Below are positions 1 through 64,000 of a stretch of DNA of 64,000 nucleotides, in pieces; the stretch's first letter is position 1; each line of letters opens with the position of its first letter. The notes below the pieces were generated by a model. It had not been told where the DNA came from and searched no databases. It was given only the letters and a program-made list of their open reading frames with translations. This DNA is from Kineosporia babensis. GTDB taxonomy: Bacteria; Actinomycetota; Actinomycetes; Actinomycetales; Kineosporiaceae. The position numbers were made by a program, and so were the translations under genes. The stretch spans positions 124,001-188,000 of the forward strand of contig NZ_JAJOMB010000010.1 of the NCBI RefSeq assembly GCF_021129305.1, given 5' to 3'.

Positions 1-37
1 CGGGGCCCCGTCGCCCTGGCCGGCTCGATGATCTTGC

Positions 38-1609
38 TCAGTGCAGGATCCCAGGAAGCAGCCCGGCGATCACCTCGGCGCCCACGGACAGTCCGAGACA
101 ACCGGCGGCTGCTCCCCCGAGCACGATCCCCTCAGCGGGACGAAGCCGCCACCGGGGCGCACTGCGGTCACCGGGTGCGACCAGTAGCGCGACCCAGCGT
201 AAGTAGTAGGCCAGCGCCAGGGCGACGTTGAGGGCGGCGATCACCGCGACCGGCCAGACCTCGGCGTCGACCACCGGGCGCAGCGCCACCACCTTGGCGA
301 TCAGGCCCATCACGCCCGGCGGGAGGCCGGCCAGGCAGAGCAGGGCGAAGGCCAGGACGGCGCTGGCCACCGGCTCGGTCCGGCTCAGGCCGCGGTAGGT
401 CTGGAGGGTGTGCTCCTCCCCCGAGCGGTGGTGCCGGGCCACCAGCACCACCACGGCGAACACGGCCAGACTGGCCACCACGTAGGCCAGGAGGTAGCCG
501 ATCGCGCCGGCGGTGGCTTCGCGAACGCTGTCGCGGGAGGGGCCGGCCGCGGCGAAGGGCAGCATTACCCAGCCGGCCTGCGCGACGGTGGACCAGGCCA
601 GCAGGCGCACGGCCACGTTCTGGCGCAGGGCGATCAGGTTGCCCACGGTCATGGTGAGCACGGCGAGGATGCCGATCAGCGGGGCCCAGGCCTCGTGCAG
701 CGCGGGCAGGCCGATGCCCAGCAGGACCACGGCGGCGCTGACCCCGGCGGCTTTCGAGACGGTGGACAGGAACGCGGCGATCGGCAGGGGCGCCCCGGCG
801 TAGGTGTCCGGGGTCCACATGTGGAAGGGCACCAGCGAGACCTTGAACCCGATGCCGGCCAGGCTCAGGACGGCCCCGGCCACCGCCACGACCAGCACCG
901 GCCGGTCCGGTCCGGCGGCCAGCACGTCGGCGATCCGGAACAGGTAGAGCGAACCGGTGGCCAGGAAGAGCAGGCCGATGCCGAGCAGGAGCATGCCGAG
1001 CGAGGCGATCGCGGTGAGCAACATGGTCACCGCGGCCTGGGCCCCCTGGGCGTCGCGGCGCAGGGCGATCAGGCCGATGGTGGGCAGGGTGGCGGTCTCC
1101 AGGGCGACGGTGAGGGTGGCCAGGTCGCGGGCCCCGGCCAGGGCGGTGGCCCCGGCGACGGTGGCCAGGAGCAGGGTGTGGTGGGCGGTGCGGTCCTTGG
1201 CGCCGGGGCCGTTGAGGGCCAGGAGCAGGCAGGCCACCGCGCCGAGCAGGACGATGCCCTGGACCGCGAGGGTCAGGTCGGAGACCACGTAGGAGCAGCC
1301 GAAGCCGAACTCGGCCGGGCTCAGCGATTCCGGCAGCCGGGTCGGGCCGGTCTGCCCGGTGGTCACCACGAAACCGCCGGAGCAGGCCGTGTTCCGGTCC
1401 TCGCCGTCCAGCGCCAGGTAGGCCACCCCGCCGGCCGCGGTCAGCAGACCGGCGAGGCCGATCAGGTCGGAGGGCAGGCGCAGCCCGGGCCGCAGAGCGT
1501 CGGCGAGCAGGATCAGCAGCAGGGCCACCACCGGGGCGATCACCGGCAGCAGGGCCACCAGGTCGATCGAGGGAACTCCGGTCAGGCGGGCGGAGGTCTC
1601 GGTCAGCAT
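38..1609 (-). CDS. nuoN: NADH-quinone oxidoreductase subunit N (second nuo set)
   Basis: Antiporter-like proton-pumping membrane subunit of Complex I, 523 aa, almost entirely hydrophobic helices. The family signature is visible around the MWTPDTYAGAP segment and the central GIGFKVSLVPFH lysine-bearing helix. A longer open frame continues upstream, but the ATG at 1609 is preferred. It shares one base with the nuoM stop (TGATG), and the upstream extension is Arg/Pro/Gly-rich shadow sequence over nuoM. It is the last gene of the nuoIJKLMN run. Only 37 bases follow its stop, so its terminator is not visible. The call is firm; membership in the second rather than the complete set follows from position. 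Confidence 0.93.
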   Translation of the reverse strand: MLTETSARLTGVPSIDLVALLPVIAPVVALLLILLADALRPGLRLPSDLIGLAGLLTAAGGVAYLALDGEDRNTACSGGFVVTTGQTGPTRLPESLSPAEFGFGCSYVVSDLTLAVQGIVLLGAVACLLLALNGPGAKDRTAHHTLLLATVAGATALAGARDLATLTVALETATLPTIGLIALRRDAQGAQAAVTMLLTAIASLGMLLLGIGLLFLATGSLYLFRIADVLAAGPDRPVLVVAVAGAVLSLAGIGFKVSLVPFHMWTPDTYAGAPLPIAAFLSTVSKAAGVSAAVVLLGIGLPALHEAWAPLIGILAVLTMTVGNLIALRQNVAVRLLAWSTVAQAGWVMLPFAAAGPSRDSVREATAGAIGYLLAYVVASLAVFAVVVLVARHHRSGEEHTLQTYRGLSRTEPVASAVLAFALLCLAGLPPGVMGLIAKVVALRPVVDAEVWPVAVIAALNVALALAYYLRWVALLVAPGDRSAPRWRLRPAEGIVLGGAAAGCLGLSVGAEVIAGLLPGILH

Positions 1610-3120
1610 CACGGGACCGCTCCCCCGCCGGGCAGAAGCAGCCGGACCACTCCGGCGGTGGCGCCCAGCAGCGGGCCGGGCACCAGGCCGAGCCCGACCG
1701 TGGCCAGGACCAGCGGCATCATGGTCACCGTCTCGTGTCGAGTTGCGTCCGGGCCCTGGCCCGGTTCGGGGCGGCCTTGCCAGAGCACTCTCAGCACCCG
1801 CAGCCAGTAGGCCGCGGCGATCACGGTCCCGGCTGCGGCGATCACGGCGAACGGACGATTGAGCATCCCGAGCCCGCTGGACTGCCAGGCCCCGGCGACG
1901 GCCAGCAGCTCGCCCCAGAACACGGCCAGGCCCGGCAGGCCCAGACCGGCCACCGCGCCGAAGGTCAGCAGCCAGCCCAGCCGGGGCATCCGGTCGCGCA
2001 GGCCGGGGCCGAGCTGCTGCAGGTCGGAGCTGTGCTGCCGGTCCTTCAGCGCCCCGACCACGAAGAACAGCAACGCGCTGACCACCCCGTGGGCGATGTT
2101 GGCGAACAGTGCTCCCTGCAGGCCGGTCGGGGTCATCGAGGCCACGCCGAGCAGGACGAAACCCATGTGCGCCACCGAGGAGAGGGCCACCAACCGCTTC
2201 AGGTCGCGCTCCACCAGGCAGGCCAGCCCGGCCCAGACGATGCCCGTCACGGCGAAACCGCCCAGCCAGGGGGCCACGTTCGCCATCCCCGCCGGAAGGA
2301 TCGGTACCGCCACCCGCACCAGGCCGTACGTACCGAGCTTCAGCAGTACCCCGGCCAGCAGCACCGACCCCGTGGTGGGAGCGATGGTGTGGGCCGGGGG
2401 CAGCCAGGTGTGCAGCGGCCACATCGGGGTTTTCACCGCCAGGCCGATCACGATCAGCACCGCCGCCACGGTCTGCGTGGTCGCCGACAGGCCGGCGCCG
2501 CCCCGCTGGATCAGTTCGGTGATGTCGGAGGTGCCGGTCCGGGTGATCACCAGGATGATCCCGAGCAGCATGACCGCCGAGCCGGCCGCGGTGTAGAGCA
2601 CGAAACGGGCCGCCGCGTTGGCCGGCTGGCCCTCCTGCCGGCCGTCGCCCCAGACCCCGATCACGAACCACATCGGGATCAGCACGGTCTCGAAGGCGAC
2701 GAAGAACAGCAGCAGGTCGAGCGCGGTGAAGGTGGCGATGGCGCCGCCGGTGACGGTGAGCACGCAGACCACCAGCAGCCGGTCGGGTTCGGCCCGGGTC
2801 AGGTGCAGGCAGGTCAGCACGGCCAGCAGGGCGGTGAGCAGAACCAGTGGTGTGCTCACCCCGTCGAGCCCGAGGGAGGCTTCCAGGCCGAGCGCGGAGA
2901 TCCAGTCGGTCCGGGCCTGCAACTGCATCCGGCCGAACCCGCGATCCCAGGTGACGAAGGCGGCCAGCAGGGAGAGCAGCAGGGTGACGCCGCCGATCGC
3001 GGTGCCGATCCAGGCCGCCAGTCGGTCAGACAGCAGGGGTACGGCGAGCAGCACCAGGGCGCCGGCCAGCGGAAGCAACACCAGAACCGGCAGCAGCCAG
3101 GTGTATCCGGTCCCCGTCAT
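1609..3120 (-). CDS. nuoM: NADH-quinone oxidoreductase subunit M (second nuo set)
   Basis: Proton-pumping antiporter-like subunit of Complex I, 503 aa, the usual length. Conserved elements include FVAFETVLIPMWF with the helix-5 glutamate, KTPMWPLHTWLPPAHT with the pumping lysine, and the HMGFVLLG stretch. It overlaps nuoL by 4 bases (ATGA) and nuoN by 1 base, so translation is probably coupled. All hydrophobic helices appear intact, with no frameshift. It differs clearly in sequence from the nuoM copy at 29722-31245, so the two are old paralogues and not a recent duplication. Confidence 0.95.
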   Translation of the reverse strand: MTGTGYTWLLPVLVLLPLAGALVLLAVPLLSDRLAAWIGTAIGGVTLLLSLLAAFVTWDRGFGRMQLQARTDWISALGLEASLGLDGVSTPLVLLTALLAVLTCLHLTRAEPDRLLVVCVLTVTGGAIATFTALDLLLFFVAFETVLIPMWFVIGVWGDGRQEGQPANAAARFVLYTAAGSAVMLLGIILVITRTGTSDITELIQRGGAGLSATTQTVAAVLIVIGLAVKTPMWPLHTWLPPAHTIAPTTGSVLLAGVLLKLGTYGLVRVAVPILPAGMANVAPWLGGFAVTGIVWAGLACLVERDLKRLVALSSVAHMGFVLLGVASMTPTGLQGALFANIAHGVVSALLFFVVGALKDRQHSSDLQQLGPGLRDRMPRLGWLLTFGAVAGLGLPGLAVFWGELLAVAGAWQSSGLGMLNRPFAVIAAAGTVIAAAYWLRVLRVLWQGRPEPGQGPDATRHETVTMMPLVLATVGLGLVPGPLLGATAGVVRLLLPGGGAVP

Positions 3121-4994
3121 ACCAGCGCCATCCCTGCCACCGTGATCACGACCGCGCCGACGAAGACCCAGGCCGCGTAGGCCGAGGCCAGACCGGTCTG
3201 GGCCAGGCGAAGAAGTTTTCCGGCGATCGTCGTTGTCGGGCCGGTCGCCCGTACATAGGCGTCGATCACATCGTGCTCAGCGGCCTTGACCACCGTGGCC
3301 AGCCAGAACACCGGACGGACCACGAGTACCCGGATCACCCGGTCGAAGCCGAACGCATCCAGCAGTACCGTCTGCGCTCGCGCCGGGAGGGCGGTTGCGA
3401 TGTCTGCCGTGCCGAGTCGCGGGGCCGCCAATGCTGCCGCGACAGCGCAAATCGCCAGCAGAGCGCCGGTGATCGCGGTTCCGGGCTGGATGTGCAACCC
3501 GTGCAGCACTTCCGGCGGCCACAGGAGCAGGACGCCGAACGCCACGCTCGGAACGGCCAGGAGGTACAGCGGGAACACCATGGCCGCGGGCAAGTGGTGC
3601 GGGGCTGGGGACAGCTGCGTTCGTCCCATCGCCACGATCGACCACGCGCGCCCCGCGTACAGACCTGTCAGCACGATCGTCGCTACCCCCGCGACCAGAA
3701 CCATCCAGCCCACCCAGGTCCCGGCGTGCGCTGCCTCTTCTGCCGCACCGAGCACCGCCTCCTTGGACCAGAAGCCGCCGAAGGGCGGGACTCCGGCCAA
3801 TCCCAGGAGACCGATGCCGAAGAGCACGGCCAGACTTCGGTGGGTACGCCAGAGCCCGCCCATGTCAGCGAGCGCGGTGGAGCCGACGATGTGAACCACG
3901 CAACCGGCGGCCAGGAACAGCAGGGCCTTGAAAGCGCCGTGGGACAGCAGATGTGCCACCCCGGGAGCAGCCAGGCCCACGGGGTCGCCGGAACCCAGCT
4001 CCCGGTCGGAGGCCACGCAGACCGCGGCGAGCATGTACGCGACCTGGCTGATCGTGGAGTACGCGAGCAGACGTTTGAGGTCGGTCTGGGCCAGCGCCGC
4101 CAACGCCGCGCCGACCATGCTCACCGACGCCAGCACCGCGCCGATCTGAAGGGCTCCGGGGGCCGTCAGGAACAGCGGGAGCATCCGGGCCACCAGGAAC
4201 ACGCCGGCCACCACCATCGTGGCCGCGTGAATGAGCGCGGAGACGGGGGTAGGGCCCTCCATCGCATCCGGCAGCCAGGTGTGCAGCGGGAACTGGGCCG
4301 ACTTGCCCACCACTGCGGCCAGCAGCAGAAGCACCGCGGTAACCGCCGTCCCGTGGCCGATCTCGTTCTCGGCCGCCGCCCGGTTCAGCTCCGCGATCGA
4401 CGTGGTGCCCGCCCCCGCGATCAGCACCACCACGGCCAGCACCAGGCCGATGTCGCCGGTCCGGGTGATCAGGAAGGCCTTGACCGCGGCGGCCCGGGCC
4501 GCGGCGCGCTCGCTGTGGTGGCCCACCAGCAGGTACGAGGCCAGGCCCATGACCTCCCAGCCGATCAGCAGCAGGACCAGGTCGCCGGCGTGGATCACCA
4601 GCATCATCGCGGCGGTGAACATCGAGACGGTGGCCGCGTAGGCGCGGTAGCGGGTCGGGGTCTCGGCGGTGCCCTCGCCCTGGAAGTAGGCGGTGGAGTA
4701 GATCTGCACGCAGAGCGCGACCAGGGCCACCATCACCGCGACCACTGCGGAGAGCTGGTCCGAGCGCAGGTCCAGGCCGATGGTGATGCTGCCGAGCTGA
4801 GCGCTGCCGAGCAGACCGATCGAGGAGACCGGGCCGTCGGTGCTCACCAGGGTCAGCTCGGCGATCGCCGCGATCAGCGCGCCGGCCGATCCGAGAACGG
4901 CCCAGTCGGCGGCCCAGCTGCGCTTCGTCAGCAGGCCGAACACCGCGGCGGCGGCCGGGAGCAGGACCGCGAGCAGGGCGGCGGATTCGGTCAT
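3117..4994 (-). CDS. nuoL: NADH-quinone oxidoreductase subunit L (second nuo set)
   Basis: Largest antiporter-like membrane subunit of Complex I, 625 aa. Recognisable features are WEVMGLASYLLVGHH, the [31 protein letters not shown] region with the conserved lysine and histidines, and a long hydrophobic C-terminal tail as expected for the lateral helix of NuoL. It overlaps nuoK and nuoM by 4 bases on each side. The copy in the complete operon (31266-33191) is 641 aa with the same motifs, so both assemblies should keep the distal pumping module. Confidence 0.95.
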   Translation of the reverse strand: MTESAALLAVLLPAAAAVFGLLTKRSWAADWAVLGSAGALIAAIAELTLVSTDGPVSSIGLLGSAQLGSITIGLDLRSDQLSAVVAVMVALVALCVQIYSTAYFQGEGTAETPTRYRAYAATVSMFTAAMMLVIHAGDLVLLLIGWEVMGLASYLLVGHHSERAAARAAAVKAFLITRTGDIGLVLAVVVLIAGAGTTSIAELNRAAAENEIGHGTAVTAVLLLLAAVVGKSAQFPLHTWLPDAMEGPTPVSALIHAATMVVAGVFLVARMLPLFLTAPGALQIGAVLASVSMVGAALAALAQTDLKRLLAYSTISQVAYMLAAVCVASDRELGSGDPVGLAAPGVAHLLSHGAFKALLFLAAGCVVHIVGSTALADMGGLWRTHRSLAVLFGIGLLGLAGVPPFGGFWSKEAVLGAAEEAAHAGTWVGWMVLVAGVATIVLTGLYAGRAWSIVAMGRTQLSPAPHHLPAAMVFPLYLLAVPSVAFGVLLLWPPEVLHGLHIQPGTAITGALLAICAVAAALAAPRLGTADIATALPARAQTVLLDAFGFDRVIRVLVVRPVFWLATVVKAAEHDVIDAYVRATGPTTTIAGKLLRLAQTGLASAYAAWVFVGAVVITVAGMALV

Positions 4995-5392
4995 TGCCCG
5001 TTGGCCTTCGCGGTCTGAGGGGTTTCGGTGTACGTGGCCGAGGCCTCACCGAGTTCTTGCACGGCGGTCAGCTCCACGGTTCCGCGGGCCCGGAACAGCA
5101 ACAGGACGATGGCCAGGGCCACGCCGATCTCGGCGGCTGCGATGGTGATCACGAAGATCGCCATGCTCTGGCCCGGGATCAGCGGGTCCTGGACCTGGCC
5201 GGTGGCCTGGCCCAGGGCGGCCAGCCCGCCCGCGGGCAGCGTCGAGGCCGCCACCAGCAGCAGGTTGGCCGCGTTGAGCAGGAGTTCCGCGCCGATCAGG
5301 ACGAGGACGGCGTTGCGGCGGGCGAGGATTCCGTAGACGCCCAGGCCGGCCAGGACCGAGGCCAGGACGAGCGGGCCGAGCAGGTGGATCAT
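4991..5392 (-). CDS. nuoK: NADH-quinone oxidoreductase subunit K (second nuo set)
   Basis: Small three-helix Complex I membrane subunit, 133 aa. The GAELLLNAANLLLVA helix carries the conserved membrane glutamate of NuoK, and a second acidic helix (AAAEIGVALAIVLLLF) follows. Compared with the 99-aa copy in the complete operon, it has a longer polar C-terminal tail of about 25 residues and a longer loop between helices 2 and 3. It overlaps nuoJ and nuoL by 4 bases each. Confidence 0.95.
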   Translation of the reverse strand: MIHLLGPLVLASVLAGLGVYGILARRNAVLVLIGAELLLNAANLLLVAASTLPAGGLAALGQATGQVQDPLIPGQSMAIFVITIAAAEIGVALAIVLLLFRARGTVELTAVQELGEASATYTETPQTAKANGQ

Positions 5393-5922
5393 CTGGTTCC
5401 GTCCTCGTCCCGCTTACGGTCGGCCGGTCTGCGGGACACCGCGATCGCGGCCACCAGGGCGGCGAGCAGCAGCACGGAGAGCAGTTCGAACGGCAGCAGC
5501 CAGCCCGAGAACACCGCCTCACCGATCGGTTTGGCGCCGCCCTGGCCGGAGCGGACCTGAACCTCGGTGCCCCCTACGGCATAGATCAACGTGCCAGCCA
5601 GGATTCCCCCCACGGCGAGGCCGGCCGCTCCCGCCGCCAGTTTCTGCAGCGGGGGTCCGTTCAGCCGCGGGCTGGGGTCTACCGGGGCGCGGGTCAGCAT
5701 CAAGGCGAAGATGACCAGGACAACCACGGCCCCGACGTAGACCAGAATCTGGACCAGAGCAACGACTTCCGCGCCCAGCACCAGATAGACGCCCGCCAGG
5801 GAACCCAGACAGACCACGAGCCAAAGCGCGCAGTGCACCACCCGCGGGCTGGTCACCGCCAGTAGCCCGGAGGCGCCGCCGAGGACAGCCAAGGCGATGA
5901 ACAGCACCTCGAGACCGCTCAC
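5389..5922 (-). CDS. nuoJ: NADH-quinone oxidoreductase subunit J (second nuo set)
   Basis: Complex I membrane subunit J, 177 aa, with five predicted hydrophobic helices and the conserved [21 protein letters not shown] segment that contains the pi-bulge helix of the family. It is much shorter than the 305-aa NuoJ of the complete operon because it lacks the polar C-terminal extension. Its start overlaps the nuoI stop by 4 bases. The sequence gives the assignment directly; assembly with the NuoABCH products at 13-16 kb is inferred. Confidence 0.93.
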
Positions 5923-6626
5923 CGGTCGCTCCGGCTCTCGGGCGGCTCGGGTGGCTCGGTGGTTTCGTTCGATTGAGGACGAGGGGGGCCGGCATCGGTG
6001 CCGACCGGGTCGGGCTCGATCTCCACCGCCCGCTCAGCTTCGGACTGAGCTGCCTCGTACGCGGCGATCGCCTTCTCCGCGGCGGCGCGGGCCACTCCTA
6101 CTTCCTTGGCCTCGACCGACCCCGGATCCGGCAGGGGCGGGGGCGGCACGCTGGCCATCCAGCTCTCCAGCCGGTCGCTCTCGTGCAGCAGGTCGCGGAT
6201 GTCGAACTCCGCGTACTCGAACTCCGGGCTCCAGAACAGCGCGTCGAACGGGCAGACCTCGATGCAGATGCCGCAGTACATGCACAGCGAGAAGTCGATC
6301 GCGAAGCGGTCCAGCATGTTCTTCTGCCGGGCGCGTCCGCCGGTCTCGGCCGCCGGAACCTCTTCCTTGTGCGACTCGATGTAGATGCACCAGTCCGGAC
6401 ACTCCCGGGCGCAGAGCATGCAGCTGGTGCAGTTCTCGGCCAGCAGCGCGATCACCCCGCGGCTGCGCGGCGGCAGATCGGGCCGGACATCGGGGTACTC
6501 GGCGGTGTGGGTGTGCCGGACCAGCGCCCGCGCGGTGGTGGCCAGCCCGGAGACCAGCCCCCGGCCGAGACCGGGCCGACGGTCGCCGGCGGGGTGGTCC
6601 GCGCCGTGCTGCGGTTCGGAGGTCAC
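5919..6626 (-). CDS. nuoI: NADH-quinone oxidoreductase subunit I, 2x[4Fe-4S] (second nuo set)
   Basis: Ferredoxin-like subunit that passes electrons toward the N2 cluster, 235 aa. Two 4Fe-4S motifs are complete: Cys66/69/72 plus Cys76, and Cys115/118/121 plus Cys125. A Glu/Pro-rich disordered tail follows from about residue 150. Because this set has no NuoE/F/G, NuoI is the likely entry point for ferredoxin electrons (inference). It is first in the minus-strand nuoIJKLMN run and lies 58 bases downstream of the TetR gene on the same strand, so the promoter may be in this gap or upstream of tetR. Confidence 0.95.
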
Positions 6627-6684
6627 CGCTGCATCTTGCCGTGTTTTGCGCGGGCAGGTGTGACCTGCGCGACGCCGAGTCGGC

Positions 6685-7308
6685 TCAGCGCTGGGCGGGT
6701 GGCATCAGCGAGACGCTCAGGCCCAGTTCCCGGGCCGCGTGCTCGTCCGCCCAGGCCCGGGCCCGGCCCCGCGAAAGAGTGCCTCTGACCTGCGCCGCCA
6801 CGATCAGGCCGTCGAGCTGGACACAGATCCGCAGCACCGTCTCGGCCGGGTCGGGGCAGTCGAACTCGCCCGCCTCCACCCCCTGGCTGACCAGCCGGGT
6901 CATGCCGTGCCGCCAGCGCTCGTCGTTGTGCCGGACCACCGCGCGGATCTCCTCGGTGTAGCGCCCCTCGGCCCAGGCGTCCACGTTGCGGGAGAAGACC
7001 TCGAGGTCGGCGGTCTCGGTGGCGATCTGCTGGTAGAGACCGATCACGTTGCGCAGCCGCTCGGCGTGCGAGCCCGGGCCGGCCACCACCGCCTCCATCG
7101 CCGCGAGCTCGCGCTCACCGGCCTGGGCAAATGCTTCCGACAACAGCCGTTCTTTGGAATCGAAATGATAAAAGACCAGGCCGGCGCTGATTCCGAGCTC
7201 CGCCGCGACATCGGCCACCCGGGTGCGCGCGAATCCCTTGCGCGAGATCACGGTGGCGGCGGCCCGGAGAATCTCCTCGCGCCGGATCCCTGCCTGCTGC
7301 CGTGCCAC
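6685..7308 (-). CDS. TetR-family transcriptional regulator
   Basis: DNA-binding repressor-type protein, 207 aa. The N-terminal helix-turn-helix spans about residues 10-55 ([19 protein letters not shown]... then the recognition helix ending in [12 protein letters not shown]), typical of TetR. The C-terminal ligand-binding part resembles the BetI-like group, with a trimming of [17 protein letters not shown]. It starts at GTG with an AGG-type ribosome site just upstream. It sits on the same strand upstream of nuoI, and a 786-base gene-free stretch precedes it, so it may control itself and the nuoI run. The ligand is unknown. Confidence 0.9.
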
Positions 7309-8094
7309 CTCACCGACCTCACGTGCGATCCCGACAAATACCCGGGCCGGAACCTGTCCGCCTCCGGCCGGAGGTCAATCTTTTCCGATTGCCGGCCGAA
7401 TCCGGCGATCGCCGAGGCGGCATAGCGGAAACCCGGCCCGATCGGCAGCGATATTAGCCGTACTCGCACCGCAGTTCCGGCGATTTACCTGAATCCGGCT
7501 CTTGAGCTGGCCGAATATCCGAATCGCGAACCCCGGCGATCAGTTCAGCGAGCCCGGGCGAATCAGATCCAGATCCGCACACGGCCGATTCGCCCGGGCC
7601 ATTGAGCCGGCACTCTGTGTCGCTGGTACCACAACTCAACGCAATCTCCTCTCCCGCCTCAAGCACGAACCGTCCCCGATGACGACCCGCACCCGACCGC
7701 CCGCCGGGAGCCATCGGCGCGCCCGTCGTCTCCCATTGGTGGCCCGGATCGGTTTTCCCTCCGGCATTCGGGCAATGCTCAGCACGGCTCGCGGCCCGCC
7801 CTTCAACTGCACCGAAAATCCATGCGCAGGAAATCCGCACTGCACCGACCGGAACGGCCACCGTCGCCGACCGCCACCCGAGCGCACCGCCGGTGCAGCG
7901 AAAGTGCGCCACAGATGCTCCGGTCCCGGCCCGACCAGGCCAATTGAACCTCCGGCCCCGAACCACCGGCGTCCTTAATCCCATTCATGACCTGGGCATT
8001 CCAGACTTTTCCCGGCACCTGTTCCCCAGGTCGGCGAATGCCCTCGTCGCTTCCGGGCGGTCCGATCGCGAGGCTTCTGGCAGTATTCGCATTT
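7309..8094. other. gene-free stretch between divergent tetR and VOC gene
   Basis: About 790 bases with noticeably lower GC and more AT-rich words than the flanking genes. Open frames here (for example 7502-7978 on the plus strand) have Arg/Pro-rich composition without domain-like hydrophobic patterning, so I do not call them genes. The stretch must hold the promoters of the divergent tetR and VOC genes. I see no clean inverted repeat, tRNA or transposase remnant. It could contain a decayed gene or a small RNA, neither of which I can show. Confidence 0.5.
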
Positions 8095-8469
8095 GTGGAA
8101 CGTGTGACGGGTATCGGAGGTGTGTTCTTCCGGAGCAGAGATCCGGAAGGGCTGGCCGCCTGGTACGAAGACCATCTCGGGGTGACTCCGGTGCCCCTGA
8201 CCTATGCCGAGGAGCCCTGGCATTCGCAGTCCGGGCCGACGGTGTTCGCCGCCTTCGCGGACGAGACCGACCACTTCGGCCGGCCCGCCCAGCAGTGGAT
8301 GGTGAATTTCCGGGTGCGCGACCTGGACGCGATGGTGCGGCAGCTGCGCGGTGCGGGAGTCCTGGTCGAGGTCGACCAGGAGGTGTACCCCAACGGGCGT
8401 TTCGCCAGGGTGTACGACCCTGAGGGCAACCCCGTGGAACTATGGGAGCCGTGCGCAACTCTCCCGTAA
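8095..8469 (+). CDS. VOC (glyoxalase/bleomycin-resistance fold) protein
   Basis: About 124 aa from a GTG at 8095; a second GTG lies at 8104, and an upstream ATG at 7987 would add a non-conserved Pro/Arg-rich leader. The body has the VOC pattern: GVFFRSRDPEGLAAWYEDHLGV at the start, a middle FRVRDLDAMVRQLRGAGV half, and a C-terminal RVYDPEGNPVELWEP with the metal-ligand glutamate. Such proteins act in glyoxalase, dioxygenase or antibiotic-binding roles. The substrate cannot be assigned. It overlaps the following GNAT gene by 28 bases, suggesting co-transcription. Confidence 0.85.
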   Translation: MERVTGIGGVFFRSRDPEGLAAWYEDHLGVTPVPLTYAEEPWHSQSGPTVFAAFADETDHFGRPAQQWMVNFRVRDLDAMVRQLRGAGVLVEVDQEVYPNGRFARVYDPEGNPVELWEPCATLP

Positions 8470-8933
8470 CCGATCTCGTCCTGCGCGAGGCACCGTTCGA
8501 CAGTCCCGAGGCGATCGCCCTGATCTCCGAGATCCAGCAGGAGTACGTGAACCGCTACGGCGGCCCGGACGACACCCCGGTGGTGGCTGCCGAGTTCAGC
8601 CCGCCCACCGGCCTGTTCGTCGTGGCCGAGGTGGGCGGGGAACTGGCCGGCTGTGTGGGACTGCGCTCGCACGTCATCGAGGGCGTGGAGTGCGCGGAGA
8701 TGAAGCGGCTGTACGTGCGCCCGGCGTTCCGGCGGCGGGGGCTGGCCCGCAAGCTGCTGGTGGGGGCGGAACAGCGGGCGGAGCTGCTGGGCTACCGTCG
8801 GCTGATTCTGGAGACGGGAGACCGCCAGCCCGAGGCGATCGCGTTGTACCGCAGCTCGGGTTATCAGCCCCACGCCGGTTTCGGCATCTACGCCGGCGAG
8901 GCCGGCTCACAGTACTTCGCCAAGGATCTCTGA
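8442..8933 (+). CDS. GNAT-family N-acetyltransferase
   Basis: 163-aa acyl-CoA-dependent acetyltransferase. The acetyl-CoA loop (motif A) is clear: AEMKRLYVRPAFRRRGLARKLL, with the RRRGLA pyrophosphate-binding turn. The C-terminal ALYRSSGYQPHAGFGIYAG motif B is also present. The ATG at 8442 lies inside the end of the VOC gene; a GTG at 8451 is an alternative start. A strong hairpin follows 9 bases after the stop. The acceptor substrate (small amine, antibiotic or peptide) is unknown. Confidence 0.88.
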   Translation: MGAVRNSPVTDLVLREAPFDSPEAIALISEIQQEYVNRYGGPDDTPVVAAEFSPPTGLFVVAEVGGELAGCVGLRSHVIEGVECAEMKRLYVRPAFRRRGLARKLLVGAEQRAELLGYRRLILETGDRQPEAIALYRSSGYQPHAGFGIYAGEAGSQYFAKDL

Positions 8934-8942
8934 ACCGCTTCG

Positions 8943-8995
8943 AACCAACAGGGGACGTCGACCGCGAGTGCCGCGGTCGACGTCCCCTGTTGGTT
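8943..8995. terminator. bidirectional hairpin, perfect 24-bp stem
   Basis: Bases 8943-8966 and 8972-8995 are exact reverse complements, with a 5-base loop. The structure lies exactly between the stops of the converging GNAT gene (+) and ABC ATPase gene (-). No long T tract follows, as is common for high-GC actinobacterial terminators. Function as a two-way terminator is inferred from position and stem strength. Confidence 0.8.
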
Positions 8996-9006
8996 GTCGT
9001 TGCCTT

Positions 9007-9753
9007 TCAGAGCCGTCCGGCCTGGATGATCCGCTTCAGGAACTGCTGGGTGCGCTCCTCGGTCGGCTCGCCCAGCACCTGCTCCGGGGCACCGCGTTCC
9101 AGCACCCGGCCGCCGTCCAGGAAGCACACCTCGTCGGCCACCTGCCGGGCGAAACCCATCTCGTGCGTGGCCACCAGCATGGTCATGCCCTCGGACTTCA
9201 GGTCCCGCAGCATCGCCAGCACCTCGCCGACCAGCTCTGGGTCCAGAGCCGAGGTGACCTCGTCGAACAGCATCAGCACGGGGTCGTTGACCAGCGACCG
9301 GGCGATCGCCACACGCTGCTGCTGACCGCCCGAGAGGTGATCGGGGTAGGCGTCGGCGCGGTGCTTCAGGCCGACCCGCTCCAGCATCGCCAGGGCGCGC
9401 TCACGGGCCACCTCGGCCGGCACCTTGTGCACCTTGCGCGGGGCCAGCGTGATGTTGTCCAGCACGCTCAGGTGCGGGAACAGGTTGAACGACTGGAACA
9501 CGATGCCGATCCGCGAACGCACCTGGTCGGCGTCGGCCCGCGGGTCGGTGATCTCCCTGCCCTCCAGCTCGATCACCCCGTCGTCGACCGTCTCCAGCAG
9601 ATCGAGGCAGCGCAGCAGGGTGGACTTGCCCGAGCCGGACGCCCCGATCAGCACCACCACGTCGTGCTCGGCCACGTCCAGGCTCAGATCCCGCAGCACC
9701 ACGCTGGAGCCGTAGGTCTTGCGCAGGTTCTGGATGCTGAGCAGCGGGCTCAC
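9007..9753 (-). CDS. polar amino-acid ABC transporter ATP-binding protein
   Basis: 248-aa ATPase of a GlnQ/GltL-type importer. The Walker A GASGSGKST, the signature LSGGQQQRVAIAR, the Walker B VLMLFDEVTSALDPE and the H-loop ATHEMGFAR are all intact. EMGFAR after the switch histidine is typical of polar amino-acid importers. It overlaps the permease gene by 4 bases. It is the last gene of a binding protein, permease, ATPase operon that ends at the 24-bp-stem hairpin. Confidence 0.95.
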   Translation of the reverse strand: MSPLLSIQNLRKTYGSSVVLRDLSLDVAEHDVVVLIGASGSGKSTLLRCLDLLETVDDGVIELEGREITDPRADADQVRSRIGIVFQSFNLFPHLSVLDNITLAPRKVHKVPAEVARERALAMLERVGLKHRADAYPDHLSGGQQQRVAIARSLVNDPVLMLFDEVTSALDPELVGEVLAMLRDLKSEGMTMLVATHEMGFARQVADEVCFLDGGRVLERGAPEQVLGEPTEERTQQFLKRIIQAGRL

Positions 9754-10604
9754 AGGTGGCCTCCGCCGGGGACGGCCCCGTACTTGCGCGAGACCCGGTC
9801 GGTGATCCGGGTCAGCGGGATGGTCAGGAGCAGGAAGAGGACGCCGGCCACCACGTACGGGGTGAAGTTGAAGCTGGTCGCGGTCTCGATCTGGGCGGCC
9901 CGGACGGCGTCGATGGCCGCGCCGAGCACCGAGATCAGGCCGGAGTCCTTGGTCAGCGAGGCCAGGTCGTTCAGCAGCGGCGGCACCACCCGGCGCACGG
10001 CCTGGGGCAGCACCACGTAGCGCATGCTCTGTGGTCCGCTCAGGCCCAGCGAGCGCGCGGCGGCCCGCTGGCTGGGGTGCACCGACTCGATGCCTGCCCG
10101 GAACACCTCGGTGACGTAGGCGGAGTAGGTCAGCACCAGGGCGATGCAGCCCAGCACGATCGGGTCGGTGGGCACCCCGGTCAGGTTCAGCGCGGGTACG
10201 CCGAAGCCGACCAGCAGCAGCACCAGGATCAGCGGCAGACCGCGAAAGACGTCCACGTAGACCGTGGCGAGCGCCCGCAGGGGCCAGAACACCGGGCCCC
10301 TGAGCGTTTTCAGCATGGCCATGACCAGGCCGACCACGAGGACGCAGACGGCGCTGACCAGGAACACCTGGACGTTGATCCAGAAGCCCTCGAGCACCGC
10401 CGGGAACGACTCGACGGCCTTGTCCCAGCTGAAGAACGTCTCGCGGGTGCGTTCCCAGCCGGGTGCGCTGAGAACTGCGGCGATCAGCGCACCACCCACG
10501 ACCAGGGTGCTGAGTACCGCGATCAGCAGCGACTGCAGGCTCTGCCGACGGCGGTAGGCGTCTCGTTCCTGCTGGCGTGCGGAAGGGACCCAGGTGTCAC
10601 TCAC
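9750..10604 (-). CDS. polar amino-acid ABC transporter permease
   Basis: 284-aa inner-membrane permease of the HisM/GlnP type. After a short cytoplasmic N-terminus comes a first hydrophobic segment, then WINVQVFLVSAV and the EAA-like loop EVFRAGIESVHPSQRAAARSLGLS that contacts the ATPase. The start is the GTG at 10604, which overlaps the binding-protein stop by 4 bases (GTGA). The frame stays open to 11177, but that upstream part is an Arg/Gly-rich shadow of the binding-protein gene. A single permease gene suggests a homodimer. Confidence 0.92.
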   Translation of the reverse strand: MSDTWVPSARQQERDAYRRRQSLQSLLIAVLSTLVVGGALIAAVLSAPGWERTRETFFSWDKAVESFPAVLEGFWINVQVFLVSAVCVLVVGLVMAMLKTLRGPVFWPLRALATVYVDVFRGLPLILVLLLVGFGVPALNLTGVPTDPIVLGCIALVLTYSAYVTEVFRAGIESVHPSQRAAARSLGLSGPQSMRYVVLPQAVRRVVPPLLNDLASLTKDSGLISVLGAAIDAVRAAQIETATSFNFTPYVVAGVLFLLLTIPLTRITDRVSRKYGAVPGGGHL

Positions 10605-11473
10605 TTGAGTTCGGGGGCGCCGGCGGCGTCGGTCAGCCACTCGGTCTCGAGCTTGTCCAGGGTGCCGTCGGCCCGCAGCGCGTCCACCGCGCCGCTCACG
10701 CAGCTGGTCAGCGAGCTGTCCTTGGCCAGCAGCAGGCCGAACTGCTCGGTGGCGGTACCGGCGGCCGGGAGCTGACCGATCACGGAACCGCCGTCGAGCT
10801 CGGCCGAGGCCAGGTACAGGGCGGTCGGCAGGTCCACCACCAGGGCGTCCACCTGGCCGTTGTTCAGCGCCAGCTTGGCCTTGTCGTTGTCGTCGAAGAC
10901 GGCCGGCTGCTGGGACGGCTGGATCTGGTCCTCGATCGCCTGGTAGCTGGTGGTGCCCACCTGGGCGCCGAGCTTTACGTCCTTGAGGTCGGCCAGCGAG
11001 GTGGCGCCGGCGGCCTTGCTGCCCTTGATCGTCACGACCGCCTGGGCGACGTCGTAGTAGCCGCTGGAGAAGTCCACGGCCTGCTTGCGCTCGTCGGTGA
11101 TCGAGAACTGGTTGATGTCGAAGTCGAAGGTCTTCCGGCCGGGCTGCACGGCCGCGTTGAAACCGACCGTGGCCCACTTGACCTGGTCCTTGGTGTAGCC
11201 GAGCTGCTCGGCCACGGCGTAGGCCACGGCCGACTCGAAGCCCTTGCCGTTGGTCGGGTCGTTGTCCTCGAACCAGGGCGTGTAGGCCGGGGTGTCGGTG
11301 CCCACGGTCAGCGTGTTCGCGGCCAGGGTGTCCAGGTCGGCGGGGGCGCAGGCGGCGGCCTCGGACGGCGTTGCGGAGTTGCCGGCCGCACCGTCGGAGT
11401 CGGCGGGCGCACAGGCGGCGACGGCCAGCAGGGCGATGAGGGCTGAGCCTGCGGCAGGCAGTCGGCGGGACAT
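10601..11473 (-). CDS. amino-acid ABC transporter substrate-binding lipoprotein
   Basis: 290-aa extracellular binding protein of the SBP family 3. It has a lipoprotein signal with lipobox VAAC (Cys21), then TVGTDTPAYTPWFEDND, the glutamine-binding-protein-like N-lobe start. The FDFDINQFSITDERKQAVDFS hinge region is typical of polar amino-acid binders. Four Asp/Ala-rich residues after the cysteine form a flexible tether. A GGAG ribosome site sits before the ATG. It is first in the three-gene operon; the exact substrate (glutamine, glutamate, cystine or arginine) is not readable. Confidence 0.92.
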   Translation of the reverse strand: MSRRLPAAGSALIALLAVAACAPADSDGAAGNSATPSEAAACAPADLDTLAANTLTVGTDTPAYTPWFEDNDPTNGKGFESAVAYAVAEQLGYTKDQVKWATVGFNAAVQPGRKTFDFDINQFSITDERKQAVDFSSGYYDVAQAVVTIKGSKAAGATSLADLKDVKLGAQVGTTSYQAIEDQIQPSQQPAVFDDNDKAKLALNNGQVDALVVDLPTALYLASAELDGGSVIGQLPAAGTATEQFGLLLAKDSSLTSCVSGAVDALRADGTLDKLETEWLTDAAGAPELK

Positions 11474-11600
11474 GAATACTCCAAGGTCAGCGCGTGGTTG
11501 CGGCGATCGAGTCTAGCTCTGCACGATCTGCTGCCAGCACGCGCTTCACGCCTGCGGCCCCTGGGTGATCCGATCGTGACCAGGAGTTTCACCGCGGTCC

Positions 11601-12374
11601 TCAGAACAGTTCGTCCAGCAGGCCGTGAAAGGCCATCCGGGTCTGGTCGGGCGTAGCGATCCCGTAGCGCTCCAGAAACCTGGTGCGCGCCTGCGGGCCG
11701 AACTCGCCGAGCGCGTTCCCGGCGATCGCGAGGTCCTGGTAGCGGTCGGCGACCCCCAGCTTGCCCACGTCGAGGACCCCGGTGACCACACCGTCCTCGA
11801 TCAGCAGGTTCTTCAGTGAGAAGTCGCCGTGGGTCACCACTGGTTCGGTGGTGAGTGGGAGCAGGCCGGTGAGTTCCTGCCAGACCTGCTCGGCGCTCCA
11901 GCCCTGGCGCTCGTCGTCGAAGTCGCTGAGGTCGACCCGGCCGGCGTCGATGTTGGCCCGGGCCTGGCGCAGGCGGAAGGGGTGGCCGGCGTTGAAGGGG
12001 CAGGTTTCGGTGTCGAGGCGGTGCAGGCGGCGCAGGAAGTCGGCCAGCGCGTCCACCACTGCGTCTGGGGCCTTTGCGGCCTGTAGCTCCTGGTCGGCGG
12101 TCCGGCCGGGCAAGGCGGTGGTGAGCAGCCAGGCTTCTTCACCGCTGCGGACGAACTGCACCACCTCGGGCACCGGCAGACCGGACGGGCGCAGCCAGTT
12201 CAGCCGGGCCAGTTCGTCGGTGACCTCGTCGGCGGCCACCCCCTTGGCGTACTTCAGGAAGAGGTCCTGGTGATCACCGTGCAGTCGGTGGACGGTGCTG
12301 CCGGACTTCCCGATCGTGTCGCGTTCCCAGCGGTAACCGTGGATCAGGGCGGCCAGCGGCTCGGGCAGGTTCAT
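11601..12374 (-). CDS. APH(3')-like aminoglycoside phosphotransferase
   Basis: 257-aa small-molecule kinase. The APH catalytic loop is intact: His182-Gly183-Asp184 with Asn189, followed by the metal-binding segment ending at Asp202 and the APH(3')-like KLGVADRYQDLAIA. The ATP lysine is likely Lys41 (LFLKYAKG). The C-terminus (GLLDELF) matches the short helix end of kanamycin kinases. Length fits the class. Whether it phosphorylates an aminoglycoside or an endogenous substrate is unknown; it has the same base composition as its neighbours, so recent transfer is not evident. Confidence 0.87.
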   Translation of the reverse strand: MNLPEPLAALIHGYRWERDTIGKSGSTVHRLHGDHQDLFLKYAKGVAADEVTDELARLNWLRPSGLPVPEVVQFVRSGEEAWLLTTALPGRTADQELQAAKAPDAVVDALADFLRRLHRLDTETCPFNAGHPFRLRQARANIDAGRVDLSDFDDERQGWSAEQVWQELTGLLPLTTEPVVTHGDFSLKNLLIEDGVVTGVLDVGKLGVADRYQDLAIAGNALGEFGPQARTRFLERYGIATPDQTRMAFHGLLDELF

Positions 12375-12476
12375 CGGGAGATGCTAAGCCGGGTTCTGGA
12401 ATGTGCAGCGGTCTCCCGGGAACCGGTTCCTGCTCCGGCCCAGCCACCCAACCTCGGTGACCGTTACCGCTGCGGT

Positions 12477-12503
12477 GCGCACACCGTCCTCCATTTTCTC
12501 TGC
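12477..12503. repeat. 27-base intergenic motif, copy 1 of 2
   Basis: Starts GCGCACACCGTCC and continues to TCTGC. The stretch at 21433-21459 matches it at all but three positions. Both copies lie in non-coding DNA and both are within 100 bases of a CCCAGGTG word. Function unknown. Confidence 0.55.
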
Positions 12504-12545
12504 AGCCCTTGGCGTTGCGAGCTCTCCGGCAGGAAACCAAAACGC

Positions 12546-12585
12546 GTACACCTGGGTCACCCGGTACCGGGTGACCCAGGTGTAC
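12546..12585. repeat. perfect 40-bp palindrome
   Basis: Left arm GTACACCTGGGTCACCCGGT and its exact reverse complement meet with no loop, centred between 12565 and 12566. The outer part of the right arm (CCAGGTGTACAC, 12576-12587) recurs at 49390-49401, and reversed at 49034-49045. It may be a cruciform-forming repeat element or a dimeric regulator site. It is too long and loop-free for a typical terminator. Confidence 0.75.
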
Positions 12586-12716
12586 ACACTTCGCCTGTCC
12601 TTCTGGGCCGGCACACCCGACCGCCGGTCGCTCCGAAAAGCGGCTTGCGTTGAATCAACGCCACGCACCACCGGTCCGGGCGGGCACGTCGAGCGATTTG
12701 CGGACATGCTGGGGCG

Positions 12717-13028
12717 ATGGCTGAGGTGCGGGAGAACCAGGACGAGAACCGTTTCGAGATCTGGGTGGACGGTGAACTGGCCGGTTTCACTCAGCATCGA
12801 GGGATCGGTGCGGTGGTGAGCCTGGTGCACACCGAGATCGGCGATCGCTTCGGTGGGCAGGGACTGGCCACCCAGCTGATCGGCCGGACCCTTGATCTCC
12901 TGCGCGAACGGGACGCCCAGGTCCTGCCGTTCTGCCCGTTCGTCAAGGCCTACATCGACAAGCACCCCGACTACCTCGGGCTGGTTCCTGCCGATCGCCG
13001 CCGGACTTTCGGATTGCCCGCGGAGTGA
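12717..13028 (+). CDS. small GNAT-like (NATD1/YjdJ-type) acetyltransferase
   Basis: 103-aa protein of the minimal GNAT group. The pattern NRFEIWVDGELAGFTQHR, then VSLVHTEIGDRFGGQGLATQLI with the acyl-CoA turn, then LPFCPFVKAYIDKHPDYLGLV is diagnostic for this family, which lacks the full GNAT N-terminal part. The conserved CPF..YI.KHP..L end is complete. Substrate is unknown. It lies 49 bases upstream of nuoA on the same strand and could be co-transcribed with the nuoABCH run. Confidence 0.87.
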   Translation: MAEVRENQDENRFEIWVDGELAGFTQHRGIGAVVSLVHTEIGDRFGGQGLATQLIGRTLDLLRERDAQVLPFCPFVKAYIDKHPDYLGLVPADRRRTFGLPAE

Positions 13029-13077
13029 CGCATTTGCAGCCCGATTCTGTCGGACCCCCTCGGTAGAGTCCTTTCCC

Positions 13078-13440
13078 ATGGAGGGCCTGGAGAACTACCT
13101 GGTCGTCGCGGCTGTGATCACCGCCGGGGTGCTGCTGTTCGCCGGGGGCATGGGGGCGGCTCGCGCGCTGCGCCCCCGGGTGCCCTCGGCCGAGAAGGTG
13201 CTCACCTACGAGAGCGGTGTGGATCCGGTCGGGCACGGCTGGGCGCAGAGCCAGATCCGCTACTACCTCTACGCCTTTCTCTACCTGATCTTCGCGGTGG
13301 ATGCGGTGTACCTGTTTCCCTGGGTCACCGTGGTCGCGCAGCTGGGCTGGGCCACCATCGCCGAAATGGGCGTGTTCATCGGCATCATCGCGGTCGGCCT
13401 GATCCATGCCATCCGGCGCGGGGTGCTGCGATGGACCTGA
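13078..13440 (+). CDS. nuoA: NADH-quinone oxidoreductase subunit A (second nuo set)
   Basis: 120-aa three-helix Complex I membrane subunit. The ATG at 13078 is chosen because the conserved part ([14 protein letters not shown]) begins right after it; the frame is open further upstream but without similarity. The hallmark [15 protein letters not shown] loop carries the family cysteine position as Ser/Gly, a departure from the usual ECG motif seen as ECG in the other copy (43821-44180). The loop is followed by [24 protein letters not shown]. It overlaps nuoB by 10 bases. Confidence 0.92.
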
Positions 13441-14054
13441 CCCGGCCCGGCCTCGGCAGCCGCGCGATCACCCCGAAGACCGATCTGCCCATGCCCGTGC
13501 TGCGGGCCGAGCCCGAGGGCGCGCTGGGTACTCTGGGCACGGTGGCGCCGCACCCGTTGCGGCTGGTGCTGAACTGGGGCCGGCGCTATTCGCTGTGGGT
13601 CTTCAACTTCGGTCTGGCCTGCTGCGCCATCGAATTCATCGCCGCCAGCATGGCCCGGCACGACTTCATCCGGCTGGGCGTGATCCCGTTCGCCAACGGC
13701 CCCCGCCAGGCCGATCTGATGGTGGTCTCCGGCACCGTCACCGACAAGATGGCCCCGGCCGTGCGCCGGCTGTGGGAGCAGATGCCCGAGCCGAAGTACG
13801 CCATCTCGTTCGGCGCCTGCTCCAATTCCGGCGGCCCGTACTGGGATTCGTACTGCGTCACCAAGGGGGTCGACCAGATCATCCCGGTCGACGTCTACGT
13901 GCCCGGCTGCCCGCCCCGGCCGGAGGCGCTGCTCCAGGGCATCGTGAAGCTGCAGGAGAAGATCGCCGCCGAGAACCTCGGCCGCCGCTACGGTGCCCGC
14001 CGGCGCGGTGCCGCCTCACTGAATCGAGGCCTGGTAGAAGGCGGTTCGGCATGA
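13431..14054 (+). CDS. nuoB: NADH-quinone oxidoreductase subunit B, N2 cluster (second nuo set)
   Basis: 207-aa subunit that binds the terminal [4Fe-4S] cluster N2. All four ligands are present: Cys64-Cys65 (GLACCAIEF), Cys130 ([10 protein letters not shown]) and Cys160 (VPGCPPRPE). The protein has a longer N-terminus than the 184-aa copy at 43235-43789 and a short basic C-terminal tail. Overlaps at both ends show translational coupling with nuoA and nuoC. N2 normally sits between NuoB and NuoD; no NuoD partner is encoded in this set. Confidence 0.95.
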
Positions 14055-14860
14055 GCGCGCCGGATGCCAGGCCTCACGGCACCCGGGATGCGAACCAGCT
14101 CATGGCCTGGTTCTCCGCCGCTCTGCTCGAGGCCGGCGTGGAAGACGCGACGGGCCGGCCAAGCGGTAACCAGCCGAACGGAGACTCGAGCGAGGCGGCC
14201 GCGCCACTCCTCCAGGTGAGCGCCGATGCCGCGGGTACGCCGGTCGTCGACGTACCCGCCGCCGGTTGGGTCGCCGCCGCCACCTGCGCCCGCGACCAGC
14301 TGGGCCTGGACTTCCTGGACTGGCTCTCCGCGGTGGACGAGCCCGAGGGTGACCCGCCCGGTCTCGACGTCGTGCTGCACCTGGCCGCCACCGACTCGTT
14401 CGCCACGCCGGATCGCAGCGTGCGTCGCATCCTGCTGCGCACCCGCGTGGCCAACACCGCGCTCAGCCTTCCCAGCCTCACCGCGCTCTGGCCCGGTGTC
14501 GCCTGGCACGAACGCGAGACCTTCGAGATGTTCGGCCTCACCTTCACCGGCTTCGACGACGCAACCGCCGCCGGCCTGCGCCCTCTCCTGCTGCCGGACG
14601 GTTTTGAGGGCACGCCCCTGCGCAAGTCCTTCGTCCTGGCTGCCCGCGCCGCCAAAGCCTGGCCCGGCGCCAAGGATCCGGGTGATTCCGGCGCCAAACC
14701 GGCCCGCCGCAAGAACCTGCCGCCCGGAGTGCCCGACGCCTCGTGGGGGCCGCACGAGCCCGGCGCTCACTCGGGTGAGGAGGCTGCTCAGCCACGTCCC
14801 GCATCAGCAGCAGGTAAGCCGGCCACCTCGTCCTCCGATTCACCGGAGGGCCAGGCATGA
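14051..14860 (+). CDS. nuoC: NADH-quinone oxidoreductase subunit C (second nuo set)
   Basis: 269-aa peripheral-arm subunit. The NuoC signature is [18 protein letters not shown], and [20 protein letters not shown] follows, a stretch I associate with the actinobacterial second-set NuoC. About 60 residues of Pro/Ser/Glu-rich tail end the protein. The ATG at 14051 overlaps nuoB by 4 bases; the frame is open upstream only as a shadow of nuoB. It is not fused to NuoD, so a NuoD function must come from elsewhere or be absent. Confidence 0.9.
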
Positions 14861-15828
14861 GTGTCGATGCCGCGCTGCTGGCCGAGATCGTTCTGCGGGC
14901 GGTCTGTGTGCTGGCCGCCTTTCTCACCCTGCCGCTCCTCGTGGGGCAGACCGAGCACAAGGTCATGGCGCACATGCAGGGGCGACTGGGGCCGATGTAC
15001 GCGGGCGGGTTCCACGGTTGGGCCCAGTTGGTGGCCGACGGTGTGAAGTTCCTGCAGAAGGAGGACATCGTTCCGGCCCGGGCCGACGCCCAGGTCTTCC
15101 GGCTGGCGCCGGCGGTGGCTCTGGTTCCTTACCTCGTCGCCCTGGCCGTGATCCCTCTGAGCCCGGACTGGGTGGCTGCCGACGTCGACGCCGGGCTGCT
15201 CTTCGTGCTGGCTGCCAGCGCGGTGGCGGTGCTCGGCACGCTGATGGCCGGCTGGTCCAGCGCCAACAAGTACGCCCTGCTCGGCTCGATGCGGGCGGCG
15301 GCGCAGTTGCTGGCCTACGAGCTTCCGCTGGTTCTGGCGGCGGCCAGTGTGGCGATGGCGGCGGGCACGCTCTCGCTCACCGGGATCGGCGAGGCCTGGC
15401 AGTGGTGGTGGCTGGTCTGGCAGTTCCCGGCCCTGGTGGTGTTCGTGGTGGCCGGGCTGGCCGAGGTGCAGCGGCCGCCGTTCGACATGCCGATCGCCGA
15501 GTCCGAGCTGGTGGCCGGGCCTTACACGGAGTACACCGGGCTGCGGTTCGCCCTGTTCCTGCTCAGCGAGTACGCGGGCGTGGTGGTGCTGTCCGCGCTG
15601 ACCGCGGTGCTGTTCCTCGGGGCCTGGCAGGGCCCGTTCGCCGAGGTGCTGGGCCCGGTCTGGACGTTGTTGAAGACCGGGCTGGTGGCGGTGCTGGTGA
15701 TCTGGCTGCGGGTGGCCTGGCCGCGGCTGCGGGAGGACCAGTTGCAGCGGCTGGCCTGGGCCGGGCTGGTGCCGATCGCGCTGGCTCAGCTGGCCCTCAC
15801 CGCGGTGGTGGTCGTGCTGCAAACCTGA
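14857..15828 (+). CDS. nuoH: NADH-quinone oxidoreductase subunit H (second nuo set)
   Basis: 323-aa membrane subunit that builds the quinone chamber. Conserved pieces are the AHMQGRLGPMYAGG loop, ADGVKFLQKEDIVP, and the acidic loop LAEVQRPPFDMPIAESELVAGPYTEYTGLRFALFLLSEY, which lines the quinone path. It overlaps nuoC by 4 bases and is the last gene of nuoABCH. The converging LysR gene ends 6 bases later, so there is no room for a separate terminator. The other copy is 448 aa because of a long C-terminal tail missing here. Confidence 0.95.
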   Translation: MSVDAALLAEIVLRAVCVLAAFLTLPLLVGQTEHKVMAHMQGRLGPMYAGGFHGWAQLVADGVKFLQKEDIVPARADAQVFRLAPAVALVPYLVALAVIPLSPDWVAADVDAGLLFVLAASAVAVLGTLMAGWSSANKYALLGSMRAAAQLLAYELPLVLAAASVAMAAGTLSLTGIGEAWQWWWLVWQFPALVVFVVAGLAEVQRPPFDMPIAESELVAGPYTEYTGLRFALFLLSEYAGVVVLSALTAVLFLGAWQGPFAEVLGPVWTLLKTGLVAVLVIWLRVAWPRLREDQLQRLAWAGLVPIALAQLALTAVVVVLQT

Positions 15829-15834
15829 GCAGCT

Positions 15835-16773
15835 TCAGCGCTGGGCGCGGCCCCGGACGGCGATGGTCAGCAGGTCGGAGGCCGGGCCCCGCGGCGAGCT
15901 GCCCAGCGGCCAGACCGCCAGCAACCGCCGGTCCAGGGCCAGGCCGGTCACCGGAACCGTCCGCAGCCGGCCCGAGGCCACGTCGTCGGCCACGGCCAGG
16001 CTGCTCAGCACCGCAGGCCCGGCCCCGGCCAGCACCGCCCCGCGCACCGCAGCCGTGCCGGACAGCTCCAGCAAGGGCTCAGCCTGCTCGTACCCGTGCC
16101 CCAAAGTCACCGCCAAGGCCACCTCCAGGGCCCGGCGCGTCCCCGACCCGGCCTCTCGGGAGACCAGCGCAGTGCGGGCCAGCTCCGCCGCCTCGATCGG
16201 CTTACGCCGCCGCGACCAGGCATGATCGGCCGGCACCACCAGCACCAGCGCATCCGTGCCGATCTCCCGCCAGGCCAGGTCGTCCGGGGCCGAAGGACCC
16301 TCGACGAACCCCAGACCGGCCCGGCCGTCCCGCACCCGCTCGGCGACCTCTTCCGAGTTCGTGGCCGTCAACTGGACAGACAACTCGTCCCCCCGCTGTT
16401 CCACCTGGTGCCGCAGGGTGACCAGCCAGCGCGGCATCAGGTACTCGGCCACGGTCAGGCTCGCCGCCACTCGCAGCCGGGCGTGCCGCTCGGCGCGCAG
16501 GGCGGACACGCTGGCCTCCAGCCCCGCCGCGAGGTCGGTGAGTTGCCCGGCCCAGTCCGCCACCAGCGCCCCGGCCGTGGTCAGGCTGGAACCCTGACGG
16601 CTGCGCCGCAGCACTTGAACGCCGAGAGTGCCCTCCAGCCGCCGGATCCGCTCACTGGCCGCCTGCTGGCTGATCCCGTGTTCCCGGGCCGCCCCACCCA
16701 GGCTTCCGGTGCGTGCCACCGACAGCAGCAGGTCGAGCGCGGCCAACTCGGGCACGCGCGGGGACAAGGGCAT
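15835..16773 (-). CDS. LysR-family transcriptional regulator
   Basis: 312 aa from the ATG at 16773. The winged helix is at the N-terminus: LSVARTGSLGGAAREHGISQQAASERIRRLEGTLG, typical LysR. The effector domain contains an AEYLMPRWLVTLR hinge and the conserved pattern of periplasmic-binding folds. A TTG at 16803 would give 322 aa, but the dyad at 16792-16812 would then lie inside the gene, so 16773 is preferred. The gene diverges from korAB and converges on nuoH. Control of korAB is the natural guess from placement. Confidence 0.88.
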   Translation of the reverse strand: MPLSPRVPELAALDLLLSVARTGSLGGAAREHGISQQAASERIRRLEGTLGVQVLRRSRQGSSLTTAGALVADWAGQLTDLAAGLEASVSALRAERHARLRVAASLTVAEYLMPRWLVTLRHQVEQRGDELSVQLTATNSEEVAERVRDGRAGLGFVEGPSAPDDLAWREIGTDALVLVVPADHAWSRRRKPIEAAELARTALVSREAGSGTRRALEVALAVTLGHGYEQAEPLLELSGTAAVRGAVLAGAGPAVLSSLAVADDVASGRLRTVPVTGLALDRRLLAVWPLGSSPRGPASDLLTIAVRGRAQR

Positions 16774-16791
16774 GAGGAGGAGGCTAGCGGC

Positions 16792-16812
16792 GTCACAAGA
16801 CAAAGTTGTGAC
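16792..16812. promoter_or_regulatory. candidate LysR autoregulatory dyad
   Basis: GTCACAA, 7 bases, TTGTGAC: exact 7-base arms with T-N11-A character, located 19 bases upstream of the preferred lysR start. LysR proteins often bind such interrupted dyads near their own promoter. Only the dyad is seen; binding is inferred. Confidence 0.5.
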
Positions 16813-16889
16813 AACACAGGACCGGAGGAACTACCCGGCCGCCCCGGTCTGTTGCAGTGTTGGTCGGCGTGCGCCATTAGCAGATGAAC

Positions 16890-16913
16890 GCTACTTAGGG
16901 GAACCTAAGTAGC
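16890..16913. promoter_or_regulatory. 10-bp inverted repeat in the lysR-korA divergent region
   Basis: GCTACTTAGG and CCTAAGTAGC are exact reverse complements around a GGAA loop, in AT-richer DNA about 100 bases upstream of korA. It may be an operator for the divergent regulator or a leader hairpin. An iron-box reading was considered and dropped because the half-site spacing is too short. Confidence 0.5.
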
Positions 16914-17013
16914 ATGCGAACCAGGCCACAGCGAGACACTGAGATGCAGGCGCCCGCACAACAGTGACGAATGTCGCGCGAGCGGACACGGCCAGGCGGA
17001 CTGAGGAGACTTC

Positions 17014-18927
17014 ATGGAAGACACTGCTGCGGTCCCGGCAGATTCGAGTCGGCAGCCGAACGACTCGAGGATCCGACAGATCGACAGTGTGGTGATCCGG
17101 TTCGCCGGTGACTCCGGTGACGGTATGCAGCTGACCGGCGACCGGTTCACCGCCGAGACCGCGTCCATGGGCAACGACCTGGCCACCCTGCCGAACTTCC
17201 CGGCCGAGATCCGCGCCCCTCAGGGCACCCTGCCCGGTGTCTCCAGTTTCCAGCTGCACTTCGCCGACCACGACGTGCTCACCCCCGGCGACGCGCCGGA
17301 CGTGCTGGTGGCGATGAACCCGGCGGCGCTGAAGGCCAACCTGGGCGACCTGCCGCGGGGCAAGACGATCATCGTGAACACCGACGAGTTCACCAAGCGC
17401 AACCTGGCCAAGGTCGGCTACTCCGCCAGCCCGGTCGAGGACGGCGCGCTGGAGTCCTGGCAGGTGCACCCGGTGCCGCTGACCAGCCTGACAGTCGAGG
17501 CGCTGAAGGAGTTCGGTCTCTCCCGCAAGGACTCCGAGCGCTCCAAGAACATGTTCGCCCTGGGCCTGCTGTGCTGGCTGTACAACCGGCCCACCGAGGG
17601 CACCGAGCGGTTCCTGAACACCAAGTTCGGCCGTCGACCGGAGATCCTGGCCGCCAACCTGGCCGCCTTCAAGGCCGGCTGGGCGTTCGGCGAGACCACC
17701 GAGGGCTTCGCCGTCTCCTACGAGATCGCCCCGGCCCCCGCCCCCTCCGGCACCTACCGGAACATCACCGGCAACACCGCACTGGCCTACGGTCTGGTCG
17801 CCGCCGGGCACCGCTCCGGCCTGCCGATCGTGCTCGGCTCGTACCCGATCACCCCGGCCTCGGACATCCTGCACGCGTTGTCGGGGATGAAGAAGTTCGG
17901 CGTCACCACGATCCAGGCCGAGGACGAGATCTCGGCGATCGGCGCAGCGCTGGGCGCTTCGTACGGCGGCGCGATCGGCGTCACCACCACCTCGGGCCCG
18001 GGCCTGGCGCTGAAGAGCGAGACCATCGGCCTGGCCGTGTCGCTGGAACTGCCGCTGGTGATCGTGGACGTGCAACGTGGTGGGCCGTCGACCGGCCTGC
18101 CCACCAAGACCGAGCAGTCCGACCTGCTGCAGGCCATGTACGGGCGCAACGGTGAGTCGCCGGTGCCGGTGATCGCGCCCCGTTCACCCGCCGACTGCTT
18201 CGACGCGGCGATCGAGGCGGTGCGGGTGGCCACCAAGTACCGCACCCCCGTGCTGCTGCTCTCGGACGGCTACCTGGCCAACGGTTCCGAACCCTGGCGG
18301 TTGCCTGCGGTCGCCGACCTGCCCGATCTGCACGTCGAATTCGCACAGAAACAAGATGAGGCCTTCCGCCCCTACGACCGCGACCCGCAGACCCTGGCCC
18401 GCCCGTGGGCCCCGCCCGGCGTCCAGGGCCTGGAACACCGGATCGGCGGCATCGAAAAGGCCGACGGCACCGGCGAGATCAGCTACGACCCGGACAACCA
18501 CGACAAGATGGTGCGGCTGCGCCAGGCCAAGGTGGACGGCGTCGACGTGCCCCCGCTGGAGGTCGACGACCCCACCGGCGACGCCGAGGTACTGGTGATC
18601 GGCTGGGGCAGCACCTTCGGCCCGATCGCGGCCGGGGCCCGGGTGGCCCGGCGCAACGGGATCCGGGTGGCCACCGCGCACCTGCGGCACCTGAACCCGT
18701 TCCCGGCCAACACCGGTGACGTGCTCCGGCGCTACCAGCGGGTGCTGATCCCGGAGATGAACCTCGGCCAGCTGGCCCTGTTGCTGCGGGCCAAGTACCT
18801 GGTCGACGCCCGCGGCTACAACCAGGTGCGGGGCCTGCCGTTCAGCTCGGCCGAGATCGCCACCGCCATCACCTCGCTCGCCACCGAAGGCGGACTGGAA
18901 CTGAGCAGTCTGGAGGAGACGCACTGA
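17014..18927 (+). CDS. korA: 2-oxoacid:ferredoxin oxidoreductase, alpha (fused gamma-alpha) subunit
   Basis: 637-aa subunit that oxidises a 2-oxoacid (probably 2-oxoglutarate) with CoA and reduces ferredoxin. The gamma domain comes first (VIRFAGDSGDGMQLTGDRF, about residues 27-46), and then the alpha domain with GSYPITPASDIL near residues 275-286 and a QAEDEISAIGAALGASYGG thiamine-site segment. A GAGGAGA ribosome site precedes the ATG. Its stop shares one base with the korB start. Placement after nuoABCH matches the known Streptomyces-type arrangement and supports ferredoxin feeding of the partial Complex I. Confidence 0.93.
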   Translation: MEDTAAVPADSSRQPNDSRIRQIDSVVIRFAGDSGDGMQLTGDRFTAETASMGNDLATLPNFPAEIRAPQGTLPGVSSFQLHFADHDVLTPGDAPDVLVAMNPAALKANLGDLPRGKTIIVNTDEFTKRNLAKVGYSASPVEDGALESWQVHPVPLTSLTVEALKEFGLSRKDSERSKNMFALGLLCWLYNRPTEGTERFLNTKFGRRPEILAANLAAFKAGWAFGETTEGFAVSYEIAPAPAPSGTYRNITGNTALAYGLVAAGHRSGLPIVLGSYPITPASDILHALSGMKKFGVTTIQAEDEISAIGAALGASYGGAIGVTTTSGPGLALKSETIGLAVSLELPLVIVDVQRGGPSTGLPTKTEQSDLLQAMYGRNGESPVPVIAPRSPADCFDAAIEAVRVATKYRTPVLLLSDGYLANGSEPWRLPAVADLPDLHVEFAQKQDEAFRPYDRDPQTLARPWAPPGVQGLEHRIGGIEKADGTGEISYDPDNHDKMVRLRQAKVDGVDVPPLEVDDPTGDAEVLVIGWGSTFGPIAAGARVARRNGIRVATAHLRHLNPFPANTGDVLRRYQRVLIPEMNLGQLALLLRAKYLVDARGYNQVRGLPFSSAEIATAITSLATEGGLELSSLEETH

Positions 18928-20018
18928 TGACCACGGAACTAGGTATGCCGACCGTGCTCTCCGGCCTGGCCGGAGTACCGCATCTGGGCCCGGACGACGC
19001 CAAGCAGACCCGCAAGGACTTCACCGCCGGCGCCGAGGTGCGCTGGTGCCCGGGCTGCGGTGACTACGCGATCCTGGCCGCGGTGCAGGGCTTCATGCCC
19101 GAGCTCGGGATCAAGCGGGAGAACGTGGTCTGCGTCTCCGGTATCGGCTGCTCCTCGCGTTTCCCGTACTACCTGGACACCTACGGGCTGCACTCGATCC
19201 ACGGCCGTGCCCCGGCGATCGCGACCGGCCTGGTCACCGCCCGGCCCGACCTGAACGTCTGGGTGGTCACCGGGGACGGCGACGCGCTCTCGATCGGTGG
19301 CAACCACCTGATCCACGCCCTGCGGCGCAACGTGAACCTGACCATCCTGCTGTTCAACAACCGGATCTACGGCCTGACCAAGGGCCAGTACTCGCCCACC
19401 TCCGAGCCCGGCAAGATCACCAAGTCCACCCCGGTCGGCTCGGTGGACACCCCGTTCAACCCGATCTCGCTGGCCCTGGGCGCCGAGGCCACGTTCGTCG
19501 CGCGCACCCTCGACTCCGACCGCAAGCACCTGACCAGCGTGCTGAGGCAGGCGGTGGAGCACCGAGGCTCGGCGCTGGTGGAGATCTACCAGAACTGCCC
19601 GATCTTCAACGACGGCGCGTTCGACGTGCTCAAGGACCGGGACGAGGCGCAGGCCCGGCTGATCCGGCTGGAGCACGGCGAGCCGATCCGGTTCGGGGTG
19701 GACGGCGCGCGCGGCGTGGTCCGCGCCGCCGACGGCACGCTGCAGGTGGTGGACGTGGCCTCGGTCAGCGAGGAGGCCCTGCTGGTGCACGATGCGCAGA
19801 ACCCGAACCCGGCCACCCAGTTCGCGTTGTCCCGGCTGGACGAGGAGACCCTGTCGCACGTCCCGCTCGGGGTGTTCCGCAAGGTCAGCCGCCCGACCTA
19901 CGACGACCTGGTGCGGGCGCAGGTCTCCGGCGCCCAGGAGGCGAACAACGGCCCGGCCACCGACGACGACCTGGCGGCCCTGCTGGCCGGGCGCGACACC
20001 TGGACCGTTGCCGACTGA
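18927..20018 (+). CDS. korB: 2-oxoacid:ferredoxin oxidoreductase, beta subunit
   Basis: 363-aa thiamine-diphosphate-binding partner of KorA. Diagnostic parts are WCPGCGDYAIL (Cys41, Cys44, iron-sulphur ligands), GIGCSSRFPYYLDTYGLHSIHGRAPAIATG, and the thiamine-diphosphate/magnesium motif GDGDALSIGGNH followed by NNRIYGLTKGQYSPTS. The C-terminal tail of about 60 residues is acidic and less conserved. A strong hairpin follows 21 bases after the stop. The pair carries no ferredoxin domain, so a separate ferredoxin must accept the electrons. Confidence 0.94.
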   Translation: MTTELGMPTVLSGLAGVPHLGPDDAKQTRKDFTAGAEVRWCPGCGDYAILAAVQGFMPELGIKRENVVCVSGIGCSSRFPYYLDTYGLHSIHGRAPAIATGLVTARPDLNVWVVTGDGDALSIGGNHLIHALRRNVNLTILLFNNRIYGLTKGQYSPTSEPGKITKSTPVGSVDTPFNPISLALGAEATFVARTLDSDRKHLTSVLRQAVEHRGSALVEIYQNCPIFNDGAFDVLKDRDEAQARLIRLEHGEPIRFGVDGARGVVRAADGTLQVVDVASVSEEALLVHDAQNPNPATQFALSRLDEETLSHVPLGVFRKVSRPTYDDLVRAQVSGAQEANNGPATDDDLAALLAGRDTWTVAD

Positions 20019-20038
20019 TCAACCCAGCAACAGCAAGA

Positions 20039-20083
20039 ACATGAGGTACGGACGCGGTGGTCACCGACGTCCGTACCTCATGT
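20039..20083 (+). terminator. hairpin after korB, perfect 16-bp stem
   Basis: Bases 20039-20054 pair exactly with 20068-20083 around a 13-base loop. It lies 21 bases downstream of the korB stop, and the next gene starts about 65 bases later. Strong stem, no long T run. Confidence 0.8.
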
Positions 20084-20147
20084 GATTTCGGGTGCGTTTT
20101 ATCAGGGACGTGCGACGCACCGCGGGTAGGCCTGTCACCTTTGACGG

Positions 20148-21416
20148 GTGAGCGAGGCAGGTGGTGCGGCAGAGCCGCAGGTGGTGTGGCGGGATCAGGG
20201 GAAGCTGGTGCAGCGGACCCTCGCGCCGTGGTGGCTCGTCCAGGTGGTGCTCCCGGTGACCTGGTTCATCATGCTGATGAACGGTGGCCCGGGCGAGTCG
20301 GTCCAGTGTCGCGACGACCCGGGCGCCTGCGCCGACGGAAGTGCCCTGGCCTCCCTCCTGGCCGGCACCATGTTCGCGATCCCGTTCCTGCTCTGGATGG
20401 CTCCCCGGGCCGGACTCGCGCTCGGCGGGTTGTGGGGCGTGGCGTTCCTTCTCGCGTCGGACTCGGACTGGTTACTCGGCCCGTACGGCCTGGTCTGCCT
20501 GGTCGTACTCGGGGTGATGCAGTACGACCGGTCGCAGCGCCGGGCGGCCGCGCCGCAGCCCGTACCGGCCGCAGCCGTCTCCGGGCCTCGAGCGCACCTG
20601 CGCCTACCGCCGGCATTCGTGCTGGTCCCGGCTGCAGTTCTGGTGGCCCTGCTGATCTTCGCGGTCTCCTTCGCCGGGCTGTACACCTGGGCCACCAACA
20701 CCCGGGACGCCTGGGTCGAGCGCAGCGTGGTGGCCGAGGCCCAGGTGACGAACATTGACGACCTCGGTGACGTGACCTTCGAGAGCAGCAGCGGGCAGAC
20801 CTGGAGCATCGACCCGGAGGACACGTACCAGGTCGGCGACACTGCCCAGGTGCGCTACGACCCGGACGACCCGGAGAACGCCGAACTGGACGTCGAGCCG
20901 GCCAGGCTGGACGGTCTGCTGACCCCGGCCGGGTGGCTGCTCACCCTGGCCGCGGCGCTGGTCTGGCGGATGGCCGGCCTGTTCCGCTTCCGGAGCAGGC
21001 TGCGCGCCGGAGGTCTGCCGGAGTACTCGGTGCTGGTCGGGCTTCGCTCCCGGTACCTCTACCTGCACGGTCATCCTCAGCCTGGGCAGGGGCAACTCAT
21101 GGGCCGGCCGTTCGCCATGCTGCCGACCCGCAACGCCTCCAGCCTGGCCGCGCCGCCAGCAGTTGCGCCGGTCTACGGGGAACCAGAGCAGCACCCCCAG
21201 CACTTGGCCCAACTGCAGCCACTTACCCCAGCCGTTTTCGTGGGGACGCCCCTGCCCGGCCGCTGGGGCGTGGTCATCGCCGACGGCAAGGTGCGCTGGG
21301 GCCGCAAGCCGTTGGGTGAGGTCAGGCGGGCTCCCTGGAACCGTTCCGACCAGCCGGTCAACTCGCTCAGCCAGGGCAACTGGGGTCTACCCAAGCCACC
21401 CGTCGTACCCAGGTGA
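20148..21416 (+). CDS. membrane protein with DUF3592-like domain
   Basis: 422-aa protein of unknown function from a GTG. The N-terminal part has two pairs of hydrophobic helices (about residues 28-45, 65-130), followed by a further helix near 160-185. Then a soluble beta-rich segment, AEAQVTNIDDLGDVTFESSSG... VGDTAQVRYDPDDPENAELD, matches the pattern of DUF3592 proteins. A final membrane pair and a Pro-rich cytoplasmic tail follow. Neighbours do not suggest a pathway. The domain call rests on my recognition of the VRYDPDDPENAE pattern, without a search. Confidence 0.72.
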   Translation: MSEAGGAAEPQVVWRDQGKLVQRTLAPWWLVQVVLPVTWFIMLMNGGPGESVQCRDDPGACADGSALASLLAGTMFAIPFLLWMAPRAGLALGGLWGVAFLLASDSDWLLGPYGLVCLVVLGVMQYDRSQRRAAAPQPVPAAAVSGPRAHLRLPPAFVLVPAAVLVALLIFAVSFAGLYTWATNTRDAWVERSVVAEAQVTNIDDLGDVTFESSSGQTWSIDPEDTYQVGDTAQVRYDPDDPENAELDVEPARLDGLLTPAGWLLTLAAALVWRMAGLFRFRSRLRAGGLPEYSVLVGLRSRYLYLHGHPQPGQGQLMGRPFAMLPTRNASSLAAPPAVAPVYGEPEQHPQHLAQLQPLTPAVFVGTPLPGRWGVVIADGKVRWGRKPLGEVRRAPWNRSDQPVNSLSQGNWGLPKPPVVPR

Positions 21417-21432
21417 CCCGACCGCCGTAGGC

Positions 21433-21459
21433 GCGCACACCGTCCCCCATTTGTTCTGC
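21433..21459. repeat. 27-base intergenic motif, copy 2 of 2
   Basis: Begins GCGCACACCGTCC, then ends TTCTGC, with three mismatches to the copy at 12477-12503. It lies between the DUF3592-like gene and rarD. The source of the duplication is unknown. Confidence 0.55.
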
Positions 21460-21515
21460 TGACGCCCCATCGAAAGCTGGACCTCTGGACCAATCCCGCG
21501 ATCTAGAATCGTGGG

Positions 21516-22437
21516 ATGAATCCGGAGGCCCGGAAGGGCATCATCTACGGCTTCTCGAGCTACCTCCTCTGGGGGTGTTTTCCGCTCTACTTCCGGCTTT
21601 TGCAGGAGTCGGGGGCGCTCGAGGTTCTCGCCTACCGGATTCTCTTCACCGGTGTGATCTGCCTGGTCTTGGTGGCTGCGCTGCGCTCCTGGCAGGAAAT
21701 GCGCGGGGTACTGCGTAATCGGCGGCAAATGCTGCTGCTCGGCGCGGCGGCCTTCCTGATCGCGGGCAACTGGGGCGTGTACATCTACGCGGTCAACAGT
21801 GATCAGGTGGTCGAGGCGGCCCTCGGCTACTTCCTCAATCCCCTGGTCACCGTGGGCCTCGGCGTCCTCGTCCTGCGTGAACGGCTGCGCCCGATGCAAT
21901 GGGTCGCCGTGGCGATCGGTCTGGTCGCCGGCGTCGTGCTGACCGTGACCTACGGGCATCTACCCACGATCGCGCTGGCCCTGGCCGGTACTTTCGGCAC
22001 CTACGGCCTGCTGAAGAAGCAGGTGGGCAGCAACGGCGGGGTAAGTGCGCTGGCCGGGATGAGCACCGAAAGCCTGGTACTGGCGCCGTTCACCATTGCC
22101 GGGCTGGTGATCATCGGGTTCCAGGGAGACAGCACCTTCGGCCACGACGCACCCTGGCAGGCGCTGCTGCTGATCTCCACCGGCGTGGTCACCCTGACCC
22201 CGCTGCTGCTTTTCGCCGCCGCGGCCAGCCGGGTGCCCCTGTCGACCATGGGACTGCTGCAGTACCTCACGCCGGTACTGCAATTTCTCTGCGGGGTAGT
22301 CGTTCTGGGCGAGCACATGCCCACCGCCCGTTGGGTGGGATTCGGCCTGGTCTGGCTGGCGCTGGTGGTACTCACCGCCGACAGCCTGTACACCGCACGG
22401 CGGCAGCGAGCCGCGAGACTCGCTGCCGCAGCGGGTA

Positions 22438-22463
<26 letters not shown>
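21516..22463 (+). CDS. rarD: RarD-type EamA-family transporter
   Basis: 315-aa inner-membrane protein of the drug/metabolite transporter superfamily with about ten helices. KGIIYGFSSYLLWGCFPLYF at the start, AYRILFTGVICL, the NWGVYIYAVNSDQVVEAALGYFLNPLV centre and LLQYLTPVLQFLCGVVVLGE near the end are the RarD pattern (chloramphenicol-sensitive protein group). The physiological substrate is unknown. Its 3' end overlaps the converging molybdoenzyme gene by 26 bases. Confidence 0.92.
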
Positions 22464-24705
<2,242 letters not shown>

Positions 24706-24841
24706 GACCCGGTCCTCACCTTCAGCGACATTGCAGATCTCACCCCTCGACGTTACCTGAGCGTCGAACGAGTCTCCAGAAGAGCCAGGGTCGGACGGGG
24801 GTCGGTGTCAAGGGCTAAAGACATGGTCGGCGAGGTCGTTC

Positions 24842-24873
24842 GCGGCGGTGTCCGCAGTTACGGACACCGCCGC
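24842..24873 (-). terminator. hairpin downstream of the first Uma2 gene
   Basis: Bases 24842-24854 and 24861-24873 are exact complements (13 bp, 6-base loop). It is about 70 bases past the stop of the minus-strand Uma2 gene and 136 bases upstream of the molybdoenzyme start, so termination of the former is the best reading. Confidence 0.65.
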
Positions 24874-24943
24874 TTCAGGTGACAGCATCTGCGGATTTGT
24901 CCGTGACTATGAGCGGTTGATCACGTTCCCGCCGACGCCGCGG

Positions 24944-25576
24944 TCAGATCCGGGCGAGCTGCGTCAGGTCGATGTCGATGTCGTAGGGCACGGACACCTT
25001 GAGTCGCTCATGGTGGACGCCGGTGAGCACGTAGGCCCTGGCCACGGGGTCAAGTTCGTAGACGTGCACGACCGGCCGGTCGTCCTGCCGCTCCACCCGC
25101 CAGTAGTGCTGCACCCCGCCCTCGGCATACAGGCGGACCTTCCGGATGCGATCGCGCTTCAGTGAATCCGGAGACTCCACCTCCACCGCCAGCACGACCA
25201 CCTCGGCCGGGAACCTGGTGGTGTCCCAGTCGCCGACGGCCTCCACCGGAACCAGCGACAGATCAGGCTCCGGCGCCTGCCGAGTACCGATGACGATGTT
25301 CATCTCCCGGATGACCTCGAGGTGCTTCGGAACGGAATCGAGCAATGCCCTTTCCACGCACCTCAGCACCGCCATATGAAACATCCGCTGCGCGGCCACG
25401 AAGACCAGCTCCCCGTCGATCAGTTCGGTATGCGGGGGCAGGTCTTCGAGCTCAAAGAATTCGTCCACGGTGAAACCACCCGGCTTACGCCACCGGGCCG
25501 GAATGTCCTCGTAGCGATCCATCACCTGGCCATTGTCGTCATCGAAGCGGCCGTAGTACACGGGCTCGGCGCCCAT
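24944..25576 (-). CDS. Uma2-family (PD-(D/E)XK-fold) protein, paralogue A
   Basis: 210-aa protein of the Uma2/DUF820 family, a restriction-endonuclease-like fold that is expanded in actinobacteria and cyanobacteria. The pattern is HTELIDGELVFVA, then PEPDLSLVPVEA (catalytic Asp), then VVLAVEVESPDSLKRDRIRKVRLYAEGGVQHYWRVE (Glu-X-Glu with the downstream Lys). The catalytic set looks complete. Biological role is unknown for the family. A GGGGGAG ribosome site precedes the ATG, shared with paralogue B at 26303. Confidence 0.87.
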   Translation of the reverse strand: MGAEPVYYGRFDDDNGQVMDRYEDIPARWRKPGGFTVDEFFELEDLPPHTELIDGELVFVAAQRMFHMAVLRCVERALLDSVPKHLEVIREMNIVIGTRQAPEPDLSLVPVEAVGDWDTTRFPAEVVVLAVEVESPDSLKRDRIRKVRLYAEGGVQHYWRVERQDDRPVVHVYELDPVARAYVLTGVHHERLKVSVPYDIDIDLTQLARI

Positions 25577-25644
25577 GTCGCTCCCCCAATTCGCTCGTGC
25601 GCCTATTGGGAAAGTACCAAACCAATCGGCATAAGCGCGAATCG

Positions 25645-26292
25645 CTACGGTTCGAGCCAGACCGTGCCGGAAGTCGCCAACTGATCGCCGAGCAGTGGCC
25701 GGCTGGCCACGGCAACGCGCCGAGCAGACACGTCGACGGGCTCGGCGCCGAAGTTGGTCAGGCTTTCCCAGCCGCTGGCCCGGGCGATCCGGAGCACCTG
25801 ACCGTCGAGCGTGACCGAAGCCTTTTCTTCCAGCGCAAATGATGGACGCGTACGAAGGGCTTTTCGGTAGAGGTTCAGGATGCTTTCCGGGGCTTTGAAC
25901 TGGCGCTCCACGGGAAGTTCCGCGTATTCAGAGGGCTGCGGCAGCCAGCCCTCGGCGGGGCCGAACCCCAGGGAGGGGCCGTGGCGAGCGCCCGGCGGAG
26001 AACCTCCAGGCGTCCAGGTCGGTGCCGTCGGGCAGACCGAATCGGGTGTCGTGGCGGACCACGTCGTGGTTGGAGAGCGTCCAGGTGCAGGTGGTCCCCG
26101 CGGCCTCCGCCTCGGCCAGACAGGACGAGGTGATGCGGTGCCAGTCGGCGGCGTTCCAGCCCAGCTCCATCAGGTCGAAGACGAACGCCTGACCTAGCTC
26201 GTCCGGCCGAGCGTAGAGGTTTCGGCGCGGACCCTCGACTGCTTCGGCCACTGTGGCCTTGGGTGGGTCGTACGCGTCGAAGATGCAGATCC
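25645..26292 (-). pseudogene. decayed GH13 alpha-glucosidase fragment
   Basis: Two pieces of a glycoside hydrolase 13 (alpha-glucosidase/maltase type) are readable in two frames. The 5' piece runs from FDAYDPPKATVAEAVEGPR through LGQAFVFDLMELGWNA to TWTLSNHDVVRHDTRFGLPDG, the conserved NHD motif. The 3' piece reads GPSLGFGPAEGWLPQP, then VERQFKAPESILNLYRKALRTRP and the C-terminal beta domain. The roughly 80-100 residues that normally join them (with YQGEELG) are missing, and the catalytic N-terminal barrel is gone. It is a remnant, not a functional gene. Confidence 0.82.
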
Positions 26293-26302
26293 CAGAACTC
26301 GG

Positions 26303-26944
26303 CTACGACCGGAGCGAGCCGCCGAGACCGGACAACTCGATGTCGATCTCGTAGGGAAGCGCGACCTTGAGCCGGTCCCGGTAGATCCCGGTGGCCACGT
26401 ATGCACCGGAGGCGGGATCCAGTTCGTAGACATAGACGACTGGAGCGAGTTGTTCCTCCTCCACCCGCCAGTAGTGCTTGATTCCGGCCGCCGCGTAAAG
26501 CTGTGGCTTTCGCTCACGGTCACGAACCTGGGAGTCCGGAGAGACCACCTCGACGGCAAGAACCACGGCTTCGGCCGGATACCAGGTTTCACTGCCATCG
26601 CCGAGGGCCGAGATCTTGACTACCGAGAGATCAGGCTCCGGTCGCTGCCGTTCAGCCAGTATCACCGACATTTCCCGGGCGACGTCCAGACTGTCCGGGC
26701 AACTGTGCCGAAGCCCTGCCGCCAGCAGATCTATCGCACGGCTATGGAACCGCCGCTGCGGACTCATCAGGATCAGACCCCCGTCGATCAACTCCGCATG
26801 AGGGGGCAAGTCTGGCAGATGATCCAAATCAGTAGCGACAAACCCACCCTGCGGAGTCAGCCACAGCGGTACTGGTTCCCGGTCGTCGGCCACCGCACCA
26901 TTCTCGGCCTTTGCATCCGAGCGGTAAATGGGCTCTGCGCTCAT
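26303..26944 (-). CDS. Uma2-family (PD-(D/E)XK-fold) protein, paralogue B
   Basis: 213 aa from the ATG at 26944, preceded by GGGGGAG. The frame extends to 27043, but the added leader has no family pattern. The core is HAELIDGGLILMS, RPEPDLSVVKIS and AVVLAVEVVSPDSQVRDRERKPQLYAAAGIKHYWRVEEE, so the metal-binding residues are conserved. It is clearly a duplicate of the protein at 24944-25576, with matching C-terminal VYELDP...LKV.LPY.IDI ends. The stop lies only about 10 bases from the start of the GH13 remnant. Confidence 0.87.
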   Translation of the reverse strand: MSAEPIYRSDAKAENGAVADDREPVPLWLTPQGGFVATDLDHLPDLPPHAELIDGGLILMSPQRRFHSRAIDLLAAGLRHSCPDSLDVAREMSVILAERQRPEPDLSVVKISALGDGSETWYPAEAVVLAVEVVSPDSQVRDRERKPQLYAAAGIKHYWRVEEEQLAPVVYVYELDPASGAYVATGIYRDRLKVALPYEIDIELSGLGGSLRS

Positions 26945-27018
26945 GTTGCTCCCCCAGCCATCGCCTACGGGATGAGTTAACAACTGAGCTGGCAGTTCGG
27001 CAAAGCGGCGAATGCATC

Positions 27019-27050
27019 CTGCAGGGCACAAAATGCTGTGCACCCTGCAG
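27019..27050 (-). terminator. imperfect hairpin after the polyprenyl synthase gene
   Basis: CTGCAGGG CACA pairs with TGTG and CCCTGCAG across a two-base bulge, about 90 bases beyond the stop of the gene at 27141. It is the only stem I see that could end the very long nuo operon. Weak call. Confidence 0.45.
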
Positions 27051-27140
27051 AATGCAGGCCCTCGGGTGCCGAGTCTCAGCCTCGAAGCTGCATCGAGGCT
27101 GGTCAGCAGCCAGTGAGATCGTCGTGCCGATCAAGGAGGA

Positions 27141-28151
27141 TCAGCGAGTGCGGTCGACCACTGCCTCGGCGAACTGCCGCAGCGCCGTCTTGGCGGCGGA
27201 CTCGGGCAGCGGGTCCAGGGTGGTGACCGCGTCCTGGGCCCAGCGGGCCGCCTCGTCCCGGGCCGCGTCCATCACCTTGTGCTCGTTGAGTGCCTCGATG
27301 GTCTCGGCCAGCCGGGCGTCCTCGGAAAGGTCGCCGTCCAGCATGGTGACGATCTGCGCGGCCGCCGCGTCGCCCTGGGCCGCGGCCTGGCGGACCAGCA
27401 GGGTGGGCAGGGTGGGCACGCCCTCGCGCAGGTCGGTGCCCTGCACCTTGCCGGAGACCCGGCCGGCGCTGGACAAGTCGATCACGTCGTCGGCCAGCTG
27501 GAAGGCCACGCCGACCAGCTCGCCGTAGCGGACCATGATCTCGACCGTGGCAGCGTCGCAGCCGCCGAACATCGCGCCGAAGCGGCCGGCGGTGGCGATC
27601 AGCGAGCCGGTCTTGTCGCCCAGCACCTGCAGGTAGTGGGCGATCGGGTCGTCGGCCGGGGTGGGGCCGACGGTCTCGTGCATCTGGCCCAGGCACAGCC
27701 GCTCAAAGGTGGCCGCCTGGATGTCCACGGCCTCCGGGCCCAGGCCCGCGACCACTCGGGAGGCCCGGGCGAACAGCAGGTCACCGACCAGGATCGCGAC
27801 CTGGTTGCCCCAGACCAGGTGGGCCGCGGCGGCGCCCCGGCGCTGGTCGGCCGAGTCCATCACGTCGTCGTGGTAGAGCGAGGCCAGATGGGTCAGCTCG
27901 ACCACGACGCCGGCCTCGAGGACCTCCGGACGGCTCGCGTCGCCGAGGTTCGCGGCGAGCAGGGTGAGCATCGGGCGGATCCGCTTGCCACCCGCCTCCA
28001 CCAGATGACGGGAGGCGGTGTCGGCGAGCTGGTCGGCCTGCTGGACCGCCTCTCGCAGCCGGGACTCGATCGTCTCCATGCCGACACGGACGGACTCGGC
28101 AAGGGCGGCGTCAACCACCGGCAGATCCAGGGAAGCGGTCACAGCACTCAC
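27141..28151 (-). CDS. polyprenyl diphosphate synthase (menaquinone side chain)
   Basis: 336-aa trans-prenyltransferase that lengthens isoprenoid diphosphates, probably for the menaquinone tail. Landmarks are GKRIRP (55-60), the first Asp-rich motif DDVMD (95-99), the GQMHE segment and the second Asp-rich motif DDVID (221-225). The residues before the first motif (SLYH) are small/aromatic as in long-chain enzymes. The GTG start overlaps the nuoN stop by 4 bases, so it is translated as the fifteenth gene of the nuo operon. Product chain length is not predictable here. Confidence 0.93.
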   Translation of the reverse strand: MSAVTASLDLPVVDAALAESVRVGMETIESRLREAVQQADQLADTASRHLVEAGGKRIRPMLTLLAANLGDASRPEVLEAGVVVELTHLASLYHDDVMDSADQRRGAAAAHLVWGNQVAILVGDLLFARASRVVAGLGPEAVDIQAATFERLCLGQMHETVGPTPADDPIAHYLQVLGDKTGSLIATAGRFGAMFGGCDAATVEIMVRYGELVGVAFQLADDVIDLSSAGRVSGKVQGTDLREGVPTLPTLLVRQAAAQGDAAAAQIVTMLDGDLSEDARLAETIEALNEHKVMDAARDEAARWAQDAVTTLDPLPESAAKTALRQFAEAVVDRTR

Positions 28152-29725
28152 GGTAAGAACACCGACGAACTATTGGCCAATTGGAGGGCAGCGGCGGGGA
28201 GTACGCCGAGCCCGATCGTCGCGACGACACCGACGCCGACGGCGAAGATCGTCAGGGCTCCGGGGCGGGTCACGGTGACAGCATCCCCTACCGAGTCGTT
28301 GAAGTACATCAGCACGATGACCCGGATGTAGAAGAACACAGCGATCGCACTGGCCGCAACACCCACCAGCACCAGTCCCGGACCCCACGGGGCCTGGTCC
28401 ACGGCGGCCGAGAAGACCGCGAACTTACCGGTGAAACCGCTGGTCAGCGGGATACCGGCGAAGGCCAGCAGGAACAGCGTGAAGGTGAACGCGAGCAGCG
28501 GCGAGCGCTTGGCCAGGCCCTGCCACTGGGAGAGGTGAGTCGCCTCACCGCCGATGCCGCCCTCCGGGGTGGAGGTGCGCACCAGGGTCACCAGGGCGAA
28601 GGCGCCGACCGTGGTGAAGCCGTAGGCGGCCAGGTAGAACAGCACGCTGCCGATCCCGTCGCGGTCCATCGCCAGCAGGCCGACCAGGATGAACCCGGCG
28701 TGCGCGATCGAGGAGTAGGCCAGCATCCGCTTCACGTCGGCCTGGACGATCGCGATGACCGAGCCGATCAGCATGGTCAGGGCGGCGACCAGCCAGATCG
28801 CGGGCTGCCAGTCCCAGCGCACCCCGGGCAGGGCGACGTAGGCGATCCGCAGCAGGGCGCCGAAGGCGGCGACCTTGGTGCAGGCGGCCATGAAGCCGGT
28901 GACCGGGGTGGGGGCGCCCTGGTAGACGTCCGGGGTCCAGGACTGGAACGGGAAGGCGCCGACCTTGAACAGCAGGCCGACCGCGAGCAGGCCGACCCCG
29001 AGCAGGAGCAGGCCGTCCTGGCCGACCACGGCGGTGGCCGCGGTGGCGGTGGCGCCGTCGGAGACCGCGGCGTCGATGTCGGAGAGCCGGACCGAGCCGG
29101 CGAAGCCGTACAGCAGGGCCGCGCCGAACAGGAAGAAGGCCGAGGAGAAGGCGCCGAGCAGGAAGTACTTCAGCGAGGCTTCCTGGGACAGCAGGCGCCG
29201 GCGCCGGGCCAGGCCGCACAGCAGGTACAGCGGCAGCGAGAGCACCTCGAGCGCGATGAACATGGTGAGCAGGTCGTTGGCGGCCGGGAAGAGCAGCATG
29301 CCGACCAGCGAGAACAGGATCAGCGGGTAGACCTCGGTCTGCACCAGGCCGGCCCGCACCGCCTTGGCCTCGTCGGAGGAGCCGGGCACGGCCGAGGCCT
29401 GGGCGGTGAACGCGCCGGACTCCGGGTCCTCGTCGGCCATGGTCAGCACCGCCAGCAGGGCCAGCACCAGGATGGTGCCCTGCAGGAAGAGCGCCGGGCC
29501 GTCGATCGCCACCGCACCGCCGGCCGTGGTCACCGCCTTGTCCTGGGTGGCCAGGTAGATCACCGCGAACAGCGCGCCGGCGATCCCGACGGTGGCCAGG
29601 ACCACCTGGCTGACGAACCGCCGGGCCCGCGGGGCGAACGCCTCGACCAGCACGGCGAGCAGGGCCGCGACGAAGACGATCAGCATCGGCGCCAGGGCCG
29701 CGTAGTCGAACGAAGGCGCGTTCAC
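28148..29725 (-). CDS. nuoN: NADH-quinone oxidoreductase subunit N (complete operon)
   Basis: 525-aa antiporter-like Complex I subunit. Signature stretches are VGAFPFQSWTPDVYQGAPTPVTGFMA and KRMLAYSSIAHAGFILVGLLA. A conserved FSLVGMLLFPAANDLLTMFIALEVLSLPLYLLCGL segment carries the membrane glutamate. It overlaps nuoM by 4 bases and the prenyl synthase start by 4. It is intact and of normal length, unlike the often shorter partial-set copy at 38-1609 which lacks nothing obvious but differs in sequence. Confidence 0.95.
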   Translation of the reverse strand: MNAPSFDYAALAPMLIVFVAALLAVLVEAFAPRARRFVSQVVLATVGIAGALFAVIYLATQDKAVTTAGGAVAIDGPALFLQGTILVLALLAVLTMADEDPESGAFTAQASAVPGSSDEAKAVRAGLVQTEVYPLILFSLVGMLLFPAANDLLTMFIALEVLSLPLYLLCGLARRRRLLSQEASLKYFLLGAFSSAFFLFGAALLYGFAGSVRLSDIDAAVSDGATATAATAVVGQDGLLLLGVGLLAVGLLFKVGAFPFQSWTPDVYQGAPTPVTGFMAACTKVAAFGALLRIAYVALPGVRWDWQPAIWLVAALTMLIGSVIAIVQADVKRMLAYSSIAHAGFILVGLLAMDRDGIGSVLFYLAAYGFTTVGAFALVTLVRTSTPEGGIGGEATHLSQWQGLAKRSPLLAFTFTLFLLAFAGIPLTSGFTGKFAVFSAAVDQAPWGPGLVLVGVAASAIAVFFYIRVIVLMYFNDSVGDAVTVTRPGALTIFAVGVGVVATIGLGVLPAAALQLANSSSVFLP

Positions 29726-31245
29726 TTGTTCTCTCCCTCAGCCACGGTCGGCTCCGGGTCAGTGACTCCGACCTGCTGCATGGTGGTGGCGATGGCGGGG
29801 TTGATCACGTCCAGCACCGGCTTGGGGTAGACCCCGAGGAAGAGGATCACCACGACCAGCGGGGCGATCACCCAGACCTCGCGGGCGCTGGCGTCCTTCC
29901 AGCCGGCGGCGTACTCCTTGATCGGGCCGGTGAACATCCGCTGGTAGGTGAGCAGGATGTACAGCGCCGCCAGCACGATGCCGAGGGTGGCCAGCACGGC
30001 GACCGCCGGGTACTTGACGAAGGTCCCGGTCAGCACCATGAACTCGCTGACGAAGCTGGACATGCCGGGCAGGGCCAGGCTGGACAGACCGGCCAGCAGG
30101 AAGCCGGCCGCCAGGACCGGGGTGCTGCGCTGCAGGCCTCCGTAGTCGTCGATGTCGGCCGAACCCCGGCGCTTGATCAGCATCCCGGCCACCAGGAACA
30201 GCGCCGCGGTGGAGAAGCCGTGGTTGACCATGTACAGGGTCGAGCCGGTCTGCCCGGTCGAGGTCATCGCGAAGATGCCGAGCACGATGAACCCGAAGTG
30301 CGAGATCGAGGTGTAGGCGATCAACCGGTTCAGGTCGGTCTGGCCGATCGCCAGCAGCGCCCCGTAGAGCACGCTGACCAGGGCCAGGGCCAGGATCACG
30401 GGGGCCGCCCACTTGCTCGCCTCGGGGAACAGCGGCAGGCAGAGGGTGAGCATGCCGAAGGTGCCGACCTTGTCGAGCACGCCGACCAGCAGCACCGAGA
30501 CCCCGGCCGGGGCCTCGTCGGTGGCGTCCGGCAGCCAGGTGTGCACCGGCCACATCGGCGCCTTGATCGCGAAGGCGATGAAGAAGGCCACGAACATCAG
30601 CCGCTCGGCGGTGCTGCTGGAGAAGTCCAGCCCGGTCAGGTTGTCGATCAGGAAGCCCTGTTCGCCGCCCGGACCGGAGCCGTACAGCCCGATCACCCCG
30701 ACCAGCATGATCAGCCCGCCGACGAGCGAGTAGACCAGGAACTTGACCGCGGTGTACCGGCGCCGCTCGCTGCTGCCGAAGGCCCCGATCAGGAAGTAGA
30801 CCGGGATCAGCATGGCTTCGAAGAAGACGTAGAACAGGAAGAGGTCGCGGGCCGCGAAGACCCCGATCATCATCGCCTCGAGCACCAGCACCAGGCCGAA
30901 GAACAGCCGGGCCCGGTCCGGCTCGATCTCGTTCCAGGCGGCCAGCACGCACAGCGGCACCAGCACGGTGGACAGCGCCACCATCACCAGGCCGATCCCG
31001 TTCACGCCGAGCGCGTAGCTGACCCCGAACTCGCCGATCCAGGAGTGGATCTCGGAGAACTGGATCTCACCGGCCCGGGTGAGCTCGAACTGGGCGGCCA
31101 TCACCAGGGTGAGGACGAAGGTGATCAGCGAGACGCCGAGCGCGAGGTGCCGGGCCCGGGGGGCCAGGGCCTTGGGCAGGGCCGCGATCAGGGCCGAGCC
31201 CGCCAGAGGGACGGCTCCGATCACCGTCAGCCAGGGGAAGTCCAT
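29722..31245 (-). CDS. nuoM: NADH-quinone oxidoreductase subunit M (complete operon)
   Basis: 507-aa proton-pumping subunit. FYVFFEAMLIPVYFLIG holds the helix-5 glutamate, IKAPMWPVHTWLPDATDEAP holds the pumping lysine, and LNRLIAYTSISHFGFIVLGIFAM follows. Start ATG at 31245. It is separated from nuoL by 20 bases and coupled to nuoN by a 4-base overlap. The polar tail is rich in Glu and Pro. Confidence 0.96.
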   Translation of the reverse strand: MDFPWLTVIGAVPLAGSALIAALPKALAPRARHLALGVSLITFVLTLVMAAQFELTRAGEIQFSEIHSWIGEFGVSYALGVNGIGLVMVALSTVLVPLCVLAAWNEIEPDRARLFFGLVLVLEAMMIGVFAARDLFLFYVFFEAMLIPVYFLIGAFGSSERRRYTAVKFLVYSLVGGLIMLVGVIGLYGSGPGGEQGFLIDNLTGLDFSSSTAERLMFVAFFIAFAIKAPMWPVHTWLPDATDEAPAGVSVLLVGVLDKVGTFGMLTLCLPLFPEASKWAAPVILALALVSVLYGALLAIGQTDLNRLIAYTSISHFGFIVLGIFAMTSTGQTGSTLYMVNHGFSTAALFLVAGMLIKRRGSADIDDYGGLQRSTPVLAAGFLLAGLSSLALPGMSSFVSEFMVLTGTFVKYPAVAVLATLGIVLAALYILLTYQRMFTGPIKEYAAGWKDASAREVWVIAPLVVVILFLGVYPKPVLDVINPAIATTMQQVGVTDPEPTVAEGENK

Positions 31246-31265
31246 CGAATCCTCAATCAGTGAAT

Positions 31266-33191
31266 TCAGAGGCGGACGGCGAGTACGCCGCCCAGAAGGA
31301 TGACGACGCCCGCGAGCATCGACGCGGCATAGGAACGGACCAGGCCGGTCTGGACCCGGCGCAGCCGGCCGCCGAGCCCACCGATCAGCGCGGCCAGGCC
31401 GCCGACGGCCCCGTCCACACCCCGGTTGTCCACGAAGACCAGGGTCCGGGTGAGGTACTGGCCGGGGCGCATGAACAGGCCCTCGTTGACGTCGTCCTGG
31501 AACAGGTCACGCCGGGCGGCGCGGGTGAGCAGGCTGCCCCGGGGAGCGGTCTGCGGCACCGACTCGTTCCAGTACATCCGCCAGGCCAGCAGCACGCCGA
31601 GGGCGACCAGCACCAGGGTGGCGCCCATCAGCACCGGGATCGGCAGCACCGGCTCGTGGTGCTCCTCGTGCCCGAGCACCGGTTCGAGCCAGTGGGCCAG
31701 GGCGTTGGTGACGCCGAGGGCCAGGCCCAGGAACGCGGAACCGAGGGCCAGGATCACCATCGGGATCGTCATCAGGGCGGGCGACTCGTGCGGGTGGGCG
31801 TCGTCGGCCCAGCGCTTGTCCTTGCCGTGGAAGGTCATGAAGAACAGCCGGGACATGTAGAACGCGGTCACCGCGGCACCGAGCAGGGCGGCCAGGCCGA
31901 AGACCCAGGGCCGCCAGCCGTCGCCGACGAACGCGGTCTCGATGATCTTGTCCTTGCTCCAGAAGCCGGAGAACGGCGGGACCCCGAGGATCGCCAGCCA
32001 GCCCAGCAGGAACGTCGCCCAGGTCACCTTCATGACTCCGGACAGCCGTCCGAACGTCCGCATGTTCACCGAGTCGTTCATCCCGTGCATCACCGAGCCG
32101 GCCCCGAGGAACATGCCGGCCTTGAAGAAGCCGTGGGTGAGCAGGTGGAAGATGGCGAAGGCGGCGCCCACCGGGCCCAGCCCGGCGGCCAGCATCATGT
32201 AGCCGATCTGCGACATCGTGGAGGCCGCCAGGGCCTTCTTGATGTCGTCCTTGGCGCAGCCGACGATCGCCCCGTAGGTCAGCGTGATCGCGCCGATGAT
32301 CACCACCGCGAGCTGGGCGTCGGGCGCGCCGACGTAGACCGGCATCGAGCGGACCACCAGGTAGACGCCCGCGGTGACCATGGTGGCGGCGTGGATCAGG
32401 GCCGAGACCGGAGTGGGACCGGCCATCGCGTCGCCCAGCCAGGACTGCAGCGGGAACTGCGCCGACTTGCCGCAGGCGCCGACCAGCAGGAGCAGGCCGA
32501 TCACGGTCAGCTTGGTCTCCCCGGCGGCCTCGGCCCCGGCGAAGACGTCGGCGAAGGTGACACTGCCGAAGGCGGTGAACATCGCCATGATCGCCAGCGC
32601 CATCCCGATGTCACCCACCCGGTTGACGATGAACGCCTTCTTGGCCGCGGTGGCATAGGCCGGGTTGTGGTTCCAGAAACCGATCAGCAGGTAGGACGCA
32701 AGACCCACGCCCTCCCAGCCGACGAAGAGAAGCAGGTACGAGTCGGCCAGGACCAGGAGGAGCATCGAGGCGACGAACAGGTTCAGGTAGGCGAAGAACC
32801 GGCGCCGGTCCGGGTCGTGCTCCATGTAGGCCACGGAGTAGACGTGGATCAGCGAGCCGACGAACGTCACCAGCAGCACGAACGCGATCGACAGCGGGTC
32901 GACCAGCAGGCCCGCGTCGAGCGAGAACGTGCCTGCGTTGATCCACTCGAAAAGGTGGACCTGGAAGGCCCTTTCCTCTCCGGAGCGGCCGAGCAGGTCG
33001 AAGAACAGCAGCGCGCCCCAGGCGAAGGCGGCCCAGCTCATCAGGACCCCGAGCCAGTGCCCCCACTTGTCCAGCCGGCGCCCGCCCAGCAGCAGGATCG
33101 CCGCGCCGAGCGCGGGCAGCGCGATCAGCAGCCAGGCGTTGGAGAGCACCGCGCCCTCCGCTGCGTGATAAACGCCGGTTTCGGCAGTCAT
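31266..33191 (-). CDS. nuoL: NADH-quinone oxidoreductase subunit L (complete operon)
   Basis: 641-aa proton-pumping subunit with the long lateral helix at the C-terminus. [54 protein letters not shown] and [15 protein letters not shown] are all as in the family. It starts 11 bases downstream of nuoK. No internal stops or shifts. Confidence 0.96.
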
Positions 33192-33202
33192 CGCACGGCC
33201 TC

Positions 33203-33502
33203 TCAGTACTTCAGCAGGTTCGCGTCGTCCACCGACGCCGACCTGCGGGTGCGGAAGATGGTGAAGATGATCGCCAGTCCGACGACCACCTCGGCGGCGG
33301 CCACGAGCATCACGAACAGCGCGATCACCTGGCCCTCGATGTTGCCGTTGATCCGGGCGAAGGTGACGAACGCCAGGTTGGCGGCGTTCAGCATGAGCTC
33401 CACGCCCATGAAGACCACGATCGCGTTGCGCCGCACCAGGACGGTCGCGGCCCCGATCGAGAACAGCAGGACCGCCAGGTAGATCCAGTAGATCTGGTTC
33501 AC
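33203..33502 (-). CDS. nuoK: NADH-quinone oxidoreductase subunit K (complete operon)
   Basis: 99-aa three-helix subunit from a GTG that overlaps the nuoJ stop (GTGA). The helix [17 protein letters not shown] carries the conserved glutamate, and [19 protein letters not shown] follows. The frame remains open upstream to 34252, but only as a shadow of nuoJ; the canonical 99-aa length supports this start. Confidence 0.95.
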
Positions 33503-34416
33503 GACGGCTGGCCCCCGTTGTCCGTGTCGGCGCTCGTCACACCCGGGTTGCCCGGGCCCTTGAGCGGATGACCCTGCGGGTCGGTCTGGTTCTGCGCGGC
33601 CGGGCTGATCTCCGCCTCGATGATCGTGACGTCCTCGGAAACCGTGAGGACGGAACGGTTCTGGCCGCGGGCGGTGAGGACCCGGGAGACCGACAGCTCG
33701 GACGGGGTGCCGTCGGGCAGCAGGGCCGGGATGTCGACCGCGTTGTGCCGGGCGAAGACACCGGGCGAGGGCAGCGGGGCCTTGATCGGGCCTTCCTTGA
33801 TCCGCTGGATCGCCAGGTCCTTCTGGGTGGCCTTGGGGGTCAGCCGCTCGCGGTGGGCCAGCACCATCGCGCCGAGCACGGCGGTGATCAGCAGGGCGCT
33901 GGTGGCCTCGAAGGCCCAGACGTACTTGCCGAAGATCAGCTGGGCCATCCCGGTCATGTTGCCCGCGGTGTCGGCGTCGGCCAGACCCCGGGCCCCGGCG
34001 CCGAAGGTGACCTGGCCGATCACCGAGATCATCAGCACCGCCAGCGCGACGCCGAAGACGAAGGCCAGCCAGCGCTGCCCCTTGATCGTCTCGACCAGCG
34101 AGTCCGAGGAGTCGACGCCGACCAGCATCATCATGAACAGGAAGAGCATCATCACGGCGCCGGCGTAGACGAAGATCTGCACCATGCCGAGGAACGGGGC
34201 CTGCAGCGCCAGGTAGGCGATGCCCAGGCAGACCATCACCAGCGCCATGCACAGCGCCGCGTGCACCGCCTTGCGGGCGAACAGCAGCCCGAGCGCGGCC
34301 GGCACCGTGATGATCGCGATCACCCAGAACAGGACGTTCTCGCCGGAGCCGCCGTACTCGGCCACCCCGGGGGTGGCCTGACTCAGGCCGGCGAGGATCA
34401 GGGACGAGGTGCTCAC
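33499..34416 (-). CDS. nuoJ: NADH-quinone oxidoreductase subunit J (complete operon)
   Basis: 305-aa membrane subunit starting at a GTG that overlaps the nuoI stop by 4 bases. The membrane part (residues about 25-195) includes [25 protein letters not shown], the pi-bulge helix. The remaining roughly 110 residues are a polar extension, rich in Pro, Asn and Gln, absent from the 177-aa paralogue. Similar extensions occur in other actinobacterial NuoJ proteins. Its role is unknown. Confidence 0.94.
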
Positions 34417-35036
34417 CGGTGGGCCTCCTGTGCCGGCTCGTCGTCCCCGGTCCGGGCGTCCACCCATTCCTGCTGCTCGGGCACGGCCTGGGTGACCTTG
34501 CCCTGGTAGTAGTCCTGTTCGGTGGTACCCGGCACCATCGGGTGCGGGGCCGGGATCATCCCGCCCAGCATCGGGGCCAGCAGGTCCTGCTTCTCGAAGA
34601 TCAGCCCGGCCCGGGTCGGGCCCTTGAGCTGCTCGTACTCGTTGGTCATGGTCAGCGCCCGGGTCGGGCAGGCCTCGATGCACAGGCCGCACAGAATGCA
34701 GCGCAGGTAGTTGATCTGGTAGACCCGGCCGTAGCGCTCACCGGGCGAGAAGCGTTCTTCCTCGGTGTTGTCCGCGCCCTCGACGTAGATCGCGTCGGCC
34801 GGGCACGCCCAGGCGCACAGCTCGCAGCCGACGCACTTCTCCAGACCGTCGGGATGCCGGTTCAACTGGTGACGTCCGTGGAACCGGGGTGCCGTCGGCA
34901 CCTTCTGCTCCGGGTACTCCTCGGTGACGACCTTGGTGAACATGGTCGCGAAGGTGACGCCGAAGCCGGCGATCGGGGCGAAGGCGGAGAGCCAGCCACC
35001 CGACGAGTCGCTGTCGTTCTGTTCGCGGTCAGCCAC
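34413..35036 (-). CDS. nuoI: NADH-quinone oxidoreductase subunit I (complete operon)
   Basis: 207-aa subunit carrying two [4Fe-4S] clusters. Ligands are Cys68/71/74 with Cys78, and Cys113/116/119 with Cys123. [21 protein letters not shown] before the first motif is the usual NuoI lead-in. It overlaps nuoH by 8 bases and nuoJ by 4. It forwards electrons from NuoG to NuoB. Confidence 0.96.
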
Positions 35037-36375
35037 CGCGGACCTCCTCCAGTGCGGGTGTCTCGCCTGAGCCCGAAAGCGGGCCTGAGCTCGAGACCGG
35101 GGTCGAACCGTTGGTACGGATCAGCTTCTGGCCGGGCATGGCCGGCACCGGGAAGCCCCCGGCGAAGGGGTCGACCGGGACGTCCGGGTCGGGTTCGGGT
35201 TCCTCGGCCGGGCGGGTGCGCAGCGCCTCGATCGCGGCCCAGACCAGGGCCAGCACCAGGATCACGCCGACGATGATCATCACCCGCTCGCGCCGGTCGA
35301 ACTCGCCGAACTGGTCCATCGCCCGGACCGCGGCCACCGCCATGGTCCACAGCAGGGCGCTGGGGATCAGGATCTTCCAGCCGAAGCGCATGAACTGGTC
35401 GTAGCGCAGCCGGGGCAGGGTGCCGCGCAGCCAGATGAACAGGAACAGGAAGATCATCGTCTTCAGGGCGAACCAGATCACCGGGAAGTAGCCCTCGTTC
35501 GCCCCCGCCCAGACCGTGGAGATCGGGGCCGGGGCCCGCCAGCCGCCCAGGAACAGCGTGGTGGCCAGCATCGAGACGGTGACCATGTTGACGTACTCGG
35601 CCAGGAAGAACAGCGCGAACTTCAGCGAGCTGTACTCGGTGTGGAAACCACCGACCAGCTCGCCCTCGGCCTCGGGCAGGTCGAACGGCGCCCGGTTGGT
35701 CTCGCCGACCATCGAGATCACGTAGATCACGAACGAGGGCAGCAGCGGGATGCACCACCACAGCGACTGCTGCGCGTCGACGATCGCCGAGGTGGACATC
35801 GAGCCGGAGTAGAGGAAGACGCTGACCAGCGACAGGCCCATCGCGATCTCGTAGGAGATCACCTGGGCCGAGGAACGCAGGCCGCCCAGCAGCGGGTAGG
35901 TGGAGCCGGAGGACCAGCCCGCCAGCACGATCCCGTACACCCCGATCCCGGCCGCGGCCAGGATGAACAGCACCGCCACGTTCATGTCGGTGAGCTGCAG
36001 CGGGGTGACGATGTCGGTGAACGGGATGGTCACCTCGGGCCCGAACGGGATCACCGAGAAGGCCACGAAACAGGCCGTGCAGGAGATGATCGGGGCGATC
36101 ACGTAGACGACCTTGTCGGCCGCCGCCGGGATGATGTCCTCCTTCAGCGCCAGTTTCACGCCGTCGGCCAGCGACTGCAGCAGGCCGAAGGGACCGTTGC
36201 GGTTGGGCCCGGGCCGGGACTGCATCCGGCCCACCACCCGGCGCTCGGCCCAGATCATCAGCAGGGTGGCCACCACCGCGACGACGAACAGCAGCAGCGC
36301 CTTACCGGCGATCACCCAGCCGTTGTCCTGGGAGAAGTCGGCGGTCGGGTTCTCCGCCAGCAGCATCAGCGGCAT
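35029..36375 (-). CDS. nuoH: NADH-quinone oxidoreductase subunit H (complete operon)
   Basis: 448-aa quinone-chamber membrane subunit. [38 protein letters not shown] and [37 protein letters not shown] are fully conserved. The C-terminal 90 residues form an extra helix plus a Pro/Glu-rich cytoplasmic tail common in actinobacteria. The start lies 3 bases past the nuoG stop. Confidence 0.96.
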
Positions 36376-36378
36376 CGC

Positions 36379-39003
36379 TCAGGCTCCCATCAGGGCGTCG
36401 CCGGCCAGCCGGAGCACGACCGGGTCGCCGTTGCCGGCCGCCAGCCGGGCCCGGACCGGGCTGCCCGGGGAGTTGCTGGGCAGCCAGACCACGCCGTCCG
36501 GCATGGGGGTGATGGCCAGTGGCAAGGTGATCTCCCCACGGTCGTTGGACACCGTCACCGACCCGGTGACCCCGGCCGCCAGGCCGAGTCCGGTTGCGGT
36601 GGCGGGCGATACCCGGGCGACGGCGCGGTGCGCGGTGCCGGCCAGGTAGGGCTCGCCGTCCTGTAGGCGGCCCTTGTCGAGCAGCATCGACCAGGTGGAC
36701 AGCACGGTGGCGGAGGCCGGGGCGAGGGTGTGCGCCTCGGGCCGTTCGGTCCGGGCGCCTTCCCAGCGGCCGAGCTGGGCCAGTTCGGCCGAGCCGGCCT
36801 TCTCGCCGCGCAGGCCCAGCCCCTCCCCCGCCTCGGAGGCCAGGGAGTCCAGCACCTCGCCGTCGCTGAGCGCCTCGGAGGTGAGCGCCTGCGGGAACTC
36901 CCGCCAGCGGCCCTCCCAGTTCAGGAACGTGCCGCCCTTCTCGGCGGGCGGGGCGACCGGCAGGACCACGTCGGCGTAGGCCGAGACCGTGCTCGCCCGG
37001 ACCTCGAGACTGACCACGAAGGAAGCGGTTTCGAGGGCGGCGCGGGCGGCGGCCGGGTCGGGCAGGTCGTCCGGGTCCACGCCGCCGACGAGCAGACCGG
37101 GCAGCAGCCCGGCCGAGGCGTCGTCGATGATCCGGGCGGTGTCGCGGCCGGGCTGCGCGGGCAGGCTGTCCACGTCCCAGGCGGCGGCGATGTCCACCCG
37201 GGCGGCGGCGTCGGAGACCGGGCGGCCGCCGGGCAGCAGGCTCGGCAGAGCACCGGCCTCGACCGCGCCCCGCTCACCGGCCCGGCGCGGCACCCAGGCC
37301 AGCTTGGCGCCAGTGGCGGCGGCCAGGGCCAGGGCGGCCTGGTAGGCGCCGGAGGACTCAGTCAGGCGAGGGCCGAGCAGGATGACCGAACCCGGGGTGC
37401 TCACCGCGGCGGCGGCCTCCGGGGTCCCCAGCGCGGCGGCCTCCTGGCCGGGCACGGTCTGGATCAGCGTGCCGGACAGCTTGATCAGGCCCCGGCTGGC
37501 CCAGGGGGCGATCGAGGTGACCTTCTTGCCCTTGTTCAGCACCGACTTACGCAGCCGCAGGAAGATGCTGGCGGCTTCCTCCTCGGCCTCCAGCCCGGCC
37601 AGCAGTACCGCCGGGGCAGCCTCCAGCTCGGCGAAGGTGACGCCCAGGCCGGTACCGGCCACGGCGTGCCCGAGGAATGCCTCTTCCTCGGCCGAGTGCG
37701 CCCGGGCCCGGAAGTCGATGTCGTTGGTCCGCAGCACCACTCGCGCGAACTTGGCGTAGGCGTAGGCGTCCTCGACGGTGAGCCGGCCGCCGGGCAGCAC
37801 CCCGACACCGCCGGCGTCGCGCGCCTTCAGCAGGCCGGCCGCCGCCACCTGGAGCGCGTACGGCCACGAGACCGGCTCCAGCTCACCGGTTTCCGGGTCA
37901 CGGACCAGCGGGTGGGTGAGCCGGTCGGCGCCGGTGGCCCAGTTGAACGCCCAGCGGCCCTTGTCGCAGTTCCACTCCTCGTTCACCGCCGGGTCGTCGG
38001 CGGCCAGGCGCCGGGTGACCTTGCCGCGGCGGTGGTCCACCCGCAGCGCGCAGCCGCTGGAGCAGTGCTCGCACACACCCTTGGTGGAGACCAGGTCGAA
38101 CGGCCGGGCCCGGAACCGGTAGGCCGCGCCGGTCAGCGCGCCGACCGGGCAGATCTGGATGGTGTTGCCGGAGAAGTAGCTGGCGAACGGCTGCCCCGAC
38201 TCGTCCAGCAGGGCCTGGCCGGTGGTGGTCAGATTGTCGGCCGCGTAGGTGCCGGTGGCGTGCTCGTGCGAGGCGCCGCGCGACTCGTCCTCGCTCGATC
38301 CCTGCTGGAGCGACTGCGGGGTGGGCTCGAGCTCCTCGGAGGTGCGCACCACCGGGTCGGGCAGGTCGACGTGGAAGTTCAGCACGCCGGGCGAGAAGGT
38401 GCCGATCTGCTGCTTGGCCCCACGCATCTGCAGGTCGATGAACGGGTCGCCGGCGATCTCCTTGGAGAACCGGGTGCAGCGCTGGCACAGGATGCAGCGC
38501 TCGCGGTCCAGCAGCACCTGGGTGGAGATCCGGATCGGCTTGGGGAAGGTGCGCTTGACCTCGGTGAAGCGGCTGCTGCCCTGCCCGTTGGCCATCGCCT
38601 GGTTCTGCAGCGGGCACTCCCCGCCCTTGTCGCAGACCGGGCAGTCCAGCGGGTGGTTGATCAGCAGCAGCTCCATGACGCCGCGCTGGGCCTTCTCCGA
38701 GACCGGCGAGGTGAGCTGGGTCTTGACCACCATGCCCGGGCTCGCGGTCATCGTGCAGGAGGCCTGCGGCTTGGGCATCGGCCGGACGTTGCCCTCCCGG
38801 TCCGGCATGGCCACCTCGACCAGGCACTGCCGACAGGCGCCTGCCGGGGCCAGCAGCGGGTGGTCGCAGAACCGCGGGATCGCGATCCCCAGTTCCTCGG
38901 CCGCACGGATCAGCAGGGTGCCCTTGGGCACGCTGACCTCGATCCCGTCGATCGTCAGGGTGACCAGATCGACGGGGGTCTTCGAGGGTTCGGTGACGGT
39001 CAT
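36379..39003 (-). CDS. nuoG: NADH-quinone oxidoreductase subunit G (complete operon)
   Basis: 874-aa iron-sulphur subunit of the NADH arm. The N-terminal [2Fe-2S] ferredoxin domain contains [20 protein letters not shown]. Then [40 protein letters not shown] and the [13 protein letters not shown] motif of the molybdopterin-like domain follow. The later half resembles formate dehydrogenase but lacks cofactor function in this family. The ATG at 39003 shares one base with the nuoF stop; the frame extends upstream only as shadow. Confidence 0.95.
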
Positions 39004-40325
39004 CAGGCGTTCACTCCAGCGAAGAGCGTGGACTTCACCGGGTCGAACGGGCAGCGGCCCTCGCTCAGGTGAAGCAGGTACTCGTCCCGGAAGTACTTGA
39101 TGGACGAGCTGATCGGGCTGGTCGCGCCGTCGCCCAGGGCGCAGAACGAGCGGCCCAGGATGTTGTCGCAGATGTCCAGCAGACGTTCCAGGTCCTCCGG
39201 GACGCCCTGGCCGTTCTCCAGCTGCCGCAGCACCTGGACCAGCCAGTACGTGCCCTCGCGGCAGGGCGTGCACTTGCCGCAGGACTCGTGCGCGTAGAAC
39301 TCGGTCCAGCGCAGCACCGCGCGCACCACGCAGACCGTCTCGTCGAAGATCTGCAGCGCCCGGGTACCCAGCATCGAGCCGGCCGCCCCGGTGGACTCGA
39401 AGTCCAGCGGGGTGTCCAGGTGCTCGGCGGTGAACATCGGGGTGGAGGAACCGCCCGGCGTCCAGAACTTCAGCTCGTGGCCCTCGCGCATCCCGCCGGC
39501 CATCTCGATCAGCTCGCGCAGGGTGATCCCCAGCGGGGCCTCGTACTGGCCGGGCCGCTGCACGTGACCGGAGAGCGAGAAGAAGCCGAATCCGGCCGAT
39601 TTCGCCGTGCCCATCCCGGAGAACCAGGCCGAGCCGTTCTCGATGATGCAGGGCACGCTGGCGATCGACTCGACGTTGTTCACCACCGTGGGCCGGGCGT
39701 ACAGACCGGCCACGGCCGGGAACGGCGGCTTCAGCCGGGGCTGGCCGCGCCGGCCCTCCAGCGAGTCCAGCAGCGCCGTCTCCTCGCCGCAGATGTAGGC
39801 GCCGGCCCCGGCGTGCACCACGATGTCGATGTTCTTGCCGGAGCCGAGCACGTTCTCGCCGAGGTACCCGGCCGCCCGGGCCTCCTCGACCGCGCTGAGC
39901 AGACGGCGGTACACGTGCGCGACCTCGCCGCGCAGGTAGATGAACGCCCGCTCGGCCCGGATCGCGTGGCAGGTGATGATCGCGCCCTCGATCAGGTACT
40001 GCGGGGTGGCCATCATCAGCGGGATGTCTTTACAGGTACCGGGTTCCGACTCGTCCGCGTTGATCACCAGGTAGCGCGGGTTGCCGTCCGGCTTGGGCAG
40101 GAAGCTCCACTTCAGCCCGGTCGGGAAGCCGGCGCCGCCGCGGCCGCGCAGGCCGGAGTCCTTGACCTGGGAGACGACGTCTTCCGGCTCCATGGCCAGC
40201 GCCTTGCGCAGCGCCTGGTAACCACCGTTGCGCTCGTAGCTGTCCAGCGTCCAGGACTGGTCCTGGTTCCAGTGCTTCGAGAGCACGGGAGTGAGAGTGA
40301 CTGGTTGACGCGCCTCTTCAGCCAT
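39003..40325 (-). CDS. nuoF: NADH-quinone oxidoreductase subunit F, NADH/FMN site (complete operon)
   Basis: 440-aa flavoprotein that oxidises NADH. The NADH-binding [10 protein letters not shown] spans residues 61-70, [12 protein letters not shown] with the FMN site follows at 89-100, and [16 protein letters not shown] at 177-191. The N3 [4Fe-4S] ligands are Cys349, Cys352, Cys355 and Cys395. A 5-base gap separates it from nuoE. Only this nuo set has the NADH module. Confidence 0.97.
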
Positions 40326-40330
40326 CTGAC

Positions 40331-41193
40331 TCAGCCCTTCTTCTCGGTGCCGGTACCCGGGTCGGACTCGCCCTTGGTGGCCTCGGCCGGAGGCTTGCCC
40401 GCCTCGGTGCCGGCCCGGTTCTTGGTGCGCGGGTCGACCGCGGGAGCGTCCGAGCCGCTGCTGCGCGCTTCCCGGTTCTGAACGTCCGCCGCCGCGGAGG
40501 CGGTGGCCGCAGCGCTGGTGCCCGCACCCGTCTCAAATTCGGGTTGCGGTGCCGTCCAGCCCTTCTCGGCCGCGAGGACGGTGCCCCGCAGCGAAGGGCC
40601 ACCGGCCCCGACCCCCTCGGACGCGCGTCCGTCGTTGAAGCCCGCCAGCACGTGCGAGACCTCTTTGAAGGTGGGCACGCTGTTCGGGCCCCGGGTGGGA
40701 GCCACCGGCTCGCCCGCCCGCAGCCGGTCGCACACGCCGCGGGCCGAGGACGGCGTCTGGTTGTCGAAGAACTCCCAGTTCACCATCATCACCGGGGCGA
40801 AGTCGCAGGCCGCGTTGCACTCGATCCGCTCGAGGGTGATCTTGCCGTCCTCGGTGGTCTCGTCGTGCCCGACCTGCAGGTGCTCCTCCAGCGACTCGAA
40901 GATCGCGTCGCCGCCCATCACCGCGCACAGCGTGTTGGTGCAGACCCCGACCGTGTACTCACCGTTGGGGTGGCGCTTGTACTGGGTGTAGAAGGTGGCC
41001 ACGGCCGAGACCTCGGCCGTGCTCAGCCCGAGAACCTGGGCGCACAGCGCGATCCCGTCCGGGCTGACGTAGCCTTCCTCGCTCTGCATCAGGTGCAGCA
41101 TCGGCAGCAGGGCGCTGCGCGGCTGCGGGTAGCGGGCGATGATCTCGTGACACTGGCTGGAAAGCCGTTCGACGGCTTCTGCGGAGAGCGACA

Positions 41194-41194
<1 letters not shown>
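40331..41194 (-). CDS. nuoE: NADH-quinone oxidoreductase subunit E (complete operon)
   Basis: 287-aa thioredoxin-fold [2Fe-2S] subunit. Ligands are Cys85, Cys90, Cys126 and Cys130. The fold occupies about residues 1-190. The final 90 or so residues are Ala/Glu/Gly/Ser/Thr-rich and look disordered, well beyond the typical NuoE length of about 165-240. Its start shares one base with the nuoD stop. Confidence 0.95.
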
Positions 41195-42527
<1,333 letters not shown>

Positions 42528-42528
<1 letters not shown>

Positions 42529-43238
42529 CAGTTGTACGACCTCCTGGTGTCCGGCGGCGGGATGGTGGCGCCCTTGTACTCCACCGGGATCCCGCCGAGC
42601 GGATAGTCCTTGCGCTGGGGGTGGCCCGGCCAGTCGTCGGGCATCTGAATGCGGGTCAGCGCCGGGTGACCGTCGAAGATCAGGCCGAAGAAGTCCCAGG
42701 TCTCACGTTCGTGCCAGTCGGCGCTGGGGTAGACCGGAACAATGGACGGGATGTGCCGGTCCGCGTCCGGAGCGGCCACTTCCAGCCGTACCCGGCGGGT
42801 GTGGGTGATCGAGGTCAGGTGGTAGACCGCCCGCAGCTCGCGGCCTTTCGCGTCCGGGTAGTGCACGCCGCTGACTCCGGAGAACATCTCGAAGCGCAGG
42901 TCGGGCTCGTCGCGCAGGACCTGGGCGACCGCGCGGATGTACTCGCGGCGGATGTGGAAGGTGATCTCGCCGCGGTCGACCACAACGGACTCGATCGCCG
43001 CGTCCGGGTCGGTGTTCTGGTTGCGTAGCGCCTCGGCCAGCACGTCGGCCACGCTGTCGAACCAGCCGCCGTACGGCCGGGGGGTGGGTGCGGGTAGGGC
43101 AACGCTGCGGGTCAGGCCGCCGAAACCACTGGTGTCGCCGGAGTCCCGGTTGCCGAACATGCCGTGCCGGGTGGTGACGACTTCGGCGGCCGGGGTGTTG
43201 ACCGAGAGCTCGGCCGGGTCGTCGATGCCGTCGGTCAC
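42528..43238 (-). CDS. nuoC: NADH-quinone oxidoreductase subunit C (complete operon)
   Basis: 236-aa peripheral-arm subunit. The family signature [31 protein letters not shown] is complete, followed by [17 protein letters not shown]. The start is a GTG at 43238 overlapping the nuoB stop by 4 bases; upstream frame to 43505 is shadow. About 50 N-terminal residues are variable. Confidence 0.94.
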
Positions 43239-43789
43239 CGGAGCAGGCCCTTCATCTGGGAGGTGGGGATCGCGGCCATCGCGGCTTCTTCGGCCGCGCG
43301 CGCCGCCGCTTCCCGGTTGACGCCCAGCGGCATGCTCTGGACCTGCTTGTGCAGTTCCATGATCGCGTTGATCAGCATCTCCGGCCGGGGCGGGCAGCCG
43401 GGCAGATAGATGTCGACCGGGACGATGTGGTCGACGCCCTGGACGATCGCGTAGTTGTTGAACATCCCGCCGGAGGAGGCGCAGACCCCCATCGACAGAA
43501 CCCATTTCGGCTCGACCATCTGGTCGTAGACCTGGCGGACCACCGGCGCCATCTTCTGGCTGACCCGGCCGGCCACGATCATCAGATCGGCCTGGCGTGG
43601 TGAGGCGCGGAACACCTCCATGCCGAAGCGACCCAGGTCGTAGCGCGGGGCACCGCTGGTCATCATCTCGATCGCGCAGCAGGCCAGGCCGAAGGTGGCC
43701 GGCCAGAGCGAGGCCTTGCGCATGTACCCGGCCAGCACCTCGACCGAGGTCAGCATGAAACCGCTGGGGAGCTTCTCTTCGATTCCCAT
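43235..43789 (-). CDS. nuoB: NADH-quinone oxidoreductase subunit B (complete operon)
   Basis: 184-aa N2-cluster subunit. Ligands are Cys37-Cys38 (GLACCAIEM), Cys103 (GVCASSGG) and Cys132 (LPGCPPRPE). The segment [29 protein letters not shown] is the standard NuoB core. It starts 31 bases after nuoA. Confidence 0.97.
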
Positions 43790-43820
43790 CAGATTCCCTC
43801 TATCCCGGTGGTTCTCGCGT

Positions 43821-44180
43821 CTAGTCCCACTCCAGGCCGCCGCGGCGCCAGACGTAGGCGTAGGCGATGAAGACGGTGATCACGAACAGCACCATCTCGA
43901 CCAGCGCGAAGACCCCGAGGGAGTCGAACGCGACCGCGAAGGGCAGGAGGAAGACGCTCTCGATGTCGAAGATGATGAACAGCATCGCCACCAGGTAGTA
44001 CTTGACCGGGAAGCGGCCGCCACCGGCGGCGGCCGGCGTGGGCTCGATACCGCACTCGTAGGCGTCGAGCTTGGCCCGGTTGTACCGCTTGGGGCCGGTC
44101 AGCGCCCCGGCGACGATGGAGAAGACAGCGAACCCGCCGCCGATGGCCATCAGAGCCAGGATCGGAACGTAGGGGTTCAC
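43821..44180 (-). CDS. nuoA: NADH-quinone oxidoreductase subunit A (complete operon)
   Basis: 119-aa three-helix subunit from a GTG start. The first cytoplasmic loop keeps the canonical [27 protein letters not shown] motif with its cysteine, unlike the second-set copy. [15 protein letters not shown] and the third helix follow. It is the first gene of the operon; a 786-base gene-free stretch lies upstream. GGGAGG upstream of the start may act as ribosome site although at slightly long spacing. Confidence 0.96.
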
Positions 44181-44440
44181 GACTGCAGCCCTCCCGAACT
44201 CGTCACCATTGAACTTCCGGACTTACCGCCGAGCGCCGCCCGGGTCGCAGCCGCGCTCATCCTAGGACCTGCTCTTTCCGGCCCGCGCGCAGCTTCCCGC
44301 GCCTTCGCCAGGAGCTTGTGAAGTGATTCACGTGGACAGCATACGACCCGCACAGAACCCCTCCGACGCGCGGGGTATGCGTTTGCCTTCGTGTTCATAT
44401 GACCGCTGACCTGCGGTTTTACGAACGCTTTCCGTTGTCT

Positions 44441-44456
44441 AATTCAACGTTGAATT
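44441..44456. promoter_or_regulatory. perfect 16-bp AT-rich palindrome upstream of nuoA
   Basis: AATTCAACGTTGAATT is its own reverse complement, about 260 bases upstream of the nuoA start in the low-GC zone. It has the size and shape of a homodimer operator. The regulator is unknown; a redox sensor would make sense but is a guess. Confidence 0.45.
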
Positions 44457-44922
44457 ATGCTGCGGCGCAGTCGATTTCACTTGTCGCAGAGCTTCACCTG
44501 AATTAGGTTACGCATTAGGGTGCTAATTCGCGGGACCCCTGGAAGGGCCGCCGCGGGACCTTTGCCCTTGATTTCGACACCCGGTGCCATTTCAAACATC
44601 GACATATTTTGGTGGCACTTTTTGTTTCGGCACTCCGTGTCAATAGCGGACGTCTCGATTGCCTCGGTCTTTCGTCGCATCGACGCAATCCGGCTAACTG
44701 CGGAATTAGAAACCTGAGGTGCGACCGTTCGGCGAATGGTTCACGAACGTGAGCGCGCAAGTATTGCCTTTTCCAATAGTCCCACACTCACCCGGCCGAA
44801 AGTCCCGGCGCTACCCGGCTACCCCGTCCGTTGGTTGTTGCCTCACCCCTCACTCCCGCCCCAAGACCTCCGCGCGCCGACCCAGCCACAACGTCCGTCT
44901 GCGGGTGTGCCCCCAAACGAAA

Positions 44923-44953
44923 AGTGCCCCCGACCCGAAGGGCCGAGGGCACT
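44923..44953 (-). terminator. hairpin after menG with following T-rich run
   Basis: AGTGCCC pairs with GGGCACT, continued inward by further G-C pairs with two mismatches around a GAA loop. Read on the minus strand, the stem is followed by TTTTCGTTT. It starts 13 bases past the menG stop, a classic intrinsic terminator layout. Confidence 0.8.
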
Positions 44954-44966
44954 GCGTCCGGAAGAG

Positions 44967-45659
44967 TCAGCGACGGTAGCCGCGGTGCAGGGCCACGATG
45001 CCGCCGGAGAGGTTGCGGTGGGCCACGTCGTCCCAGCCCGCCACCCGCAACCGGGCGGCCAGGCCACGCTGGTCGGGCCAGGCCCGGATCGACTCGGCCA
45101 GGTAGACGTAGGCGTCCGGGTTCGAGCTGACCACCCGGGCCACCGAGGGCAGCGCCCGCATCAGGTACTCGGTGTAGACCACCCGCCAGGGCGTCCACGT
45201 CGGGTGCGAGAACTCGCAGACCACCAGCTTGCCACCGGGCTTGGTGACCCGGTGCATCTCCTTCAGCGCGGCGTCCACGTCGACCACGTTGCGCAGGCCG
45301 AAGGAGATCGTGACGGCGTCGAAGGACGCGTCGGCGAAGGGCAGGCGGGTGGCGTCACCGGCGACGAAGGGCAGATCGGGACGACGCTGGTTGCCCACCT
45401 TGAGCATGCCCAGCGAGAAGTCGCAGGGCACGGTGTGGACGCCGGCGTCGGCGAACGGCTCGCTCGAGGTGCCGGTACCGGCCGCCAGATCGAGCACCTT
45501 CTGCCCGGGGCTCAGATCCAGGGCCTCGGCGACGAGCTTGCGCCAGCGCACGTCCTGGCGCATCGCTAGCACGGTGTTGGTCAGGTCGTAGCGAGCGGCG
45601 ACACCGTCGAACATGCTCGCCACCTCGTGTGGCGTCTTCTCCAGACCAGCGCGGGACAT
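44967..45659 (-). CDS. menG: demethylmenaquinone methyltransferase
   Basis: 230-aa SAM-dependent C-methyltransferase catalysing the last menaquinone step (MenG/UbiE). The SAM motif [19 protein letters not shown], then [21 protein letters not shown] and [21 protein letters not shown]-like region ([10 protein letters not shown]) are diagnostic. The ATG at 45659 is chosen since the family N-terminus ([21 protein letters not shown]) follows closely. The open frame to 46448 is shadow over menF. It diverges from menF, with 223 bases between starts. Confidence 0.95.
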
Positions 45660-45882
45660 GCTGCTGATGCTCCCACGGTTGCCGTCCGGGCGCCCAGGAC
45701 CGTCCCCACCGAGCCCGCAGCACCCGTTCGGGCCAGGGGTGCGCGAGTTCACAGTTGCCTCAGGCACGCGCTTGGCAGCCCGCCTCACCTGGGGCTTTGT
45801 CTGATCGGAGGATCCGGCGGGGGTTCGGGTGGCCCACCCCACGGTCTGCGGGCCGCCGGGCGCTCCTAATCTTGGAGCCATC

Positions 45883-47142
45883 ATGACCACTGCTCCTGCC
45901 CTGGCTCCCCTGGTCGCGCGCACCGTGACGATCTCCGATCCCGGTCCCCTGCTCGAACTGCTGCCGCCGGGCCCCGCCCTGGCCTGGGTGCGCCGGGGCG
46001 AAGGGCTGGTCGGCTGGGGTGAGGCCATGCGGGTCACCGGAACCGGCGCCGAACGCTTCACCTCGGCCAAGCGGGCCTGGGCCGAGGTGGCGTCCCGTTC
46101 GGTGATCCGCGACGAGGTTCGCCTGCCCGGCACCGGCCCGGTGGCCTTCGGCTCGTTCGCCTTCTCCCCCGACTCGGCCGCCGGCGGCGTGCTGATCGTG
46201 CCCGAGGTGGTGGTCGGGCATCGCGCCGGCACCTGGTGGCTGACCACGATCACAGCGGACCGCGCGATTCCGGCCCCGGTGCAGCTGACCCGGCACGAGC
46301 GGGCCACGCAGGCCCCGGCCGACACCGAGTTCACCCCCGGCGCCCGGGCCCCGCAGGAGTGGAAGGCCGCCGTCGCCGAAGTGATCGAGCGAATCGAGGC
46401 CGGCCAGGTCGAGAAGGTGGTGCTGGCCCGCGACGTGGTGGCCCGCACCGCGCAGGACGTGGACCCGCGCGACGTGCTGTCGCTGCTGGCCGGTGACTAC
46501 CCGAACTGCTGGACGTTCAGCGTGGACGGCCTGCTCGGGGCCACCCCGGAGATGCTGGTCAAGCTGGAACGCGGGCTGGTCACCTCACGGGTGCTGGCCG
46601 GGACGATCCGGCGGACCCAGAACGACGAGCAGGACCTGGCTCTGGCCGCCTCGCTGGCCCGCTCCAGCAAGGACCTGGAGGAGCACGAGTACGCGGTGCG
46701 CTCGGTGGCCGACGCTCTGGCCCCGCACTGCACCACGACCAACGTGCCGGACTCGCCGTTCGTGCTGCACCTGCCCAACGTGATGCACCTGGCCACCGAC
46801 GTCACCGGAGTGCTGGCCGACGGCACATCGTCGCTCGATCTGGCGGCCGCGCTGCACCCCTCGGCCGCGGTCTGCGGCACGCCGACCCCTGCGGCGGCGG
46901 AACTGATCGCCGCGGTGGAAGGCATGGACCGGGGGCGTTACGCCGGGCCGGTGGGCTGGGTGGATGCGGCCGGTGACGGGGAGTGGGGCATCGCCCTGCG
47001 CAGCGCTCAGTTCGATGCCGAGGATCCGCGCCGGTTCCGGCTCTTCGCGGGCTGCGGAGTGGTGGCCGGGTCCGATCCGGAGGCCGAGCTCGCCGAGTCC
47101 GAGGCCAAGCTGCTGCCGATCAAGGGCGCCCTCAGCCGCTGA
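45883..47142 (+). CDS. menF: isochorismate synthase
   Basis: 419-aa chorismate-to-isochorismate isomerase, the first committed menaquinone step. The chorismate-binding domain shows [49 protein letters not shown] and the end block [25 protein letters not shown] site lies just before the ATG at 45883. The 3' end overlaps the converging menD gene by 11 bases. A salicylate or siderophore use of the isochorismate is less likely given the men neighbours. Confidence 0.93.
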
Positions 47143-48808
47143 ACGCGGCGGCCCGGCGTAGTTTCTCGGCGAGTTCGCGGTGCCGGGCCCGGTCGATCCG
47201 CACGTGCAGCAGCGAGATCCCCGAGGTCGGCGCCGCGAGCGCCGCCCGCAACTCGTCCCCGCTGTCCACCCGACGGTAGGCGACCCCGTAGGCGCGCACC
47301 AGCGTCTCCAGTTCGATCTGTTGCGGTGTTCCGAAAATCCTTTCGTAGTGCCGGGACTGACGCTCGCCGCGCTCGGCCCGGGCACCGTGCTCAAGGGTGG
47401 CGAAGATGCCGCCGCCATTGTCGTCCACCACCACGATCTGCAGATCCGGCCGACGCTCGTCCGGGCCCAGCAGCAACCCACCCGCATCGTGCAGAAAGGT
47501 GAGGTCACCCAGCAGCAGTCGCGTGCGACGTCCACTGGCCAGAGCCGCCCCGATCGCCGTCGAGACCGTGCCATCGATACCCGCCAGCCCTCGATTGGCC
47601 AGCAGTTCGGCGCCTTCCGGAATCCGGGCGATCAGGTCCAGGTCGCGGATCGGATTGCTGGAGCCGGCGACGAGCAACTCACCCGCCCGCGTGGCTGCCG
47701 CAATCTCCCGGGCCACGAACTGCCCGGTGATCCGGCCGGCCTGCACCTCTTCGTCGAGTAACGCGTCGATGGCCACGGTAGCCGCTTTACCAACGGAAAC
47801 CCATTCGGAAAGCCAGGTCTCGTCTGGTTCATGCACTTCGGCGACTCGGACCGCAGGCGCGACCAGCGAGGCCTTACGCCCGGCATCGCTCCAGTCCGGC
47901 CGCGGGGAAACCACGATGACTTCGGCTTTGCCCTGCGAAAGCAGCCGAGTCACCGGCCGGGACAAGGTCGGACGCCCGAAAACAATGACCCGCTCGATCT
48001 TCTCACCGAGATCCGTACCGAGAAGCATGCGGTAGGGCGCGACCGTACCGGCCTGGCGCACCCCCGACGAAGGTTCTGCCAGCAGGGGCCAACGCGCCGC
48101 CACCGCCAGCTTTACCGCCTCCGGTCCAGCACCGTCCCCGGCCAGAACGACCGTGCGGGGTCCGCTTTCAAGGACGACCGGCGTCGCGGGAACCGTTGCT
48201 GCGATACGGGTTAGGCCTTCCTGGCCGTCGAATGCCTGGGGTACGTCATCCGGGGTGAGCGGATCGGCGAAGCCTACGTTCAGCTGAACCGGCCCCGGCG
48301 AGCCTCCGATCACGCCTCGAGCCGCAGCCACCGCCCGGGAGGCAACATTGCGCCACCCCGCCACCTGCGCCGCGTCCCAATTACCGGGCGCCGGAATCTC
48401 CCCGAACCAGCGCACCGCCGAACCGAAGACCTTTACCTGATCAGTGGTCTGACTAGCCCCCGTGCCCCGTAGCTCGTGCGGGCGGTCAGCGGAGAGCACC
48501 AACAGTCCTACCCCGGCGTGCGCAGCCTCCAGCACTGCCGGATGCAGATTGGCCACCGCCGTGCCGGACGTAGTGACAATCGCCGTCGGCGCATGCTCCC
48601 TGTCACCTCGCGAGAGCCCCAACGCCAGAAATGCCGCCGTGCGCTCGTCGATCCGTACGTGAAGCTCGATCGCGCCGGCGTCCGCCGCCTCGGCCAGGGC
48701 ATAGGCCAGGGGGGCAGAACGGCTTCCCGGGCAGAGCACGACATGACGTACGCCGAGTCGCACCAGAGCATCCACGAGAACCGTGGCCAACGCTGTCGAG
48801 GGGTTCAC
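47132..48808 (-). CDS. menD: 2-succinyl-5-enolpyruvyl-6-hydroxy-3-cyclohexene-1-carboxylate synthase
   Basis: 558-aa thiamine-diphosphate enzyme that joins isochorismate and 2-oxoglutarate. VVLCPGSRSAPLAYAL at the start, TSGTAVANLHPAVLEA, LSADRPHELRGTGASQTTDQ and the cofactor segment GDLTFLHDAGGLLLG with VVVDDNGGGIF are unmistakable. It converges with menF, sharing 11 bases at the 3' ends. Consumption of 2-oxoglutarate links it loosely to the KorAB substrate pool. Confidence 0.96.
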   Translation of the reverse strand: MNPSTALATVLVDALVRLGVRHVVLCPGSRSAPLAYALAEAADAGAIELHVRIDERTAAFLALGLSRGDREHAPTAIVTTSGTAVANLHPAVLEAAHAGVGLLVLSADRPHELRGTGASQTTDQVKVFGSAVRWFGEIPAPGNWDAAQVAGWRNVASRAVAAARGVIGGSPGPVQLNVGFADPLTPDDVPQAFDGQEGLTRIAATVPATPVVLESGPRTVVLAGDGAGPEAVKLAVAARWPLLAEPSSGVRQAGTVAPYRMLLGTDLGEKIERVIVFGRPTLSRPVTRLLSQGKAEVIVVSPRPDWSDAGRKASLVAPAVRVAEVHEPDETWLSEWVSVGKAATVAIDALLDEEVQAGRITGQFVAREIAAATRAGELLVAGSSNPIRDLDLIARIPEGAELLANRGLAGIDGTVSTAIGAALASGRRTRLLLGDLTFLHDAGGLLLGPDERRPDLQIVVVDDNGGGIFATLEHGARAERGERQSRHYERIFGTPQQIELETLVRAYGVAYRRVDSGDELRAALAAPTSGISLLHVRIDRARHRELAEKLRRAAAFSG

Positions 48809-49033
48809 CGGGCTATCACGTACCCCATAGTTCCAGGCGAGTTGCGGCCCGGCGCGGCGAGGGTGACGCCTCGGGCGGTTGCTTGACCCTCAGGGAGCTT
48901 GAACAGCGTACGGACGGGTGCGGCACCTCCCGTAGCTTCGTGCCGGTCACGCGCTGGCTGGGTTTTCGCCGGTGCTGGGGAATCGTTGCGGGCTGTTTCG
49001 GCCCCGGGCGATAGAGGTGGCGAAACGCGAAGC

Positions 49034-49068
49034 GTGTACACCTGGTACCGGATGTGCTTGATGTACAC
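49034..49068. repeat. GTGTACACCTGG element with TGTACAC inverted arm
   Basis: GTGTACA at 49034-49040 pairs with TGTACAC at 49062-49068. The word GTGTACACCTGG is shared, reversed, with the right arm of the 40-bp palindrome at 12546 and with 49390-49401. Three copies in non-coding DNA, none with a nearby transposase. Confidence 0.5.
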
Positions 49069-49199
49069 GTCGCGAGTTAACCCGGGCCGATCTGGATCAC
49101 GCTATGTCGTATTCGTCGCGCTCCGTGGTGGGCGGCGGGTTAGGTGGACTGGTGGCCCAGGCCCTTCCCACCCCTGTTGCTCCCCGGCGGATCCACGAC

Positions 49200-49243
49200 A
49201 ACGCGAAAACAAAGTGCCTCTGACAGCACTTTGTTTTCGCGTT
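49200..49243. repeat. perfect 18-bp inverted repeat, 8-base loop
   Basis: Bases 49200-49217 are the exact complement of 49226-49243. The stem is AT-rich in its middle (AAAACAAAG), unlike the surroundings, which is unusual for this genome. It may be a terminator for the GAP1-like gene, though over 400 bases past its stop, or a member of a dispersed repeat family. Confidence 0.6.
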
Positions 49244-49389
49244 CTCCCGAATCGCCCGCACCAGCAGCCGCCCAACGGATCCACGTCCCGTTCGCTGCGA
49301 TGCACCCGCGCGGCCTAAACCACATCAGTGCTATGTCACAGAGCCCGGCGAACAACTCCGCGCGATGTGTCAAGGTGGTCCATCTGGCA

Positions 49390-49401
49390 CCAGGTGTACA
49401 C
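49390..49401. repeat. CCAGGTGTACAC element, third copy
   Basis: Identical to 12576-12587 and to the reverse complement of 49034-49045. Located in the same gene-free stretch as the second copy. Confidence 0.45.
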
Positions 49402-49656
49402 ATCGTCGAGGTGTCCGCCGCCCGACCGCTCACGGTCCGGGGCTGTTTGTGCTTGCCCGATGCGGTGGCCACAAACCTTGATCAGGTCAACTCCGCCCCG
49501 CAGCAGGCATGGACTTCCAAGCCACGCACCAGGTGGCCCTCGGTGACACGGGCGAGACCAAGCGGGACTGGTAACAGTGTCTACGTGGGATCTGGCCGGG
49601 TGTGTCCAGGCTGCTCATCGGGATGCCTTGCGCAGACGACGATCGCAAGCCAGGAC

Positions 49657-52600
49657 CTAGTCGCGGCGGATGACCGAGCGCAGCCAGTTGTGCCAGCCCG
49701 GACGGTTGACGGCGCGCTGCGCGCCACGGGGACGACGTAGTTGCGCGTCCTGCTCTTCGGCGGGGGCGGCCGGGGACTCGTCCTCGATCGGGGTTTCTGC
49801 AGTCCGGCCTTCTTCGGGGGTCAGGCCGTGGGGCGGGGTCAGGTCTCGCGGCATCACGCCGTGCGGCGGGGTACGGATCGGTGTCGGGCCCGACGGTAGT
49901 TCGGGGCGCTGACCTGGGCGGGCTGACGAGATGTAGCCGCCGAAGGCGCGCAGCCGCGAGCGCAGGTCTCGATCCGGGCCGCTTTCGCCCACGATCTTTC
50001 CGGGGACGATCTCGGGCTCGTTGGTGCTCAGCGGGAACGGGTCTGCTGCCAAGGTGGCGCCGGGCAAGGCGTTCTCCCAGAACTCGCGCAGTCCCCGGCG
50101 GTCCACCGGGCCGACCGCCGCCCGGATCTCCGCATCGACCAGTGCTGCCAGGTGACCGGCCAGCCGGGCTTGCGGGTCGTTCCTGCTTTGGTCCGGTTCG
50201 GAATTGGGGCCCGGGCCGATTCCGAACGGACCGGCCGAGGTGGTGCCCTCCGACTCGACCAGTTGACGCAGCACCGGCCCGATCGGCAACGCCGGCAGCC
50301 GGGGTACGTCGGTACCGGTGTCCGGCAGCGCCTGAGGCGACAGATCGCCCGGGTGCAGCATGGCCCGGGTGGAGGCGATCACGACCTCACCGGCCAGGCG
50401 ATGCTTGTTCTGCCGCAGCATGGCTCCGATCGAGGGCAAGGCTGCTTCCAGACCGAGTGGCACCGCTTCGCGCCAAGCACTGCCCACCGGCACCACGGGC
50501 AGTCGCGAGCGCAGCATGGTCTCGCGCTGGGCCGGTTCCGCGGCGATCGCCACCGCAAAGGCAGCCACCGCCACCCGGGGCGCGATCAGCCTGCGCTCGG
50601 TGCTGTCCAGGCCCGGCCAGGCGCGGTCGGCGAACATCAGCAGTTCGGCGGCGCGCCGGTGCAGCCCTTCGTCCTGCTCCGGCCAGCCCGGCCCGGTGAT
50701 GGCCAGCAGGTTGAGCAACTGGGCCTGGGCGTCGGTCACCCCGGCCCGGCGCGGGCGCTCACGGCCGGCGGCATCGCGGCGAGGCAGGAAGTCGATGCGC
50801 TTGAGCAGAGCCGCGGCCAGCCGGGCGCTGTCCAGGTCGTCCAGCCAGTCGCCCAGATGACGCAGCGCCACCGGAACCAGGTGCGGCGCCAGTTTCTCCG
50901 GCGCCGGCTCGGCGATCTGCAGCAACAACGCAGCGCTCCACGGCTCCCCCGCCGCCAGCCGATCGAAGATGCCGGCGACCAGCGGCTCCGGGTCGGCCTG
51001 GGGATTGGTGTCGACGGCAGTGCGCAGCAGATGCCGCACGGCCGGCCCCCGCAACCGTGGGTCTCCGACGATCCGGCCGGTGGCGCAGGCAACGGCCACC
51101 TCCAGCGCCACCCGGTCCGGGCCCCAGCCCAGATCGGCGGCGGCCAGTTCTTCGGGACGCAGTCGGGCCAGACGGTCTGCATCCACCGCGGGAGCGACTA
51201 AGGCCAGAACTGCCGCGGGAAGACGTTCGCCGGGAAGTACCCGGGAATGCAGCCAGCCGTCCGGGGCGTACCCGGTCTCGGCCAGGTGCGGAACGATCCA
51301 ACGAACGAGCGCGGCCGGGTCGAGCGGTCCGGCCAGTTCCGCGATCCGGGCCCCTAGTTCGACGGGCCCGTCGTACGCGTCGAACGGGTCACCGGGGTTG
51401 GTTGCGCCCGTGGGATTGAGCCCGCCGGTGGGGTTGTGGGCGCCCGTGGGGTTGTGGGCACCTGCGGGGTGATAGACACCCGTGGGATTGAGCCCGCCGG
51501 TGGGATTGTGGGCGCCCGACGGGCTGTGGATGTCCGTGGGGCCGTGGGCATCCGACGAGGTGTGGGCGCCCCTGGGGTCATGGACGTCCCTGGGGTCGTG
51601 GGCACCCGTGGGGTTGTAGGCGCCTGCGGAGTGATGGACGCCCGTGGGATTGAGCCCGCCGGTGGGATTGTGGGCGCCCGACGGGCTGTGGATGTCCGTG
51701 GGGCCGTGGGCATCCGACGAGGTGTGGACGTCCCTGGGGTCGTGGGCACCCGTGGGGGTGTGAGCGTCCGTGGGGTTGTGAGCGTCCGTGGGGTTGTGAG
51801 CGCCGTGGCCGCTCAGTGCATTGCGGGCGCCGAAGGTGTCGGGCGCGCCGGGAGTTCCGCGCTCAGGAGGGGTGTCATGGCCGCTGGGGGCGACGTGAGG
51901 GCTGCGGGGTTCACGGGTATCTGGTGCGTCGTGGGTGATGGGACGCACGGTTGAGGGGCCCGTGGGACGCGAAGGCGAGGCGTCCGCGGGGTGCGAAGGC
52001 GAGCCGTCCGCGGAGTGTGAAGGTGAGACGTCCGTCGGGTGCGAAGACGAGGTGTCCGCGGGGTGTGATGGCGAGACGTTCGCAGGGTGTGATGGCGAGG
52101 CGCTCGTCGGGTGCGAAGGGGAGGCGCCCGCGGAATGTGAACGTGAGACGTCCGTGGAGTGTGATGGCGCGGCGCCCGCGGAGGGTGAAGGCGGGGTGGT
52201 GGCGGGATGGTCGGTGCTGCCGCGGTCGTCCTCTGGCCTTGGGGCATTCTCGGGATTCTTCGGCGTGCGGGCACCCGCGACTCGGCGCGCGTGGAAGGCA
52301 CTGCCGGGGGTGTTCGCTGTACCGAACGCGCGGGAGGCTCCGGGCGCCAGGGGCTCTTCCGGAACGCCCGGCCAGCCTGATCCGGAGGAACGTTCATCGG
52401 CTCCCGGCCGGGCGGGGGCGATCTGGTTCGGCGAGATCTGCGGGGACGGCTCAACAACAGTTCTGGACACCAGCATGCGAGCCGCTCGGTCGGCCAGGAG
52501 TTCCAGGCCGGCGGCGGCCAGGTCGGGGCCGTGGACCAGGCGAGCGGTGCGGTGGGCGAAGTCGATGGCCCGGAGCAGGAGCACGCCGTGGCGGACGTCT

Positions 52601-53934
52601 GCTTCTCCGCCTGCGGCCGGGCGGGCCAGGCGGTCGGTGAGTTTGGCCAGGGGCGCGCGCAGGCGGCTGGCCAGACCGGGGTCGAAGCGGATGGTCTCGG
52701 GCAGGGGCGGGGCCTGGCGCAGGAGCCAGTCGTCGTCTTCCAGGGCCAGGTAGAGGTAGCTCTCGAACGCGGCCTGGACCAGGGCCGGGCGGGGTGGGTC
52801 GGACTGGCGGGCGGCGACCAGCCGGGTCCAGGCCTGCTCGGCGTTGTCCACCGTGGCGGCGACCAGCGCGGCCAGGGCAGCGGCAAGGTCGTCGGACAAC
52901 TGCAGGCTCAGCGGGGTGTCGCGCAGGATGATGCGGGTGGCCGTGGGCAGGGCCAGCGGAAGGCCCGGGGTAAGGGCGACGGCCGCGGCCAGGAACCAGG
53001 CGGCGCCCTGGATGTCGGGGCTGACGTCGGAAGCCGCGGTCCGACCGCCCGGCCACCAGTCTCCGCGCGGGCCGCCGGTGGGCGGGGTGGACAGGCTGAT
53101 CTCGTCGAGCCGGCGCAGGCAGCGCTCCAGGGCGCCGGATTCTTCGCAGACCGCGTCCAGGGCCAGGCGGGACCAGTCGGTGACCTGCACGCTCTGGCCC
53201 AGGTGGGTACGGCGGTGCGCCGGGCCGCCGGAGGCGACGAGGGTGGCCTCGACCCGCGGGTCCACCAGCACCACCGGCATCTGCTGGCCGCGGGGCAGAG
53301 TACGGGCCGAGTCCAGATCCGAATCGAGGATGACGCTGACCGTGGGGGTACGCCAGCCTTCCGGGTCGTCCTCCTGCAGGGCGGCCGAGATCAGGTCGCC
53401 TTCCCCGCCGGCCTCCGCGCTCGCCCGGGCCAGCACGTCGGTGAGGCGCTCGTAACTGGAGAAAGAGATGCGCAGGCTCACCGGGGGTGGAGCCAGAAAG
53501 CTGACCAAACCGATCCACCGCACCCCGACGTCTACCGTTGGGGCCGCCAGCACCACCGGGGGGCCGCCGGAGATCGCCGCCGCCACCGCGTCCATCAGCA
53601 GTCCGAGGGCGCCGAGCCGGAAGTCGGGGCCACCGACGAAGTCGACCACCTGAGCCCGGTCGACCGCATGGCCACCGGGCAGCGCTACTGGCGCCCCCTC
53701 GTCCTCAAGCGAGATCAGGGAGCCGAACATCTGGGCGTACCGCACCACCGGAGCACTCGGCGGGCGCAGCCACTGACGCGCACCCCACAACTCGACCGGG
53801 CGGACGAAACCGGGGGCCTGCGAGCGGCTCACCGCGTCGGGGTCGACCAGGACATGGCTGTGGGAGCGGTCCTGGTAGTACCAGACCGCGTCCTGCCCAC
53901 GGAGGGTGAACCTCATCCGTGGATCGCGAACCAC
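49657..53934 (-). CDS. GAP1-like (GTPase-associated protein) with repeat-rich linker
   Basis: 1425-aa cytoplasmic protein, no signal peptide or membrane segment. Residues about 100-180 (GLLMDAVAAAISGG ... VRWIGLVSFLAPPPVSLRISFSSYERL) resemble the middle domain of actinobacterial GTPase-associated protein 1. A disordered linker at about 515-860 holds an 8-residue repeat array (585-656) and a 6-residue array (711-848). Residues 860-1250 form an alpha-helical domain of HEAT-like or GAP1-C-like character. The start is GTG at 53934 or ATG at 53916. Partner GTPase genes are not next to it. The family call is my recognition, not a search. Confidence 0.6.
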   Translation of the reverse strand: MVRDPRMRFTLRGQDAVWYYQDRSHSHVLVDPDAVSRSQAPGFVRPVELWGARQWLRPPSAPVVRYAQMFGSLISLEDEGAPVALPGGHAVDRAQVVDFVGGPDFRLGALGLLMDAVAAAISGGPPVVLAAPTVDVGVRWIGLVSFLAPPPVSLRISFSSYERLTDVLARASAEAGGEGDLISAALQEDDPEGWRTPTVSVILDSDLDSARTLPRGQQMPVVLVDPRVEATLVASGGPAHRRTHLGQSVQVTDWSRLALDAVCEESGALERCLRRLDEISLSTPPTGGPRGDWWPGGRTAASDVSPDIQGAAWFLAAAVALTPGLPLALPTATRIILRDTPLSLQLSDDLAAALAALVAATVDNAEQAWTRLVAARQSDPPRPALVQAAFESYLYLALEDDDWLLRQAPPLPETIRFDPGLASRLRAPLAKLTDRLARPAAGGEADVRHGVLLLRAIDFAHRTARLVHGPDLAAAGLELLADRAARMLVSRTVVEPSPQISPNQIAPARPGADERSSGSGWPGVPEEPLAPGASRAFGTANTPGSAFHARRVAGARTPKNPENAPRPEDDRGSTDHPATTPPSPSAGAAPSHSTDVSRSHSAGASPSHPTSASPSHPANVSPSHPADTSSSHPTDVSPSHSADGSPSHPADASPSRPTGPSTVRPITHDAPDTREPRSPHVAPSGHDTPPERGTPGAPDTFGARNALSGHGAHNPTDAHNPTDAHTPTGAHDPRDVHTSSDAHGPTDIHSPSGAHNPTGGLNPTGVHHSAGAYNPTGAHDPRDVHDPRGAHTSSDAHGPTDIHSPSGAHNPTGGLNPTGVYHPAGAHNPTGAHNPTGGLNPTGATNPGDPFDAYDGPVELGARIAELAGPLDPAALVRWIVPHLAETGYAPDGWLHSRVLPGERLPAAVLALVAPAVDADRLARLRPEELAAADLGWGPDRVALEVAVACATGRIVGDPRLRGPAVRHLLRTAVDTNPQADPEPLVAGIFDRLAAGEPWSAALLLQIAEPAPEKLAPHLVPVALRHLGDWLDDLDSARLAAALLKRIDFLPRRDAAGRERPRRAGVTDAQAQLLNLLAITGPGWPEQDEGLHRRAAELLMFADRAWPGLDSTERRLIAPRVAVAAFAVAIAAEPAQRETMLRSRLPVVPVGSAWREAVPLGLEAALPSIGAMLRQNKHRLAGEVVIASTRAMLHPGDLSPQALPDTGTDVPRLPALPIGPVLRQLVESEGTTSAGPFGIGPGPNSEPDQSRNDPQARLAGHLAALVDAEIRAAVGPVDRRGLREFWENALPGATLAADPFPLSTNEPEIVPGKIVGESGPDRDLRSRLRAFGGYISSARPGQRPELPSGPTPIRTPPHGVMPRDLTPPHGLTPEEGRTAETPIEDESPAAPAEEQDAQLRRPRGAQRAVNRPGWHNWLRSVIRRD
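51391..51804 (-). repeat. coding minisatellite, 23 units of 18 bp
   Basis: Exactly 414 bases encode 23 hexapeptides with consensus Gly/Asp-x-His-Asn/Asp/Ser-Pro-Thr. A higher-order duplication of nine units (162 bases) is visible: the block starting near 51490 recurs almost unchanged near 51652. Frame is kept throughout, so array length can change without breaking the gene. Confidence 0.9.
51967..52182 (-). repeat. coding minisatellite, 9 units of 24 bp
   Basis: 216 bases encode nine octapeptides with consensus Pro/Ser-Ala/Thr-Asp-x-Ser-Pro-Ser-His. It lies about 160 bases from the 18-bp array in the same reading frame but has an unrelated unit, so the two arrays arose independently. Confidence 0.88.
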
Positions 53935-54014
53935 CTGACCATCACCCCCGCCCTGGGGCTCGCTCCGCGGGGGCCGGGCCGGTTCGCGAGGCCGGCCAGC
54001 CTATTCTTCGGTGG

Positions 54015-54959
54015 GTGACGACTCCCCACCGCGAGACCGTTTCCGAGATCTTCGATCCGCAGTCGTGGGAGTCGGTTCCCGATTACGACTTTACCGACAT
54101 CACCTATCACAGATGTACCCGTTCTGGGCCCGCAGGCCGGACGGTGCGCATCGCCTTCGACCGCCCCGAGGTCCGTAACGCCTTCCGTCCGCACACCGTG
54201 GACGAGCTCTACCAGGCCCTCGACCACGCCCGACGTACCCCTGACGTGGGCACGGTGCTGCTCACCGGCAACGGCCCCAGCGCCAAGGACGGGGGTTGGG
54301 CCTTCTGCTCCGGCGGGGACCAGCGGATCCGGGGACGCTCGGGGTACCAGTACGCGGAAGGTGAGACTGCCGACACGGTGGACGACGCCCGGACCAAGGT
54401 GGAGGGCGGCCGGCTGCACATCCTGGAGGTGCAGCGCCTGATCCGGACCATGCCCAAGGTGGTGATCGCCGTGGTCAACGGCTGGGCCGCCGGGGGCGGG
54501 CACAGCCTGCACGTGGTCTGCGACCTGACCGTGGCCAGCCGGCAGCACGCCCGGTTCAAGCAGACAGATGCGGACGTGGGCTCGTTCGACGCCGGCTACG
54601 GCTCCGCCTACCTGGCCAAGATGGTGGGGCAGAAGAACGCCCGGGAGATCTTCTTCCTGGGCCGGGCCTACGACGCCGAGGCGATGCAGCGGATGGGCGC
54701 GGTGAACGAGGTCGCCGACCACGCCGAGCTGGAGAACGCGGCGCTGCAGATGGCGGCGGAGATCAACGGCAAGAGCCCGACTGCGCAGCGGATGCTGAAA
54801 TTCGCGTTCAACCTCACCGACGACGGCCTGATGGGCCAGCAGGTGTTCGCCGGCGAGGCGACCCGGCTGGCCTACATGACCGACGAGGCGGTGGAGGGCC
54901 GCGACGCGTTCCTGCAGAAGCGTGATCCGGACTGGAGCCCGTACCCCTACTACTACTGA
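54015..54959 (+). CDS. menB: 1,4-dihydroxy-2-naphthoyl-CoA synthase
   Basis: 314-aa crotonase-fold enzyme that closes the second ring in menaquinone synthesis. GGWAFCSGGDQRIRGRSGYQY, GWAAGGGHSLHVVCDLTVAS and KQTDADVGSFDAGYGSAYLAKMVGQKNAREIFFLG are the MenB signature, and the DPDWSPYPYYY end is typical of the actinobacterial form. The start is the GTG at 54015; upstream frame is not conserved. It diverges from the GAP1-like gene with an 80-base gap. Confidence 0.96.
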   Translation: MTTPHRETVSEIFDPQSWESVPDYDFTDITYHRCTRSGPAGRTVRIAFDRPEVRNAFRPHTVDELYQALDHARRTPDVGTVLLTGNGPSAKDGGWAFCSGGDQRIRGRSGYQYAEGETADTVDDARTKVEGGRLHILEVQRLIRTMPKVVIAVVNGWAAGGGHSLHVVCDLTVASRQHARFKQTDADVGSFDAGYGSAYLAKMVGQKNAREIFFLGRAYDAEAMQRMGAVNEVADHAELENAALQMAAEINGKSPTAQRMLKFAFNLTDDGLMGQQVFAGEATRLAYMTDEAVEGRDAFLQKRDPDWSPYPYYY

Positions 54960-55146
54960 TCGCCGCGCCCTCCGGCGGATTACCGGCCTACTCTCAGGCC
55001 GTCGCCGGTCACATCGGGCAGCCGACGTGGCAGGCTTGGTGGGGACGGATTTCTCCCGGTCCGGTTCGAGCAGCAGTGACCCGGCCGAGGGATGCCATGC
55101 GCCTGGTGCGCCGGTATCGGAAACCGACTGAAGGGGGAGCGCCGAC

Positions 55147-55542
55147 GTGTTGCTGACCGCCTTGCCCGCGTTGCTCTACATCGGCCTGATCGTCTACTCG
55201 GTGTTCGACGCCCTGCAGACTCCGGCCGAGGAGCTCTACCGCCTGACCCGCGGCCAGTGGATCGCCGTGATCCTGGTGATCCCGCTCTTCGGGGCGGTGC
55301 TGTGGCTGCTGGCCTCCGGGCCGCGGCGGGGCCGGCACGAGCACGCCCCCGGGCATCCGGCGGGCACCGGCTGGGCCGCCCAGGGGATGACCCAGTACCC
55401 GGTCGGCCCGGACGACGACCCGGAGTTCATCGCCGGGCTGGGCCGGGCCCAGCGCAAGCGCACGCTCACCCAGCCGGACGAGCAGCCCGGGCCGGAGAAG
55501 AAGCAGACCTCGGACGAAGAACCGGGCGAGAGCGAGAAGTGA
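55147..55542 (+). CDS. PLDc_N-type small membrane protein
   Basis: 131 aa from a GTG with a GGGGGAG ribosome site. Two membrane helices (about residues 1-20 and 35-58) flank the PLDc_N pattern YSVFDALQTPAEELYRLTRGQWIAVILVIPLFGAVLW, as in the N-terminus of cardiolipin synthases. No phospholipase catalytic HKD domain follows. The C-terminal 70 residues are charged and disordered. Such stand-alone PLDc_N proteins often lie in men regions of actinobacteria; their role is not known. Confidence 0.82.
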   Translation: MLLTALPALLYIGLIVYSVFDALQTPAEELYRLTRGQWIAVILVIPLFGAVLWLLASGPRRGRHEHAPGHPAGTGWAAQGMTQYPVGPDDDPEFIAGLGRAQRKRTLTQPDEQPGPEKKQTSDEEPGESEK

Positions 55543-55574
55543 GAAGAGGGCGGCCCGTCGCGGCCGCCCTCTTC
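55543..55574. terminator. bidirectional hairpin between converging genes
   Basis: A 13-bp perfect stem (55543-55555 with 55562-55574) around a 6-base loop fills the space between the PLDc_N-type gene (+) and the LLM gene (-). It begins right at the stop codon. Confidence 0.85.
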
Positions 55575-55579
55575 CGACG

Positions 55580-56464
55580 TCACAGCAACTGGTCGGCGAT
55601 GATCCGCAGCTCGTCCAGCGCGCTGCGCCCGGGCCGCGGGATCGGCTGTACGCAGACGTGGTCGGCGCCTGCCGCGCGGTGCTCGCGCACCCGGTCCAGG
55701 GCGTCCGGGCCCCAGCCGAACAACGCGTCGATCAGCCGGTCGCTGCCGCCGTCGGCGAAGTCCGGCTCCTCGAAGCCCAGCCGCCGCCAGGCGTTCACGT
55801 AGTTGGGCAGGCCCAGATACATCTTCAGGACGGCGCGGGCCAGACCTCGGGCCTCGTCCGGTTCCTCGCTCAGCACCACCTTCTGCTCCGGGATCAGCAG
55901 ACGGTCCGGGCCGAGGGCCTGGCGGGCGATCCGGGTGTGCTCCGGAGTGGTCAGGTAGGGCAGGGCCCCGGCCGACCGGTCGCGGGCCAGCTCCAGGGCC
56001 TTCGGCCCCAGCGCCGCGAGCGCCCGGTTGGGCACCGGAACGATTCCGTCCAGCACGTCGAGGTAGGCGGCCAGCTTGGCCAGAGGTTTGGCGTACTGGC
56101 CCTGGTTGAACTCGGTCTGCGGGTGGTGCCCCACACCCAGGCCGAGGACGAACCGGTTACCGAAGCGCTCGGCCACCCGGGTGTACGCCCGGCCCACCTC
56201 CTCGGCCGGATCCCGCCAGATGTTGGCGATCGACGTGCCCACCACCAGGCGCTCGCTGCCGGACAGCAGGCGCTCGATCACGCTCAGGTCCGAGCCCCAC
56301 GAACCGCCCAGCCAGAGCGACGGGAAGCCCAGCTTCTGCAGCTCGGCGGCGAACTCGTTCTCTCGCCCTTGGTAGTCGGCGAAGGCGGAGGTGCCGAGCC
56401 AGACGCCGTACGGGGCGTTGTCGGCCAACGGGATACTTTCGTCTGTTCGATTCGCATCTAACAT
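55580..56464 (-). CDS. LLM-class (F420-type) oxidoreductase
   Basis: 294-aa flavin/F420-dependent oxidoreductase of the luciferase-like fold. YGVWLGTSAFADYQGRENEFAAELQKLGFPSLWLGG opens the barrel, and RFVLGLGVGHHPQTEFNQG carries the conserved GLGxG turn. The closing QPIPRPG.SALDELRIIADQL is typical of the actinobacterial subgroup (MSMEG_4141-like), which uses F420 rather than FMN. Substrate unknown. The ATG at 56464 lacks a strong ribosome site. Confidence 0.88.
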   Translation of the reverse strand: MLDANRTDESIPLADNAPYGVWLGTSAFADYQGRENEFAAELQKLGFPSLWLGGSWGSDLSVIERLLSGSERLVVGTSIANIWRDPAEEVGRAYTRVAERFGNRFVLGLGVGHHPQTEFNQGQYAKPLAKLAAYLDVLDGIVPVPNRALAALGPKALELARDRSAGALPYLTTPEHTRIARQALGPDRLLIPEQKVVLSEEPDEARGLARAVLKMYLGLPNYVNAWRRLGFEEPDFADGGSDRLIDALFGWGPDALDRVREHRAAGADHVCVQPIPRPGRSALDELRIIADQLL

Positions 56465-56703
56465 TTGTCCAGCCTAGGCCGCTGCGCCATTGAAACCACT
56501 TGAGGACGCTCGACCGGGTCAGTCGTGTCGGTCGCCGATCCCGGGCCCTGGGTTTCGGTCAGAGTGCTTCCACTGCGGCTGGGCGGGCAACCTGGGAAGA
56601 GTGGCCGAACCGAGGGGTCAGGCATGCGCCGAAGCCAGGAAAGTTCCGAAGGTTCCTGCCCCGAAGGTGGGGCTTGGGACTTTGGTGCGGCGATCGTCCC
56701 TAG

Positions 56704-59700
56704 TTGGAGAACCTGACCGTAGGCACAAACCCAGGCACCGACGTCAAGGCCGCCCCCTCTTCTGGCGATACCCCGAGCAACGGGGATTGCGAGGCGCCAG
56801 GAATGACGAACACGGAACCGGGGAACGGGAACGAGACCCGGGCCGAGAACACGGTTCCAGGACAGCGGCCGGCGGACGTCACCGCCGGTGCGGCCGGCCT
56901 GGCCCCGGGCGAGGTGCTGATCCACGACGACCAGTTCGGGCGGATCACCCGGATCGGCAGCGGCGAGGAAGCGCTGATCCGCCGGGAGATGCGCGGACCC
57001 AACGCCTCGGCGCGGGCCCGGCACGCGGCGGCGGTGATGGAGCGGCTGCGCGGGATCACCGGGGTGCCCCAGCTGGTCGACGGGGTGACCGGGCCGATCT
57101 ACCACGTGAAGGCGTTTCGCGGTAACTCGCTGCGCAAGCTCATGCTCAGCCAGACCTGGCACCTGGACCTGCCGGCGCTGGTCGACGTGGCGGTGGACCT
57201 GGCCGCCCTGATCACCCAGATCCACGCCCGCGGGGTGGTGCACCACGACCTCAGCCCCGACACGATTTTGCTCGTTGTGCCCCAGAACCGGCCGATGATC
57301 GTGAATTTCGACCGGGCGACCCTCTTTTCCGGGGAACAGCCGGGCTACTCGCACACCAATTCGATCGTGCACCGACTGGCCTACCTGGCCCCGGAACAGA
57401 CCGGGCGCACCGCCCAGCCGGTGGATCAGCGAGCCGACCTCTACGCCCTCGGCGTGGTGCTCTACGAGTTGTGCACCGGCGATCCACCTTTCGGGCGGGG
57501 CGAGAACGACGCACTCAGCCTGATGCGCGACCAGCTGGCCCGGATGCCCACTCCGGTGAGCCTGGTGAATCCGGCTTTTCCCCGGCCGTTCTCGGACATC
57601 CTGACCAAGCTGCTGGAGAAGGAGCCGGGGCGGCGTTACCAGAGCGCGGCCGGACTGCTGCACGACCTGAAGCGGCTGCGGCAGGAGATGGTGAAGGCGG
57701 GTGGCGGGCACGGCGGGCGGCAACTGGCCAAGATCGGCTCGTTCCTGCTGGGCGATCAGGACTTTCCGCATCAGCTCACCGGCCCCTCGCGGCTGTTCGC
57801 CCGGGATGCCGAGATTCAGCGTCTGCGTGAGGCTTTCGCCCAGGTCTGCGCGGGCGGCGCGAGCGGGATCCTGGTGGGTGGCCGCGCCGGCGTGGGTAAG
57901 ACGGCGCTGATCGACCAGCTGCGCCCGACCGTGGCCGCTTCCGGCGGCTGGTTCATCTCCGGCACGTTCGACGTGGCGGACTCCGACCTACGCTCGGACG
58001 CAGTGGTCGAGGCCCTGGGTGCGCTCGGCCGGATGCTGCTGGCCGAGCCGGACCATGCCCTGGTGGAACAGCGAAAGCGGTTGCGCAGCATGCTCGGCGG
58101 CAATGCCTCGCTGATCGCCGGGCTGGTGCCGGACCTGGCGCCGGTGCTCGGGGTGGCCGGGGACCCGCCGGTGGGTGATCCGCTGGAGGTGCAGAGCCGG
58201 GTACGCCAGGGCGCGCTGGACGTGCTGCGGGCCACCGCCTCCCGCCAGCGGCCGGTGGTGATGGTGCTGGACTCGCTGCAGTGGGCCGCGCCGTTCCCGC
58301 TCGGCCTGGTGGACGCGGTGCTGACCGGCAGCGACATCGACGGCCTGTTGCTGGTCGGGGCGTTTCGCGACGACCAGGTCGGGCCGGAGCACCCGATCAG
58401 TGCCCTGCTGCCGCGCTGGAGCCGGCTCGGGCTCTGGCCTCCGGTGGTCCGGCTGGACAACCTGGCCCGGGACGACCTGGCCGAGATGCTGGGCGAGATG
58501 CTCCGGCTGGACCGGCGGGAATCGGCGCGGCTGGCCGACGTGGTCGGGGCCCGGACCCGGGGCAACCCGTACGAGACGATCGAACTGCTGAACGCGCTGC
58601 GGGCCGAGGGTTCGCTGCGGCTCGGGGAGGCGGGCTGGACCTGGGACGCCGCGACGATCCGGGGCCGGCTGGTCGGCGAGAAGAGCGCCGGGGACCTGCT
58701 GGCGACCCAGTTGCGGCGGCTGCCCGACCCGACCGTGGCGGTGCTGGAGGTACTGGCCGGGCTGGGGCAGAAGTGCGCTCCGGCCACTCTGGCCCGGGCG
58801 GCCGGGATGCCGGTGGAGGAGCTGGAGGAACGGCTGGAACCGGCCCTCACCGACGGGCTGGTGGTGACCACCACCGGCGACCCGGAGGGGCATTCGATGA
58901 TCCGGTTCCGGCACGAGCGCAGCCGTCAGCTGGTGCGGACCCGGCTCGGGGTGGAGGCCGAGCGGCTGCTGCACCTGACCATCGCGCACCGGCTGGCCGA
59001 CGATCCGCGGCATCTGACCACCGCCGCCGCGCAGTACGTGGCGGCGTTGTCGGAACTGGTGGAGCCCAATGAGAGACGTCGGGCGGCCGATCTGCTGGAA
59101 CGCGCCGGATCGGCGATCCGGGTGACGAATCCGGTCACCGCCGAACGGTTTTACGCGGCGGGGCGGGAACTGCTGAGCGGTACCGAGAACCCGGAAGACG
59201 ACGAGCTGCGGCTGAAGCTCGACCTGGAGCGCCACCGCACGGTCTACGGTCTGGGTGAGCTGGACCTGATGGATGCGCTGTTCGAGGCGCTGAACCAGCG
59301 CTGCGACGACCCGGTCCGGCTGAACGAGGCGACCTGCCTGCAGATCTCGGCCGACATCAACCGGGGACGAGTGGCCGAGGCGCTGGCGCTGGGCCGTCGG
59401 CAGATGGAACGGCTGGGCAGCCCGATCCCACCGACCGAGGAGCTGTCCGGCATCGTCGAGGCCGGGATGCCGGCCTTCGGCGCCTGGGCCCGGGAGAACG
59501 ACCTGACCGGCGACCTGGGCCGGCCGGAGGTGACCGACCCGCTGGTCCGGGCCCGGGCCGCGGTGATCCGCCGGCTCAACCCGGCCGCCTATTTCGTGGA
59601 CCACGACCTGCTCGGCTGGCTGGTCCTGACCAGCTACCGGATGTGGGCCGAGCACGGCCCGCAACGCCAGCTGGTGGAGGCGCTCTCGCACGGGGCGCTG

Positions 59701-62700
59701 CTGACGATCGGCCGTGACCAGGACTACCGGACCGGCTACCAGGTGGTCAACCGGGTGCTGGCGACCAGCGCCGAGCGCGGCTACGAGCCCGAGACCTCGC
59801 ACGCCCGCTTCCTTTCCGGTTCCACCGCGCGGCCCTGGTTCGAGCCGCTGGAGGCCGCGATCGCCGACCTGCAGCAGGCCGAGTCGGGGCTGCTGCGCGG
59901 CGGGGAACCGCAGACCGCAGCGTTCAGTTACGGCTCGCTGTGCGCCTCGATGCTCGACTTCAGCCCGGACCTGAGCGGTCTGCTGAACACCGTGGACCAG
60001 GGCCTGGCGCTGGCCGGCCGGATGGGCAACGACGCGGCCCGGCAGATGATCGTCTCCTACCACGAGTTCGTCTGGGCCCTGCAGGGCAACCAGGCGCCGG
60101 ACCTGAGCACCGAGACCCCGCTGGTGGTCCCGGCCGCAGTGGTGAACCACCACATCACCTGGGCGTTGCTGGCCGCGATCCTGGACGACGAGGAGGCGCT
60201 GCAGGCCCACCTGGACGAGGTGATGCCGCGGTTCGCCTACGTGGAGAGCCTGTACAGCGGTTCGCAGGCGCATCTGCTGAACGCGCTGCGGCTGGCCCGC
60301 AAGGGCGATCCGGCGGTGGCCGAGAGCCGGGACTGGCTGGCCCGCCGGGCCGAGGACCTGCCGGCCTCGTTCGCCCACCTGGTGTCCTGGATCGACGCCG
60401 AAGTGGCCTGGGCCGCAGGCGATCCGCAGACCGCGATGAAGCACTTCGACGACGCGATCCTGCACACCCCCGCGCTGCGCGGCTGGCACCGGGCCATGGT
60501 CACCGAGCGGGCCGGGAAGTTCCGGCTCTCGCAGGGACACGAGTACGGCGCCCGGGGCATGCTCACCCTGGCCCTGGACTCCTACCTGAGCTGGGGCGCG
60601 GCGCTGAAGGTCGAGCAGTTGCGGCAGCAGTACCCGTTCCTGCGGGTGGGGACCGCCAAGCCGGAGCTGCACTACCGGGCGGAAGCCGGCCCGCCGGCGC
60701 CCGACGACCAGGACGCGGTCGACCTGCTCGCGGTGCTGACCGCCTCGCAGGCGATCGGCAAGGAGACCGGTTTCGACCAGCTGCACGCCCGGGTGGTCGA
60801 GGTGCTCACCGCGATGACCGGAGCCACCGACGTCACCGTGCTGCTGCGGGACGAGGCCGGGGGCTGGACGGTGCCCGGCCGCAGCACCGAGAACGCCTTC
60901 CCGGTCTCGGCCTTCCGCTACGCCGAGCGCACCGGCGAGCCGCTGCTGGTCGCCGACGCCACCCAGGACGACCGGTTCAGTGCCGACGAGTACCTCAGCA
61001 GCCTGCCCTGCTGCGCCCTGATGGTGGTGCCGATCCGCGCCCAGGGCGAGACCACGCTGGTCCTGGTGCTGGAGAACCACCTGCACCGCAACGCCTTCTC
61101 GCCCGACCGGCTGGACGCGGTCCGGCTGGTGGCCGGGCAGCTGGCCGTCTCGTTCGAGAACGCCCTGGCCCGCCGCCGGACCGAGGACGAGGCCCGACAG
61201 CGGGAGAAGCTGCTGGAGACCGTCCGCCAGCGCGAGCGTCTGCTGGAGACCCTGCTGGCGATCCAGCGCGACATCTCGCACCGGGTGCCGCTGCAGCTGG
61301 TGATGGACGCGGTCACCGAGGGCGCCTCCGGCATGCTCGAGGGCGCGTTCGTGGCCCTGGTGCTGCTGGACCCGCAGGGCAGCGACCGGCCGAACATCCC
61401 CTCGGTGAGCGGGCACCGGGCCGGTTCCGAGACCGACGAGGCGGTGCTGCGGATGGCCGGGGCCGCGGTGGCCGCCGACGAGCTGGTGGCCGCCCAGGCC
61501 GACGGCGAGGACACCACCGGTTCGGTCACCCTGATCGCCGCGCCGGTGCACGTCAGCGGGCGGATCATCGGCAGCCTGGTGACCAGTGCCCCGGAGCGGC
61601 TGGGGGCCGAGGACTGGCGGCAGGACCTGCTGGGCGCCTTCGCCGAGCAGGTCAGCCTGGCCCTGAACGACGCCAGCACGCTGGAGGCGATCCGGGAGGC
61701 CTCGTACGACTCACTCACCGGGCTGGCCAACCGTTCGCTGTTCCTGGACCGGCTGAAGCAGGCGCTCTCCGCAGATGGGATTCACGAGACCCAGAGCATC
61801 GAGGTGAGCGTGCTGTTCATCGACCTCGACCGGTTCAAGGCGGTGAACGACACGCTGGGGCACGGCGCCGGCGACGAGCTGCTGGCCGAGGTGGCCCGCC
61901 GGCTGCGTGAGTGCATCCGGGACTCCGACACCGTGGCCCGGCTCGGCGGGGACGAGTTCGCGGTGCTGATGGAGGGCACCAAGGGCCCGGCCCCGGCGCT
62001 GCGCGCGGCCGAGCGGGTGATGGCGGCGCTGACCCGGCCGATCCGGCTGGGCGGGCGGGACATCTTCGTCTCGGCCAGCGTCGGGGTGGCCAACGGGGCG
62101 GCGGCCCAGCACGAGACCGGGGAGCTGCTGCGCCAGGCCGACCTGGCGATGTACCAGGCGAAGAAGGCCGGTTCGCGGCGGGCGGTGGTGTTCGAGCCGC
62201 AGATGCAGGCGGACGCCCGGGACCGGCTGGAGCTGCAGGGCGACCTGCGGCGGGCGCTCTCGGAAGGGCAGTTCGAGCTGGTCTACCAGCCCCTGATGGA
62301 CCTGCCGGGCCGCCGGCCGCTCGGGGTGGAGACGCTGATCCGCTGGCGGCACCCGGAGCGCGGGATGATCTCGCCGGCCTTGTTCGTGCCGATCGCCGAG
62401 GAGACCGGCGCGGTGATCGAGATGGGCCGCTGGGTGCTGGTCCAGAGCTGCCGGCAGGTGGCTGCCTGGCGCCGTGGGGGCTGGCCCGACCTGGGGCTGA
62501 ACATCAACGTCTCGGCCCGGCAGCTGTCCGACGGGGTGCTCGCCCAGGAGGTGATCAGCACCTTGGCCGAGACCGGGCTGCCGGCCTCGGCGCTGACCCT
62601 CGAGCTGACCGAGACGGTGCTGATGGAGGATCCGGAAGGGATCACCGCACAGTTGTCGGAGCTGCGCCGGCTCGGCGTGCAGGTCGGGATCGACGACTTC

Positions 62701-62988
62701 GGTACCGGCTACTCCTCGCTGTCCTACCTGCGGCGTTTCCCGGTGGACAAGCTGAAGATCGACAAGTCGTTCATCGACAACATCGAGACCGTCGAGGAGG
62801 ACCTGGCGATCGTGCGCACGGTGGTGGACCTGGCCCGGATCCTGTCGCTGGAGACCACCGCCGAGGGGATCGAGAGCCCGGCCCAGGCCGACCTGCTGCG
62901 CGACGTCGGCTGCGAGGTCGGCCAGGGCTACTACTTCGCCCGGCCGCTGCCCCCGGAGGAGATCCCCGGGTTCCTGTCCAGGTTCTAG
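56704..62988 (+). CDS. pseudokinase-STAND ATPase-GAF-GGDEF-EAL signalling protein
   Basis: 2094-aa cytoplasmic multidomain protein. A kinase-like domain spans about 60-330: the catalytic loop HHDLSPDT (Asp182) is kept, but Asn201 replaces the DFG aspartate and no VAIK lysine is evident. An AAA/STAND ATPase follows with Walker A GRAGVGKT (393-400) and Walker B Asp523. A long helical, TPR-like region (about 720-1330) and two GAF domains precede GGDEF (1748-1752), with inhibition-site RDSD at 1739-1742. The EAL domain has ETL at 1876-1878 and DDFGTGYSS from 1997. The TTG start is uncertain; ATG at 56803 is an alternative. Confidence 0.88.
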   Translation: MENLTVGTNPGTDVKAAPSSGDTPSNGDCEAPGMTNTEPGNGNETRAENTVPGQRPADVTAGAAGLAPGEVLIHDDQFGRITRIGSGEEALIRREMRGPNASARARHAAAVMERLRGITGVPQLVDGVTGPIYHVKAFRGNSLRKLMLSQTWHLDLPALVDVAVDLAALITQIHARGVVHHDLSPDTILLVVPQNRPMIVNFDRATLFSGEQPGYSHTNSIVHRLAYLAPEQTGRTAQPVDQRADLYALGVVLYELCTGDPPFGRGENDALSLMRDQLARMPTPVSLVNPAFPRPFSDILTKLLEKEPGRRYQSAAGLLHDLKRLRQEMVKAGGGHGGRQLAKIGSFLLGDQDFPHQLTGPSRLFARDAEIQRLREAFAQVCAGGASGILVGGRAGVGKTALIDQLRPTVAASGGWFISGTFDVADSDLRSDAVVEALGALGRMLLAEPDHALVEQRKRLRSMLGGNASLIAGLVPDLAPVLGVAGDPPVGDPLEVQSRVRQGALDVLRATASRQRPVVMVLDSLQWAAPFPLGLVDAVLTGSDIDGLLLVGAFRDDQVGPEHPISALLPRWSRLGLWPPVVRLDNLARDDLAEMLGEMLRLDRRESARLADVVGARTRGNPYETIELLNALRAEGSLRLGEAGWTWDAATIRGRLVGEKSAGDLLATQLRRLPDPTVAVLEVLAGLGQKCAPATLARAAGMPVEELEERLEPALTDGLVVTTTGDPEGHSMIRFRHERSRQLVRTRLGVEAERLLHLTIAHRLADDPRHLTTAAAQYVAALSELVEPNERRRAADLLERAGSAIRVTNPVTAERFYAAGRELLSGTENPEDDELRLKLDLERHRTVYGLGELDLMDALFEALNQRCDDPVRLNEATCLQISADINRGRVAEALALGRRQMERLGSPIPPTEELSGIVEAGMPAFGAWARENDLTGDLGRPEVTDPLVRARAAVIRRLNPAAYFVDHDLLGWLVLTSYRMWAEHGPQRQLVEALSHGALLTIGRDQDYRTGYQVVNRVLATSAERGYEPETSHARFLSGSTARPWFEPLEAAIADLQQAESGLLRGGEPQTAAFSYGSLCASMLDFSPDLSGLLNTVDQGLALAGRMGNDAARQMIVSYHEFVWALQGNQAPDLSTETPLVVPAAVVNHHITWALLAAILDDEEALQAHLDEVMPRFAYVESLYSGSQAHLLNALRLARKGDPAVAESRDWLARRAEDLPASFAHLVSWIDAEVAWAAGDPQTAMKHFDDAILHTPALRGWHRAMVTERAGKFRLSQGHEYGARGMLTLALDSYLSWGAALKVEQLRQQYPFLRVGTAKPELHYRAEAGPPAPDDQDAVDLLAVLTASQAIGKETGFDQLHARVVEVLTAMTGATDVTVLLRDEAGGWTVPGRSTENAFPVSAFRYAERTGEPLLVADATQDDRFSADEYLSSLPCCALMVVPIRAQGETTLVLVLENHLHRNAFSPDRLDAVRLVAGQLAVSFENALARRRTEDEARQREKLLETVRQRERLLETLLAIQRDISHRVPLQLVMDAVTEGASGMLEGAFVALVLLDPQGSDRPNIPSVSGHRAGSETDEAVLRMAGAAVAADELVAAQADGEDTTGSVTLIAAPVHVSGRIIGSLVTSAPERLGAEDWRQDLLGAFAEQVSLALNDASTLEAIREASYDSLTGLANRSLFLDRLKQALSADGIHETQSIEVSVLFIDLDRFKAVNDTLGHGAGDELLAEVARRLRECIRDSDTVARLGGDEFAVLMEGTKGPAPALRAAERVMAALTRPIRLGGRDIFVSASVGVANGAAAQHETGELLRQADLAMYQAKKAGSRRAVVFEPQMQADARDRLELQGDLRRALSEGQFELVYQPLMDLPGRRPLGVETLIRWRHPERGMISPALFVPIAEETGAVIEMGRWVLVQSCRQVAAWRRGGWPDLGLNINVSARQLSDGVLAQEVISTLAETGLPASALTLELTETVLMEDPEGITAQLSELRRLGVQVGIDDFGTGYSSLSYLRRFPVDKLKIDKSFIDNIETVEEDLAIVRTVVDLARILSLETTAEGIESPAQADLLRDVGCEVGQGYYFARPLPPEEIPGFLSRF

Positions 62989-62991
62989 GTT

Positions 62992-63999
62992 CTAGAAGGG
63001 CACGATGTCGCGGTGCAGGACCCGGTGCCGCAGCGCGGCCCGGAACAGGTCGGCGGCACCGGAACGGGCTCGCAGCTGCCGGTCCAGCAGGGCGCCGGAC
63101 TCCTCGACCAGCTCCATCCAGCGCAGCTCCCGCAGGACCGCGAAGAACAGCGCGCTGGTGTCACTCTCGGACGGCGTGCGCCGGCCGGCCACCCGCCACC
63201 CGGACTCGGTGATCACGGCCTGGACCAGGGTGCGCACGTCTTCCTCGCCGACCACGTCGCCCGGGGCCAGCACGGCCAGCACGACCTCCCAGGCCACGGC
63301 CAGGGCCGAGTGCTCGGGGCCGACCAGCCCGGCGGCCACCGCCTGCCAGAGGGTGCGGCCGTCGTTCAGCGCGGCCCGGCCGCTCGGGGTCAGGGTGAGC
63401 CGGGAGGCCCGGCGCCGGCACAGGCCCAGCCGCTGCGCGGTCTCCCGCAGCACCAGCACCGGGTAGGCGTCCACCTCGCGGTTGGCCGGGCCGATCAGCT
63501 CGTCCCGCCAGCCCAGCTCGTCCAGCGCGCGCGAGACCGTACGCGGGGGCAGATAGCCGGCCGCGGTCAGGGCCAGGCCGTCGCCGATCTCGGTGAGCAG
63601 CCAGTCCAGCGGGCGCAGCAGGGCCCGGGCCGGGGCTGCCATGCCCGGGTCCACGTTCTCCCGCAGCGAGGTCTCCAGCGGGGCCAGCAGGCCGCCGCGG
63701 GTGGTCGAGCGCGGGCCGCGGATCCAGTCGTCCAGGCGCTCGTCCAGGATCTGGTCGTACAGCGCCTCGCCGGACAGGTCCATCCGGGGTGAGAGCAGCA
63801 CGTTCAGGGTGATCTCGGCCTGCGAGTCGCGCCAGCCCCGGGTGCCGGGCTGCAGGTCGCCGACCGCCACCGCCAGCTCCAGCCGGTCGGCCACCGCCTC
63901 GCGGGCCTGGCCCTCGGCCGGGCCCATGATCGCGCCCCAGGTCAGCAGCTCGGTGTCGGGCGGTTCGATGCCCGAGCGCTGCATCGCCCGGCGCACCAC
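62992..63999 (-). CDS. hypothetical protein, 5' end probably outside the window
   Basis: At least 335 residues of a soluble, helix-rich protein I do not recognise. It shows LTWGAIMGPAEGQ near the visible start, then LLTEIGDGLALTAAGYLPPRTVSRALDELGWRDELIG and RRRASRLTLTPSGRAAL in the centre, a winged-helix-like pattern. The GTG at 63999 may not be the true start. It converges with the 2094-aa gene, with three bases between the two stops. Composition is like the genome. Confidence 0.75.
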   Translation of the reverse strand: MVRRAMQRSGIEPPDTELLTWGAIMGPAEGQAREAVADRLELAVAVGDLQPGTRGWRDSQAEITLNVLLSPRMDLSGEALYDQILDERLDDWIRGPRSTTRGGLLAPLETSLRENVDPGMAAPARALLRPLDWLLTEIGDGLALTAAGYLPPRTVSRALDELGWRDELIGPANREVDAYPVLVLRETAQRLGLCRRRASRLTLTPSGRAALNDGRTLWQAVAAGLVGPEHSALAVAWEVVLAVLAPGDVVGEEDVRTLVQAVITESGWRVAGRRTPSESDTSALFFAVLRELRWMELVEESGALLDRQLRARSGAADLFRAALRHRVLHRDIVPF

Positions 64000-64000
64000 C

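Follow-up and report, generated by a model that had tools for sequence, protein, structure and literature searches.

A giant Kineosporia protein joining a degenerate kinase domain and a STAND-like ATPase core to a GGDEF-EAL output

Proteins annotated as 'trifunctional serine/threonine-protein kinase/ATP-binding ...' or 'ATP-binding sensor histidine kinase' have a chassis of kinase, AAA_16, helical repeat and GAF. The same chassis is found in a giant protein encoded in the 64,000 nucleotides of DNA analysed here (the window), which come from the soil actinomycete Kineosporia babensis. Its front half is 23-36% identical to plasmid genes of Bradyrhizobium, Microvirga and Leptolyngbya over at most 89% of the length among the matches listed, and a tblastn match to a gene of the trifunctional family reached 89% cover (E 2e-88). 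The family differs in its histidine kinase output, with HATPase_c in all five plasmid relatives scanned, whereas the giant ends in GGDEF-EAL. The first-pass annotation of this DNA held that such fusions have mainly histidine kinase outputs, which is true of these five plasmid relatives but not of the near relatives in Actinomycetota, where the output is GGDEF or a class III cyclase. The TOMM system kinase/cyclase fusion TIGR03903 resembles the giant in the idea of kinase, ATPase and cyclase. However, the giant scores 99.1 bits against this model (best stretch residues 364-766), the cut-off of 705.75 being far above, and the cyclase of TIGR03903 is presumably of another type. The GGDEF-EAL enzymes in PDB entries 4rnh and 5m3c, which we take to be MorA, share the output module with the giant but have a different sensor part; 4rnh ('Motility regulator') is the best PDB match to the output (E 1.1e-122; 5m3c E 1e-104).

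A unique architecture was rejected, and with it the novelty implied by the same annotation, when three proteins with equal domain order were found. Two are plasmid genes annotated 'EAL domain-containing protein', one from Acaryochloris sp. 'Moss Beach' (L203, WP_235112176.1) and one from Legionella lytica (L204, WP_252582722.1). Like the giant they carry Pkinase-AAA_16-GAF-GGDEF-EAL in one chain, with a PAS before GGDEF in L203, but unlike the giant they have intact kinase residues (K, D, N and DFS) and a chassis from a different branch of the tree. The third, L059 from another Kineosporiaceae genus, has the giant's domain order but also belongs to a different chassis branch. Other phyla were covered through a plasmid collection, in which three records, two of them listed, had 80% cover of L059. 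A limited literature search, judged mostly by listings, gave no description of a kinase-ATPase-GAF-GGDEF-EAL protein. Because the conserved layout also occurs elsewhere, we class the giant as an unusual variant rather than a new type of system, and the presence of this layout in unrelated bacteria tempers surprise.

The open reading frame at 56704-62988 (+) is uninterrupted over 2,094 codons counted from TTG. The ATG at 56803 (residue 34, counting from TTG) is the likely start because MTNTEPG is aligned in all five orthologues, each time after the conserved GGGGATTGCGAGGC. Pfam gives the order Pkinase, AAA_16, about 800 residues, GAF, GAF, GGDEF and EAL, with all matches exceeding the curated cut-offs, and the same domain order was found in the other four orthologues (five of five in total). 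These come from four other genomes, are 75-81% identical and lie at one menB/menE site, occupied in four of the five other Kineosporia genomes. The fifth, G002, has no giant there but retains the neighbouring genes, with about 74 codons left of the adjacent LLM gene, a pattern that at the sequence level shows a deletion. For all ten orthologue pairs, dN/dS by the Nei-Gojobori method stays under 1 in each of the nine segments, with the lowest values in EAL and the kinase C-lobe. A frame error or a joining of separate genes is ruled out, and the frame is neither chance nor artefact, because it is conserved in four other genomes with dN/dS below 1. By these comparisons the giant is a single intact gene at a conserved place, and the first-pass annotation was right to read it as one chain. 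That annotation had also placed Pkinase, AAA_16, GAF, GGDEF and EAL, and all were found; GGDEF begins at residue 1666 rather than 1680, and residues 1340-1650, given as GAF, do form a GAF region but with two domains. Its reading of the kinase (Asp182 kept, Asn at the DFG Asp, no clear ATP lysine) agrees with all five orthologues, and its claim of an intact GGDEF core, RDSD I-site and EAL key residues was confirmed by Pfam and by alignment to 4rnh.

Table 1. Features of the giant gene, with positions in the window
Feature	Position	Strand	Basis or remark
Whole gene	56803..62988	+	Probable ATG start; 2,061 aa; frame reaches back to TTG 56704
Degenerate protein kinase domain, residues ~78-325	56935..57678	+	Pfam Pkinase and motif table
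Arg94 at beta-3 Lys position	56983..56985	+	R in 5/5 orthologues
Asp182, retained HRD Asp (here HHD)	57247..57249	+	Kept in 5/5 orthologues
Thr187 at catalytic-loop Asn position	57262..57264	+	T in 2/5, V in 3/5 orthologues
Asn201 at DFG Asp position (NFD)	57304..57306	+	N in 5/5 orthologues
AAA_16 / STAND-like ATPase core, residues 363-550	57790..58353	+	Pfam AAA_16, E 2.6e-22
Walker B Asp523-Ser524 (DS for DD)	58270..58275	+	S524 in 5/5 orthologues
Post-AAA and helical-repeat (TPR-like) region, residues 608-1340	58525..60723	+	Low-confidence helical prediction
GAF 1, residues ~1345-1487	60736..61164	+	Pfam GAF 1362-1483, E 1.1e-20
GAF 2, residues ~1514-1650	61243..61653	+	Second Pfam GAF stretch, alignment
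GGDEF diguanylate cyclase domain, residues 1666-1825	61699..62178	+	Pfam, E 9.8e-46
EAL phosphodiesterase domain, residues 1847-2081	62242..62946	+	Pfam, E 2.5e-74

We propose, with even confidence, that a non-phosphorylating sensor and a STAND-like switch control how far a two-way pair of c-di-GMP enzymes leans towards synthesis or breakdown. The output, a single GGDEF in the nearest chassis relatives, is here a GAF-GGDEF-EAL module near the genus's ordinary GGDEF-EAL proteins. The kinase head would no longer phosphorylate and might bind a ligand or a partner, and the ATPase, binding ATP via its intact P-loop, would act as a slow, latched switch of conformation or oligomerisation, by analogy with STAND proteins. 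Signals might be taken in by the helical repeat and the GAF domains. Assembly through the GAF linker would pair the GGDEF domains and favour c-di-GMP synthesis, the unassembled state would favour hydrolysis by EAL, and feedback by the product at the RxxD site might cap the output. The giant could thus set c-di-GMP either way, plausibly in the zoospore and motility life cycle of Kineosporia; one published study attributes the most GGDEF proteins to zoospore-forming actinobacteria (PMC10746217).

The closest chassis are found in three Kineosporiaceae proteins (L056-L058), which are 38-39% identical to the giant and end in GGDEF. The same output terminates 27 of 28 genes in family f106, which presumably belongs to Frankiaceae, and all five genes of group g38 end in a class III cyclase and are without the kinase. 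The histidine kinase, cyclase and GGDEF labels were first set by eye or motif and were all confirmed by Pfam; for f106 matches outside this set of 28 genes, the length of the open frame was the sole criterion, the largest among the matches listed being 1,878 amino acids. L056-L058 and f106 share the giant's domain order up to GAF 1 but have one terminal GGDEF (GGEEF in L056-L058) without EAL, and L056-L058 have no second GAF. Within the 11-row alignment A1, GAF 2 is restricted to the orthologues and L054.

In the chassis tree the EAL clade shares a fork with the GGDEF-only relatives (100, starred), whereas the tree of the GGDEF domain separates it from these relatives (97, starred) and places it beside ordinary GGDEF-EAL proteins of its own genome (82, not starred); the trees are quick trees with SH-aLRT values only, and in one tree analysis L128, L059, L054 and L138 form long branches. 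In the genome of the giant, 44 matches to EAL reach E <= 0.001. Because the two trees place the EAL clade differently, their comparison shows an exchange of outputs between the giant's clade and the GGDEF-only relatives. The exchange would have run from GGDEF to GGDEF-EAL. Neither its direction nor how many times EAL was joined separately is forced by the trees, because the EAL clade, L057 and other GGDEF-only rows branch in no settled order in the chassis tree, and for L059, L203 and L204 one old join to EAL with later losses could be the explanation. A scan of genome contigs gave matches in K. rhizophila and a 33-residue stretch in Treponema, the latter genome being without a profile match.

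The GGDEF motif lies at residues 1748-1752 and the I-site RDSD at R1739-D1742. The EAL domain has E1876 (ETL) and DDFGTG at 1997, and its E-x-L, DDFG, KID, AEG and QGY stretches, which have known roles in EAL enzymes, match 4rnh. The signatures of GGDEF, I-site and EAL are intact as judged from these alignments. EAL is the most conserved domain, with a mean identity of 90% over ten pairs and dN/dS of 0.14-0.23, compared with 86% over ten pairs and 0.26-0.42 for GGDEF. This difference would suit a regulated phosphodiesterase, in which EAL does the work and is tuned by a signature-intact GGDEF that mainly senses GTP or c-di-GMP, and tandem GGDEF-EAL proteins do often have one dominant activity. 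We regard such an enzyme as possible though rather unlikely, given a canonical GGDEF signature and I-site and nearest chassis relatives with GGDEF alone as output. An enzyme pair working in both directions is the reading preferred here.

The kinase is recognised by Pfam Pkinase at residues 150-317 (E 1.4e-18), mostly over the C-lobe, by PK_Tyr_Ser-Thr at residues 121-311 and by similarity to PknB (phmmer, E 1.2e-19); the AlphaFold2 model from a two-row alignment had a mean pLDDT of 43, too low to be used for the fold. Three of the four aligned catalytic residues are lost in all five orthologues. Near relatives, including L056-L058 and f106, keep the beta-3 Lys, the catalytic-loop Asn and the DFG Asp; the Lys is present in 28/28 f106 genes and in all four other Kineosporiaceae members seen without EAL, namely three that end in GGDEF plus L055, whose output was not seen and which is not counted as GGDEF-only. 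The kinase might still be catalytic in a non-canonical way, by another metal or lysine arrangement or by a different transfer reaction with Asp182, as there are degenerate kinases, such as SelO and SidJ, that still have chemistry. The conservation of Asp182 in 5/5 orthologues and the constraint on the C-lobe (dN/dS 0.16-0.34; N-lobe 0.26-0.60) are consistent with this, but it is improbable when Lys, Asn and DFG Asp are lost throughout the orthologues and near relatives retain all three. The retained Asp182 also argues against a pure scaffold, which would not need it. A sensor head without phosphorylation is the favoured reading.

The Walker A motif of the ATPase (GRAGVGKT, residues 393-400) has kept its Lys in all five orthologues. 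The second Walker B acid, which has a role in ATP hydrolysis, is D in 40/40 other rows of the giant's chassis and in seven of nine distant paralogues. Because Walker A is intact but this acid is Ser in 5/5 orthologues, the protein probably binds ATP, while its ability to hydrolyse ATP efficiently is doubtful, and the ATP-driven conformational change put forward in the first-pass annotation is not supported as worded. It is conceivable, although we would not expect it, that in Kineosporia a chassis that once phosphorylated, hydrolysed ATP and controlled a cyclase has become a non-phosphorylating, ATP-latched switch, with both upstream ATP-consuming sites disabled and the output exchanged for a two-way c-di-GMP module. 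If so, the giant would be a single-protein rheostat ruled by ATP occupancy and protein partners. Decay of the gene, with kinase and Walker B lost as the protein disappears, is highly improbable, for despite the degenerate sites and the absence from G002, where a remnant of the neighbour is left, the frame is open at similar length in five species, no segment has a dN/dS of 1 or more, and Walker A, GGDEF and EAL are intact.

The roughly 800 residues between AAA_16 and GAF gave no Pfam match at E 0.01. The repeat region, which supplied the first row of search profile A2 (residues 608-1319), was predicted as all-helical by AlphaFold2 with low confidence (two-row alignment, mean pLDDT 48). In the region of two relatives that matches this repeat, TPR_CHK1 was above the cut-off in L136 and below it in L135.

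The proposed switch over a two-way enzyme pair would bring three signalling worlds, the Ser/Thr kinase fold, the STAND-like ATPase and c-di-GMP, into one chain. A natural experiment is offered by close relatives with intact kinase residues and a lone GGDEF when they are compared with a clade in which the kinase looks dead, Walker B is altered and the output is GGDEF-EAL. With this comparison one can test if the direction in which c-di-GMP is turned over can be determined by a STAND switch, and if a pseudokinase from bacteria is able to serve as an allosteric head.

Within Kineosporiaceae, all seven EAL-bearing proteins are kinase-degenerate and the three GGDEF-only proteins and L055 are intact. 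L203 and L204 show that an EAL output and a pseudokinase are not strictly linked: of the nine EAL-bearing proteins examined, seven are degenerate, five of these being orthologues that represent one event. L128 has a degenerate kinase yet GGDEF alone. Across the sequences compared, the loss of kinase residues is not coupled to having an EAL output; among the histidine kinase relatives scanned, the beta-3 Lys and DFG Asp are missing in four of five.

The giant protein is encoded in a single open frame of 2,094 codons, and all five Pfam domain types are found above cut-off (Table), which confirms the kinase-ATPase-GAF-GGDEF-EAL layout in one chain that was recognised in the first-pass annotation. 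The domain order is identical in the other four orthologues. The gene likely starts at ATG 56803 because MTNTEPG is common to all five orthologues, each preceded by GGGGATTGCGAGGC. AAA_16 and GAF are separated by approximately 800 residues that gave no Pfam match at E 0.01 and are helical in a low-confidence structure prediction; the corresponding region of a plasmid relative (L136) contains TPR_CHK1 above cut-off.

Positions of features, with dN/dS of protein segments (Nei-Gojobori, 10 orthologue pairs; rough figures, high-GC genome). Residues of domains are Pfam matches above cut-off in the window protein
Feature	Position	dN/dS
Open frame of the giant	window 56704-62988 (+)	
N-terminal tail		0.28-0.56
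Pkinase	residues 150-317	
Kinase N-lobe		0.26-0.60
Kinase C-lobe		0.16-0.34
AAA_16 (AAA segment)	residues 363-550	0.21-0.46
Helical repeat		0.42-0.61
GAF, two stretches	residues 1362-1483	0.29-0.50
GGDEF	residues 1666-1825	0.26-0.42
GGDEF motif	residues 1748-1752	
EAL	residues 1847-2081	0.14-0.23
Second own-genome giant	L066:3057-8504 (-), contig C67	
Third own-genome giant	L067:3620-9001 (+), contig C10	
G002 locus lacking the giant	L200:15104-15337	
818-aa GGDEF-EAL-like protein	L072:6966-9422 (+)	
1,958-aa EAL protein, own genome	L071:5779-11655 (-), contig C1	
1,425-aa ORF	window 49657-53934 (-)	

Kinase and ATPase residues were scored on one common alignment of orthologues and relatives. 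In all five orthologues the beta-3 Lys is replaced by Arg94 and the DFG Asp by Asn201, Asp182 of HRD is retained, and the catalytic-loop Asn has become Thr (two orthologues) or Val (three). The Walker A Lys is intact and the Walker B pair is Asp523-Ser524, again in 5/5. Four other members from Kineosporiaceae (L055-L058) have all four kinase residues (K, D, N, D) and Walker B DD; three of them end in GGDEF, and L055 is cut short by the end of its contig, so that its output lies outside the sequence seen. The kinase losses noted earlier are therefore correct and not a misalignment, and the alignment supports a pseudokinase. Among EAL-bearing relatives, L054 has lost the beta-3 Lys, HRD Asp and catalytic-loop Asn but retains the DFG Asp, and L059 has lost all four. 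In the output, RDSD lies five residues ahead of the GGDEF motif, and the EAL signature aligns throughout to PDB 4rnh (E 1.1e-122).

The architecture had been regarded as novel, which is not supported by the plasmid comparisons. The whole window protein gave no match at 80% cover among 72,556 plasmid records (63-65% among the matches listed). The front half (tblastn) matched 445 records, 13 of them with at least 80% cover, including four Leptolyngbya rows whose annotation is sensor kinase or two-component kinase; the rest had no useful annotation. HATPase_c was found in all five plasmid relatives searched with Pfam (L135-L138 and L140). When the whole of L059 was the query, three records had at least 80% cover, and the best two of the three are single genes of Acaryochloris (L203) and Legionella lytica (L204), annotated 'EAL domain-containing protein'. 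Both have Pkinase-AAA_16-GAF-GGDEF-EAL like the window protein, with an extra PAS after GAF in L203, so the layout is recurrent. Unlike the degenerate kinase of the window protein, theirs retains the catalytic residues (K, D, N, DFS), and a dead kinase is thus no requirement for an EAL output.

The distribution in Actinomycetota was followed with a profile of residues 608-1319 (A2, nine rows). It matched 15 of 396 genomes of the phylum at 1e-20, nearly in full in the own genome, five genomes of genus g38 and G309, and over less than half its length in the remaining eight. At 1e-30, 23 of 394 genomes of the class matched (the own genome, five of g38 and 17 of family f106), and 10 of 13 in the own family at 1e-10. 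In f106, 17 of 35 genomes matched at 1e-100 and 18 had no match at that threshold; the chassis is expanded there (G726 and others), with a maximum of eight matches in a single genome. Of the 29 f106 genes among the matches listed in the class search, 28 were fetched. All 28 have Pkinase and AAA_16 and 27 have GGDEF (the exception being the frame of L192); EAL was sought by Pfam and found in none. The beta-3 K, catalytic-loop N, DFG Asp and Walker B DD are present in 28/28, and the HRD Asp in 22/28. The six genes with Asn instead (L167, L169, L174, L176, L184 and L188) are kinase-GGDEF giants. The five g38 genes (L123-L127) combine AAA_16, repeat, GAF and a class III cyclase without a kinase. 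EAL-bearing members in Actinomycetota were found in the orthologue group, a G003 paralogue (L054) and another Kineosporiaceae genus (L059).

Quick trees were constructed for the ATPase plus repeat and for the GGDEF domain. In the first, the window clade groups with L054 (96, supported), and both share a fork with GGDEF-only rows of Kineosporiaceae and f106 (100, supported) in which the branching order is not settled. The partner of L059 is a Paraburkholderia gene (97 and 95, both supported), and L203 and L204 group with a Leptolyngbya gene (99, supported). In the GGDEF tree, the window clade falls outside an 11-row GGDEF-only set (97, supported), adjoining ordinary own-genome GGDEF-EAL proteins (82, below support); the GGDEF-only row L128 is not within the set either. 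The shared chassis fork and separate GGDEF placement mean that the GGDEF domains of these related groups differ in descent, which indicates that one of the two has exchanged its output. A gain of GGDEF-EAL by Kineosporia is the simpler reading, though not forced, because two more own-genome giants (L066 and L067) carry the GGDEF-only type, as Pkinase-AAA_16-GAF-GGDEF in which the HRD, Asn and DFG residues are all retained. Across 22 rows, the supported branches force at least three gains or losses of EAL.

The window (G000:C2:124001-188000 of a 9.4 Mb assembly) is one of five carriers of the giant among six Kineosporia genomes examined. In the other four (G001, G003, G004 and G005) identity to the window's is 72-79% over the front half and 75-81% over the whole frame. 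In the window, G003, G004 and G005, menB, a small orf and an LLM gene lie on one side, and a conserved neighbour, menE and menA on the other, with men and LLM names assigned from reading of the sequence. The G001 contig begins just upstream of the giant and includes the small orf; its downstream genes match, and it has the giant without the LLM gene. G002 lacks the giant and has menB, the small orf, about 74 LLM codons and the downstream neighbour (97% identical) in succession. Only 11 bases separate the matches of the LLM remnant and the neighbour, and the locus reads as an apparent deletion scar at the place of the giant in other species.

None of the nine segments reaches a dN/dS of 1 in any of the ten orthologue pairs, and dS between the window gene and L077 is 0.26-0.54, both being rough figures in a high-GC genome.

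The anatomy favours a chain of receptor, switch and output. The degenerate kinase would be the head, followed by a P-loop ATPase likely to bind ATP but not to hydrolyse it efficiently, the helical repeat, a pair of GAFs with their charged linker and the predicted cyclase/phosphodiesterase pair. The proposed switch builds on the assembly behaviour of the STAND family. Assembly might pair GGDEF domains and favour synthesis, and the unassembled state might favour hydrolysis, so that the direction of c-di-GMP turnover would depend on assembly. EAL gave 44 matches in the own genome. One paper (PMC10746217) reports the most GGDEF proteins in zoospore-forming actinobacteria, and its reference list includes a Kineosporia zoospore study.

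About 3 kb beyond the window's right end, just downstream of menA, a GGDEF-EAL-like protein of 818 aa is encoded. Its motifs are degenerate (SRHQF in place of GGDEF and LSDFGGGG in place of the DDFG stretch), and it is possibly a c-di-GMP receptor. It is matched at the same place in G001, up to the end of the fetched stretch in G004 and G005, and at 41% in G008. The N-terminal part of the 1,958-aa EAL protein is very long and of low complexity. The 1,425-aa ORF adjoins menB; its residues 1-470 are conserved across species (73-78%) and are followed by a long low-complexity middle with SHPTD/HNPTGAH repeats.
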